From Bugulina stolonifera (taxonomy: Eukaryota > Bryozoa > Gymnolaemata > Cheilostomatida > Bugulidae), in NCBI GenBank assembly GCA_935421135.1, contig OW285194.1:1944501-2008500 (forward strand): a stretch of 64,000 nucleotides of DNA, given 5' to 3'. Position 1 is the first letter of the stretch. Each line of letters opens with the position of its first letter. The translations under genes were made by a program, and so were the position numbers. Below the pieces are notes generated by a model that was not told the origin of the DNA, did not search any database, and worked only from the letters and a program-made list of their open reading frames with translations. This document shows positions 1 to 64,000 of the stretch, piece after piece.

Positions 1-274
1 AAATATACAGAGTGAATATTGTACAGAGTATTATAGAACATGCCACGAAGCCTTTGCCATTATAATCACCAAATGGTAAGTTCCTTTACTTACATAAATG
101 GCTAGCTTTCAAAATAAAAAGAACAGTGAATATTATGCGGAATACCATACCGTATAGGTAAAAATCTTAGCATTAATTCACCAGATGTTAGGTTCTTTTG
201 CCTACTAGCTTTTAAAACAATTTTTAAGATGACTAATTTGATGTCAAAATACGTATTCACCAACAACAACAAAC

Positions 275-582
275 TTACTTTTTCCGTTTTCGTGGTGTTT
301 TCTTTTCATTAGATTTTTTCTGTTCAGCCAGCTCTTTCTCCAAGATCTTTATTCGTTCTAAAGGGCTAAAGTGGATACAAGATTAGGTTGACAAAAAAAC
401 TAATGCTAAATAGCCAAAGTTTGTTTATATAAATCTTGTGATATGTAAATAAAATATCTAAGATGTCATAGTTATACATATAATAAAAATATATACATGT
501 ATACATATTTATATAGATATATATGTTATAATACTCACTCTGTTTCAGATGATGTAGTAGCGATAGCACTTTCTTTATCCAT
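275..582 (-). CDS. small Lys-rich coiled-coil protein (2 exons)
   Basis: Two exons join in phase: 582-539 (ATG at 582, donor GTGAGT) and 365-275 (acceptor TTTAG). They give a 44-residue protein: a short Ser/Thr-rich start, a charged heptad-like stretch (LERIKILEKELAEQKK) likely to form a helix or short coiled coil, and a basic tail ending in TPRKRKK that resembles a nuclear localisation signal. The stop codon overlaps a strong donor (AAAAA then GTAAGT, about 279-274). The real gene may therefore splice onward and leave the window to the left, with the stop used only if that intron is kept. I recognise no family. The model rests on clean splice signals and phase. Confidence 0.45.
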
Positions 583-837
583 ATTCTATTCTAGTGTTGT
601 GCAGTGTTGACTATTTGTATGCCAGAGAAGACGCGGTTGTGATGAACTTTCAAAATCTGGCATTTATATATCGTTGGAAAATGTCATGTGATACCCCATG
701 TGATAATTTTACAGACTCAAAATAGACAGCAGTCAAGTCATACGATAGGTAGCATAGAGCAAATACATTGAACTGATGAAACATGTCTGGAATTTGGAAA
801 TCAAATAGATTTAAAAGGTTAACATTTTCCAAGAAGG

Positions 838-1018
838 AGATATGCTGGCTGTCTGGGAATTGGAAGCCAAGTTACAAATAGATCAAACAAGTGAACAACC
901 ACAGAGTAGAAGATATGCTGGCTGTCTGGGAATTGGAATCCAAGTTACAAATAGATCAAACAGGTGAAAAACCACAGAGTAGAAGACATGCTGGCTGTCT
1001 GGGAATTGGAATCACAAT
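838..1018 (+). repeat. 73-bp tandem repeat, about 2.5 copies
   Basis: Copies begin near 838, 911 and 984, exactly 73 bp apart, each starting AGAYATGCTGGCTGTCTGG. One frame reads like protein in the first copy (MLAVWELEAKLQIDQ), but 73 is not a multiple of three, so the frame shifts at each copy. This could be a duplicated small exon of the plus-strand gene ending at 1272, or plain tandem duplication. Confidence 0.7.
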
Positions 1019-1099
1019 TTTTGCCAAGACTTTCCTGTTATTTTAGGTACGCATTCGTGACAAACTAGCCTAAGATCTGAAATGTGTATCATCCTACAG

Positions 1100-1272
1100 G
1101 CCGTAAACTAAAAGCCAGTGTAAAAGCATGCAAAGCTATGATAGAGGATCAGGCAAAAACATCTGATTCAAACCTAAAAAACAAGAATGATTTCATCTCT
1201 TTGATCACCAAACCTTCTAAAATTCTAGAAGCCTTTGGCCTTTACAATAAGCTGTATCAGAACATGAAGTGA
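1100..1272 (+). CDS. terminal exon of an unrecognised plus-strand gene
   Basis: A good acceptor (CATCCTACAG, ending 1099) opens a 173-bp exon needing one upstream base to complete its first codon. It codes about 57 residues, Lys-rich at the start (RKLKASVKACKAMIEDQ) and ending ITKPSKILEAFGLYNKLYQNMK before TGA at 1270-1272. An AATAAA polyadenylation signal follows at 1318-1323. The upstream exons are uncertain; the 73-bp repeats just before it are candidates. A degenerate second copy of its 3' half lies at about 1350-1445. Confidence 0.45.
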
Positions 1273-1349
1273 AATGTAGTTACAAAGAAAATTTGTGATC
1301 TGAGTCTTGTTTTCCGAAATAAACTTGTCTAAACATGTAGTAGAAGAAC

Positions 1350-1450
1350 TTGAAAAACAGAAAAAATGAGTTCATCTCTTTAGTCACCAACCCTCATAGA
1401 ATCCTAGAAACCTTTCACCTTGTCGATTAACGGTAATAGAACATGAAATG
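1350..1450 (+). pseudogene. degenerate duplicate of the 1100-1272 exon
   Basis: The sequence repeats the 3' half of the preceding terminal exon (matching words TTCATCTCTTT, GTCACCAA, ATCCTAGAA, CCTTT, AGAACATGAA) but is interrupted by stops and small indels. It looks like a decayed local duplication. Confidence 0.5.
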
Positions 1451-1680
1451 AAAGGTGTTTACTAGATCTAATTTTATTTAGATTATTAGAATTATGAAAA
1501 ATGTATAATACATAAAAAAGATTAGAAAAATCAAAGTTACATGTACGTATTTATTACAGCAGACAAGAATTGAAGTATTAAAAAAGTAAAACAGAAAAAA
1601 AAAAAAACTGTTTGGTGATGATGATGATGATATACAGCAAGCCCGTATGTATCAGCAGATTTTCAATCTCTATACATTAA

Positions 1681-2373
1681 TTAAATTCGTGTTTTACAAC
1701 CCGTAAAAATGTCCTGGTACTCTACAGATCCCATAAAGTCTTTATACTGCAAAAGGTCTTTGTTGCTCTCGATGTGTTTGATAGAAATTTTCAAAATAAT
1801 TTTCCTCAACAAAGTAATGTTCTTCTCCTTCAACTTGGCTTTAAACTTAGATTTGATGACATCGGAGTAAACAGTGCTGTATGTGGGTTTCATATAAAAT
1901 CCTTCCTGCCTTTCGAGTGTATAGACCATGTTCAATTGTTGAATTGTAAAGTCTAAAACATAAAAAGACGTATAGAAACGAAACTATAATATTATTTAAA
2001 ATCAACTTGTAATACATAGCAATATACTATTTTGTTTTTAAGTAAATAAGAGGATAGTTACCTTCTTAAGAATATTTGTTAACTCAGTAGCGTTGATCGC
2101 ATCAATCGAATGAGGTGATCTCTTGTCTGACTGTAGAGAGTTAATGAATATGTAACTCATCTCGATAACAAATGTAATGAGAAAAACAGCGAGTACAATA
2201 GATCTACCATGTCTTTTTATTGAATTCAATGTCTAGCGTTCATCACTGTTATCACTTTGCTCAGATACACATTTAGAAGGTGGCCAAGTATTAATATTTA
2301 TAACATTCCCATCACTTTCATCAATGATTTCAGTGGGCTCATCCAACTCGTTGCTAGTTTTTCTGAGTGACAT
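1681..2373 (-). pseudogene. single-pass membrane protein with in-frame TAG (2 exons)
   Basis: ATG at 2373 opens a 312-bp exon to 2062 (donor GTAACT). A 78-bp intron ends at ATTATAG, and exon 2 runs 1983-1681, ending in TAA. The joined frame is 204 residues: an acidic, Ser-rich N-terminus, one hydrophobic segment (SIVLAVFLITFVIEMSYIF), an Asn-X-Ser/Thr site (NATEL), then a Tyr/Lys-rich region with a second such site (KNIT). This fits a type II membrane protein. A TAG at 2235-2233 interrupts the frame at codon 47, just before the membrane segment. Either the gene is dead, or an unseen splice removes the TAG, or it is a base error. I recognise no family. Confidence 0.45.
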
Positions 2374-2400
2374 TGTTCCTCTGCCAGGTCTTGTTAATGA

Positions 2401-3055
2401 AATGAGTAATATTTTATTCCAAACGCGAGTAGTTATATAGATTGCTTGGCTGTCATAAAAATTAGTATGTATAGGTACTTTTTACAGTATGACATATATT
2501 TGTAGCTTTATATATCATATTGATAAACATAGTATTAGTCCGCTACAGAATTCACATGTTGTATGGTATCCATAGATAATCTACTTTCTGATTATGAAAC
2601 TTATGATTAGTATAAACACCAGCTATAGTAATGTATGCTTTATACTAATGGCAAAGGTGCAGCGTTTTGCTAGCATCATTGCACAAATACACTTATCACA
2701 TCATGTAAAGGGTGTAGGCCTACATGTACTACACTGTTCATAGAATAATACTGTTAGAAATGATTCAGCTATATATGTTAATAAAAATGACCATACACAG
2801 ACAGGGAGTAGAAACCTATGATTGACCATTGTACCGTATCCTAGTGTAAACAAATTTAGACTTGGCAGAGATAGATAAATACTCATCAGTTTGATAGATA
2901 CAGTCAAGCTTCGTAAACTATTTAGGATGATATAAAAGTGACCAGCTGTAAACTGTTTCAAAAAATCAGCCAATCACAAAAAAGTAAACTGTTTGAAAAG
3001 AGCGTATACATAGCATAAGGGGAGTAAACTTCTTGAAAAGATCCTTACTTAACTA
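2401..3055. other. intergenic, nothing recognised
   Basis: AT-rich sequence. The only long open frame, on the minus strand, is hydrophobic with no splice context or family resemblance. I see no gene or repeat. Confidence 0.5.
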
Positions 3056-3131
3056 CTCACAGAGGACCAGTGACCGAGGAAGGAAAAAGATTCATTCCGC
3101 TCAGTACAACTCCGCCTGACGTTGATGAACA

Positions 3132-3467
3132 ATGCCGACGTCCTGGCCACCCGATAGGGGGGCTAGAAGCCGAGGAGGAACAGCGAAGAAGAGGACTGTA
3201 GAAGACCAGGGCCGACAGGCTAAAAAGCCGCGCATCCAAGAGCATAGCCAAGGTGTAAACCGCCTCGAGGAAGGTGTTGTCAACTTTTTCCAACACCCGT
3301 TATTCCCACCGCCCGACTGGGGCAGAGGTTCAAAAGGTAGAGCCACCTACGTCCGGATGCTGACGCCCTACACTAGGGAAAAAAGACCCTTAACATACAG
3401 GAGGAAAGCCCGGTGGAAGCGAGGCCCACCTCCAGAGGCTATCACAGACAAGAATAATCCCAAATAG
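3132..3467 (+). CDS. retroelement ORF, basic region
   Basis: 111 residues, Arg/Lys-rich (KKPRIQEHSQ, RRKARWKRGPPPE), with no recognised domain. Element 2 has a degenerate homologue at about 38240-38400 (VSVRMLTP, YRRRKAWWKRGQP). Its conservation between two copies suggests it was part of the element's coding capacity, perhaps a nucleic-acid-binding segment. The start codon is the first ATG and may not be the true start. Confidence 0.45.
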   Translation: MPTSWPPDRGARSRGGTAKKRTVEDQGRQAKKPRIQEHSQGVNRLEEGVVNFFQHPLFPPPDWGRGSKGRATYVRMLTPYTREKRPLTYRRKARWKRGPPPEAITDKNNPK

Positions 3468-3477
3468 ACTGCCAAGA

Positions 3478-3824
3478 CGACGACCTGTTACAGGCCGACA
3501 CGGCATGGCCCGTGTTTACTCCCTAACTTAGCAGACAGATCTGGTGACCCAGACAACCTTGAGATCGAAATAGATCTAACTACAGGGGTCAGACAAGTGC
3601 ACTTCCGCCGCCGGGAAGATCCACCACATGGTGAGAAGTTACATGTAGCTAGTGCAGACATGACGTCGCCCACTACAGGGAGAACCAGGGCAGTCCACAC
3701 ACATATAAAAGGCCAGGATCCAGACAGATCCCTCAGTACTCCAGTCGCCACCTCTCAATCAACACTCAGTTGGACAACAGATCACTCTACTTGGACTTCA
3801 TCTATAGGAACAGTACCCCCCTAG
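3478..3824 (+). CDS. retroelement ORF segment with EIEIDL motif
   Basis: An open segment encoding NLEIEIDLTTGVRQVHF followed by a Ser/Thr-rich stretch. The same segment is recognisable in element 2 at 38511-38828 (REIEIDLPTGVKLVHF). It overlaps the start of the next ORF (3770) in another frame, so either a frameshift has occurred or translation is staggered. Its function is unknown. Confidence 0.4.
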
Positions 3825-4663
3825 TCGGCCTACCGATGGATCTACCAGGTGAGCCAATAGACTTGGACGAGGTACTGTTGTTCTTGGACGACGAAGATCT
3901 GTATTCGGGTCTCGGGAACTCCTCGAGGAATGAGGTCGTGCCAGTCGTGTCGGGTCATACTGAAGTACTCCCGGTACTTCGGGACGACGCCGTTCCAACC
4001 GACTCGAACACGCACCGCCTCTCCTCTGGGACGACCTCGGGCACGCATCCCCACTCCACTGATACTGTTCAAATCATTGCTGAGTCGGGCGACTTGGACG
4101 GGTCAGCCTACGCAAATCTTGATATTCTATATAGTGATCAACCTCTTGTATCTACACTTTCTCTTATAGAGACAACCTCTTCAGAGACTCTAGTACCACA
4201 GTCTCAACTTTGCTGGATCTCTCCACGGACCAGTAGTGATATACGTCGGACAGCCCGATGTAAGGGAAGGAACTCCTATTGTCGACTATGTAGGCTAGAA
4301 GGGACAGAGAACGTCATCAAGGCTCATGTACGCCAACACTTTACCCGGTTCTTCTGTTCCTGTGGAGTCAGTGCCCGTGATGCAGAGACTGTCTATCGGC
4401 ATCAAGACCAGACAGGCCACAGCGCCATCCAGTATGAAGTGGATCCCCACATGTTCCAGCTTTTCCTCAAGGCAATGAAGCTAAATAAGAGGGTCGCCTA
4501 CCCCTCATGTATCCCAGCAGACGTAGGACCAAAACCTTTCACGATACCAGCTCCACCAGAAGCTGAAGCTAGAGCGGCGGTGGTGCGGCTGACACCTCCA
4601 CCTGCCCCAAAGAAAACAAGTAAAAGAAAGTCGCCCTGGGAGCGGCTAGGCAGTCCAAAGTGA
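3770..4663 (+). CDS. retroelement accessory ORF with Cys/His finger region
   Basis: 297 residues with an intact frame. The N-terminal 130 residues are acidic and Ser/Thr-rich (LDEVLLFLDDEDLYSGLG), and the matching segment survives in element 2 (about 38820-38900). A Cys/His cluster follows at about residues 168-225: CKGRNSYCRLCRLEGTE, then HVRQHFTRFFCSCG, then H-X-H spacing, suggesting one or two zinc sites. The C-terminus is Pro/Lys-rich (PPPAPKKTSKRKSPW). It lies between the protease region and the 3' LTR, where some Gypsy-type elements carry extra genes. I do not recognise the family. The ORF is clearly longer and more coherent than chance. Confidence 0.6.
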   Translation: MDNRSLYLDFIYRNSTPLVGLPMDLPGEPIDLDEVLLFLDDEDLYSGLGNSSRNEVVPVVSGHTEVLPVLRDDAVPTDSNTHRLSSGTTSGTHPHSTDTVQIIAESGDLDGSAYANLDILYSDQPLVSTLSLIETTSSETLVPQSQLCWISPRTSSDIRRTARCKGRNSYCRLCRLEGTENVIKAHVRQHFTRFFCSCGVSARDAETVYRHQDQTGHSAIQYEVDPHMFQLFLKAMKLNKRVAYPSCIPADVGPKPFTIPAPPEAEARAAVVRLTPPPAPKKTSKRKSPWERLGSPK

Positions 4664-4690
4664 CCCCAGATCCATGTAGATCCTCCAGCC

Positions 4691-5083
4691 TTGAACCATA
4701 GAGGGACTGATACTTACGACATACGCAAACGTCGGCCCCGGGCGCATAAAGCTAGAACCGGATCAGACAAGGCCGTCCCATTGTCGACCAGCCCTCCAGA
4801 TACCAAAAACACGAAGAAGACTCTTGAATCCCGTACACCTACGGCGGAGTTCCATAAAGAGAGAGAACAATTGTGCGATACTTTGAGCAATTGTGTCGGA
4901 CGCCTCCGACATCAATTACACATACTCCAGCAGAGACTTCTCAACTCACACGTTCGGGACCGACTCACCATAGTCCAGCAGACAGAAGCCGTACAAGACG
5001 AAATATCCCTCTACCAACGGCTCACGGAGCAGATCCTTAGACATACTCGAAGAGATAATGCCAACGATCGGGGGGCTATGTGA
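4691..5083 (+). CDS. retroelement small ORF, helical, next to 3' LTR
   Basis: 130 residues. A basic N-terminus (RKRRPRAHKARTGSDK) precedes a Leu/Gln-rich helical region (LRHQLHILQQRLLNSH) with heptad character. It starts 28 bp after the previous ORF and ends five bases inside the 3' LTR, so the LTR supplies the stop codon. Unknown function; it may be an oligomerising nucleic-acid-binding accessory protein. Confidence 0.5.
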   Translation: MNHRGTDTYDIRKRRPRAHKARTGSDKAVPLSTSPPDTKNTKKTLESRTPTAEFHKEREQLCDTLSNCVGRLRHQLHILQQRLLNSHVRDRLTIVQQTEAVQDEISLYQRLTEQILRHTRRDNANDRGAM

Positions 5084-5877
5084 TGGTACAGGACATTTGT
5101 ATACGACTCCAGCTACCCGGATAAAACCCTATAGCACCTTAAGGGCCTAGTAGTTGCCACAGCGCTACTCAATTAACACTCGTACTCTCATACCTAGCTG
5201 TTCGTATACTCATACTCAACTGTATTGCATGTCTAAACCACTCATTTACTGTCTACATACGTGTCTCTATGTGTTTATATTCCTTCTACTTAACTACATA
5301 TCAATGTACATTCGTGTATGATAATTACTAAGTCTTTTGGTACCTTTTATACCCATGTAAAGAGGCCCGACCTCTCAGAATCACTTGATATTTATTTTGT
5401 ACATGAATTGGATGATTATAAGCAACTTTTGTATAACCCGACCTATTTTGGGTCGGCCGTCGGGCTTCCGGCGGCCATGTTGTTGCGCAACTTCCGGACG
5501 ACCCTATGTCGTCTTTTCCCAACACTACGTCGGGCGGAAGTCCTTATACTATATAACGGGCCATGTTTTATCATTTGTTGTCTCAGTCTTTGCTTGGCTT
5601 TCAATAAAGACACATCTATACTTGATACAGAGACTTTCACTTCCTTTTGCCAGGTCATTCGCATTAGCGAACCGCCTACTAGGTCGGATCACTCTCTTTC
5701 AAGGTATATTCTGAAGGTCAGGCTTGGGACTAGATGGGTCGTCTCTGGTAGTACTTTGACTACTGAGATCTTTCGATCTTTCATGTAATGAGAAGGCCTA
5801 GCACCATTCATAGGCACTTCAGTTTTGGATCGGTAGTCGTCCAAGGACGACCGCACGAAATACCACAAACCATTACA
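5079..5877 (+). repeat. 3' LTR of element 1 (799 bp)
   Basis: It begins TGTGATGGTAC and ends CCATTACA, the family's LTR ends, and carries a TATA-like ACTATATAA and a TCAATAAAGACAC polyadenylation region. It is the longest version of the LTR; its first ~100 bp match the solo LTR at 27978-28763 and are shorter in the copies at 31044, 34168 and 52987. It defines the family found at seven other places in this window. Confidence 0.85.
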
Positions 5878-6496
5878 ATATAATATATATATATTAAATA
5901 CTGTGTTGAGTTGTTATTTATGCTCTATTTGCATAACCAGCTACGCTAAAGTCTTCTGGTTTACAACATGTTCTCAGCCAACAGTGTTATACTTCACTCC
6001 CTCGTCTTCCCAATTCTGTACATGTACGTTTAATGGCCTCAGAACAACCTAAAGAAAATCTCAACTTGCAGAAACAATACTTACTAGGAGATTACACATA
6101 CGGTTGACAGATAGGATGGTGGTTATTGCATAAAGATTCAGCATGTTTCCATTTATCTTTGCTCAAGACTGTCCGTGCATGCCCATTATAATTGATCGCA
6201 GAAGACAATGACGTGACTGATTACTGCTCTGTCCATTATCAACTCACAAAATCTAACAATAATTTACAATGTATATTAGAACAATCAAAATAACTTTAAG
6301 TGTGCACCTAACAGTAAGTAATAGTAGAATGTATATACAATGCATATGCAATGCATATACAATAGACATATATAATTATAATGCATAATAATTATTTCAT
6401 GGTCTTAAATTTTTCACATTGTTGAAATAGTATAATTTGATTGTAAATCAAAACAAACACTTTTCGCGAAGATGATTGACAGCTAAAAGGTGTCTA
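5878..6496. other. intergenic, nothing recognised
   Basis: AT-rich sequence with a TATA-rich run and short ATGCATAT repeats around 6340-6390. No gene seen. Confidence 0.5.
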
Positions 6497-7080
6497 TTTG
6501 CTAGCAAATACTACCTTAGTGTGTATTACACTACCTTACCCCTACATAGTGTGTATTACACTACCTTACTCCTACATAGTGTGTATTACACTACCTTACT
6601 CCTACATACTGTGTATTACACTACCTTACTCCTACATAGTGTGTATTACACTACCTTACTCCTACATACTGTGTATTACACTACCTTACTCCTACATAGT
6701 GTGTATTACACTACCTTACTCCTACATAGTGTGTATTACACTGCCTTACTCCTACATAGTGTGTACTACACTACCTTACTCCTATGTAGTGTAGTGTAAT
6801 ACACACTATGTAGGAGTAAGGTAGTGTAATACACAGTATGTATGAGTAAGGTAGTGTAATACACACTATGTAGGAGTAAGGTAGTGTAATACACAGTATG
6901 TAGGAGTAAGGTAGTGTAATACACACTATGTAGGAGTAAGGTAGTGTAATACACACTATGTAGGAGTAAGGTAGTGTAGTACACACTATATTGTAGGAGT
7001 AAGGTAGTGTAATACACAGTATGTAGGAGTAAGGTAGTGTAGTACACAGTATGTAGGAGTAAGGTATTATTTGCCAGCTA
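6497..7080. repeat. long palindrome of two inverted 30-bp minisatellite arrays
   Basis: About nine tandem copies of a 30-bp unit (GTGTATTACACTACCTTACT plus CCTACATAGT) run to about 6788, then switch to about nine copies of the reverse complement. The outer flanks are also inverted repeats (TTTGCTAGCAAAT at the left, ATTTGCCAGCTA at the right). The whole could fold into a hairpin with arms near 285 bp and almost no loop. The unit itself contains the palindrome GTGTAATACAC. Open frames through it are repeat artefacts. Confidence 0.95.
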
Positions 7081-9832
7081 ACACATAGATTGTACATGTA
7101 TATTTACAACAGTACATGTACATGTACAGTATATATACAGAGATTGTACATGTATACATACCTATATGTAAATTTACATGACTGCAATCTACATTTTGTG
7201 TATGTGAATGGTGCTCAAGCAGTGAAATGTTATTTGTTGGAGTTGACCTCCTTCCAAGAAAAACAGAAGAAGAGAGGACAACTTTGCATTATTTCTAATA
7301 ATAATATTGAATATTGACATGGCCTACTGAAGCTAATACAGTCTGAGTTTATAGGTTTTATCATTATGATAAAGAGTAAACCTAGACAAATTACATGTAG
7401 AAGGCATCTAATATAGTAAAATACCTTCTTGGAATCATAATTCACATGATTGATGGTGACCATTTATTACAGCTTAGCTGTACTTTAAAGATAAATATGT
7501 CTAGCAGAGTGTTAGTTAATACATAGAAATGAGATGGTTTCAGCTAGAAGTAAGATAAATGAGTTGGTAAACTGTGTGTACAGTTTCATGGTAACACCTG
7601 TTGCAATGCATAGCCTCAAGTCTCACTGTACCATAATGGATCTAACACTTGTGCACCACAGCATATACATTGCAGTTGCTGTTGAACCTTTGAAAGGAAA
7701 AGTACTGTAGAGTGTGATCTAGCTATGGACAGCAGCTGCTCACCAACATTAGGTATGCTCCGTCTGAATTTCGGCTAGGTAGTTCTAACAGTGTAAGTCA
7801 TAGCAAAACCCAGCTTTCTCCCAACTATATTATTTGGGTATGAAAAGCATACATCAGGTGCTACTAATTTAGTATTAGGGGTATTCAACTATCCCACTCA
7901 CTCACAGCACTCTCCTTTGTCATGTGCCAGAAAATTAATTTACAATGAGTTAATATGGTAGGAATTATCGTGACCACGAAATAGTTTTTTGTATGGCTTA
8001 ACTATTATTTTCCTTTACTTCAGTAATTAGTCTGAAATTTGTCATGAATTTTAACAAATATTGCAACATGCACTAATCTGGTATCTTATAAAATCTAAGG
8101 AATTTACTGATTTCAGTTTCCATGTAGAGTGCTACCACTCAGTTTTCTACACTGAGCAATAACTGTACAAATAAAAATGTGATAACAATATTAACTTTAG
8201 TATTTACATAATAATACAGGAACATGACATCTCTAGCAATATTCCATTGAAGTTTTTAGGTTTCCAAGTAAAACTAATCTACATTTTACTCTCCCCACCA
8301 ATCATGTGGAAGATCTATTGGCAATAATTAATTTACTCAAAGTAACTGATCAATCATATGCTGTGTAACATCTGTACTTTTAGTAAGAAATACGAATAGT
8401 TAAGGAGTTTTATTGAAATTGACCTATCAATACTAATTTATATTGAACGAAAACTGAATGGGGTTGTCATAGTAACAAGCACAATGATAACACAGCAACT
8501 GGGTGTTTCCCTCATAATAGTTAAGCTACCACTTTACTTTTTTTCAGTCACACAGTGACTGAAAACACTGTGGAGTCTCTGAACTCTGACCTCTAACCCT
8601 GCACCTGAACTCTGACCTGTAGCCTAGGCCCACAGATAGCAGGTTAGCCTATGCACAGTCCTGCTCATCAAACTGTGCTTCTTAGTATGGGTTAATGTTA
8701 TAGAATCCCTGTAGCTAAGTATCACCATATATCACTTGTCAACTTGCCACCAACTAATCCTGTCAAATGTAGACAATCTAGATAAGTAGTTCACACTATA
8801 ATACCACTAATATCCAGTTTTGTCAGAATCAGTTTTTTCTATAATATTATGATGACTTACGCTGCTTACAGTACATTAATTAATAGGTGATTACATTAAA
8901 GTTGCATTCCTCAGCAGACTTAAGGTGAAGCATAAGGCTGGTGGTAATAATCATGATTGAGTAGATTTTTGTTTTGGCCAAAATATCGGCCGGTCAGGTA
9001 TAATTATATAGTATGTGAGTTCAGTCTAGAATAATAATATTCTAGCTATGTAGGCTGCTAGTGCAACATACACGCACTTCTGTTTAGCAACCTTTTCACA
9101 TAATGTAGAATTATAAACGATGTATTTGCTTTCTCTCTCTCTTGAAGACATTGCAGTAGTGATATACATGTACACAATATTCATTCAAAAAATGAAACCA
9201 TTTATGGCCAAAAGAATGTGATTGCTACCCAGCTAGTAACACAACCTGGTTTCTAATCAAATATATAATTGAGTCTACATGTATGTATTTCTAACTAATT
9301 ACAACATGACGCCGGGGACTGAAAATACTGTATGTCGGTTTTTGTATAATATAATTACTATTATTTATAGAACGTCTAGCTGAGTGAGATAGCAAAACTA
9401 CACAGAGCTGTATACTATAATTTAATCATCAAAAATTAGTTAATTGAATAGTTATGTAGTTTGTGCATGTACTGTACATGTACATTATAGTCATCTCTTA
9501 CAGAATTAAATATTGATCCGTTTTTTCAGAAAGTTCAGATAGAATCTGTAGGCAATGGAGCCTCATAACTGCTAAATCCCGCAATTCCCTTACCAGGAGA
9601 GCAATTGGAGAAATATATGATTCGGCGATAGGCATTTGGTAAAAAATCCCGACAAAGATGTATAATGTAATGGTACAGCTTGACTATTGAAGTGATATAT
9701 TAGTATGTAGCAGAAAGTTTGCATTAACCAACAATAATATTATGTTGTTTTTACAAAGTGAAACAGCTATATGTAACTTGTATTCATTATCTGATTCTGT
9801 CAACAGGAACATTTGACAAAATAAACATGGAC
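7081..9832. other. gene-poor stretch, nothing recognised
   Basis: About 2.7 kb of AT-rich sequence with scattered TACATGTA words and short direct repeats (CTGAACTCTGACCT near 8580-8630). No coding exon with convincing splice sites was found on either strand. Confidence 0.45.
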
Positions 9833-9945
9833 AGCCTTTACATGTGACAGCCTTTACATGTGACAGCCTTTACATGTGACAGCCTTTACATGTGACAGCC
9901 TGTACATGTGACAGCCTGTACATGTGACAGCCTGTACATGTGACA
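9833..9945 (+). repeat. 16-bp minisatellite, 7 copies
   Basis: Seven tandem copies of AGCCTTTACATGTGAC, switching to AGCCTGTACATGTGAC for the last copies. Each unit carries the palindromic core ACATGT that is common across the window. Confidence 0.9.
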
Positions 9946-11024
9946 GGATAAATCCCAGACAACACAAGTATGTGAGAATATAAATATGCTCTAGTATGCC
10001 TCTACTGGTATTTATAGGTAGGACTAACTTGTACAACACACCTGCATGTATTGTCAGCAGCTGAATGTAGATCAGCTCAAATACAGTCAAGTAATTTCAG
10101 CAAATAACTATTAACCTGTCTCAGGTTAGAAGTATTTTCTAAGATTAATATTTTGTTCAGTTACCGGCACTAAGCTGTGGCTGTACTATTACTTTACGTT
10201 GAATAAGTTAAGGCCTCAATACGCTATTTCCATCCACTAATATCAGCCACTTAATGGGTATAATCCTAGTTAATAGCCACACTGACATCTAATGTGTATT
10301 TCTCCTATTGGTTATAATAATAGAAGTATGATCTGTTCATAGTACACACTATTAAATTTTAGAGAGGTTCAAGAAAGTATAATATTGTATTAAACACTAT
10401 AAATAAGTTGCCACAAAAGTAATATTTCCAGTGATTTACAACAAAACAGCAGAGATTCAATATTATTATAATTCAAATAAACCCAACATAACACTCTGAC
10501 TTGTAATAAAACAAGAAAAGGAATCAGTTACGAAGCACATGTAGTGTAAAAGCCTGATAAATACTGTACATGAAGTAATTTGTACAAGTAACTGTTTCAG
10601 TCATATTTTCCTCTTTCTGTGCATAAAGGATACCACTTCACATGTCAACGTAAATAATCTACAGGTATTCAGTCTACATTTGAATGTTTGTTTGACTTCC
10701 TGTTGCTGTAATATTACTAGATATTTCAACATACACGCAGGTGTAGATAATAACCATTACAGTAGAGCATATGCTCGATGGCAAAACCACAGGTCAAAGA
10801 AAACCAGAATGATTTCTCATCTAGCAATGCTTTATCAGCGTTTTCTGTGGGTACCAACATTAGTGGGAGCTATATTTCTAAAACCCCTTGACTCACTAAG
10901 ACAACCAATAGCTCAAGTTAAAGCTCAATACTTCTAGATTATGAATATAAACATAAAAAGGAGTTTTCCTTTACGTTCCAGTTACCATTTGTGCAAATAT
11001 AAGCTCTTTTTATGGCCTGAGAAC
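9946..11024. other. 3' flank of the TSP1 gene, nothing recognised
   Basis: AT-rich sequence downstream of the minus-strand TSP1 gene. It would hold that gene's 3' UTR; AATAAA-like words on the minus strand are too common to assign one. Confidence 0.4.
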
Positions 11025-13360
11025 CTAATATCCACTAGAGTGGTAAGGTGCGTATACAGTCACAGGTTCATATTGCGATTTTTCACCACAATTTTTGGCC
11101 CCTTTAGAAGGGCACTTTTTTTGTTTTGGCTTTTTCTTTTTCTTCTTAGGCTTCCTTTTCTTTTTAGGTTTCCTTTTCCTTTTGGGTTTCCTCTTTTTCT
11201 TTGGTTTCTTTTTTGTTCTTGGTGTTCTTCTTTTGGTTGGTTTCTTTGGACATCTCTGCAGTAATGAAATGAGGCTTTTAGTAACGGTGACAAGCACAAT
11301 ACTACATGTATCAGTGGCAGGAGCATGTAACTGTGCACCACTAGAATAGTTTCATATAATTATATGTAAGGAATAAATTCTTGTTATAGATACGGTGAAC
11401 ATTGCCATTTCATTTGTGCATCTAGTTACTAACTTGTCATTTACCATTATGGTTTTTAATATAACTACGGTAAATATTGTGGCGTTTCAGACCCACTCAC
11501 CTATGCAGACACGTTATATAGCTGCCTGCCTGATTACTCCCCCTCCCCTCGTTTACTGCCTAGTAAACCTATTGCATAATATGATACCGCTAATTATGTC
11601 TGTCTAAACTTGCCCACTATTGTTTGTATCATGCGATCAAGTAGAACGCTGTTATACCAAGTGTTATTCTCTATGTTGTAAGCCTATCATAAATAAGGCC
11701 GACATTTCAGAATGTGCTGGTTTATACATATAATACAGTTATCTCGATTATAAGCATCTTTTATAATGGCCGACCTTTTTTGAGGTCGGGCCTCGGCTTT
11801 TTGCCGCTATTTTCATACGCAATTTCCGGGTCCAATTTCCGGGTCCGATACTATATCGTCCCTCCCAATACTCGATTGAGCTTTTTACCGGAAGTGGTTT
11901 TAGTATAAAAGCATGAACATTTTAATGTAGAAATCAGTTGATGACTAGACTCCAATAAAGTCACATCCCCAAACTCAAACCTTGCAGAGTCTTCTATCCA
12001 AGAGAGGCAGTTCCAGCTTTGGTCCCATTGGACCACTAGCCCGAATTCATCCTCAAGCTGACTGAACATACTCTTTCACCTATTCTTTCACGAGCACTAG
12101 CATCGGGTCTATGACCTTTATACGTGCATAAGCTACTACATACTGTTCAATCTTTACGTAATGCTGGAAGCATAGTCTGATTGACCACTCTCAGGCACTT
12201 TCCACACTCGTGCCATCGGCACCCGTGCGTACTAATTGGCAGAAACATTACAATATAACGGTTCCTAAGGAGCCTTTTTAAGTTGTGCTAAATATTAGCA
12301 ATTCACACTTTGTCGAATCGAATACTGTATTTTCAAGGTATTACTTTTGTACTGTAGATAGATTCCCTGCACTCTTAATAGTAAGAACGATTTAATGTTC
12401 AACTGATTGTCAATACTACAGTGTAGTAACCTTTGTTCAACCACACGGTAAATTAAGCAGCAGCTATAAAACTCTTTATCACAGCACTTTGCTGGCATGC
12501 TCTACCAATATTATAATTTATTGAAACAAAATAGTGATGTGTAACTTTTGCCTATAATCAATACGACATAGCATTGCTCTACTCAGTCCCAACAATGCAC
12601 AAAATGTGTACGTTTAAAGAAGTAAAATTCTCACATAAATCTATGTTACTGCATGACTGCGTTCAGCCATTTTAGAATATTGATGAGATGCTTACCCTGC
12701 GCCTGCAGCCGACTCTAACAACTCTGACGGTATCTGGAGAGCAAGCAGAATTACACACCCTCCTACGAATCTTCACACCAGGACCACAGGTTCGGCTACA
12801 GCCGCCAGTAACAAATGGTCCACAATCGCATAGATCTGTATTTAGAACTTCACACGGCTGTAAGCATGCAAAATGGTGCAACAAAACTGTTCAGCGACCA
12901 AGATGTTTCAGTATAGTGGAAAATTTTCAGTGTATGCAGAAACAAAAGGGGCCTATGCATAAGTATAAGCTTTCTTACAAGTATTCAATGGACCTCAGAA
13001 GCTGAAACTGGCCTCTGAGTGGAAGAGCTCACCTTCCACGACAGGAGTAAGAGACCTGAACCGGTAGCTCTGAGGTCTACATAACTGCAGGTCAATCTCT
13101 ACGCGATTCTCTAACCTTAGTACACATTACAGGTAAATGTAGAAAGTGCTTTGAATTGCTTTCTATTACAGAGTTGACTGAGTGATACACCTACCAGTAA
13201 AGTGCATATCTGAGTTGAGTCTAGTGGAAATGATGCAGGACAGTTCTCACAATTTCTTACTCTTGTTTGTAGACCGTTACCGCAATCTCCTGTGCAGAGA
13301 CCAACATTGACCCACTCACTACAGGTGCAGCTAGTGGGCAAAGGAGTCGGGAGTGTAGTT

Positions 13361-13391
<31 letters not shown>

Positions 13392-16300
13392 CCGTAGTAC
13401 TAGTTGGCGTTGTTGTAGTAGTAGTAGGTGCAGCAGTAGTAGTAGGGGCAGGGGTTGTAGTAGGGGCAGGTGTTGGACCAGGTGTAAAGACAGGACCTGG
13501 TGCTGGAGGTGCTGGTGTAGTACCTGCAATATAAACAGTCCCAAAGCATACACAGCTACGTTTATCACAACAACATCTAACTTTCAAGCATTGCCAATAC
13601 CTGCACAGGTCTTCTGCTTAGCAATTTTCTCACCATTTTATCAGAGTTAAACTAATGTAGTTCCTCAAATGCATTTCTATATTAATCCAGCCATTCAAAC
13701 TCTCTAGGATATTGTACCTAGTAAATGGGTGTAGCATGACATTGTGTATATTGCAGTATTTCATTGATCTAATTATGAACACACATCAGCCTTACTGCAG
13801 AAAGTAATTCTCATACATACAAGATGAAACTGTAAATGTCCATTGAGCAGGCATATCCGCTGTTCCTCCTCTTAGCCTGCAAGATTGAGCTGTATTAACT
13901 GGAGCACAGCTGCCGAGAAATGTGCCACCACCTAGCAAGGGCACATTGACATCCGGGGTTGCTGCCCCAGTAACTAAGAAACATACATGTATGTAGATTA
14001 AACAGTAGCAGTGCATGTACATTCTAGCAGTAAATGTGATAACTAGTCCAACAGGATCTACATGTACATGTACTAACAGTGTATGATGTACTCCAAACCC
14101 AAATTTTGAAATTTTGATACAGTAATGGAGTTTTGTGACATTTAATTGTGTGTTAATCTACACTTAGGCTACATTATCACCTGAACTATTTACATACAAA
14201 TAGTTAGGGTTTCATCAGGCATATCACTCTTGCTTATAAGCGATATACAGAAAAGTTGCAAGTAAAATCCTATAGTAAGAAATCTGAGTTGAAAGAGAAG
14301 ACATACCTGAAGCTCCAGTATATATGTTAAACATAACAGTACTGCCTACATTGACAGTTTGACAGGATGGGTTGGCACTGTTAAACACCTCAGTTCCAGT
14401 AACCACACCTGCAAACAAAGAAGAAATAGAATGTCACTTCACACTAAGAACTTAGTTTGATAATACAAATACAATGTATATTATTAGTCTTAGGAGAGTT
14501 GAATAGTTTGAAATCTATAATATGTGAATCATTATATGGCTATTATTTCTACTATGCGATTGCTAGGTTGTGTGATATTCACGTTACTGAATCTAACCCC
14601 TAGCTTGAAATATAAGTCTTCTATGAATAATATAAAGTAACAGTTGAACTTTCTAATTGATGATTATTGAGCTGCGGTGACTACATGTCTGTATAGAAGT
14701 GCACTTACAATACTACTCATGTATTTGTACATGAAAAATTTAGTGGTAGTCTCGAAAGAACTAAAGCTGCTCATCAAAGGGCACACGCATGAGAATTGAT
14801 TATGTAACATGTAATTGAATTATGTACATGTATATTAATACTAGAATATAGTTTCAATCACATAAACATAATGATGCTTATAAATTATTGTTTTAAGTTT
14901 AGTGACAAAATAACTCTAATGAATCTGACTTAACAGCCAAAAGTCATTTTATTCATTAAAACTCTTTTGTGCAAAATATTTCAGGTGGTCCGGTTTGGTA
15001 TGAGAATACAACTCTGCATTTGTAGAATGAGAAAGCTATGTGTAGAATGAGAAAACTACATTTAGAATAAAAAAGCTATGTGTAGAATGAGAAAGCTATG
15101 TGTAGAATGGAAAAGCTTCATGCAGATTGAGAAAGCTACATGTAGAATGAGAAAGCTACATTCAATATGTATATGCATCAACTGTCACAGTATTACATAA
15201 TATATCAACACCAAATTTTTTGCCAAATCTAGTTTTGTTTATTCTATCACTCTTTAGAGATCTTTGTATGCAAACTCTCTAGGAATGAGTATTTTTACTG
15301 TTTGTAACTTCTCTGTGTGAACCAATATGTATGCTATTTACTTCAGGAGCGGATCCAGGGGTGGTGCAAGTGGTGCATTTGCACCACTGAGATTTCCAGA
15401 AGACAAAAATTATGTTTTTCATCTGTTGTTGCTTTGTTGGTTATTTTTGCTAATTATTCAAATGTGTGTGTCAACCTAGCACGAAAATATATTTTGTAAT
15501 GCATAGAGGTTCAAAAACATGTAATATATTATCATATAATTTCTTGATCCATGTAAATATTCCAACCATTTTTGCCATTTATAAGCCGGAGTTGAATGAG
15601 CACCATTGTCAAATCTTAGTCACAAGAAACTTTATATCTATTCTATTTATTTCTAGGCCGGCCCATAGAATAGATAAAAAGATAAATATTTTTGTTCACT
15701 TTGCTTATATCATTATATTGTTTATTGAATAAATATATTATTTATTATCGTTCATGTTTTGCTTTAAAACAAAACAATTATAGGTTAGTTACTACTATTC
15801 AACCTAACTCAACTTGCCACCAACTCATTTAACTGAATGAACTGAACTGGCTCTTAGGTCCTCCTGGACCCACAGATGCCAGGATTTTCCTTGGCGGCTG
15901 GGGCGCTGCCCCGGACCCAGTTGGGGGCTTACAGCGCCCCCAAACCCCCAGCTGGAAGGGGCGCTGCAATGCAGTGTGATAGGGCACGAGGCGTGCCTCA
16001 CATGAAAACTAAAGCCCCAACCATAGATTTTGCACCACCTTACTCCACCTTTGGACACAGCGGCGGATATAGGAAAAATTTCAACACCAGCCTATTTTCA
16101 AGAAGTCATGGATTTCATGTGTCTGAGTGAGTTAATACAATAATAAGTGTGAAACATGAACATGCATGATAGGTGCAGTCTACACACATAACATGACTAT
16201 TAAAGCACTATACAGTGACTATGCTGCCTGAGTAAGTAAATAGAAAATCAATTGAAGCCTGGACATGCATAATATTAATAGTTTACGGAGCACAGCTAGT

Positions 16301-19300
16301 AAATTGCATGCTTGATTGAACACACACCTAGAATGGTGGTGTGGGTGCCTATAGCCGCCCCTGCTTGGATCCGCCACTGTACTTGCACATGTAACATGGC
16401 AATTAATGTCTCTTCACAAATATCACAAATACATTGTACATGTACATGTACATGTACATGTATTATAGATGACTGACTAGTTAACTAAACAAGAAAGTTA
16501 TGTACTGTGTGTTGTATCATTATATTCTTATCATACACATACAATCTGTGTATATTAGACTACATTTGTATATTAGACGTATTTGGAAACTGTACTGGTT
16601 CATATACTGTAACACTGCTCTAAGCTATTAGTGGAAGTTTGAACTATCCTAGCACACACTTCATCTCTATTAAACCATAATAATTATTACTATACATGTG
16701 CAATGTACATGTGCAATGTACTATGTTTAGCAATATTTCCATTCCAAATAGTTGAGTATGCAACTTACCTCCCACGCCATCTACCAGACACATTTCATCA
16801 AACGTGTCAGCTGAGGGAAGGGGACAGCCAGCAGCATCTGGAGTTATTCTCAGACACACCTCCCTTGTGAGACCACCTCTATCACACACAGCCTCACTGT
16901 AGGTAATGCATGGAAGAATCTCTCCACATGTGTCAACTTGGGCTAAACAGGAAGAGAGCAAATAGTAACAACAGCAATATCAAACTCTGCATAGTTTGCT
17001 GCTAACTGATACACTGATACACTGTACAGGCTTCAATTAACGCCATAGCAGAAAAAATACACTTATAGTTACAGTTCTACACTAATCATGCATGGCAGGT
17101 GGTGGCAGACTACAGGCACATAGTTATTGTAACTGACATCCAGCTTGGTCCTTGTGACAAGTTTTACCATAAATACATATAATGCAATGTGACTATTATA
17201 TGGACACAACCACCTTTGCTGCGTTAAATTATTATTTGGTTGCTTTTTGGTGAAATACAAAACCTTTAAAGCTTTAAACTGACATCTCGATGCTGGTACT
17301 AAGAGTTATATACAGTGTAGTACAATAATTCAACTTACTAGTGTCTGTGATTTGTGCTTTGACCAGAGAAAATCCTGAAAATAAAATGAATACGTCATTC
17401 ACTATTCATAGGCTCTAGCTACATGACTGTACTATATAATAATATGGTGAAGCCTGCGTGGAGTTCTAATAACAGTACTGCATTATTGTCACTGCATACA
17501 CTTGCTAAAGAATAAATTTGCAAGTTTTTTGATTATGTTGCAAACCAAACAGGCAGCACACAGCTAAATACAAAAAAATTGCCTAATTTTTAGTCGGGTC
17601 CAAAGGAATTGACAAGTCAAACAGTTTCTTGGTTAAAGAGATTTAAAAATAAGCTGACACACCCATCTGATTTTATCACCTGCAAAGATAAACAGTTCGA
17701 CTGCTGCTATTGTGACTTTTCTGGTTACAATGAATGATTGATTAAAAAGTTGGTGGTGTGAGTAATGTGACACAATAGAGGATATTTTTATTGTTTTCAA
17801 CGACAAAATGCTCTAATTTAGTATTACGAGTATATCTATACACATAAATTAATAAATATTAATCGAATATAATATGCAATAGAAAAAACAATTATTTAGC
17901 TTTCTAGCTGAATACAGTCTGTCACATCAGTCAGTGTTAAAGGTATGCTACATGGACGTACAACTTCTGCGAATATCGCAAGTTTAAAAATCGGAAAACG
18001 TTTTTAGGTGCTACACAGAAGTTGCGTTTTTATCATAAACAAAGAAGTTGTCTACTCATTAAATCAACTAAAGGCAAGAGTAGATAAATCTAAAGAATTA
18101 ATGGAGTTTTGATACATTTACATTCAATCTCTTTAGGATTAGCCCCTTCATATTGTAGCTTAAATTAAAACCTCTACTATTTTAGCAATATATCGGAACA
18201 CGCAGGTTGAAATATTTCTGCTCGGTGAAAACTAAGTTCAACTAAATGTTACCTATATATAGCAAGCACCTGAGAGGCTTGACTTGAATTTATGGTTTAG
18301 GATGCACATGATAGCTTGACTGTTGATTTATTTTTATTCCCCTCGAGTTTATAATAAGAATTGAACTTCTCCCACAGTGCTGGTTTTTTGTTGGATTAAT
18401 TTAAACAACATAGCTATATACAGCTTTCGTCCACGGTCAGTAAAATATAGCACAAATTTAAATTAAATATTAAATTGATTTAGATTGATTTAATGGTTTT
18501 ATTTTATTATCCCAAAAGCTAAATTCAACATGACTGCTAGCACTTTGTCAAAGCTTTTTAAGTTAGCTGTAGCCAATCAACACTCAATTCGCATTTTGTA
18601 ACCTTAAAAATTTATAACATGCAATAAACATGCGATTTCGCAAAATTTCAACATCAGTAATCGCAAAACGCAAAATTTGTGCGATTCGCATAAATTTTGC
18701 GTCGGTGTAGCATGCTCTTTACTCTACAAAAGAGTAAATCTACTTTGGTTAGTAAACAAGCTCTTCAATTAGTCCTTCCGTAATACATTATTTTAAAATC
18801 CCTTAGATTATTGGATTGCAGACTAGTGTACATGTAAATAGTGCACAATTGTATACCATAGTCTAGTGCAGGTAATGAATCCTACCTGCACAGTATTGTG
18901 TTACAACCACATTGGTATCTGCTTTTCTTATGATTGATCTATTACATACATGTACATAGGATAAAAGTGTACAATGGGCATACATGCTCATCATTAGCTA
19001 TTCTAGTGACAAAGTTTTGGGAATTGTAGAATAGTACGTAATTGAGCTGGAGCATTTAGTGCTGGAGCATAAAGTTTTATTGAAGAAATTACTTTCTCTG
19101 CTTAAAATTTGAAGAATTATCACATTGACACAAAAATGATTGAATACTCAAGTTATGTAATTAACTATTAAACATCATACTGTTACTACTTTGCAACCCA
19201 TTGCTCAAAAGCTCTGCATAATTCATCTGAAAATTCTTAAAATTATTGCTATAGGACGCAGCCACAAATGCCTCTCTCTTAATTCACTTTCTTCTGATAC

Positions 19301-19557
19301 ATTAGTCTTAAGACGGAATAAGTCGATGTGAATAAAGTGATATAAAAGCCTTTATCTACAATGTATTTGATATTAAACTAACAACTACTGAAGTTCGAAT
19401 ACAAATATATAATGCTACTATTATAGTATTTCTGTTATAATTCTATGCTTGCATATGATTATAAATACAACAAGTTAGCACATAGCAGCATAGCAATTAC
19501 CTCACCTGATATCAGACAGTAAAGTCCATAAACTATTCTCTGTTTAGTACTCAACAT
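11025..19557 (-). CDS. secreted TSP1-repeat protein (8 exons, 412 aa)
   Basis: Exons in transcript order: 19557-19506, 17374-17339, 16942-16769, 14408-14307, 13973-13821, 13523-13195, 12857-12696, 11255-11025. All junctions are GT-AG and the phases agree, giving 412 residues. Residues 1-25 look like a signal peptide (core IVYGLYCLISGFSLVKA). Residues 30-172 form a Cys-containing region of unknown type. Residues 173-236 are a Thr/Pro-rich, probably O-glycosylated stalk. Two thrombospondin type 1 repeats follow (about 238-292, with CSEWVNVGLC and CGNG; about 292-338, with CSRTCGPG). The tail, 337-412, is extremely Lys/Arg-rich with KKPK repeats. TSP1 repeats bind matrix and glycosaminoglycans, so a matrix or cell-surface role is likely. 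The first TSP1 ends across an intron (CTLL then PCE), which supports the splicing. The signal peptide, TSP1 and basic tail recall R-spondins, but furin-like repeats were not seen. Exon 1 is the least certain. Confidence 0.75.
11690..12257 (+). repeat. diverged LTR-like sequence in a TSP1 gene intron
   Basis: It lies in the last intron of the TSP1 gene, opposite to its transcription. It shares the LTR vocabulary of the family (GGCCGACCTTTTTTGAGGTC, CCGGGTCC, TTTACCGGAAG, CCAATAAAGTC) and ends CAGAAACATTACA at about 12253. The left end is not resolved. Probably a related but distinct LTR subfamily. Confidence 0.5.
15027..15170 (+). repeat. degenerate ~18-bp minisatellite (intronic)
   Basis: Repeats of GTAGAATGAGAAAGCTA with variants, about eight copies, within intron 3 of the TSP1 gene. 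Confidence 0.75.
15344..16379. mobile_element. candidate non-autonomous DNA transposon (~1.04 kb)
   Basis: The left end CAGGAGCGGATCCAGGGG and right end (reversed) CAGTGGCGGATCCAAGCAGG form imperfect inverted terminal repeats. The element is flanked by TACTT on both sides (15339-15343 and 16380-16384). CAG-GCGGATCC ends recall hAT-like elements, but those usually give 8-bp duplications, so the class is open. A GC-rich patch (about 15870-16070) with another GGCGGATATAGG word may be a nested piece. It sits in intron 3 of the TSP1 gene. No transposase was seen. Confidence 0.55.
16434..16462. repeat. TACATG simple repeat
   Basis: A run of about four TACATG hexamers, fully self-complementary. It is one of the longest local examples of the ACATGT word dispersed through the window (also near 7106, 9478, 24660, 41630, 51345, 54355, 60970). 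Confidence 0.9.
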
Positions 19558-20281
19558 CCTCCTCCAAAGGAGATCAACTTTAATATAATTATAATAAGAC
19601 TTCAGTTTGGCATACTTTTGATATAAGCTCCCCTTTCTAAATGGTCCTGACTTAATCCACACATTAATTTTAATGGCTATCACAGGATCAGCTTAACTAA
19701 CTGAAAGTAGTGAAGGGATTTCCAAAAAGATAATTCAGATAAATTAAATGTCAGTGTCACATTTTAGTTTACGTGTAAGTTTCCAGTAATAATAGCAACA
19801 CACATACGTAATTGTGGTAGGTTGATGATTAATCAATGGTTATAATTAATCATCACTACAAATATAAAATAATATTATACATATGTACAGAACTTGTCTC
19901 ACACATTGAAGTATGGACTTTTAATAATCCATACCCATATATTTTTGTTGTGCAGCCTTAACTTACCTGTATGCCCACCATGTAGGTGTCTTGAAAATAA
20001 TATACTTCCTAGCACGGAGATGTGGTGTTGGAAATACTTCGTGCACAGGCTGACTAACTTCATTATTGACAATAAGACCACAGTTAACTACAAAAACAGC
20101 TGCTATACAAAGAGTAGCTGACATCCCAATGAAATGAACAATCTTGCAGAATAGTGTAAAACCTTGAATTATAATTTCAACATGTGGGAGATGTGGTAGT
20201 CGGCACCTGGAAACGTCATGTCTTTATTTTTTGCTAGTAATAATAACTAGAATTTCTCATTTTTCATTCCGAAAAAAAGCA
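19558..20281. other. upstream region of the TSP1 gene
   Basis: AT-rich sequence 5' of the TSP1 gene start; the promoter and 5' UTR should lie here but no specific element can be called. No other gene seen. Confidence 0.4.
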
Positions 20282-20370
20282 TCAGAATTCTGCTTCACTC
20301 ATAGCTCCAAAAGCTAAACAATGAGATAGCTTTAGTGGATATGCAGGAAGCTGGTCACTTTGCTTTTGGA
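20282..20370. repeat. dispersed repeat related to the flanks of the 25-kb inverted repeat
   Basis: This segment (AATTCTGCTTCACTCATAGC onward) matches, in reverse, both the sequence left of the 25.16-kb inverted repeat and the sequence at 25386-25424, but as one continuous unit. It may show the unrearranged form of that repeat. Confidence 0.65.
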
Positions 20371-20550
20371 CTGCAGGTGGCTGGGTCGCATAGCTTACTA
20401 CCATAGATGGACACGTAAGTATAACTTTGTTTTGTAGGATATGGTGTACCAGCATTGATGCTTTGCATCCTGCTAACCATTGGAATCGCTTGCTTCGCAA
20501 GCCTGGGTCTTCCTGTACACCATCAAGGTATGCTGCTATGCATAATACCT

Positions 20551-21690
20551 ATGACCCGACTGTTGCAGTAACACATTGCACATTGTGTTGCTAATGGGTG
20601 GCTTGATAACATGAACAAGCCCTGGGTCCCCATGCACAGTCCAATAGTTATATATATAACTATATTGATAATGACCCGGCTGCTGCAGCAACACATTGCA
20701 CATTGTGTTGATTATGGGTGGCTTGATAATATGAACAAGCCCTGGGTCCCCATGCACAGCCCAATAGCTATACATATAACTATATTGATAATGACCCGAC
20801 TGTTGCCGTAGCACATTCATGTTGCTAATGGGTGGCTTGATAATATGAACAAGCCCTGGGTCCCCATGCACAGTCCAATAGTTATACATATAACTGTACT
20901 AATAATGACCCGACTGTTGCAGTAACACATTGCACATGGTGTTACTAGTGGGTGGCTTGATGATATTGATAACAAGCCTGGGTCCTCATGCACAGTCTAG
21001 TAGTTATACACATAACTACATTGATAATGACCCGACTGTTGCAGTAACACATTGGTGTTGCCTATCATGGATCCCATGGGTCCCCATGCACAGTCTAATA
21101 CATGTAGTTGTGTATACAACTGCATTGATAATAACCCGACTGTTGCAGTAACACATTTGTGTTGCTTACGGGTGGCTTGACATTGCATTGTAAACAAGCC
21201 TGGGTCCCCACAAACAGACCTTAATAGTTATACATATACATGTAGCTATATTGATATAATGACCCTATTGTTGCAGTGACACATATTTTGTGTTACCTAC
21301 ATGTATAATGGGTGGCTTGATATTATGTTAACAAGCCTGGGTCCCCATCTACAGTCTAATAGTTATGTACACGTATAACTACATGTATACTGATGATGAC
21401 ACCACTGTCGCAGTATGTTCTGTTGCGTATGGATGGCTTGATATTATATTGTGAACAAGCCTGTGGCCCTATGAATCAGCACAGTCTAAGAAATATTGAT
21501 AATGATCTGTCTGTTGCAGTAACACAACATGACTGCGTTGTTTATAATGGCTTGATGTTATATGAACAAGCCTTGGCTTCCATGGTTGCTTTATCTGGCA
21601 ACAGTATATTATTGATGTGGCCAACTGTCAAGCGACATATTGTGTCATTTACTGGGTGGCTTGATATTATATGAAAAAGCCTCAGTTCTG
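20551..21690 (+). repeat. ~120-bp satellite array, about 9-10 copies
   Basis: Units start with ATGACCCGACTGTTGCAGTA at about 20551, 20671, 20791, 20904, 21026 and onward. Each contains GGGTGGCTTGATA, ACAAGCCTGGGTCCCCATGC and a TTATACATATAACT palindrome. The first units are exactly 120 bp apart and later ones drift (113-136 bp) and diverge, so the array decays to the right. Confidence 0.9.
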
Positions 21691-24600
21691 AAGCACAGTT
21701 TAATGGCTATAGTAAAGATGGTAAGAGTGTGAGAGCAACCAACCTCTCTTGTGGATTGCTAGATGTTTCATACAATATTTATATGGTGTTAACTAAGACT
21801 ATGCTACACCATGAAGCATTACATGGTTTAGTTTGTGTTTATAGCATGAACAGGATTGTTGAATAAAGTATTGTAGCTGCAGCCGGCCTGGCTGTATAGC
21901 CATTGAATCTGATTATTTTGCATGTTGAGTTAGGCATAGCCTTAACAGATGATAACCAGTAATAAATCTAAGGCTATAATTGGCAAAGATGACTGGTTTC
22001 ATCAATACAGACAGGCTGGGCAGGTAAAATGTAGATTGTTCTACGCTGGACTCTACATGTATGTGAGGATGACAGAATTTTATAGATGTCACATCAAGGA
22101 TCATGGAGTCCTATAATATCAATGTCTTCGAAGTGAGGATTCATATTACTGTCGTAGTCAGTGTTGAGTAAATCCTTGTTTTCTAACTGATGATAGTGTT
22201 TGCCAGCCTATATTGTTTTGTACAGGAACAGGATTTGGCTGCTTTAAAAAATAAATGATCACCTCCAAATGATCAAAGTGATTGGTGACAATCTCTTATA
22301 TAGGAATTTGACAATAAGTGATGAAAAATAAGAAAGCTATCAGCTTGAAGGGATCATTCTCAGAAACAGTTGGTGACACTGCAAAACACAATGGAAGTGA
22401 CCTGTGTTAAACTATTTATATATATATTATACATTGTATAAGGAAGATGGAGACAACTCCACAGAATATAATAGCAAAACAATAATTCGCCTTGTACTGT
22501 AATTGGTTGAATTTCTAGAAATATTGACGAATGACAGGTGTATGATACATTCTGTGTTGTAATAAACCTTCTACGCTTCCAGATCAATTTTACCATAGCT
22601 GAACAAGTCATAAAATGATGTCTTATGAAATGAAAGGTCTTCGGCTAATGTGCGTTATAGTCTACTCTTGGTCAGCACATATTACTTGTTTTTCCTGGCT
22701 AAAAGCTTGACAATTAATTGAAAAGGTTGAAGTCTTTTAACTACATGTACCTTGTTAAGTACAAAAATTCTGAAATAGAAAAAACCTAAGTTCAATTGGC
22801 ATTGGATTCCTTGGCTGTTTTATGACATCAAGTGAATTGTGTACTATTGGTATCAGAAGTGTTGTGAAGTTGGCAATACCCTAGGTTTATTTCAGAGCAT
22901 AGGCTGTACCAGTATTGTGGGTTGCACCTGGAATGTTCGGATTAATGAACGATATATTATTTTGTGGCTGGTCAGCACACATTACAAGTGGAAATAGGCT
23001 ACATTGAAAGTTTTTCTAATTACTAGAAAAGCTGGCATTTATGTACACTAAACACTGTTCTGTTATACAATAAGATCTGCTACTTTGAGTTCATAATGTT
23101 GGTAGCTGCTCCGGAACATTTATTTAATAGCTGAAAGCTACATATTCCTAATCTAGCTGGCCTCTTACATGTACATTGTACATGCTGAACGCTCCATAGT
23201 ATTGATAGAGAGATTAGCCCAGGCCATTGGCTTGGTAGTGGCTTGCTTGCTAGCTAGCTTATCCAGTTGAGAAGCTACTGTACGTTATACAGGCTAGGCT
23301 TGACCAATTTAATAGCCAGAGGTTTGGTAGTCGAAAAGCGAAATGGAACCTGTTAAAATGTGGACACACAATTTGCACAGTACTAATAATACCGTTGGGT
23401 CAATTTTGTATAAAAATGAGTTGAACATACTGTACATGTAGATGCTTTGTAGTTTAGTTGGTTATTTTGTAAGTTGTGCTTTGATATCTATATCAGCAAG
23501 AGATGGACCAGTAATGAAATAGCTAGCTAGCTAGCTAACAATGGCTTGTAGCTGCTATTAGTTAAAAAGCTAGATGACTAGATTTGTACATGCAGTAACT
23601 CTGCTGCAGTTAGCTACATCAGTATGATGGGTAGAACCCATTCTTTCAAATAATTTAACACATGTAACTAGCTAAGTCAATGATATAATTGGCAACTGGC
23701 GTACATAATATATTTAGGATAAATTGGATATCCAAGTTTATTATGCATCTGTAACTTGAGCGAGTACACTGAATTTAGTTGCACCAGACTACATTTATGA
23801 CGTAGCTGTCTAACTTGTGTCATATTTGACCATTCTCATACATGTATGTTTCTATTGAGATCTTTTGGAATTAGTAGTGACCTAATTCATATGATGAAAG
23901 CCTTACCGATTCTACTGTTTGTATATGATGTTTATGCACATGTAGATACCTTTGTGCCAGGCTGGCCAAAGTTTGATACTAATCACAATGTATGCCCCTC
24001 TGTTAAGTGTTTGGGGAAAAATGTGCATTACTAATATTCGAAGTGTCACTAGCTACATTGTACATGTAGCAGATTGTGGCCATAGACAGGCTGGGAAAAT
24101 TTCATGACTCACTTTTAAGAGTTAGGATTGCACCAGCAGAAAGTTGCAAGGTGTATGTGGTTGCTGGGAACACTATAATTATCAACTTGATAATGGCTTC
24201 AACCTAGGAACCGTGTGTATATATAAGTAAAATTATACACTTTTATTAATCAAGTTGACCAACTAAATAGCCTATTTGTAAATGTACATATTATCATCTA
24301 AGCCTAGATGATGTTGCTGAATTTATTGCTGCACACGTTTGCAGTTGCTGTTTGTTTATACCTGTGAATAAGGTTTAACAAAGTAATGGTTGTTTTGTAC
24401 CTCCTCTGTCTTTGTGACATGAAATTTGCCAGCAGGGCTATTAGAGACAACTAACAGAGAGGTGTTGTTTATGCAAGGCTAACTTTGCCTCGCTATGTAG
24501 ATTCACGGATGATTCTGGGCGAACTTTCAAATTTCTTGGGAAATCTGAAGACTCTTTAAATTTTCAGTCTTGAAAGTTGTAAAACAGGCTACTTACAATG

Positions 24601-25158
24601 CATCCTGTATCTATTAAGATGTACATTTGTATTATATGATGTCATTTACATCTGCGCTACATGTATGTACATGTACATGTAAGTGTATTTTATCATAATG
24701 AATATCACACAATTGTCTAACTAAGGTGGTCAAGTTATCACCAGAGTGGTGTTGTGCAAAATTCCGGTACAATTTCTATTATGTGCCTTGTGGTGTAAGC
24801 TGTAGGTCAGTCTTTGCATACTACACAAGAATGCTGCTAGCTTCTGGTTAACTACTGTACTTACTAGTTTGCAGAAATACATTGAGAGCTAGAAATGCAA
24901 TGCACATTACGGCAGATGTTCTTAGTGCTAATGTTTCACTTCAAATAAAAAGCTGTGGTACATGTACCAAAACTGATGCCACTACAGGCTATATATTATA
25001 CTACTACTATATCAAAATTTTATAATCAAAGATATGGCATTACATCATTATTAATAATGCATGACTGTATGATATACAGTGGCTGAGTGTTTACGGCACA
25101 CAGAATAGGGCTCCTCTGAAGTCTCATTGTTTAGCTTTTGGAGCTATGAGTGAAGCAG
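21691..25158. other. gene-poor stretch, nothing recognised
   Basis: About 3.5 kb without convincing exons. It contains an AGCT-rich simple repeat near 23518-23540 and several TACATGTA words. I looked for splice-flanked coding patches and found none I could defend. Confidence 0.4.
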
Positions 25159-25503
25159 AATTATAAATCAAACGAGACTTACCTGTAAGGTGAAGTTTGA
25201 TAGTAATTCTGCGAACGAATAGCGAAGAAGGTAAACAATCCCACCCTTGGGTTAGAGTTTCCCACCCATATTTTACTCTTCGCTATCATTTTATTATTGT
25301 AAATGTATGCTACTGATTGTATGTTATTGTTTTCATCATCTTTTTTCACAAAACTTTTGCCCTAATCTGTGTGCTCCTCTGAACAAGTGACCAGCTTCCT
25401 GCATATCCACTAAAGCTATCTCATTGTTTACCTTCTTCGCTATTCGTTCGCAGAATTACTATCAAACTTCACCTTACAGGTAAGTCTCGTTTGATTTATA
25501 ATT
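25159..25503. repeat. foldback element with perfect 81-bp inverted repeats
   Basis: The left arm 25159-25239 and right arm 25423-25503 are exact reverse complements over 81 bp, separated by 183 bp. The flanks duplicate TCTCATTGTTTA (left of the left arm, and entering the right arm). Perfect identity suggests a recent or homogenised element. No transposase; the structure resembles a MITE or foldback element. Confidence 0.9.
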
Positions 25504-27977
25504 ATAGGTTAATGTTTGTAGCACCGTGAAAAGAGTATGTGTGTACAAAGAGTTGTTCACCCATACCCTTATATTATAGTGTGTAAAGCTCCCTCTTATG
25601 GAACACAACTTAAGCTGAAAAGCATTTCAAATTTTAATTCAATCATCAACAACCCTAAGTAAGGTAATTTGATGTTATGACCTATAACTCTTAGCATTAG
25701 CTAAATCATAATAAATGGGGAAGGTAATACTACCAGTAGTGCAATGGTACCATTTGATACACAAAGTGCAAAAAGAGGAAAATACTACTATTATTTTATA
25801 TGATAGCATGGACATTGTAGAATCTGGTTAATACAGATAATATAGGCTAGGTTTTATTACCATACATTACAAGTACACTGTGGCTATTTTTTTTGTTGAT
25901 GCCTCCTTATCTTTAGTGTTATGTTAAGCTGTCTGCCACAGTTACTATTAGATCGCACTTTCGTCTGTGCCAATGGTGCCCAAATAGAGGCCTCCTAGCT
26001 AATCTCATCAGCTTGCTGCATGAAAATTCGAAATTTAATACAAATTACGATGAGTTTGTTTGGCCAAGGGTTTGCGAGTCCTTGGTTTGCCAATACCTCA
26101 TTACAAAGTAAGACTGTTTTTACCTGATGATCAGATCTACTTGACGTAATAAATGTTTATTTGAAAAGTGTAAATCTGATGCCTACATTCATGTCACTTT
26201 TGATTACATTTCATGCATGTTCATACATTTAAACACATGGAAGCACACACATATACAGTGTACACTGTATATCTTTGTACTAATACCTGGCCCCATGCTT
26301 GGAGCCAGTCTCTTTTTTGGTTCTTTACCAAAAATAATTGGGCGCCTCTGGTCTATACTTTCACAGTGGTTAGAAAATGCAACAGGTTTTCTATTATTTT
26401 AAAAGGCAAAAATATTATCTATGCAGTGAATAACCTGGCCATCAGTTGTGAGAATCTACAAAGTGTATATCACCATGAGTTTACTTTACAAACAGGTTAA
26501 CTACTCCAGTACTGAGCTAGGCAGAGGTACTGGCTGATAAACCCAACTACACTGTACATGTACATGGCGACTTTATATTAGCAAACCTGGTCAAATACAT
26601 GTGTGACAGCGTGAGCAAAGTACAACAATGTATGTTTGACTCAGCAATTTAACACAAATAATATGATATTAGCTGTACATGTAGCTGTAGCTTTAGAGTC
26701 ACATCATTTTATTCATTGTATGTCCATCCAGTTGTAAAGTCAAGATGAAGATAATCACAGGTGAAATTATTGACTAAAAATCTAAAACCATTCTTCTGCT
26801 TACCCTAGTATATCTATATGACAGGTGCTTGATTAAAGGATGCAACCTGTTATCAGATTATTAAAGTATCACAGTGTTGCTTTACTCACTTCATAATATA
26901 CCACATGATTCAGTATTGGTTAAAGGGTTTAGCAAAAATATTTTTCCCACAGTTTTTAACTCAAAATATAATATGTCCACCATCTAAAATCCCATGAATT
27001 TCAGAGGCAATTTAGTTTCCACTTCCATGCTACTGAGGGTCATTTACTTAACTTATGTAGGTAAAACTACTTAATAATAGGGACCCACCATTATATTATT
27101 ATGATGCGGTGGAACAGCGTAGGCCAACATGGTATTGGCTCCGGAACTGTTGCAACAACATGGATGGTTCCGCCCGATGTCGGCCACATAAAGGGTCGGC
27201 CTTGGCACAAATTGTGCTTACAATAAGGAGAAACATGTCATATATAATTATGAGCTTAATCTATAAGGTCGGCCATCAAGTTACTATATAAATGGCAAAA
27301 AGACTATTAAATTACAACCAAGCAAGAGTAGACAATTACTGAGAATATGTATAAATGGGGGAAAAACCAAGATGCAATATAAGTGTAATCCCAAAGCTTC
27401 ATTGCTAGTATATGTATATAAATATAAAACACGCAGTGTATAAGATAATAATGAATGCATGAATGAGTATGGATAATAATGTCAGCTATGATACTGTTTG
27501 TGTGGCTGGCCTAGGGAGCCATAACCACGGAGGCTGTTTCACCACAGTACTGTAACACTTTCACTCTTGTTGCAAGTAGTAGTAACTGTATTCAGTAGAA
27601 GTAATAATGAGTACTTGTTGTAGTACTGCTATGTCTAATTTTTGCACTTCAGAGAGTAAGATTTGAAAATTTTCTGCTGCCCACACCCCCTCCCGCCCAA
27701 CTTTCTGCCTCTCCACCGAATATTTCTAATCTACGCCCCTGTTATATCTGTGAGCATGAGTTTTTCTAGAACAGACTGCGCTGATATGCTTGAACTAAAC
27801 AGTAAAAGAAAGCTACGCATATTGTTTCCACACTAAAATGAAGAAAAACTGAAAGGCTATGTAGTCTTCCTGAGTCATCTTCTCTTGTATGAGTGGAGAT
27901 ACACTATTCAAAATCAGTTCTGCAGTTAAATTGTTTTATGCCACTGTTTTATGTACGTTTTCATATACTGTAAATAT
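25504..27977. other. gene-poor stretch with LTR-like debris
   Basis: No gene seen. A patch at about 27100-27300 has LTR-family words (GGTCGGCC, CCGCCCGATGTCGGCC) and may be an eroded LTR fragment. The remainder is AT-rich unique sequence. Confidence 0.4.
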
Positions 27978-28763
27978 TGTAATGGTTTCTGTGATTTGGT
28001 GCGGTCGTCCTTGGACGACTACCGACCCAGAAATGAAGTGCCTATGAGTGGTGCTAGGACTTCGCATTACATGAAAGATCGAGTGGTCTCAGTAGCCTGA
28101 TAACTACCAGAGACGACCCATCTGGTCCCAAGTCTGACCTTCAGACTATACGTTGAAAGAGAGTGATCCGACCTAGTAGGCGGTTCGCTAAGCGAATGAC
28201 CTGACAAAAGGAAGTGAAAGTCTCTGTATCAAGTATAGATGTGTCTTTATTGAAAGCCAAGTGAAGACTGAGACAATGAACAATGAAACAATGCCCTCTA
28301 TATAGTATAAGGACTTCCGCCCGACGTAGTGTCGGGAAAAGACGACGTAAGGTCGTCCGGAAGTTGCGCAACAACATGGTGGCCGGAAGCCCGAGGGCCG
28401 ACCCAAAATAGGTCGGGTTCTACAAAAGTTGCTTATAATGGTCCAATTCATGTACAACATGAATATCAATAGATTCTGAGAGGTCGGGCCTCTGTACATG
28501 GGTATAAAAGGCATTAAAAGACTTAGTAATAATCATACATGAATGCACATCAGTATGTAATGGATATAAACACAGGGATACACGTATATAGACAGTAATT
28601 AAATGGTTTAACATGCAATACAATTGAATGTAGGTATACGAGCAGCTAGTTATGAGAGTTTGAGTGTCAGCTGAGTAGCGCTGTGACAACTACTAGGCAC
28701 TTAGGGTGCTGTAGGGCTTTGCCCGGTAGCTGGAGTCGTATACAAATGTCCTGTACCATTTCA
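27978..28763 (-). repeat. solo LTR, minus orientation (786 bp)
   Basis: On the minus strand it begins near TGAAATGGTAC and ends CCATTACA, matching the 3' LTR at 5079-5877 throughout, including the CCAGCTACC segment that shorter copies lack. The flanking 4-mers (ATAT, AAAT) differ at one base, consistent with an old 4-bp duplication. No internal sequence on either side. Confidence 0.85.
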
Positions 28764-28796
28764 AAATCAACATAATTTAAGATTCAAAATTTATTT

Positions 28797-29132
28797 ACTT
28801 GAGTAACACTTGAGTAAGACTTGAGTTTACTTGAGTAAGACTTGAGTTTACTTGAGTAAGACTTGAGTTTACTTGAGTAAGACTTGAGTTTACTTGAGTA
28901 AGACTTGAGTTTACTTGAGTAAGACTTGAGTTTACTTGAGTCGACACTTGACTCTACATCAGTCAACACTTGAGTTTACTTGAGTCAACGCTTGAGTTTA
29001 CTTGAGTCAACACTTAAGTTTACTTGAGTAACACTTGAGTTTACTATTGAGTCGACACTTGAGTCAACACTTGAGTTTACTTGAGTCAACACTTGAGTTT
29101 ACTTGAGTCAACACTTGAGTTTACTTGAGTCA
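28797..29132 (-). repeat. 21-bp ACTTGAGT minisatellite
   Basis: About 16 tandem copies of a unit built from two ACTTGAGT half-units (ACTTGAGTAAGACTTGAGTT plus T), changing to ACTTGAGTCAAC variants in the right half. The minus-strand frame repeats SSKLKSY and is a repeat artefact, not a gene. Confidence 0.95.
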
Positions 29133-29425
29133 ATGCTACATGTAAGTTTTTAGTCTAATGTAGAGTCTAGACTCTCAGTTTAGTTTTACATTTTACATGG
29201 TTAACTGGTTTACTTACAACGTGCCTTTCTACATGTACATGTAGCTAACATAGACTGGCATTGTTCTAGATAAATTTGTAGCAGATAATATTATCTGCTC
29301 TGATGGTGGCAGACCTTTCGAAATAGTTCAAGGTAACTACTGTCCAGCAATTTATTCTGCTTTGTTATTAGTTCACAAAAATTTGAGATTTCCTCCTCAC
29401 TAAGATACACAAGCAAAAACCTCAC

Positions 29426-29511
29426 CTTCGCTCAACGCAAGTCAAAACAATTCGCACTGTAACGACAGCATCAGCATCAGCAGATTGTTTGCTGCCTTTA
29501 GCTGTAGACAT
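29426..29511 (-). CDS. possible first exon of a minus-strand gene
   Basis: ATG at 29511 opens a short coding patch (MSTAKGSKQSADADAVVTVR through LTCVER) ending at a good donor, GTGAGG, at 29425. A coding-looking patch follows (EEEISNFCELITKQNKLLDS) after TCTTAG, but that would need a 26-bp intron, which is very short. The gene's continuation is unresolved. Confidence 0.3.
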
Positions 29512-30900
29512 GCTACTATAATTATGTAGTATATTGTACAACGTGCTTGTATATGTAGTGTAATAATATAGGCTCTCAACAATCCGATTACTACTACAAT
29601 CATGTACATGTAGATGAATTTGAAGTATTTCACCAAGTTGATTGTTTCTCATGAAGTGAATGTAGGACACAATTTAAGTAATTTCAAGGAATGTCCTAAT
29701 TGCTGCTTTTGCTACTTACAAATTAATGTGCTCGAAGTAGAATTAAAGCCTCGGGACAGCGGATGAATTAAGAACATATAGATAAGTTTATCTACTTACA
29801 TGTATAACCAGCATCATGATGTCTGGTATGTAAGGACAGAATAACCTAGTATCTTATTTGAAGAAATAACAATTTACGCATAATTTATACACAGGGATTG
29901 TTATTTTATAGTAAAAAGCATTTACTCAACCTTTCTACGACCCTTAGCATTATCGGTAAACTAACGCTATCAAGCAATTTAATATGAGAAATTCCCAGCA
30001 TCTGCGTTTAGGAAAACTCGACTTTTGGCACATTAAGTTGCTGTGTCTCGGCAAGCCTAGAAGAAAGTGATGACAATTTCTAACAGGTTAACCGGGCCTG
30101 GGCGAGCCTGTACACTTGAGCACTGTTTTAAGCTAAGACATACCGAATTGCTTTGATAATAGAATTGATCCCCCACCGGAGAAGACAACTGTGGGAACAG
30201 GTTTAATATATAATTTGCTTCATGTGCTCGTTATGCTCCTTTACCATTGTAATATTCTCAACGTGAAATGTAATTCAGTCTCAAAGTTACTAGTATAGCC
30301 TGTGAGCTACACCTAAAGAAAGAGGTCATTAAACATTTGGTTGGGGGATGATGGTAAATCAAGGCCAGGCCCCAAAGTTTAGGTTGATAATGGCGGAATC
30401 TTTTGCTAAATAAGAAGTGTGACAAGCGGTTACTAGTTACTAATGCTCTTACGTGTAACTGGCAGTTGTTGGCTAACTTATAACTGTTAATTACAGTACA
30501 CGAGTACTAGAGTAATGGAATAATATTATGTTATTTTATTTAGGTAAGGTTATGTAATAGCTACTGTATATTATAATAATATAAACGTAAAATTGTTAAA
30601 CTGTAAACCAACAATTTGATAAAACATGGATGCCAAACAGAAAAGTCCATATAATATTATTATAATAGTTTAGTGGACATACAAATCAGGTTACAACATG
30701 TCCTACTAGTAAGGGAACACAACTACTGGTATATCATAAGACAGGCAGTGTACCGTAATAGTTAAGTATAGAGTAACATGATAGCATGTATTACAATGTG
30801 GGATGGATAGACTACCCAACAACAACTGACAAACTGAAATCAAATGCTGACTGCATGTGAGAATTCGTAGACATCACTGCGTATGAAACGCCTGCAGTTC
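29512..30900. other. intergenic, nothing recognised
   Basis: AT-rich sequence with no repeat family or exon that I can support. Confidence 0.4.
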
Positions 30901-30937
30901 GATCCTATCTAGACGCACAGTGTCCTTTAAACCTCCA

Positions 30938-33086
30938 TTAACAGTGGACTACAGGTTGATCAGTGAATAAACTTCCAACTGTTTCTCCATCCAGACCTCT
31001 AATATCAAATAGCTCTACAACTTTAGCTGAAAGCTCATGATATTGTGATGGTACGCCCAGTCGTATCTTACATCTGACACTCATTATTGCGTGCATACAT
31101 GTATATATCTGCTTGTACTTTACTCTTATATTGTTATATATGATTGTATGATTATTTCTAAGTCTTTTAATGCCTTTTATACCCATGTACAGAGGCCCGA
31201 CCTCTCAGAATCCATTGATATTCATTTTGTACATGAATTGGACCATTATAAGCAACTTTTGTAGAACCCGACCTATTTTGGGTCGGCCGTCGGGCTTCCG
31301 GCGGCCATCTTGTTGCGCAACTTCCGGACGACCACACGTCGTCTTTTCCCGACGTCACGTCGGCCGGAAGTCCTTATACTATATAAAGGGCACTGTTTTA
31401 CTGTTCATTGTCTCAGTCTACACTTGGCTTTCAATAAAGACACATCTATACTTGATACAGGGACTTTCTCTTCCTTTTACTAGGTCATTCGCTTTGCGAA
31501 CCGCCTACTAGGTTGAACTACTCTCTTTCATTGTATAGTCTGAACGTCGGACTTGAGATCAGATGGGTCGTCTTTGGTAGTATTTGGGCTACTGAGACCG
31601 CTCGATCTTTCATGTAATGCGAAGTCCTATTACCACTCATAGGCACTTCATTTCTGGGTCGATAGTCGTCCAAGGACGAACGCACCAAATCACAGAAACC
31701 ATTACAATATACGATCACAATGTTAGGTTTCTATCTCATTCCACCTTTCTTCCATCTTATCTACTGACTGATCATCTTCTAGTTCCATAGACAAGTCTGA
31801 ACTAGATATCTACAATGTATGTGTAATTCATAATTGTTGGTGTTTATATACATGTATGTGTATTCTCATACATATACGTCAGTAACTCTACTGCACTGCC
31901 ATGCACTGTCCACAGTGATGGTAGACCCTCTATTAACAGTGTTAAAGTTTGTGTAAAATATTGCTGATTGTTGACTTCTTCATAGCTGAACAAAACTGTA
32001 CGATCTCTGTTTACTTTCTATGGATCAAATATCCACAGTTTTACTTTTCTATGCACTCTTTGACACTGATTTACACACAGTTTAAGGTATGACAACTCCA
32101 CTACAGTTTGTTTATATGGAAATCTATGGATTGTGGTAAATGCTACACCTTAGAGCCATGTACTTTAATAGTTGGTTGTGTTTAACTTACCCAGCTGTGG
32201 CATGAGTCACTGCATATGGCTGATACAGTCATAATGTCTGTAGATGCTACAGATATTCCAGTGTCTGACACACTGTCTATCAGGTCATATAGCTCATGAG
32301 GGGTACGGTAGGCGTTATATACTTTCATCGTTATGTAGACAGCTGATATCACCCCCACAGTACCCACTGCTCCTGTAGGAGGGAAAAGAAAGAAATAATG
32401 CAACACAATTCTGATACTCGTGTTGTTTCAGAGCATTTACAATGACTGCGTAGCAAGTAGTAGCATCTCCCATATAGCATATAGTAGATAGCATGTATAT
32501 TTAGTAAATAGTATGTAGCATGTAGCACATTGCATGTAGCATATAGCATGTAGTATGTGCGTGCATTATGTAGTTACCTTTCATAATAGAGTTGGAGGTG
32601 AACATCCACATGGTTTGAATAGAGGTACTGTTATTATGTACAATATAAGTTCAGTGATAAATTGAGTGTGACACTAACTCAGGAATACAAGTACAGTAGT
32701 GACTTTATGTTGTACTTGATGTGCTGGGCTACTGTTGCTAAGCAATAGTACTTTATAATATCATTGTTGGGCTTAGTGCATCACCATAATATACAATGAT
32801 GTCCATCACACTGTTGTACACAAGGTCACAGTGACCAATCCTTATGCCAACTCTGACAATAGCAATATTATACTGCTATGTTTTGCGAAGTACCTGCGGT
32901 ATGTGTACTTGCAGTGCCTGTCCCTGTGGCATGATTACCTGTGGTACGAGTACGGGAGAAGTTCAAGAGTGGTCGATTAAACTGTCTCTTACTACATAAC
33001 ACTGAGCTACGACACGCTAGTTGAAAGTGCATGTACTTTGACCCATAGGTCTGAGTTGTTACTACTGTTACTATCGATGCCATCAT
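30938..33086 (-). pseudogene. single-pass membrane protein gene broken by a solo LTR
   Basis: Exons 33086-32894, 32372-32191 and 31809-31723 join in phase (GT-AG) into 153 residues: a Ser/Thr/Arg-rich N-terminus, one membrane segment (GAVGTVGVISAVYITMKVY, about 65-83), then a region with HELYDLIDSVSDTG, ending in an acidic tail and TAA. On the far side of the solo LTR at 31044-31706, minus-strand codons continue as YHELSAKVVELFDIRGLDGE to a TAA at 30938. If the LTR and one ATAT copy are ignored, that segment runs back in an open frame to within a few bases of the exon-3 stop, offset by one base. The gene probably once extended to 30938 and lost its end through a frameshift plus LTR insertion. 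Alternatively the 153-residue form is functional with a short tail. No family recognised. Confidence 0.5.
31044..31706 (+). repeat. solo LTR (663 bp) with 4-bp target duplication
   Basis: It runs TGTGATGGTACG to CCATTACA, flanked by ATAT on both sides (31040-31043 and 31707-31710). TATA-like ACTATATAAAGGG is near 31379 and AATAAA at 31433-31438. It is very similar to the copy at 34168-34832. It lies in the 3' coding end of the adjacent minus-strand gene. Confidence 0.95.
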
Positions 33087-33299
33087 TTGAGGCTTTCAGT
33101 TCCAAGAGACTTTGGCAGGAAATATGCTAGTCTGGAAAAGATAACTTTGAATAGATTTCTTGCAAAAGTAGCTCAGAGCAACAACTGAATCAATACAGGA
33201 AAGTGCTCGCCTTTTATACTGCTTCACTTCCAGTGGCTTCTGGTAAAAATTACGACCATAACTCGAACTAATGCATTGTGCAATAATATCAAAAAAACG

Positions 33300-34133
33300 A
33301 GGCCGACTCTAGGTCAGTCATATTGTGGTGTGACAGGACATTCCTTTGTACTTACATTATTAGCTTCAGCCTACTTAACACCTGTCCATCGCTTGATTCA
33401 CACACTATATGTAGTGCTTTGGCAGTTGTTTTCCTCATTTCGTACTTGTATTGTTACCATACATTGTGTAATTGCACTTACACTTGCTTAACATTGTGTA
33501 CATATGCTTATATGTACTTCTATTCTTCCTGTATTGCTCATCACCTGATATTGGTTCTAACCCGTTTGATACTTGATGTAAATCCTACCTTTACGATTCT
33601 ATAGGGCCGAGCCCCCTCTATTACACGTATATAAGTGGTTGGAATCATACCATTTATGTATACTACATTATCAGATGTGTTTTTTGTGCATGACCGACCC
33701 AAAAGACGTCTGGCATCGTACCTTCAACCATATTGTTGCACAATGCTCAGTGTTAATAGGCTACCGAGACTCGGAGGATGTTTTCACCAGAAATGTAAAA
33801 CTATATAGTACAATCATTCAGGTGTTTCTTGGACTTAAGTAAAGACACATCTACTATAAGAAGCATCTGGAGTTGCCTTTTCTAGAATGGCATATTTCTA
33901 GCCCTCGATCCCATTAGACCTTGAAGCTCGAAGTGACTAAACTAGCATAGACCATACTCATGAGATTCGTGTCTAGGCAGTAACTGAAGCCCTATGGATC
34001 ATACACCATAATCTAACACAAAATCACTGCTCAGTCTTTTACAAATGTATGTAATTGGAAGCAGGTCTAACCAACCACTCCTAGACCATTCCCACACCCA
34101 TACTAAACATCGACACTCGTGTTTTGCATTACA
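33300..34133 (+). repeat. probable diverged LTR
   Basis: It contains LTR-like words (GGCCGACTC, GGGCCGAGCC, TATATAAGTGG, GTAAAGACACATCTA) and ends GTTTTGCATTACA at about 34133, followed by ATAC. The left end is not resolved. Probably another subfamily of the same LTR lineage. Confidence 0.4.
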
Positions 34134-34167
34134 ATACTATAAAAATAGCACATGATATTGCAAATAC

Positions 34168-34832
34168 TGTGATGGTACGCCAAATCGTATCTTACATCTG
34201 ACACTCATTATTGTGTGCACATACATGTATATATCTGCTTGTACTTTACTCCTATATTGTTGTATATGATTATATGATTATATCTAAGTCTTTTAATGCC
34301 TTTTATACCCATGTACAGAGGCCCGACCTCTCAGAATCCATTGATATTCATTTTGTACATGAATTGGACCATTATAAGCAACTTTTGTAGAACCCGACCT
34401 ATTTTGGGTCGGCCGTCGGGCTTCCGGTGGCCATCTTGTTGCGCAACTTCCGGACGACCACACGTCGTCTTTTCCCGACGTCACGTCGGCCGGAAGTCCT
34501 TATACTATATAAAGGGCATTGTTTTACTGTTCATTGTCTCAGTCTTCACTTGGCTTTCAATAAAGACACATCTATACTTGATACAGAGACTTTCACTTCC
34601 TTTTGCCAGGTCATTCACTTAGCGAACTGCCTACTAGGTCGGATCACTCTCTTTCATTGTATAGTCTGAAGGTCGGACTTGGGATCAGATGGGTCGTCTT
34701 CGGTAGTACTTGGGCTACTGAGACCGCTCGATCTTTCATGTAATGCGAAGTCCTATTACCACTCATAGGCACTTCATTTCTGGGTCGATAGTCGTCCAAG
34801 GACGACCGCACCAAAACACAGAAACCATTACA
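34168..34832 (+). repeat. solo LTR (665 bp) with 4-bp target duplication
   Basis: It runs TGTGATGGTACG to CCATTACA, flanked by ATAC on both sides (34164-34167 and 34833-34836). It is near-identical to the LTR at 31044, indicating recent activity of this subfamily. Confidence 0.95.
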
Positions 34833-35340
34833 ATACATCAAGCGGTATAAAGGGATAACCATATAGGGAGCACTTTGCCCTATATAACCACACATTTACA
34901 TAACATCTCAATGTACATACAAATTGCAAGGAGATATGACTGGTAAGGTACAGAATCAATTAGTGTTATAAATAACTATTAATTAATGCTCTTTGATCTC
35001 TAAGATTTTCATTGTAATTCAATTTTGTTCAAACCTGCTTGCGACTCGAGATAAAATGCATTGAATTATGTTTGGACGTACTGCACACTGTATATTGTTG
35101 TTAACACTGCATGTCATGTTACGTACCTGGTGAATAATGCAATATATGCAGTTTACATTATTTCACCATTATTGCAATGTGATTATGATGCATGTACAAT
35201 CGTATTCCAGATATTATTGTTAGGAAGGCCTCAGATTCCTGAAATATTTCTACTGTTAAACAATACGTCAGACAAAAAGCTAACTAGTTGAAAGTGTTCA
35301 TTTGCTGGCAAAGGCTACCTTTGGGTTCTTAGTAGGAAAC

Positions 35341-38300
35341 ATGACTACAGCTGGTACATCTATAGATTATTCTACTACTACAACTACAACTATGCATATT
35401 GTTCTGGCTTACCTCAATTGCAGGTAAATTCTATGTTTGGTGAGTTGTATCCTCCTTACATGACAGGTTCAACCCATTGTAATCAGGGGAGCCACAGCAA
35501 GCCCCCCCTCCCCAATGGATGATTGTACTGCAAAAGGAACATGAACAGTTGGGAATACTGTCATATTCAGTCGAACATATTGACCAACACAAGTCATGCT
35601 GACCTTCACATGTTGACCTTCACATGCTGACCTTCACATGCTGACCTTCACATGCTGACCTTCACATGTTGACCTTCACATGCTGACCTTCACATGATTA
35701 ACCCTCTGTTTCAATTAGTGTGCCATAATACAGTGTAAACTGTGCTCTGCCACACTCGAAGAATTGTTCGATGACATTGCTAAATCTTAGGTAGGTATTA
35801 TTTGCAGGTTGACAAACCAAACTAAGACAGACAAACTCAGAGACTTCATAAATAAATGTGAGTGTATAAAGAAAGATAAAGATTTTGCGAACACGAAATG
35901 GGATCCATTGAAATACTCTAAATATCTGGAGATTCTCTACTCACCAGGTATTAGTACAGTTAGAAACATACTGTCCATCCAATGAAAATAATTATAGTTC
36001 TATATTAGAGCATTGACCTCCGTGAACTCTATCATTGCATCACATCTGATATTTAACTCGTCACAAAAATTATGCTGCCACCAATAGTATACAACCTGAC
36101 AAATGATGATCAGCCAGGTCTTAAATTAATTTTAATTTAAATTTAAACATCACTTACATGTATATTTATGTATACTGCTCCACCAATAAAATAATTATTT
36201 ATTAAATACACTTTTTGTATGTGTAGATCTCTCACAGAACTGTAAGGGTATGCCATTGTTCTGCAGCCTCAAATTTTAGCAAACACACTCTAAGCATTAA
36301 CCATCATGCCAAAGTGTTTTGGTTAGATTTTGTCTGATTTGAATCGATTCCATTTTTCCCCTAATTAGAGCAATCAATAGTATGCTTCAATATGGTAAAA
36401 TAAAGACTCTACATGCACAATGACACGGCTAATCGAGGGTAGAGGTCTTTCGGCTGGTTAACTCCCCCAAAGTATTTGATATCCCATATTACTATGCAGC
36501 ATCTTTCTTTACTCAACAGAGAGAACTTACCAGAGATGTGACATAAAGAATTACACAGATGGTAAAGCGTTTGTATCATACATGGAACGACATCCGACAT
36601 ATAAATCGTCACAGATACATAATAACAATGTCACATGGTATCAGATATCAGAGGTGAGTTTTAATATTATTATCAACACTTGTGACATGCTGTACCTCTC
36701 AAAGACCCCAGTCTACAAAGGTGCTATGCACAGATACTGTAACAGCCCTATGATTTTGACGACGTTGCTGAGGCCGGAATGCTCTTCCAGAAGGCCCGTA
36801 ACAAGGAAAATCTCCGTCAGAAAGAGATACCTACTGATGACATCATCCAGAAGGCTCTTCCACTACTCATACAGAATAGTCGGGTAGAGACGAGGCCGAC
36901 GGAACTATCAGAACCCGTCCTAGTAGAAGAACCTAAACCTACTAGCCCAGAGGAAAACATCAGACGACTCAACCCTAACCAAGAGCACGCCACCCTAGTG
37001 AAGAGATTAGTACACATAGCTTATCAGGAACTACCCGAGGCGCACCACCGGGTATTAACTGTAGAAAATTTCAGCAACTCACTTGAGGACAGACACCTAC
37101 AGAGACAGCTGCTAGCTATCAAACCCAGAGATGTGGACTCGGCCGTCTGAGTCGGAAATCACTTCCTGCTCGACAAAGGATCCTCTTGTGGAGGTTAAAC
37201 ACATCAACTCAGGGCCATAGCTGAACCCGAGCCAGAGCTACCCCACGTAACTACAGTGGACATCGACCTGGCTTGAGTCAACGACCTGAAAGAGCCCATC
37301 CAGACTCTCAGCCGAGAAGTCAGAAAGCTCCGTGGACTCATCAACGTCTCTAGAGCACCAGGATGAAGGAAGAGACCAACCTGTTCGACCAGCAAGAAGC
37401 CTGGCCAGCATTCTCAGCATGCTAGTAGAGAGACCCCTACCACACCTGCAGAGACAGAAGCACCCGTGGCGGGGAAAGGCTCGGACCCGAGGCAGTAGAG
37501 CCTGACACTCGGGCCCCACAAGCACCTCACTCCTCTCACACAACCATCGTAGAAGGCAGTCCAAATAACATTGTCAGCCAGACCGACCCCCTCCCCCGTG
37601 AGGCAGTAACTCCAGTGACTTTTAAAAAACCCCACGTACCCAGTTTGTACGTGCGTGGACGACTTTGTGACCAAGAAGTGAACCTAGTCTTGGACACGGG
37701 CTGTACAACAACCTGATACCTTCTCGAACACTACTGAAATTGCAGAGACCAGACATAGAAGTCCTGCCAGTACCACAGCAGCCTTATGGCAAGATGGCCG
37801 ACGGTTCAACACTTAAATTTGAGGGATTGGTTAGATTAGCCATCGTAATCGGCCATACTTTCAACCAGAAACTGTTCCTAATCAGTTTCATACCAGAAGA
37901 TGACATCATCGGGATGCCCTACCTGGTTATGCACAGATGTTCTGTCAACTGCAATACCACTAAGGTATACACCAGTCGAGATCAATGGCTGTGTGTCAAT
38001 CAGACAGGAAATGTCTATTGGTCTAGGACGATGCCTGAGATGATGCCTAGTACAACTCCGACGACCGACGCTAATGTAACTTACCAGCATCCTGGTAACT
38101 GAAGAAAAAGACCAGTTGCCGAGGGAGGAGCGGAATCTAAAAGAATCTAGGGCCGACGGACCAAGAAGTCCAACATCCGAGAATGGGAATCAGATGGAAC
38201 CCGCCTCGAGGTCTGTGCTGTCAATTTTTTCCAGCACCAGTTATTCCCAAGTAAGCCCAACACGGACAGAGGTCCAAAGGGAGAAGCCGTCTCTGTCAGA

Positions 38301-40904
38301 ATGTTAACGCCCATGTAGAGAGGCAAAAGACCCTCAATATATAGAAGAAGGAAAGCCTGGTGGAAGCGAGGCCAACCTACAGAGCCAGTCACAGATGAAT
38401 CCAATCCAATAGTTACCTGTGGGACGACAGCCCGCAGCCAGCCGACATGGCACAGACCGCTGGACGCCACCGCTGACGTTTTTTACTTCTTTCACAAGCA
38501 AGCTATTCCGGTGACCCAGACAAACCGTGAGATCGAAATAGATCTACCTACAGGGGTCAAACTAGTGCACTTTCACCAGCGTGAAAGTCACAACCACAAT
38601 AGACCATTGTCTACTGTAGACGTTATATCACCAGGTGTTGAAGACGTAGGGACAGCCAGCACATGTATAAGGGATCAGAATCCAGCCAGATTCACCAGTT
38701 GTCCAGTTGCAGTCAACCACACAGTTTCCAGGGCACAGTCAACCAGCCACTCTTTTCAAGCTCTGCCAGTAGACGATGCCTTTTCTACCGTCGACCTACG
38801 CATAGCTCCGACAGCTCTTTTGATGTAGAAGCTGCACTCTTGTTCTTAGACGACGAGGACCTACACTCGGGTCTCGGGACACCCACGAGGAATGAGGTCG
38901 TATCAACAAAACATTACAAAAACCTCCCAAAACATTACAATAATATATTAACTACATGTACAGTTAAAACAGTTTAAACAGAATCTAAGCTATTTTAAAA
39001 TATAGTAGACAGACTGCATAACAAGTAGTGTCAGAATATTGATCAAACCTACAGTGATGCCATCCACCTATTCTGATTTACATGTACACAACTTATTGTT
39101 GATCATGATAAAGATAACATAGTTGATTTGCGGACACATATACTAAAATATCCAGTGCAATCAAACTTTCAGTGGTGATCATATTAAATTTTAGTCTGGG
39201 AGCTACTTCCAATTACCATTATTATTCTCCAGTATGCTACCTTTTCCGTTCATACATGTAAAGTTGTAATTTTTATTTTAGATCATGACATTCACAGTTG
39301 ATCTGTTAGAGGAGTGTTATGAGGCAGGTAGGGCTGAATTGATTCCATTCCTCATAGACTGGTCTGTTTCGTGTATTAACCAACAGAACTGCATTCATAC
39401 AGGTGATGGATGGGTAAGTAATTATGTCAACCTGGTGAAGGTACAGTACATGTGCAAATGAACTACCTGTGAGACAGATATAAGCATATTTAATAGCAAG
39501 TAGATCAAGTGAACTTTTGCACAAGTGCCTTTTACTCTGGCATAGATAGTAGATTCTAGCAGAACTGGCTCTGATCTGTTAGACGATGTATGTTGCAATT
39601 CACTGCTTAGAGAATAAGCTGCTGTTGGGTTCTATGGCTGCCTGTCACATTTCCACATGCTTTTAATCTACGTGTACATGTACAATGCACAATGTATATT
39701 ATTAATTTGGAATATTTCAGACACTTACCAATGCATCTAAATCTACAAAATGTATAAATGAGTCTGTCAATTATAACAGGCTGATATACTAACTATTCTT
39801 CCAACTACGTCAGACGGCAGTTCTATAATGGCACCACTAAATTCTCAACAAGGAAATAGTATTGCTATTGAGAAAGATGTCATTTCAGATGAAGAAGATC
39901 CACTTTATGTCACATCTTCTGGTTCCTCTTCAAAACCGTCAAATGTAAATTCATCAATTCTTTCGATAGAGCGTAATTTGGCAAAATCATTTCCCAATGA
40001 TGAAACTCTGAAGGATAATACGTCCTTACCTTCCATAGACAAAGAACTATTAGACTCATCAACAGGAAATGAACTAATACTCTTAAGATGTTCTTGTGGC
40101 AACGAGAAAAACATGACAAGAATTGGCAACTTCTTTGGTGCTTGTGAAGAATCTGGATGTGGGAAAGTGACATGCTCACTGTGTTCTGGAACATTTGCCG
40201 CTTCAGGAACTTTCACCCATTTAAACGCGCACAAACTTAAAAAGAAGAGTTTGGTCACTAAAGAGCATGTCAAGAACAACACTGAGGCATACAATGCTGT
40301 CTGCTGCAACTGCAAGAGTTCAAACTGTGTTAGACTTGCTCAAACAAAATATCTAGGTAAATGTAAACTCTGTAAGATGAATATATGCTTATACCCTGGT
40401 TGTGGAAAGTCTGGCAAAGCTAACATAGTATATATGCACATTTATCACAGACATTTTGGGGGTATTGTGCCACGAAGACTAAAACTTTCTGAATCTCGAG
40501 AGCTCCGCTTGCTAAAGTGTGGAACATGTAAGAATATTTCAAATATGGTAAGAGACAGAAAATTTTGGAGTAAATGTGGGACACCTTCCTGTAAGGATTA
40601 TGGAATTGTTTTTTGTCTAATATGCGGTTGCAAACCTGGTGTTCGGTGGAGGGCGAATCACTTAAGGTACCATGGGGCTGAGAGTTATAGTTTGATAACA
40701 GATGAACATGTTGACTCCAACATGAAGCTCTACAACAAAACATGTGGAAACTGCAAGGTACAGAGCTGTGTTCAGTATAACTTACCAACAACACGAAAAA
40801 TAGCAAAGTGCAAATGTTGTACTTATTATGTATGTATGTTTCCTGATTGTGAGAGATATTATTCTAAAGCGAGCTCGATGCAAACACACTGTTCTAGGCA
40901 CTAA
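35341..40904 (+). CDS. Cys/His-module protein, paralogue A (5 exons, 537 aa)
   Basis: Exons 35341-35423, 35808-35947, 36520-36653, 39282-39413 and 39780-40904 join in phase across GT-AG introns. The N-terminal half is a Lys-rich conserved region (residues about 28-162) with KWDPLKYSKY, HPTYKSS, NNNVTWYQISE and CINQQNCIHTGDGW. A Ser-rich linker follows, then two similar modules of about 125 residues (about 245-370 and 382-508). Each module carries repeated C-X2-C, C-X4-C and H-X3/4-H pairs (CSCGNEKN, TCSLC, CCNCKSSNC, CKLCKMNICLYPGC, HIYHRH), enough ligands for several zinc ions. The last part of each half-module resembles a C2H2 finger. Nucleic-acid or protein binding is plausible but inferred. 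The neighbour at 41544-45076 is a tandem paralogue with the same exon plan. Intron 3 (2.6 kb) holds retroelement 2. I recognise no family. Confidence 0.8.
35596..35698 (+). repeat. 14-bp minisatellite in intron 1 of paralogue A
   Basis: About eight tandem copies of CTGACCTTCACATG (with T for C at one site in some copies), inside intron 1. Confidence 0.9.
36779..37150 (+). pseudogene. Gypsy-type Gag fragment
   Basis: 123 residues open, ending in TGA, with reading possible back to about 36750 (FDDVAEAGMLFQKARN). The LVHIAYQELPEAHHRVL and NSLEDRHLQRQL blocks match the pattern of Ty3/Gypsy Gag, in which an aromatic-Pro block is followed by a LxDxxLR block. No CCHC knuckle was found after it. Confidence 0.65.
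37620..38102 (+). pseudogene. retropepsin-like aspartic protease fragment
   Basis: The frame around 37620-37715 gives VPSLYVRGRLCDQEVNLVLDTGCTT with the Asp-Thr-Gly active-site triad. After stops or a frameshift, 37740-38102 continues with DGSTLKFEGLVRLAIVIG and EDDIIGMPYL, the usual second half of a retroviral-type protease. The break between halves shows decay. Confidence 0.7.
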
Positions 40905-41543
40905 ATTTTCATGTTAAGACATAAATTTCAATCTAAATACTAAGTAGTCAAACTTCATGGTTTTATCAAGATTAATTAAGTTTTACAAGTGTTTTCAAAA
41001 AATAAATTTTTTTTGTAAAGAAATGTACCTAAAACGTATATTTCACAGTAAGTCTAGTTACAGTAAGCACTTGCAGATCTTCAAAGTTTATTCACAATTG
41101 TCTTTCCCTGAAGAGCAACATGCTAAAGAGATCTAGCACACTTGTAACATTAAAATATTAATAACACTAATTGACCACTCAGAGTGCATTTATTGTGAGT
41201 TATGTTTGGAATATCTGAATAGTATACTGTGCAATGTCCAATCACTGACAAATGGCTAAACAGATTGCTCTACTGATAAACAATCATGTGTCGCCATGTA
41301 AGTAAATGTAATCTGTTACAAGTTACAGTGTCTTAAAGTTGATGCCAACTCCACTCAAGCTCTCCAGATGAGCCTTGAATATGAAGATAATTTAATTAAT
41401 AAAATGTTTAAGAACGTTATGTTATGGTGCTTTTTGAAATATTTCAATTGTTAGCGTTAAGATAAATCATCGTTCACGAAATTACATATTGTAGACATTA
41501 CGTCATCATTGTACTATTTTTTTCAGTTTAATAATCAGCAAAC
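40905..41543. other. spacer between paralogues A and B
   Basis: AT-rich sequence of 639 bp holding the 3' UTR of paralogue A and the promoter of B. AATAAA is present at about 41000. No further exon seen. The short spacing fits a recent tandem duplication. Confidence 0.5.
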
Positions 41544-44500
41544 ATGACATCAATTACCGACCTAACTATAGAATCTACTACTACTAGCACCACCAGAGAG
41601 ATAATACTGGCATGCATTGCTAACAGGTACATGTACATGTATAACATAATATTATGTTGGGATTTCGTGGTATACTGGGTATTACTCATTTACAGTTGTC
41701 TGTTGAATGGCATGGTATCAGACAGTATGTGTTCTAGATTGTACATACATTGTATTAGATGTCCACAAATATTTCAGAACGAACAAAAGTGTCTCTGATA
41801 GTTTATAACACCACAGGTTAAGTAAAGACATCAAGAAAAACAAAATTAAGGATTTAATAAATACATATCTAAAGAAAGATAAAGACATTGGGAATGCAGA
41901 ATGGGATCCAGTAAAATATTCTAAATATTGTGAGGTTCTCTACTCACCAGGTATTATGAACGTGGAAAAAATGCTGTCTATAAAAATTACTTTAATTTTA
42001 CATTAGTCTATAAATGATCACAGAACATGTACCATTGTACCATTGATTGTGTAACTAACTAGATCTAAAACTTTAGCCCAAAACAATATAACTGGTAACC
42101 AGCATGAAAAGAGCCTTGATTTGATTCTCAATTCTATCCTCATTAAGCTGTTGGATATAGTAAGATGAAGGATCTACATGCACAATAGTAGAATTAATTG
42201 AGGAGGAGAGCCCAGCTAGCAGGCATGTCGGTGTTGTTTATTAAAAAGGGTTAGGGGGAAACAAACTATTATTTAGCAGACCAACGTCTGCATGAAGGAA
42301 AGACTATTTCTGAGCAGACAGTAGGTGCTGCTCCATGGTCACTTTAAATGTACTGAAGCTGATAATAAATAGTTATTCTGAGAGCTTTGTTAACAAAAAA
42401 TCCAAAGTTGGTCTACAAATTTCTGAATGTATTTACTATATTAGACGTATTTAGAAACTGTACTGGTTCATATAGGACTGCTTTAAATATCCGAACACAA
42501 CTTGAGTGTTCAGGCGTGACTAATGCTTGATTTGAAGGGGCTTCCCCTTGTTTACGATAAATATTATTACCAGGCACGCGTTATAGCTAGCGCTATATTA
42601 TTGAATAAAATATATTGTTATTGCCGCAGATTGCTATTTATAAGCTTACACGGTGCAATATCCAAATATGCCTATTATGTCTTTCAGCTGGTTGCTACTT
42701 GAAGCCACAATTAGGCCTACTATATATATATTTCTATTCATCACATAAATTCTTACACATAGGATAAGCACTATATTGTTACTCAACCTATTAGTACAGT
42801 ACATGTATAAGACAAGTGAGTGATACCCCACGATTCACATGTAGTGCTGTATTTTTATTGTTAAACAGAGAGAACTTACCAGAGATGTGACATAAAGAAG
42901 TACACAGATGGTAAAGCGTTTATATCATACTTGGAACGACATCCGACATATAAGTCATCACGGTTACATAATAACAATGTCTCATGGTATCAGATATCTG
43001 AGGTGAGTTTTACCAAAACTGTCATGTTATTGATGGGCTTTACTTCTCAGTCATTATTATATTGGCAAATAGATATACATTTCTAGCCATCAATGCCAAC
43101 ATACTGTTTAACTCAGGTAACCCAATTAAATCCAAAATTCTACCAGTTCCACGTGAGTTTGCATTCTGTCAGACATGTAGTGTATTATAACAAGTATAAC
43201 TGACCTTTACATTGACAGTCCTGGTAACCACACAACTGGAGTCTTTCTATTCAATGCAGACAAGAGTTCGTTTTCAGTCGGTTTTAGGCAAATTTTAGTA
43301 CGCATGCAATTTCCGAAAGAATTTCGCACTTTTCTTGGTAACACTAAAACAATTTGCAAATCCAGAAAGAAGAGTCTTTAAATACCAGCAAAATCAGTCA
43401 CTGCAATAAAAAAAAACATTTTCTGTTTCATTTTATAAAGTTGCAATACGATATTTTAGATCATAACATTCACAGTTGATCTGTTGGAGGAGTGTTATGA
43501 GGCAGGTAGGATTAAGTTGATTCCATTCCTCATAGACTGGTTTGTGTCGTGTATTAACCAACAGAACTGCATTCATACAGGTGATGGATGGGTAAGCAAT
43601 TATGTCAACCTGTACAGTACATGTGCAAATGAACTTTCTGTGATATATCAGCATAATAAACTGAATAAACTGTGTTTTGCTCTGACATACTAGTTACATA
43701 TGTACACTTATGATCTAGTACAGCTGGCTCTGTACTGTTGGGCAATCTCTCCATGTATGTAGTCATATTTTGCAGTTTCTTAACCGCCATTTTACGCTGA
43801 TATGTTTTTCATTGGCTAATTTTTATGTTGAACTATATGTACAGGTATATAATAATTCAGAATTATTATGTTTGATGATGTACCTAAACAAGCGTGTGAA
43901 TTATATATATAACAGGCTGACATACTGACTGCTTTACCAAGTACTTGGAACGACAGTTATATATTGGCACCACTAAATGCTCAACAAGGAAATAGTATTG
44001 CTCTTGAGAAAGAGGTCATTTCTAAACAAGAAGATTCATTCTCTATTACCCCTTCTGGTTCCTCTTCAAAACTACCAAATGTCGATTCATCACAACTTCT
44101 TTCCGTAGAACCGAGTTTGGAAAAGATGTCTTCTGATGATGAAATTCTGAAGGAGAGCACTTCTTTCCTTTCCATAGACAAGAAACTTTTAGACTCATCA
44201 ACAGGAAATGAACTAATCCTCTTAAGATGTTCATGTGGCAACGAAAAAAACATGAAAAGAATCGGCAACTTCGTTGGTGCCTGTAAGGAACCTGGATGTG
44301 AGAGATTTACATGCTCACTGTGTTCATCAACATTTGACAATTATAAAGGCGCTTACAATCATATAACCAGACATAGACTCCAAATGAAGAGTCCCGTCAC
44401 CAAAGAGCATGTCAAGAATAACACTCAAGCATACAATGCTGTCTGTGGTAACTGCAAGAGTTCAAACTCCGTCAGGTCATTTCTTATGCAATTTACCAAA

Positions 44501-45076
44501 CATGCCAATGTCACTAAATATCTAGGTCGATGTAAACTATGTAAGAAAGAAACCTGCATGTATCCTACTTGCGGAGTGTCAGGCAATTATCATGCACTAT
44601 ATATGCATATCCGTCACAAACATTTAGGAGATGTTGTACCAAGAAAACCAAAGCCACCATCTGAATCTCGAGAGCTTCACTTGCTGAAGTGTGGAACTTG
44701 TAAGAGCATGTCCAACATGGTGAGAGATGGAAAGTTTTGGAGTAAATGTGGGACACCTTCCTGTAAGGATTATGGGATTGTTTTCTGTCTAATATGCGGT
44801 CGCCAAACTCTTGCTTCGCGGAAGGAGAATCACTTACAGTACCATGGGGCTGACAGCCATAGTTTGATAACAGATGAACATGTTGACTCTAACATGAAGC
44901 TCTACAACAAAACATGTGAAAACTGCAAGGTACAGAGTTGTGTTCACTATAGCTCACCAGCAAGACAAATTATAGGAAAGTGCAAGTGTTGCACTCATTA
45001 TGTATGTATGTTCCCTGGCTGTGAGAGGTATTATTATAGTTTGAGTTCGATACATGTACACGGCAACAGGCATTAA
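41544..45076 (+). CDS. Cys/His-module protein, paralogue B (5 exons, 547 aa)
   Basis: Exons 41544-41626, 41817-41950, 42869-43002, 43460-43591 and 43916-45076 join in phase. Exons 1, 3 and 4 have exactly the same lengths as in paralogue A (83, 134, 132 bp), and all intron phases match (2, 1, 0, 0). Conserved landmarks: MTS-Thr-rich start, EWDPVKYSKY, HPTYKSS, NNNVSWYQISE, CINQQNCIHTGDGW, APLNAQQGNS, and the two Cys/His modules (CSCGNEKN through HIRHKH; CGTCKS through HVHGNRH). Module 1 has a 12-residue insertion after SNSVRS compared with A, and one Cys of the A module (SNC) reads SNS. Both copies keep intact frames and cluster most substitutions outside the zinc ligands, so both are probably functional. 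Molecular role unknown. Confidence 0.8.
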
Positions 45077-45389
45077 TATACATGTACATTGTAGTAATTT
45101 ATTTTAATTCTGACAAACAAGCAAGCACGTTTTGTATTTTAAGCAAGACTAATAATTAAATTTCACTGTTGAGTATTTTGAAGAAATACACTAAATGTGG
45201 TAAATCAAAAAAGAACATGTGAATTCTACAGAAATTCTACTACCAATAAGCGCGTTGAGGTCTTAAGCATTTGTCTATTAGTGGTTTCTCCTAGAAGAGT
45301 CAACATCCCGACGAGAATTAATGACATTAATTGGCCACTCGGAGTTTCTTTGCTGGTTTTATAATGCATATTGTCAGTAAAAATCCATT

Positions 45390-45900
45390 GCCTATACTGA
45401 GAAAGAGAGTGATCCGACCTAGTAAGCAGTTCGGGTTGCAAGGTCGAGGACCTTAACAACTGGAATGACCTATCTACAAAGTGAAAGTCTCTGTATGTAA
45501 GTATAGATGTGCCTTTATTGAGATCCAAGCATGAACTGAGACAACAAGCATAAAAACAATGTGCTTTATGTAGTATAAGAACTTCTGGAGGAAGTTCCGG
45601 TAAAAAGGCCGACGTAGTGTCGTAAAAAGATGACGTAGTGTCGTCCGAAAATTGTGCAACAATATGGCGGCCAGAAGCCCGATGGCTGATCCAAAATAGG
45701 TCGGGTTTGACGAAAGATACTTAAAACCATCTAGATCATATATAAAATAAATATCATGCAGTTCCGAGAGGTCGGGCCTCTTTACATGGGTATAAAAAGG
45801 ACATAATTGCTCAGTAATGCCCACAAGATGCATACAAGTAACATTCTACTACATAGACAGTTGGTACAAGCAAGTGTAATGCAAGATAAGTGTATATAAT
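45390..45900 (-). repeat. LTR fragment, minus orientation
   Basis: It matches the LTR copy at 46939-47639 in reverse, including the subfamily marker AAAAAGGCCGACGTAGTGTCG and CCGGAAC duplications. The 3' LTR end is missing to the left, so it is truncated. It lies downstream of paralogue B. Confidence 0.7.
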
Positions 45901-45945
45901 TAGTGTCATGTAGTTGGGAGGCTAGATCAGAGTTATATGTGACCA

Positions 45946-46163
45946 TTACAATATTGTCGTTGTTTAGTTGATGCTTGGATCTCAATAAAGACACTCCTAT
46001 ATTACTTATACAGAGTCTTCTTTCGTAGCTAAGGTTGATTCCAGCTGAATAGGTCTTTGGACCTTGATGCCGGAACAACCTACTAGGACTGAACATACTC
46101 TTTCTCGAGTACAGCGTGTAAGCATTGACTCGGGCCTTATGGGTCGTCTTGGTTTGCTAAGCA
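45946..46163 (+). repeat. LTR 3' fragment, plus orientation
   Basis: It carries CTCAATAAAGACACTCC, CAGAGTCTTC and GGGTCGTCTTGG in LTR order, facing the opposite way to the fragment before it. It is interrupted at 46164 by the MITE and continues briefly after it (TACTGTTTGACC). Confidence 0.5.
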
Positions 46164-46171
46164 ACTACAAG

Positions 46172-46904
46172 TAGGCCTGCAACGATTCACAAAATACTGT
46201 TTCGATTTTTTCGATTCTGCCAATAAACTTTTTCAATTTTTTCGATTCGATATTTCATTGCGCAAAATTAAGAGAAAATACACTAGTGAGATCAATCAGA
46301 CCAATAACAGTATCTCACAATTTTACTGAAATAATGTAGCTATGTAGTACAACAATACGCAGGTGTGTTACTGTAACCCCAAGCAAGCAGTGAATGAAGA
46401 CTATGTTGCTATTTATTTGAATCATTTACCCTGACCTCATTTACATTGCAGCAGTTCTTCGTAACAGTATTTTCGAACACTATCAGTTGTAGTAATTGAG
46501 TTGATAATGCCATAATTTTTAGAATCACCAAAAAGAGTAGAATGAGTAGATTCCAGAAGCATGCCCTTCTATTTGTGTGGAATATCAAATAGAAATTGTA
46601 TGTTTGGGGCATTTATATAATTATAGACTTACATTAGTAATACATCTTAGTACATGTATTTTATAGCTATCCACTTATAGCCAACAAAATTATTAGGAAA
46701 AAATTGTGCTGCACTGAGATTCGAACCCATGACCACACGTTTGTAAAGCGAGCGCTCTGCCACCATGCTATAGTGATAACTTGGGATTCCCAATACTAAG
46801 TATATATTTAAAAAGAATCGAAAATTGAGAGCAATGAATCGATATTGAAAATGCTGCAAATTAATCGTATCGAGAATCGTTAACGATTCATCGTTGCAGG
46901 CCTA
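46172..46904. mobile_element. hAT-type MITE with perfect 8-bp target duplication (733 bp)
   Basis: The inverted terminal repeats TAGGCCTGCAACGAT are identical over 15 bp, and the element is flanked by ACTACAAG on both sides (46164-46171 and 46905-46912). The ends continue into ATTCGAT-rich subterminal inverted sequence. An 8-bp duplication with short TIRs is the hAT hallmark. No transposase. A tRNA-derived segment lies inside. It inserted into an LTR fragment, so it is younger than that LTR. Confidence 0.9.
46705..46785 (-). other. tRNA-derived segment inside the MITE
   Basis: On the minus strand TAGCATGGTGGCAGAGCGCT resembles a box A and GGGTTCGAATCTC a box B at tRNA spacing. The T stem does not pair properly, so this is a tRNA relic or SINE piece rather than a working tRNA. 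Confidence 0.5.
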
Positions 46905-46938
46905 ACTACAAGTACTGTTTGACCTTTGATATAACACT

Positions 46939-47639
46939 GTAATGGTTGAGCCGACTCGGCTCCATCCCCCGAGCAGACTCACTCAGACATTACGAACACT
47001 AATGTAGTTATAACTTGCTTATAGGTCCTATTTATGTAATTGAATATTGTTGTATACCTGCACATAGCATTACTAAGTCAATATACTGTTTTTATACCCA
47101 TGTAAAGAGGCCCGACCTCTCAGAATTACTTGATGTTGATTTTGCATATGATCTAGATGATTCTAAGCATCTTTTGTCATAACCCTACCCATTTTGGGTC
47201 GGCCATCGGGCTTCCAGCCGCCATGTTGTTGCGCAATTTCCAGACGACCCTACGTCGTCTTTTCCCGACACTACGTCGGCCTTTTTACCGGAACTTCCTC
47301 CGGAAGTTCTATTACTATATAAAGGGCATTGTTTTTACATTTGTTGTCTCAGTTCATGCTTGGATCTCAATAAAGACACTTCTATACTTATATATAGAGA
47401 CTTTCACTTCGTAGGTAGGTCATTCTAGTTGTTAAGGTCCTCGACCTTGCAACACGAATTGCCTACTAGGTCGGATCACTCTGTTTCTCAGTATAGTAAA
47501 CAAGCATTGACTCGGGATCATATGGGTAGTTCTTTGACTACTGACACCGATCAATCCTTCATGCAATGAGAAGGCCTGGCACCACTCATAGGCACCTCAT
47601 TTTGGACTCGGGAGTCGTCTAAGGCCAAAAACCATTACA
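46939..47639 (+). repeat. solo LTR, second subfamily (701 bp)
   Basis: It runs TGTAATGGTTGAGCC to CCATTACA; the flanking 4-mers ACAC and ATAC differ at one base. It differs from the main subfamily by the TTTTTACCGGAACTTCC block and the AGGTCCTCGACCTTGCAAC insertion, and matches the minus fragment at 45390. A further LTR tail ending CAAAACATTACA lies at 47641-47735. Confidence 0.8.
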
Positions 47640-47739
47640 ATACAGAAGACCTAGCACCGTTCATAGGCTCTTCTATTTTGGGACATCAGGTCAGCACCAG
47701 CACACCCATATAAATGACACTCAAAACATTACAATATTT

Positions 47740-48580
47740 TGACTGTAGATGTCTTTTAGCTGGTTGTCTCCCCTGGAAGCAGCAATGAGTAGCAATCTCT
47801 AATAGCCATATAAATCATATCTTACTATATACAGTGTATAAGCAAATAACAATAATACTAATATGGTAATGAAATTGTGCGTGCGAGTATTTCGGGGTAC
47901 AAGTGGTGGAATGGTTCATGAGTGGTCCTTTGAACTTAGTTCCAATTCCATAACACTGAGCAGTGATAGCCTAGTTTTTAGTGCTTTATGCTATGACCCA
48001 TTTATAGGTCCATGCTATCAAGTCATGAGTTCTATCTATGCTGGTTTAGGACTTCAAGCTTTCCGATCCAGAGAACTTAGGCTGTTCTAGAAAATATAAC
48101 TCCAAACTGATTTTTTATAATAGATGTCTTTATTGAGATCCACGTAACGACTGATTTGATAACAGAAAACGTTTCCCTTTAATACAGTTACATTTCCAGT
48201 AACTTCCGGCAAAAAGTACGACCGTTTGAATATCAAACATTGTTTCATAGTTGTATTCTCTGAGAGGGCAACATACACACACGGGTAATTTCATATCTTG
48301 CTCTTGGAAATGCAAAAATATACATGTAGGTGGTACTACATGCAACAGGAGTAAAGCTGCTACAGTACTATTACTAGCTAATACATGTAGTATTTTCTAA
48401 TAACTACATGATTGTGTCTTTTTTGTGAAAGTTCCATAATAGTATATTTAAAATTTTTAATTTTAATTAGCTGATTAATAATATTATCATTATCAACTAA
48501 ATTATTTAAAATAAAAAATAAAAGGCAGTTATAAAATTACTGTATTTTCTTTGCAATATTTACATGCATTTAATCTGTAG
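47740..48580. other. intergenic with LTR-like scraps
   Basis: Includes a minus-orientation LTR scrap at about 48115-48260 (TCTTTATTGAGATCC and TTCCGGCAAAAAGTACGACC). No gene supported. Confidence 0.4.
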
Positions 48581-49066
48581 CAGCTCAGACCCAAACATCA
48601 TCTGGAGATACTCACCAAAATATCAAATACAACAGACTCCCAAGGAGACACAATCACTGGCTTTCGATGCTTCGCACTACTACGAAGCCAGATTTCGTTC
48701 GAAGTTATCCACTCCATTCGACGTGAGCATGTCCATGCTTCGCAGTGCATGCAGTAGACACCGGAGTTGTCTGTTCAATAGCATTATCCACTTCGTAGTC
48801 AAGTTTTATTTTGCTTTGTAGTTGTCTACTCCTACTGTATGTTGCTTATAAACATTTTACATGTGCATGTTATTGATAAATGATAAGTAAATATTATATT
48901 TCAGATCAAGTAATTTTGTTTATTAGATCATAATCAATATAATGCATACATCTGAATTAAAATAACACAATTAAGCATTGATATGTTATAATATCACAAA
49001 CAAGAGGTAAGTTAGTAGCAATAATCTAAAATAATTTTCCTTGATTAGTTTGGAAGTTAGCTTTCC

Positions 49067-49264
49067 TTGATCTGTGATGGTGAGGAAACTGTAGGGCAGG
49101 CTGCAGCTTGTTTGAAGGCTATTTTGCCAGCTTACATAAACTTGGTTAGCCCACAACTAAACCACCCCAGTGGTCTTTCCACCTCTACACCAGCAGGAAG
49201 AAGAATATTATCACTTTCACAAAATCATGAAATATTCATAGATGTAAAGAAGAAGCAGACATAG
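49067..49264 (+). CDS. coding patch inside the CACTA-like element
   Basis: A 65-codon patch (CDGEETVGQAAACLKAILPA, then PQLNHPSGLSTSTPAGRRIL) ending VKKKQT and TAG. It reads like real protein but I cannot assign a domain. The start is arbitrary and it may be an exon. Confidence 0.3.
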   Translation: MICDGEETVGQAAACLKAILPAYINLVSPQLNHPSGLSTSTPAGRRILSLSQNHEIFIDVKKKQT

Positions 49265-49460
49265 AAATAAGGAAAAGGAAACTAAACACTTCAACAATTA
49301 GTCAATATCAGGCACAGTATACATGTACCTAGCACTAGCATTCTCAACCACAATAGATGATAGGAGGGTTGTGAAAGATTGTTGTGAAGAAGCATGCAAG
49401 GAGACAGATATTGATATTGAAAGAGAGCTGAGGACAAGATTGAGGGGTAAAAGATGGTTG

Positions 49461-49649
49461 TTAGAAAGGTGCACGTGGAGTGTTATATTGTGCTGATGGT
49501 GTTGGATATACAAAAGAAGTAGATGGTGTGTATGTATGATATTGATCGTGTGGAGTAGACGGTGATTGCATAGTGGCTGGCTTCTCTGCAATGTTGGAAG
49601 ATTGACTGACAAATAATTTACGCATTACAGAAGAGAAGTCTTCCATCAA
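49461..49649 (-). CDS. minus-strand coding patch inside the CACTA-like element
   Basis: 62 residues starting MEDFSSVMRKLFVSQ, then Pro/Ser/Thr/Tyr-rich (PSAQYNTPRAPF). It resembles the low-complexity tail of a DNA-binding accessory protein such as those encoded by some DNA transposons; the identity is not established. Another minus patch, LGEEDRALIAGEMEGRLKVQ, at about 50540-50600 may belong to the same gene. Confidence 0.3.
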   Translation of the reverse strand: MMEDFSSVMRKLFVSQSSNIAEKPATMQSPSTPHDQYHTYTPSTSFVYPTPSAQYNTPRAPF

Positions 49650-51180
49650 GACCCTGTTTGACTATAAATTATCCTGCTAAAGGCTTCCATATTGACTGCT
49701 CGCAGCGCTCCATTTCTTGGCAGAGTTTCGGTATAGAGAGTTGAGAGTGTTCTATGTCTGTAAACAGAAGAGAAAGCATTCATCCAGCATTTCATAATAT
49801 TCATGCTGATATCAAGCAATAAAAGCTAAATATGGTGATCTGAAGCTGTGGACATTCATTAGCAACAGATTAATGTGACAGATTATTGTGCGAATCTCTT
49901 CTGTTGTTGGTTTTGCAAACTTATGAGAGTATGACTTATCAACATAACAAAAACAGTCACATCAAAGGGAGCCTGCAAGAGAGATTATTAGCTGAGTAAA
50001 GTAGAGTAGGATAGGATTCATAGGAAGCATAGAACAGTTATTCATTAGAATGTAAAACTATTTGAATGACAGTAGTTTAACCAAGCATGCAGTGTGGATA
50101 GGTTACAGGTCATTCCACTTGCACCAAAGGTAGAAGACAGCACATAAATACATGTATACTTATCTGAATTTTTAATGTGCAGAATATCCTGGAACATATA
50201 TTCATATAGATACAGAATATTTTTTAACATGATTGTATTGTAAAGCACAAATTACCAAAATTAAATACATATATTTTCTCTAATAAATAGTATAAAATTT
50301 ATAATAATAGTAAGCAAATCAATCAATTTACCGTTGCAATAAATTTATAATAAATACGATTTTATTATAAATTTATTGTAATGGAATGACCAGGGTTAAT
50401 AGATCGATTTGCTTATTATTAGAAAAAATATGGTGCATTTTGATAAATTCAATTCAATTTCTTCCTTTTGAAAACGATCGGTCATAAATAAAATATTATT
50501 CCATGTTGATGTATGTAGGCCCTAGTTATACCTGATTTTGAACTTTCAGTCTTCCTTCCATTTCACCTGCTATTAGTGCCCTGTCTTCTTCTCCCAAGCA
50601 GTAGTATGATTTTCATTTACAATGTTGTTAGACCAACTAACTTAAACTCAAACTAAAACTTAACTAACTTTAGCTGACAAATTATGAAATTTAGAAATTA
50701 ATCTTTTCGTGTTGGATTGCCACCTTTCAACAATATTTCTGAAAGATTTCGTTTCTTTTACCAAAGCTTAAAATATTAATATTTCATCGTCTTCTACGAA
50801 GCAACCATGGTAGCTAACAGTTTTGAAAAGAGAATTAAAATTAAATTTATGCTACTCAACAATTCATAAAAACCTCCAACGGAAACGAGCACTTGCAGTC
50901 GACCTTTTGAACCCACGATAGATTCTTTCCCACAAACCCTGCAAACCGCTTCGAATGAACCATTCCATACTTCGAAGCGATGACTCGCTTCGCATGGCTT
51001 CGTAGCGGTCATTCGAAGCAAAAAATCATACGAAGTCATTCGCAGTATCCCATTCCATGCTTCGCAGGGACAGACAATTCGAAGTACTTCGAAGCATCGA
51101 AAGCCAGTGAATATCAGGTGAAGCATTGTGCTGCGCAGTATGCAGACGCATTGCATAACAGTACAACGTTACGCAACTAA

Positions 51181-52021
51181 CATTCAATGTGAAGTTAGAC
51201 AATGACCCAAAGTATTTACGTACAACATTATAGACACGACAAATAAAGATTAGATACAGTCCATTTACAACATTGTGTACTATTTTACTGTAATGTGTTT
51301 ACAATAATGTAATTTGATAGATACATGATTGTCAAGCTGCATGTACATGTATGTTTTTAATAGATATCGATAGTTAGTGAGTCATCACAGTATTGAAGTG
51401 GATTGTGGTCGCGCTGCGCTGTTTTAATATTCTGACAGATGCCCTGTACATCAGTATCAGTATGGAGTAATAGAATATAACATTGTAACATGACAGTGAT
51501 TCTTATACATACAGTTGGTCTCCACCCAAAGGCTTTAACATATTATTTATTGTAATAGCTGGAGAGACAAGAACAAAGTAATTGAGTTGAGTATGGTGAG
51601 TGTGTAGGAATCAGCGAACATAGTGACCAAAATTAGGTACATGTAAAAGCTTGAACATTTGTTTTCTCGACCTGTTTCTCACAAACAACTTTTGTAGTGA
51701 TGATAGACATGTACAACGTACATGTACATTGTATATGCACATAGTTTATATGCACTGTATATTGATGGACATCCAGGAAAGAATATGGTGACAGAATGAG
51801 AAATTACATAAAAAATCCCGCAAAACTTTTCCTTGATGTCAGAGGAGTTGCTCTCTGTCTGATTCATTCATACTCAGGTGAAGGCAAAGGCACGTTGCAC
51901 TCATACATTGTGATGTTACTTCTCATAGATTATTGATACAAAATATCATTTTCGGCAGCAAATTATATTCCAGAGCCATAATCAGAATGCAGCACTTAAG
52001 GAGTTGACTTCTTTTTGATAG
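51181..52021. other. intergenic, nothing recognised
   Basis: AT-rich sequence; no exon or repeat family that I can support. Confidence 0.4.
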
Positions 52022-52138
52022 GAGAAGTCATAACCAGCTTCTTCAGTATCTATTCATACACTCAAAGACAAAAATTAATCGAGACCAAGAACTGTTTGAT
52101 CAGTTATATATACAAAGGCAGATTCATAATGAATATTG
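52022..52138 (+). CDS. isolated candidate internal exon
   Basis: It is bounded by TTTTTGATAG and GTAGTA. The frame reads RSHNQLLQYLFIHSKTKINR, then DQELFDQLYIQRQ: helical and charged, with protein-like composition. No partner exon in matching phase was found nearby, so it may be a gene relic. Confidence 0.25.
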
Positions 52139-52986
52139 GTAGTATTCCTATGTAGCAGAAACACCTATCATTTGGAGAAGCGCGTGGCTATAAGCAGATG
52201 AACTAACTATTTTTTGATCTTTCTCTCCAAAGAATCCCAGTCGGTTCAACTATACTTCTGGGCAGTGTACAAAGTTTGATGTGATGCTGTCAGTTTTGTG
52301 TAGCTTATTCATACACTGCAGAGTATTGGGTGAGAGACCAAAAATTAACCATACCCACAGGGCTGGAAAGGAGACCATAGACCATAGACATGGAGGTGGA
52401 AATAATTGGCATGCTTTCTTAAAATGTGAAATTTACACAATACACAATTTTAAGTGTATGCTTATGAGCAGGAGCTATTAGATATTGATAATACATTGTA
52501 TAATTGTGTAGTATTTATACATGTACATGTGCATTGTAGCAGTCTACACTAGTAATAACTCTGGCCCATAATAATCATACTACATGTATATTATGTATTG
52601 TGTGTTGGAGAGATAAGGATATTTCCTTGTATCTGTCAGTTTTATGACTTAACCTTCGAACCCGCTTTACTAGCTATCCTATCACAGTCTGTTAATTCAC
52701 CAAATTATGTATCTATCTAGCAAACAGTGAGCACATTGGTCACACGCCATCACTTCCTTTGATCATCCAATAAAACTAGCTAATGGCTCTCATGAATGTA
52801 TTATCATTACACTATTATTCACTAGCTGACATATTATCACAAAGATGATAAATCACATCATCCTTATATTATTTGTGACATACAGATCGCATTTCACTTT
52901 ATGGCCGACTAGAATTGGATACACTTGTGCTACAGTAAGTATTGTATGTTATTACATGTAGCTTCACACATTACACACTGTAGTAC
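52139..52986. other. intergenic, nothing recognised
   Basis: AT-rich sequence upstream of the solo LTR; no convincing gene. Confidence 0.4.
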
Positions 52987-53661
52987 TGTAATGGTACGCA
53001 CAGTCGTCTCCTATCACCTGACACTCATTATTATGTGTGCTTACATGTATATATCTGCTTGCATACTGTACTACTTACCTATATACCATTGTACATTCAT
53101 GTATGGCAATTACTGAGTCTTTTAGTGCCTTTTATACCCATGTAAAGAGGCCCGACCTCTCAGAATCACTTGATATTCATTTTTTACATGAATTGGATGA
53201 TTATAAGCAACTTTTGTATAACCCGACCCATTTTGGGTCGGCCGTCGGGCTTCCGGCCGCCATGTAGTTGCGCAACTTCCGGACGACCTTGTGTCGTCTT
53301 TTCCCCACACTACGTCGGGCGGAAGTTCTTATACTATATAAAGGACACTGTTTTATCGTTTGTTGTCTCAGTCTTTGCTTGGCTTTCAATAAAGACACAT
53401 CTATACTTGATACAGAGACTTTCACTTCCTTTGGTCTGGGCATTCGCTTAGCGAACCGCCTACTAGGTTGGATCACTCTCTTTCATAGTATAGTCTGAAG
53501 GCTAGACTTGGGACCAGATGGGTCGTCTCTGGTAGTACTTGGACTACTGAGACCGCTCGATCTTTCATGTAATGAGAAGGCCTAGCACCACTCATAGGCA
53601 CTTCAGTTTTGGGTCGGCAGTCGTCCAAGGACTACCGCACGAAATACCAGAAACCATTACA
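52987..53661 (+). repeat. solo LTR (675 bp) with perfect 4-bp duplication
   Basis: It runs TGTAATGGTACGC to CCATTACA, flanked by GTAC on both sides (52983-52986 and 53662-53665). It has the family's ACTATATAAAGG and TCAATAAAGACAC regions. Confidence 0.95.
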
Positions 53662-54591
53662 GTACTTCACCTTTGGTATTCAGTTATTCTGCAATGTTAT
53701 ATCTAATGCCTTATCATAATAGTGATCCATTTTGTAAATTAATGTTATTATAGAGCTATCATCATGGAGTAGCTAAGATAATGAATGTGTAATAAAGTGG
53801 TCAAGAAGGCAAACTACGCCAGGGTTCACTATGACAATGCCTCACCTTCTCTATTTATAAATATATGTTATTATGATTATTATTTGATATTTTTTAATAA
53901 AGTGATGGAGCATTGTATCTAAAAAATCTCGCTTCTCTTCATGTATGAACTGTATATGTAACTATTGATTATCATTTGACCACAAAAATACCAGATGACA
54001 GGAGTATACCAAATGGAAACAACATCATATTTTGTGTTGTGAGCAGAAGAAGTTGTATCGCAGTAGACTGAATTTGATTCTCCATCGTCAAATGAGGACA
54101 CACCTATCCCAGTTATTGTACTCTGTATTTAGATACCCTAGATGGATTTACACTTTGTTCCTTCTGATGAAACACAATTCCTGTCATTATTACAGTGTTA
54201 GCAGAGATCAAGGGTCAAGGGTCAACCTGCCACTGGTTGTGTCATTGAACCATCAATTGTGTATTAATAGAAATTGTACTAACTGCTGTACAATCATTGT
54301 GTTGGGAGTTTTACCCCTGTAGCTACATCAATTCCCTAAACTCACTTATTCTACATGTACATGTAATCTGAACTTTGTTAACTTAAAAAATAGTGGCAAA
54401 AGGATTATGTTGTTTCTTTTGTAGAGTATAACACTTAACAAGGTATGCACACCAAACCTAGTTATATTATTTTAATATAAAGCCTTCACGTTTATTGCTA
54501 TTTGTAATATATACTAGTCATACAATCTACTGGGAGGTAACTTACTGATAACTTTCAATATTGTTATATTGTGGAAAGATTCATTGGGAGC
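53662..54591. other. intergenic, nothing recognised
   Basis: AT-rich; includes a short GATCAAGGGTCAAGGGTCAA direct repeat near 54208. No gene seen. Confidence 0.4.
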
Positions 54592-54760
54592 AACTGTGAC
54601 CTAGTGAATAGGGTTCTGGACTCTCATGTAGGAGATCCAAGTTCAAGTCTCCTAAAAGGTTGTTGGTGGTGTTAGGAAGGGCATATGATCTCATGATGCT
54701 CCTGTGCTACTTTATTTGCTTTGCCATTGATAGAGCGCCTTTCTACTCCAAAAAGTAGAA
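54592..54760 (+). repeat. tRNA-derived SINE
   Basis: CTGTGACCTAGTGAATAGGG fits box A and GATCCAAGTTCAAGTCTCC fits box B at tRNA spacing, followed by an unrelated body (GGTGTTAGGAAGGGCATATG) and an AT-rich end. This is the usual layout of a tRNA-derived SINE. Confidence 0.6.
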
Positions 54761-54859
54761 AAGTTATGACTTCTTTAGAATCATCATATGACAGTTTTTA
54801 TGCAGGAAATTTATCTTTTGAGCAGTCAGATATTGTCTCACATCTATGAAAAAGGAAAA

Positions 54860-54930
54860 TCTCTGAGTGGGGTTTGAACCCGGGCCGCTACGGCACCTAA
54901 TCGCCTAGCACAGTGAACAGTAAACATTGT
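54860..54930 (-). repeat. second tRNA-derived fragment
   Basis: On the minus strand a box-A-like GTGCTAGGCGATTAGGTG precedes GGGTTCAAACCCC (box B). It lacks proper acceptor pairing, so it is a SINE head or tRNA relic. A further box-B-like word (CAGGTTCAAACCTC) lies at about 55216. Confidence 0.5.
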
Positions 54931-55482
54931 AGATGTATATTCATTCACCTTCCATGGTAGCTTGGGTCTATGATGGTACATCAGGGTTCACAGTTGTAGA
55001 CTATGGTTCTATTAAACTGCATTCTCAAATGGATGCACATTCATGTAAAACAGGTACAATGTAAATTCAATCATGCATGTCTTACAAAGCAAGTAAAAGC
55101 AAGTAAGCAATAATACAAAGCGTAATCCAATATTACATGTACATGTAAGTTTACCCATGAGATCAGCATTTTTCCTGTTTCTCACTATACATTTATACAT
55201 GTATATGTAACCCCAGGTTCAAACCTCAGTCAGGGACTGGTATTTTCATGAATCTGAAACAAGTCTCTGGCTACACAAAAATAATATTTCCTTGCTAAAA
55301 ATACATCAATACATGTACTGTAGGTAGTTTTGAATCGTTCTTTCTGCTTGTCTTCCACACAGGAAATATGTGCATGTCTGTGATTGCTCCCCGCTGGCTG
55401 ATTGCCATTATGTGTAACATTTGTGAAGGGATAAGTTCATGGTGTAAAAATGTGTATTATGGTTCTTACAGGATTTATAAAG

Positions 55483-58400
55483 ATGGCTGATAATAAAGAA
55501 GAGAGGTGTGTCTATTGCTTGTCTACACCCATCGAGCCAAGACAGCTACCATGTCATCATGTATCTTGCTTGCAGTGTCTCAGCGATGACTTCATGCAGC
55601 GCCATGGATTGACATGTGCCATTTGCAGGTGCATTTTAGTCTCATCTGTCCAAATACCTTTCTGTACATGTACATTGTAAGTTACTGTAAGTCACTTGTA
55701 AGTCACCTGTAAGTCACCTGTAAGTCACCTGTAAGTCACCTGTAAGTCACCTGTAAGTCACATTGTAAGTTACCTGTAAGTCACATTGTAAGTTACCTGG
55801 TTTCAATATGCATCCAACCAAAATTAAACTATACATTAAAACACACAGTTCAGCGCTCATGTCTTTTATAGAAGAGACTTCCCTGGAATAGAGTTACATC
55901 ATTTACCCAAACTGCATCCAGGTGGAAGTGTAGAGGTCTGTGACAGCAAAGATTGTAAAAACCTAGCCGAGACCAAGTGCCTAGACCGTGAACTTAAGTT
56001 GGGCTCTCAACATTGGAAGGTAATATTTAACAAAGTTAGTAACATGCCTAACAACACAGGCCACATTGGAATAATTTGAAATTGTTGTGAGTTGTCTCCC
56101 AACACCTGCATTTACCCCAGCTGTATAGTCTTGGGTAAATATCAAAGTGCTCACAGTAGAGATGCAGATACATTGTACTTATCTAAAATGGTAAGAATTC
56201 TCAAAACTTCTATACTTTATTGCTCTTTTTTTATAAATTTATGCTTCATCTACAGTGCAACCGTATTTCTCTTTCAGTTAGATGTAGTAGTATGAAATAA
56301 TATTAATGTGTCATATTCTCTTAGGATCATGATGGGGATCACAATGATGACTCACTAGTAACTCGTGGTCACCATACCTCTAGTAGTACTCAATCGGATA
56401 ATTGTGAAGAACACCAGAAACCTGCGACGAAAGCATGTGAAGTCTGTAACCAACTTTTCTGTCCACATTGCATTGACTCTGGAGGTAGCAAAGGTATACT
56501 TATTAAATGCTCAAGATATGAATGAATATGAAATGTATGACACCAAGTGTATGGTACCAAGTGAAAAGAGATTCAGTCTGCATGAAACTGAACTTCAAAA
56601 TTTATGCGAAACCAGATTCTGAGCCATGTGAAACTAAAAGTTTATCTAAAGTTAAAACATTGAAATGAGATTGAATTGAAATTTAGAATATTGACGCAAT
56701 TGAGTATAAAATAAAATTGAAACATTAGTTTCACATGGTCTAGCATGAATAGGCAATGGTGCTGACTCTTCTTTATATATGAGCAACTTCTTAAATAACA
56801 GTGTATTTTCTTAACAAGTCCGCTGTTATGGGGTGTTAGATAAATCAGTACTTGATACCATTAGGCTACTCGGCAATTGTATAAAGGGCAAGGTCACACG
56901 GATACGAGAACAGGTCAGTACAGTTTCAAAGCAGCAGTGGGACAGTGGACAGTGGTCAGTGCTACTCTTAACCTACATGTATGTCCTTCGGTTGCTGTCA
57001 TGAAACTTAGCCATCCTCATCAACAGACCTCAGAAACTTAATCTTGTACATGTATGAGTGACAGGAGCTATGCTCTGGGTGAAAGAGCTCACCTTCCACA
57101 ACAGGGGTGCATGATTTCAAACCTGTGACCACTAACACTGTCCTTGCCACCCCAATGTGTACCTGCCCGCTGTGCATTGCACATAATATTAAGATTTACC
57201 ATACTATAATTTGCACTGCAATATTAACTTATATAATAATTATATTAAATTATATAATTATATTCTTAAAAGGAACATCCAAGCACAAGCTTGTTGACTT
57301 GGTTGTCTGGGAAAAGCAACTTGTGTCTAAGCTAACAAAACTCAAACATATGACATTTGTAAAAAGAGATAAACTCATTTCACTTCACAAAACTGCTGAG
57401 AGACTTCAAGAAGAGAAATCAGAGGAAGCCAATGAACAAGTATGTCACTAAAATAATTTGTAACTCTCAAATTTATCATCTGGTCTCTCAGACTTTCACT
57501 GCAAATTTTGGCCCCCTACCCACAATAGACACATCCAACCAGAATGAACGCTACCACCCACAATGGATACCCCACCCAAATTCTTAATCTCCCTGATTTC
57601 TATCAGTGAAACTCAGCAAGCCTGTCGCGAAATATTAATAGCAACAGCATTGCACCGACATCAAGCACAGTGTTCAATATAAACCATCATTTTGTTCACT
57701 ATCATGCAGTGTCAGCTTTTCTCAAAGTGATGGAGCTTACCCTAAAGCAGAACTGGTGTGAGAACTGTTACATTCAATGAGAATAGTGGTTTTTTCTACT
57801 GTTGTTGTTATGGCACATCAGAGTTTCTTAGCTATGCAAATCCAGAGAATAAATCTGCAATGTTTTCATGACAATAATTGTTTTATAATCAGTTCTGGTA
57901 GATGTGTAATTTATGATCTAAATTTAACAGTATTTCAACAGCTACTGTAATTTAAAGTGCATAAGTAGTAAAATTGTTGCTATGTTGTATCTTTTTAGCA
58001 TCGGCTAACCTTAGAGGCACAATCTGTCTGCATCATGTCGGAACAAAATTTGGAGAAACATGATAAAATATTTAAGGAACTACGTGTAAGTGGTGGAACC
58101 TCAGCTGAAAGTGTGATTGAGAAAGCTAAGCTAGTACAAATCTGTTCAGAAGCAATGTCAGAAGTAGATGCAGTGTTTGAGAACTGTCAGAAGAAGTTGA
58201 ACACTTTTTTAAACTCTCAAGGTGATGTTATACATGTACATGTATTTACCATTGATGTGTTTAGAAACATTGTCCCTGGTAACTGGTTGTGAGGGCAGGT
58301 TTAGTTTAACTAATATAAATTACATATTTTTCCCACATTAGGCATGCATGTGCCTGTAACGCAATGCAAGATACCCATATACATGTATATTGTACATTTT

Positions 58401-61400
58401 ATCTATTACTCTTGTCAGACATCTACACTGTGGGTACATAAAATTATGTGTATCCACGTACCACATTTACAGAAACTAGTGCTGGATATGACAGACAGAA
58501 TCAAAGTGAGAAAGCTTTGGAAATGCGGAGCACAGACTCAGACCTTTCTGATACAGAGGATGTGTCCCCAAATCCAAAGATAACTTTGCAGCCACGGCCG
58601 ACTACAAAAAAGAGGATCTTGAATCTGTATTTTGCATCAGAAAAAGTATGTGGTGCACTATTTAGTACCACATGCATATACAGAATATGACTTTAATTAG
58701 AATATATATACACTGAACAGTCTCCGCATAGTGAAGTGGCTCCTTTCTGAGCAATTGAGATCTTTGGCATTCTGTATGACTGCAATATTCAACTTTCACA
58801 GAACTAGCTTTTTAAAAAACAAATAAAAAAGTTTTTTTTTAATTTATATCTTACCAGGGATTGGTGTTTTGAAAAAATTTACTTTGGCAGCAGTATCTGT
58901 TGCCGTGGTGAATAATAAATTATTCAAATAGTACAAGTTCATGTTCAAGTGTATCGTGCATCTTGTGTGGACATGTAGGTATACAAGATGAGTTCACCAA
59001 CCAGAGGCCGAGCCTTGATTATCAATAACTTTCCTAGCAACCCGATTGGAAACAGGTGGGAGTCGGAGTTGGACGAGGAGAACATGAGTCAAATGTTGAA
59101 GAGCTTTCAATTCGAGGTAGTAGTACGAAAGGAGTGCACTGCAAAGGTAAGAGTACCATCATACAGAAAATCTATTATAATGGTTTCAATGTTTGCTAAA
59201 TTGTCTTTGATTAGTATTTTTTGAGTTTCTTGCAAATGCATTGCACCATTCCATGGTCAGAGTGAGGGTACTAGGGAGTGGGAATGTCTACTCACCTCAT
59301 GTTTTTGGACAGATCGCGGGTAAGTTTATATCCTCATGTATTGCTAGTTTGATTGAAGCAAAATTCACTTAGTACATGTATAATATATATTGCTACTATA
59401 CGTGTAACTGAGTTGATGTAACCAAAGAAAAGTTTTGTAAATTTGACATCAGAATAGGTGGAGTTAACTCTGACTAATGACATCACTGTAGGCATTTTAG
59501 AAACTTTGTGGTTTGATCAAAATACTTTAGATGTCTTTATGTATGTACATGTATAATATACATTTATATAAATAAAGACGTCTAAAGTATATATTATATA
59601 AAATAGAGGTATCAATATCAAGTAATGGTGATATAGCTGGTTTGCAGAAAAGAATTCTGAAATTTTCAATAGAGTCCAATTTTAACAGGTCGTTTTAAAG
59701 GGGTTATGCCATGCTTTTTAGGTAGCATTAAGGCGCTGTCAGCTATTTGGTGGCATAATACATGTATATTGAGTGTCTAGATATTTACTAATCTAGTACT
59801 GAAGTAGTTAGCCCATGCTTGTGCCTTCCGGGCTATATTTAGAACAACTAGACCACAACACAATGTATAGGCATAGAGAACACAATAATAACCGCAGTAT
59901 ATATTGTGGCCAGATCCACTACCAGACCTACCAGTAAAGGGAGCTACTTATTGCCAACAAAAGCGAGGTCCAAAAAATTTCAAAAACTTGCACAAGTTAT
60001 CCTACAGCTATATTAGTAAATCCTGTGAAATCATTTGTTTGCTACTGTACTCTTTCTATGCAAACAGCTTGAATTCAACAATTTTCTCTATGTGACATAA
60101 AGCACACAGTTGCATCTTCATAACAAAGTTGTGTTCAAAGCAGCATTGAATAGTGATAATGAGTCAAGCATGGGCAAGAGGACACAGCTCCGCTTATAGT
60201 AGTGCAAATGCAACAGACCTAAGTAAGAAAGATTGCATTGAACATAAACGTAAACCACATGTCATAACCTCTTTAACTACAATTGGCTGTATGTAGGCCT
60301 AAATTCTACAGCATATAATAATTATTATAAAACACACCCGATACCATCAGAATTACTCAAGTTGAAGATTTGAGAGATGGTGCTGTCTAGAAATTAATAT
60401 CTACACTCTGTTGTTTTATAGGAAATGATATCAACAATCCAAGAAGAGACTGGGCACAGAAGTCACCAGAGCTATGGAATGTTCTTCCTAATAGTTGCCA
60501 GTCACGGAACTACTGATGGAATACTTTGTTGCGATGGAAAGGTCGTGAAATATACTTCCGTTTACCAATTGATTTCCTCTGAAAGATTCCCATCGATGGC
60601 AGGGAAACCCAAAGTTGCCATCTTTAACTGTAATAGAGAAGGTGAGCTGTCAACAGTTGTAGGAAATGGGCAATATTGTAGTGTGATGTCCATGTGTTCT
60701 GTTTTACACAACAAATAGCATGTTGTGTCCTGGTATCATTTTATATTCATTGAACTGGCAACTGGCTGCCACGACAACAGTCATATTGTGGACACAGCGC
60801 TTGATTCAACAAGAAAACAAAGAAACTAATACTGCTAGCATTGAAACACTAACAATTGATTTGCTACTAGGCACATCTGATTGGCTAATGGCTGATATGG
60901 ATGTATAAAACATCTCACCAATATTAGAAATTCGAGTAAGCTACTAAAAACATGATGTAGTAAACATGCATGTACATGTACATGTAAGGTAAGCTTGATA
61001 GTGTTAGCATGGACATTGTACATATAAGAATAAAAGTTATTTGGTGAATTTGTAGTTAAGACTTTAGTGTCTTCGCGACCTCTGGAATCTGCCTGGGTCG
61101 ACCTCTGGGACCTGCCTGGGTTGATAGTGAAATTTCAGAGATGTGATTTTTTGGTCTGAGAAAACCACCCCCAACGGTACACCGAGGTTTCTCATGTGAC
61201 AACGAGAATTTTGCGTGTAGACTATGCGAGTCTGTGGCCAACGTGGTCTGGAAAATTATTGAGCAAGTTGGTTTATGCCTGGAATTTGGTGTAGGTCGTG
61301 AAGGCACTATATACAGTTTATAGTATGTTTCGGTTTCTTATTCTCAGTTGACAGCCTGATCTCTAACATAGTTGAAGTTGGAGCCCCTCAACTCAGAGTG

Positions 61401-63531
61401 CATCACAATGCTAACCAACACCATGTAGAAGACATGATATCATTTCACTCTTGCTTTGAAGGTAAATGTACCAGCTAAATGTACATGTCCTTTCCAACTG
61501 CCTAATATGCATAATATTCCTAAAGGCTTGTCTAAAATAGCATTAGTTAACTCTATTTTAGACAAGCCTTGAGGAATATTTTGGTGCTGTATTATTGTCT
61601 GCATTGTAAGTAATCAAACTCTATGCCAACTGTACTCACTGTATTAAGATATGACATTGGAGTTCTCAACAAACAGCTTCGTTTGAAGTTTGAGCTTTAC
61701 TACACCATAACATGTTTAGCTCTTGCCCATGAAATAACTCTGAATAATTTGAATAATGATGCTGTTTCACATGTACATGTCGGAGTAATAATGTGCTACA
61801 GGTGATGCACCACTGACGTACTCTCACCTAGGGAGTTTGTTTATAAGAACTCTAGTTACAACAATGTACAAGCATGCGTGCCATCGCGATCTAGCCACCA
61901 TATTTGATGTTGTAAGTAAACCATCATTTGAACCTACATTGTACAAGAAACATAAACAGTGCTGTCAAAGAGTTACACATGTACATATTTCATCTATTTA
62001 GATCCATTGATGTCCAATGGCTCTATCCCAGGAACCCATACCTCTCAATTGGTCAGTTTGTAGCCAACAAACAGTTTCAAACTGTGTATTGAAGAGGCTT
62101 TCTGAAAAATATCAGTTCCCCATAAATTGAATTCTCTGGAAATTCCTTATGATGGCGCTATCTGAATCTACTGATTTAGACAGCATATCTCATTATACTG
62201 CGTAGCCCATTGTTGTTAGTGATCAGCATAGTTAATACATTTGTATTATTGAAGTGTATTTTTAACATTGTGCGTTTGAGCTGAAGGTAACGATGCCAGT
62301 AGGTCTGCTGCCAGCCAATAATGTTCATAATATTTCAATGCCGCCATGTACCTTTATTATCCTTCTAGGTGCAGGAAAGGGTGAGAATGGCCTCAAGAAG
62401 GTTGGCAGAGAAAGAACCTCTGAAATACAGAGTTCAAATACCAGTGGTGACTAAGATTCTAACAAATTGCAGAAAAATATTCTTATTTCCTGGTCATGAT
62501 GGTTAGTTTAAACATTTATGTAAATAGGAATTTATTCAATACTGCAAGTATATTACCAAATTGCACTAATTAAAAGTTATCTAAAAGTAATCATAACGAA
62601 TCCAAGTTTATGCACACCTGAAACCTCTTTCTGCAGAGATGGAGCCAGAGATAGGTGATTATATGGCAAAAGAACTGACTGAAACAGGTCAAAAGTTGGA
62701 TGAGCTGGAACATAAACAAGGTGCGAATAATTTTATAGTAGTACTAGTATCCCCAGTAATGATTGGTTTATTAACCGCAGATGAGGTCGGGCTGACATAC
62801 AGTTTGCGTAATCATGCTGCTTTTAATCACCATAAAATATATTATATTGTTACACAAAATGTTTTAATAATTGAAACAAGAACCTGTATGGTACAGTACA
62901 GTACAATGCAGAGCTAAATTGTATTCAACTACATGTACATGTAAATTGATTGGTTTAGTGGTAGGTAAGACATGTCTATAGCCTCCAAGACAATGATTAT
63001 TTATAGCTTAGTCAGTCTAAGTGTATGCGTGTCTAATACAATGTACAGTAGCTTGTCCTCTATTCAAACCCTTAAAGTTCATCATGATTTATACACATGT
63101 ACACGTGTACACGTAGTACGGAGAGTGAAAAAGGTAATGTCGGGCAATAACAACCGCTTACAGCTAGCTTAATTTGCACTTTTTGATGTGGGTAAAATAT
63201 CTGACTGTTGAATATATCAGAATGTTTAAACAGTAAAGGCTTTCAAATACCAGAAATTTCTACTTTTCCATTTTAAACAGGTGGGATACACCAAAAGGAT
63301 TGTAGAGATAATTCCACAATGACTGAACACCCATTCATTCCATACTACAGTGACAGTGATGAGGGAAGTGAAGTCAGTGACCATCTGCTGTGTTTGGAGA
63401 CAGGACCAAGCGATGATCAACCAAAAGCTGTTCCACAAGCACTATTCGATGAAATTGACAGGTTGGTTTCACTGTCATTGGCATTTACTATGCTCACCTC
63501 TAGCAGCAGGAAGATGGAGTCTATTCAGTAA
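55483..63531 (+). CDS. TRIM-like RING/B-box/coiled-coil protein fused to caspase-like domain (13 exons, 698 aa)
   Basis: Exons: 55483-55628, 55872-56019, 56325-56484, 57273-57439, 57999-58221, 58473-58645, 58979-59146, 60422-60641, 61348-61461, 61802-61911, 62369-62501, 62637-62720, 63281-63531. Every junction is GT-AG and the phases agree. Residues 9-48 are a complete C3HC4 RING (C9, C12, C24, H26, C29, C32, C45, C48), the E3 ubiquitin-ligase signature. Residues 125-156 are a B-box with C125, H128, C136, C139, C144, C147 and H156 but one ligand missing. Residues 160-280 are helical, as in TRIM coiled coils. Residues 341-468 are a caspase p20 (YKM, RGRALIINN, ASHG with His423, MAGKPK) and about 498-583 a p10 (GSLFIRTL, KIFLFPG). 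The active-site block is NCNRE instead of QACRG. The tail is acidic. Ubiquitin-linked control of cell death or immune signalling is inferred. A downstream exon cannot be excluded, since AG-GTTGGT at 63463 could be a donor. Confidence 0.85.
55677..55796 (+). repeat. 11-bp minisatellite of splice-donor-like units
   Basis: Eleven GTAAGT words in about 120 bp, unit CTGTAAGTCAC, in intron 1 of the TRIM-caspase gene, 49 bp after the real donor (GTGCAT at 55629). Each unit matches the 5' splice consensus better than the real donor does. Confidence 0.9.
59522..59590. repeat. intronic hairpin (19-bp arms)
   Basis: ATACTTTAGATGTCTTTAT (59522-59540) and its near-exact reverse complement (59572-59590, one mismatch) in intron 7 of the TRIM-caspase gene, with an AT-rich loop containing TACATGTA. 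Perhaps a tiny MITE. Confidence 0.85.
61513..61580. repeat. intronic hairpin (28-bp arms, one mismatch)
   Basis: AAGGCTTGTCTAAAATAG pairs with CTATTTTAGACAAGCCTT, extended by AATATTCCT/AGGAATATT, around a 12-bp loop, in intron 9 of the TRIM-caspase gene. Confidence 0.9.
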
Positions 63532-63534
63532 TAC

Positions 63535-64000
63535 TGTAATGGTTTCTGTGTTTTGGTGCGGTCGTCCTTGGACGACTATCGACCCAGAAATGAAGTGCCT
63601 ATGAGTGGTAATAGGACTTCGCATTACATGAAAGATCGAGCGGTCTCAGTAGCCCAAATACTACCAAAGACGACCCATCTGATCTCAAGTCCGACCTTCA
63701 GACTATACAATGAAAGAGAGTAGTTCGACCTAGTAGGCGGTTCGCAAAGCGAATGACCTAGTAAAAGGAAGAGAAAGCCTCTGTATCAAGTATAGATGTG
63801 TCTTTATTGAAAGCCAAGTGAAGAATTAGACAATGAACAGTAAAACAGTGCCCTTTATATAGTATAAGGACTTCCGGCCGACGTGACGTCGGGAAAAGAC
63901 GACGTGTGGTCGTCCGGAAGTTGCGCAACAAGATGGCCGCCGGAAGCCCGACGGCCGACCCAAAATAGGTCGGGTTCTACAAAAGTTGCTTATAATGGTC
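63535..64000 (-). repeat. LTR, minus orientation, cut by window end
   Basis: It starts (as the LTR 3' end reversed) TGTAATGGTTTCTGTG four bases after the stop codon of the TRIM-caspase gene, preceded by ATAC (63531-63534). It closely matches the reverse of the 31044 and 34168 copies. Its far end and any internal region lie outside the window. Confidence 0.9.

Follow-up and report, generated by a model that had tools for sequence, protein, structure and literature searches.

Can a TRIM-like front end and a caspase be joined in one gene and, if so, where does the caspase come from and can it still cut? These questions are raised by a locus of the bryozoan Bugulina stolonifera, located in a stretch of 64,000 nucleotides (contig OW285194.1 of assembly GCA_935421135.1) that was analysed as a whole and is here called the window. 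The initial annotation had read the locus as a fusion of a RING/B-box front end with a full caspase-like domain, uniting ubiquitination and a protease in one polypeptide.

Results

In silico analysis of the plus strand at 55483-63531 bore out the proposed single protein encoded by 13 phase-consistent exons, as all 12 introns are GT-AG and the exons make up one frame of 701 amino acids, which runs from the ATG at 55483 to the TAA at 63531 with no stop or frameshift (Table 1) and is consistent with transcription of exons 1-13 as one message. The 3' limit of exon 13 is uncertain because a dispersed repeat borders on the stop codon. Homologues of exons 6, 7, 8, 10 and 11 are present elsewhere in the genome, and for the RING of exon 1 there are 75 relatives at E ≤ 10, of which 23 reach E < 1e-3, which together indicate that these gene parts are more than chance; one RING match, C11:10698503, extends into the part corresponding to exon 2, through stops. 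Exon 9 has a weak relative in locus L032 (E 0.014), while exons 2, 4, 5 and 13 had no separate genome relative at E ≤ 1e-3 (one of these searches covering the best 64 of 303 candidates) and thus rest on splice signals and frame.

Table 1. Features of the candidate gene and its 3' flank (positions in the window)
Feature	Coordinates	Strand	Basis
Exon 1: start codon and RING finger, aa 1-49	55483..55628	+	frame, Pfam, zinc ligands, genome relatives
Exon 2: spacer, RING to B-box	55872..56019	+	splice signals and frame
Exon 3: bulk of B-box (Pfam match aa 121-150; 7 of 8 ligands, last one in exon 4)	56325..56493	+	Pfam, ligand count
Exon 4: B-box end and charged, presumably helical region	57273..57439	+	splice signals and frame
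Exon 5: charged, presumably helical region; phase-1 donor	57999..58221	+	splice signals and frame
Exon 6: acidic linker; its homologues in ROCO-caspase loci lie between COR and caspase; acceptor in phase 1, donor in phase 0	58473..58645	+	paralog matches, phases
Exon 7: caspase p20 start; Arg368 retained	58979..59146	+	Pfam, paralog exons
Exon 8: caspase p20; His426 retained (60503-60505), Asn469 (60632-60634) in catalytic Cys column	60422..60641	+	paralog alignment
Exon 9: inter-subunit linker and p10 start	61348..61461	+	frame, weak paralog match
Exon 10: p10; Thr515 (61816-61818) in S1 Arg column	61802..61911	+	paralog alignment
Exon 11: p10 end (VQERV...FLFPG)	62369..62501	+	paralog exons
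Exon 12	62637..62720	+	splice signals and frame
Exon 13: acidic tail up to the stop codon; 3' limit uncertain	63281..63531	+	frame
Dispersed repeat beginning at stop codon, outside gene	63532..63996	+	inverted copy at 53200-53664

Pfam comparison of the whole protein placed a zf-C3HC4_3 RING at residues 6-51 (E 4.8e-5, 23.5 bits against a cut-off of 27) and a zf-B_box at residues 121-150 (E 5.2e-5, 23.8 bits against 24.1). Both scores lie just below their cut-offs, which counts against the reading proposed below; searched as a lone exon in the genome, the B-box reaches 27.4 bits, above its cut-off. The RING has its full set of eight zinc ligands (C9, C12, C24, H26, C29, C32, C45 and C48), seven of eight B-box ligands were counted by hand, and the RING part resembles RNF146 (8.6e-5) and TRIM21 (3.2e-3), by analogy with which it may have E3 ligase activity. 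The region that follows in exons 4-5 is charged and looks helical by eye.

The caspase half was detected by the profile search that the initial annotation had suggested, Peptidase_C14 matching residues 351-573 with E 4e-30 and 105.6 bits against a cut-off of 21.4. As this match spans profile positions 1-223 of 233, the sequence comprises the p20-p10 fold, and the two caspase subunits do stand in one gene model behind a TRIM-like front end; the caspase part also matches PDB chains of caspase-4, -11 and -1 (best E 7.1e-17). The notion of a working protease joined to the RING fared differently. His426, the catalytic histidine, and Arg368 are retained, while the catalytic Cys column is occupied by Asn469 and the S1 Arg column of p10 by Thr515, where 17 of the 19 paralog loci aligned have Arg. 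As no more than two of the four active-site positions examined are intact, a working protease is not supported, and the caspase is probably dead, judging by these residues. Of the 45 other loci in which that column could be read, 41 retain the catalytic Cys. L041 and L046 have a changed S1 Arg column and still keep the Cys, so that the S1 change alone is no proof of inactivity.

Exons 6-8, 10 and 11 are members of a family that has expanded in the same genome and whose usual front end is LRR-Roc-COR. When matches no more than 2.5 or 3 kb apart on the same strand were grouped by us into loci, a caspase match was found at most 12 kb downstream in 59 of 63 ROCO groups, the caspase list used for this count omitting some second matches of listed loci and including one extra place from the exon search. 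Among 20 loci that were read, Roc-COR is accompanied by LRR-like frames in 18 and by ankyrin repeats in two, and the catalytic Cys is retained in every one; order, spacing and phases suggest a single transcript for ROCO and caspase in each of these paralogs. Exon 6 matches the paralog linker exon with a best E of 1.4e-6 (L031, within a small set of upstream frames), and in all eight loci checked (L031, L033-L037, L040 and L042) this exon has the phase-1 start and phase-0 end seen in exon 6 of the window, with five GT and three GC donors. The conserved phase-1 start implies that exon 6 must be joined to a phase-1 donor further upstream, and one is offered by exon 5, whose end lies 251 bases before it. 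No ROCO front end was found in the window at E ≤ 0.01 with three ROCO baits. The TRIM-caspase fusion reading is supported as far as the gene model goes; it missed the origin of the caspase half in an LRR-ROCO-fronted family.

The genome was also searched for other RING or B-box sequences next to a caspase; the genome searches scored the best 150 of 192, 64 of 303 and 150 of 161 candidates, and their counts are lower bounds. The 30 B-box matches (E ≤ 0.01) include a single one with a caspase match no more than 30 kb away, namely that in the window itself. One of 77 RING matches (PF13920; best 150 of 161 candidates), C5:7017270, has a caspase 21.6-23.0 kb downstream of it, with a ROCO exon belonging to that caspase in between; this screen is insensitive, the window's own RING being absent from its 77 matches. 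With the RING exon of the window as bait, none of the 75 other matches was within 40 kb of a listed caspase. Among the matches listed, there is no second RING or B-box directly adjoining a caspase. A protein-database search of 6643 candidates returned no homologue at E ≤ 1e-3, and the caspase part alone, run as a control over 350 candidates, likewise returned nothing at E ≤ 1e-3, which indicates that the database probably holds no animal caspases of suitable length and that the homologue result says little; the same applies to the search for an orthologue in another species, for which none was found in that database. Sponges and cnidarians, the groups in which the initial annotation suggested a search, are phyla other than that of the source.

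Discussion

How the gene model is built, which residues have been lost, the family from which the caspase half derives and the agreement in phase are all read directly from the sequence. Beyond this we propose, in a judgement that is evenly balanced, that the locus is one gene, which arose by front-end replacement and whose product, a pseudocaspase, acts as a regulator of ROCO-caspases. As its linker and caspase exons come from the LRR-Roc-COR family and share the intron phases of those loci, the gene looks like a front-end swap, in which a TRIM-like front end was substituted for LRR-ROCO at a phase-1 intron. An LRR-Roc-COR-caspase gene would have lost its front end at the phase-1 intron upstream of the linker exon and gained a TRIM-like one.

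It could be objected that two neighbouring genes are present, a TRIM-like gene consisting of exons 1-5 with an end of its own and a front-less ROCO-caspase starting in exon 6, and this we consider unlikely. Exon 6 does contain an in-frame ATG, from which a caspase-only protein could start, and read-through of the exon 5 donor reaches a stop within 71 bases (frame 57999-58292). However, the phase-1 acceptor of exon 6 is retained in the eight paralog loci checked, each of which has a preceding exon, and its phase fits exon 5; furthermore, neither AATAAA nor ATTAAA occurs between exons 5 and 6, although intron 6 does have two AATAAA (58822 and 58914).

The lost residues of the caspase bear on two further alternatives. 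It is distinctly improbable that they are the first pseudogene signs of a decaying or silent copy: two active-site positions are lost and a repeat is located at the stop codon, whereas the 13 intact exons and 12 canonical introns, and a substitution level resembling that of paralogs retaining the catalytic Cys, argue against such a copy. In a caspase tree whose deep branches are weak, and from which the nearest paralog cannot be read, the branch of the window's caspase is 0.54 as against 0.66 for L032 and 0.72 for L030, and its pN against L032, L035, L029 and L031 (0.32-0.34) equals that among L032, L035 and L029. The branch being no longer and pN equal to that between paralogs, the gene does not look like one in decay; synonymous sites are saturated (pS about 0.8), owing to which no rate ratio is measurable. 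Least probable of all is that the caspase is still active through Cys468, which directly precedes the residue in the catalytic column. In the window, 12 codons separate KPK from the phase-1 donor, and a phase-1 GT lies at exactly the same distance in 16 of 20 paralog loci, which places Asn469 in the Cys column without any gap; the other four (L031, L035, L040 and L042), in which it lies one codon earlier, tell against this placing. For Cys468 to fill the catalytic column, two indels offsetting each other would be required, and the S1 Arg column is changed too; on this codon count, Cys468 as catalytic residue was rejected.

To return to a single gene with a probably silenced caspase, it may be likened to c-FLIP(L), in which a caspase fold without the catalytic Cys stands behind another domain and pairs with caspase-8. 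The window gene also carries a Cys-less caspase fold behind another domain, the difference being that c-FLIP has two DEDs where the window gene has a RING and a B-box; of three DED matches in the genome, none lies on C8, the contig of the gene. By analogy, the pseudocaspase part may pair with active ROCO-family caspases via the p10 interface, and the RING may ubiquitinate these paired caspases or their partners. Pairing and ubiquitination would then set the threshold of a sensor-to-protease pathway, in either direction.

Compared with the ROCO-caspase loci of the same genome, the gene has the caspase exons, acidic linker exon and intron phases in common and differs in its RING/B-box front end and Asn469, where those loci have Roc-COR and the catalytic Cys. 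With TRIM (RBCC) E3 ligases it shares the order RING, here followed by a putative B-box, and charged, presumably helical region. To our knowledge, the C-terminal classes of TRIM proteins include no caspase. MATH is a TRIM C-terminal domain according to PMC3503706, the main text of which lacks the word caspase. Animal caspases have expanded with new prodomains in amphioxus (PMC3196919) and bivalves (PMC7836458, which includes one mussel caspase without both Cys and His), and these accounts describe domain shuffling ahead of the caspase, as in the window gene; the words RING, TRIM and LRR are absent from the amphioxus main text, as are RING, LRR, B-box and ubiquitin from the bivalve one. Brown algae have expanded LRR-ROCO candidate immune receptors, three with an extra C-terminal peptidase domain (PMC11378527); that peptidase is IPR009003 and the word caspase is absent from the main text, whereas the family of the window gene carries a caspase. 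For animals, the same source puts the number of ROCO domain combinations at up to forty, among which ROCO-caspase could be included. No description of a RING-caspase or ROCO-caspase architecture was found in the literature searched, mostly outside subscription journals, in keeping with the initial annotation, which knew of no named family with the order RING, B-box, caspase.

On present evidence, the window gene appears to be a ubiquitin-ligase-type front joined to a caspase without cutting residues, a member of a large local family in which the front is usually sensor-like. If real, it would place ubiquitin transfer and a caspase-type docking surface in one polypeptide, and the genetic route to it would be clear, namely front-end exchange at one intron phase. 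More tentatively, bryozoans may possess a family of one-chain sensors composed of LRR, a Roc-COR GTPase switch and a caspase, to which the window gene would be a dedicated E3-type brake or trigger, its sensor exchanged for RING-B-box and its protease silenced. Such a family, if real, would be a receptor system leading directly from sensor to protease, in a phylum of animals whose immunity has received little study, with about sixty ROCO-caspase loci on which the sensor-to-protease idea may be tested.

Results

The thirteen exons proposed in the initial annotation were spliced from the window and gave a protein of 701 aa with no internal stop, agreeing phases and GT-AG ends at 12 of 12 introns, while the caspase profile match predicted for the translation was obtained as a Peptidase_C14 match at residues 351-573, well above the Pfam cut-off (105.6 vs 21.4 bits). 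The RING (residues 6-51; 23.5 bits, cut-off 27) and the B-box (residues 121-150; 23.8 bits, cut-off 24.1) both scored under their Pfam cut-offs, and the B-box exon by itself reached 27.4 bits in the genome-wide search. Against PDB sequences, the top matches were caspase-4, -11 and -1 for the caspase part and RNF146, RNF168 and TRIM21 for the RING. Intron 1 carries an 11-base tandem repeat of about 11 copies (55676-55799).

A search of the genome (234,951,659 bases, 27 contigs), in which the window is C8:1944501-2008500, with the Pfam profile yielded at least 139 Peptidase_C14 exon matches in at least 96 groups. Roc-COR (ROCO) baits matched at least 73 places in 63 groups; 59 of the 63 listed groups have a caspase match within 12 kb downstream on the same strand, and 61 of the 97 listed caspase groups have a ROCO group within 12 kb upstream. 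Twenty caspase-like loci (L029-L048) were fetched for detailed reading, and 18 of these possess a large upstream frame matching the ROCO baits, with ankyrin repeats taking its place in L044 and L045 (Ank_2, 119 and 282 bits). When three frames were compared with Pfam, Roc was above the cut-off of 27 in L037 (27.9 bits) and below it in L031 (21.4 bits), COR-A fell short of its cut-off in both L031 and L032, and LRR_8 exceeded its cut-off in L031 and scored under it in L037, the LRR part being observed in the fetched loci only. Their order, spacing and phases suggest that the ROCO and caspase parts of these paralogs form one transcript. No match to the ROCO baits was present in the window at E <= 0.01. 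With the window RING exon as bait, at least 75 other RING matches were obtained at E <= 10 (23 with E < 1e-3); among the 75 listed, 13 have a Pfam B-box match within 6 kb downstream and none has a listed caspase within 40 kb.

Features of the window and genome
Feature	Position	Remarks
Ankyrin repeats upstream of caspase (L044)	C9:2964800-2974700	caspase of same family
Ankyrin repeats upstream of caspase (L045)	C6:7152000-7161900	caspase of same family
DED matches upstream of caspase	C4:16743548-16749362	
CARD matches upstream of caspase	C9:15203886-15209955	
DED-Death pair	C1:15313881-15314504	FADD-like
Dispersed repeat	window 53110-53664, 63532-64000 and six other window places	copies 72-97 percent alike
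Pair of similar long open frames (375 aa; 387 aa)	window 39777-40904, 43913-45076	Cys/His-rich; repeated-zinc-finger-like by eye

The match to a longer copy of the dispersed repeat (window 4395-5881) extends past the right end of the window, and in the copy at L032 a few shared bases overlap the stop codon of the window gene.

Discussion

The acidic exon 6 places the window gene within the caspase family of this genome, as its sequence matches the acidic linker exon that separates COR from caspase in the paralogs (E 1.4e-6 in L031, 1.2e-5 in L040, others weaker). In 8 of 8 loci checked, this linker has an open frame and runs from a phase-1 acceptor to a phase-0 donor. Three related loci (L033, L036, L037) end it with a GC rather than a GT donor. 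Given these conserved phases and the phase-1 donor of exon 5, 251 bases upstream, exon 6 is internal by homology and the TRIM-like part is the nearest in-phase coding sequence upstream of it. The introns flanking exon 7 and those of exons 8 and 10 have, by eye, matching positions in L032 and L035. The TRIM-like and caspase parts probably constitute one gene.

A working protease is not supported by the active site, in which Asn469 replaces the catalytic Cys and Thr515 the S1 Arg, despite retention of His426 and Arg368. The p20 exon ends in KPKVAIFNCN, as against mostly KPKxxxxQAC in paralogs; 12 codons separate KPK from the phase-1 donor, and as a phase-1 GT lies at the identical distance in 16 of 20 paralog loci (one codon earlier, after Cys, in L031, L035, L040 and L042), Asn469 occupies the Cys column without a gap. 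Cys is kept in 41 of the 45 other caspase loci readable at this column, a non-random sample comprising L029-L048 (20/20), chosen by similarity to the window caspase, L049-L068 (19/20), hand-picked from the Peptidase_C14 matches, and five further distinct loci (2/5; L001, L002, L003, L005, L007); L004 coincides with L046 and L008 with L032, so neither was counted again, and L006 yielded no match. The column is changed in L001, L005, L007 and L062. Like the window gene, L007 (C1:3531534-3534764) has Asn there. All 18 ROCO-caspase loci read in detail keep the Cys. The S1 column, read by eye five residues ahead of a conserved Gly, holds Arg in 17 of 19 aligned paralog loci (Lys in L041, Ser in L046; L045, without a match, lies outside the 19). 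On a plain reading of these residues, the window caspase is very probably a dead protease. Loss of catalysis could accompany pseudogene decay; judged by its sequence, however, the gene does not appear to be in decay. Its frame is unbroken, its branch is 0.54, as compared to 0.66 for L032 and 0.72 for L030, in a tree of caspase exons whose deep branches are weakly supported, and its pN against L032, L035, L029 and L031 (0.32-0.34) equals that among L032, L035 and L029. As synonymous sites are saturated, no rate ratio is claimed.

No description of RING-B-box-caspase or LRR-ROCO-caspase proteins was found in the portions of the literature examined, including those of PMC3196919, PMC7836458, PMC11378527 and PMC8195603, and likewise of PMC7159879, PMC3503706, PMC13326412, PMC12909245 and PMC10213821. 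In the portion of PMC8195603 examined, TRADD-N domains of sponges are described as preceding caspase domains, and other TRADD-N domains as being joined to TRIM domains, so both caspases and TRIM parts have precedents as shuffled modules. Animal ROCO domain combinations number up to forty according to the part of PMC11378527 consulted, and ROCO-caspase may be one of them.

A RING with all its ligands joined to a caspase fold without catalysis suggests a ligase for which that fold would be the docking surface on active family caspases. c-FLIP(L) is a pseudocaspase and a model for docking on active caspases, and the window protein would likewise dock via a non-catalytic caspase fold. Regulation by docking and ubiquitination is tentatively proposed, with somewhat less than an even chance of being correct; within it a braking role is favoured over a promoting one, since RING-mediated turnover of the paired protease would be the simplest outcome. 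A Roc-COR frame lies just upstream of a caspase at about 60 places in this one bryozoan genome, and these places are arguably more striking than the window gene itself.
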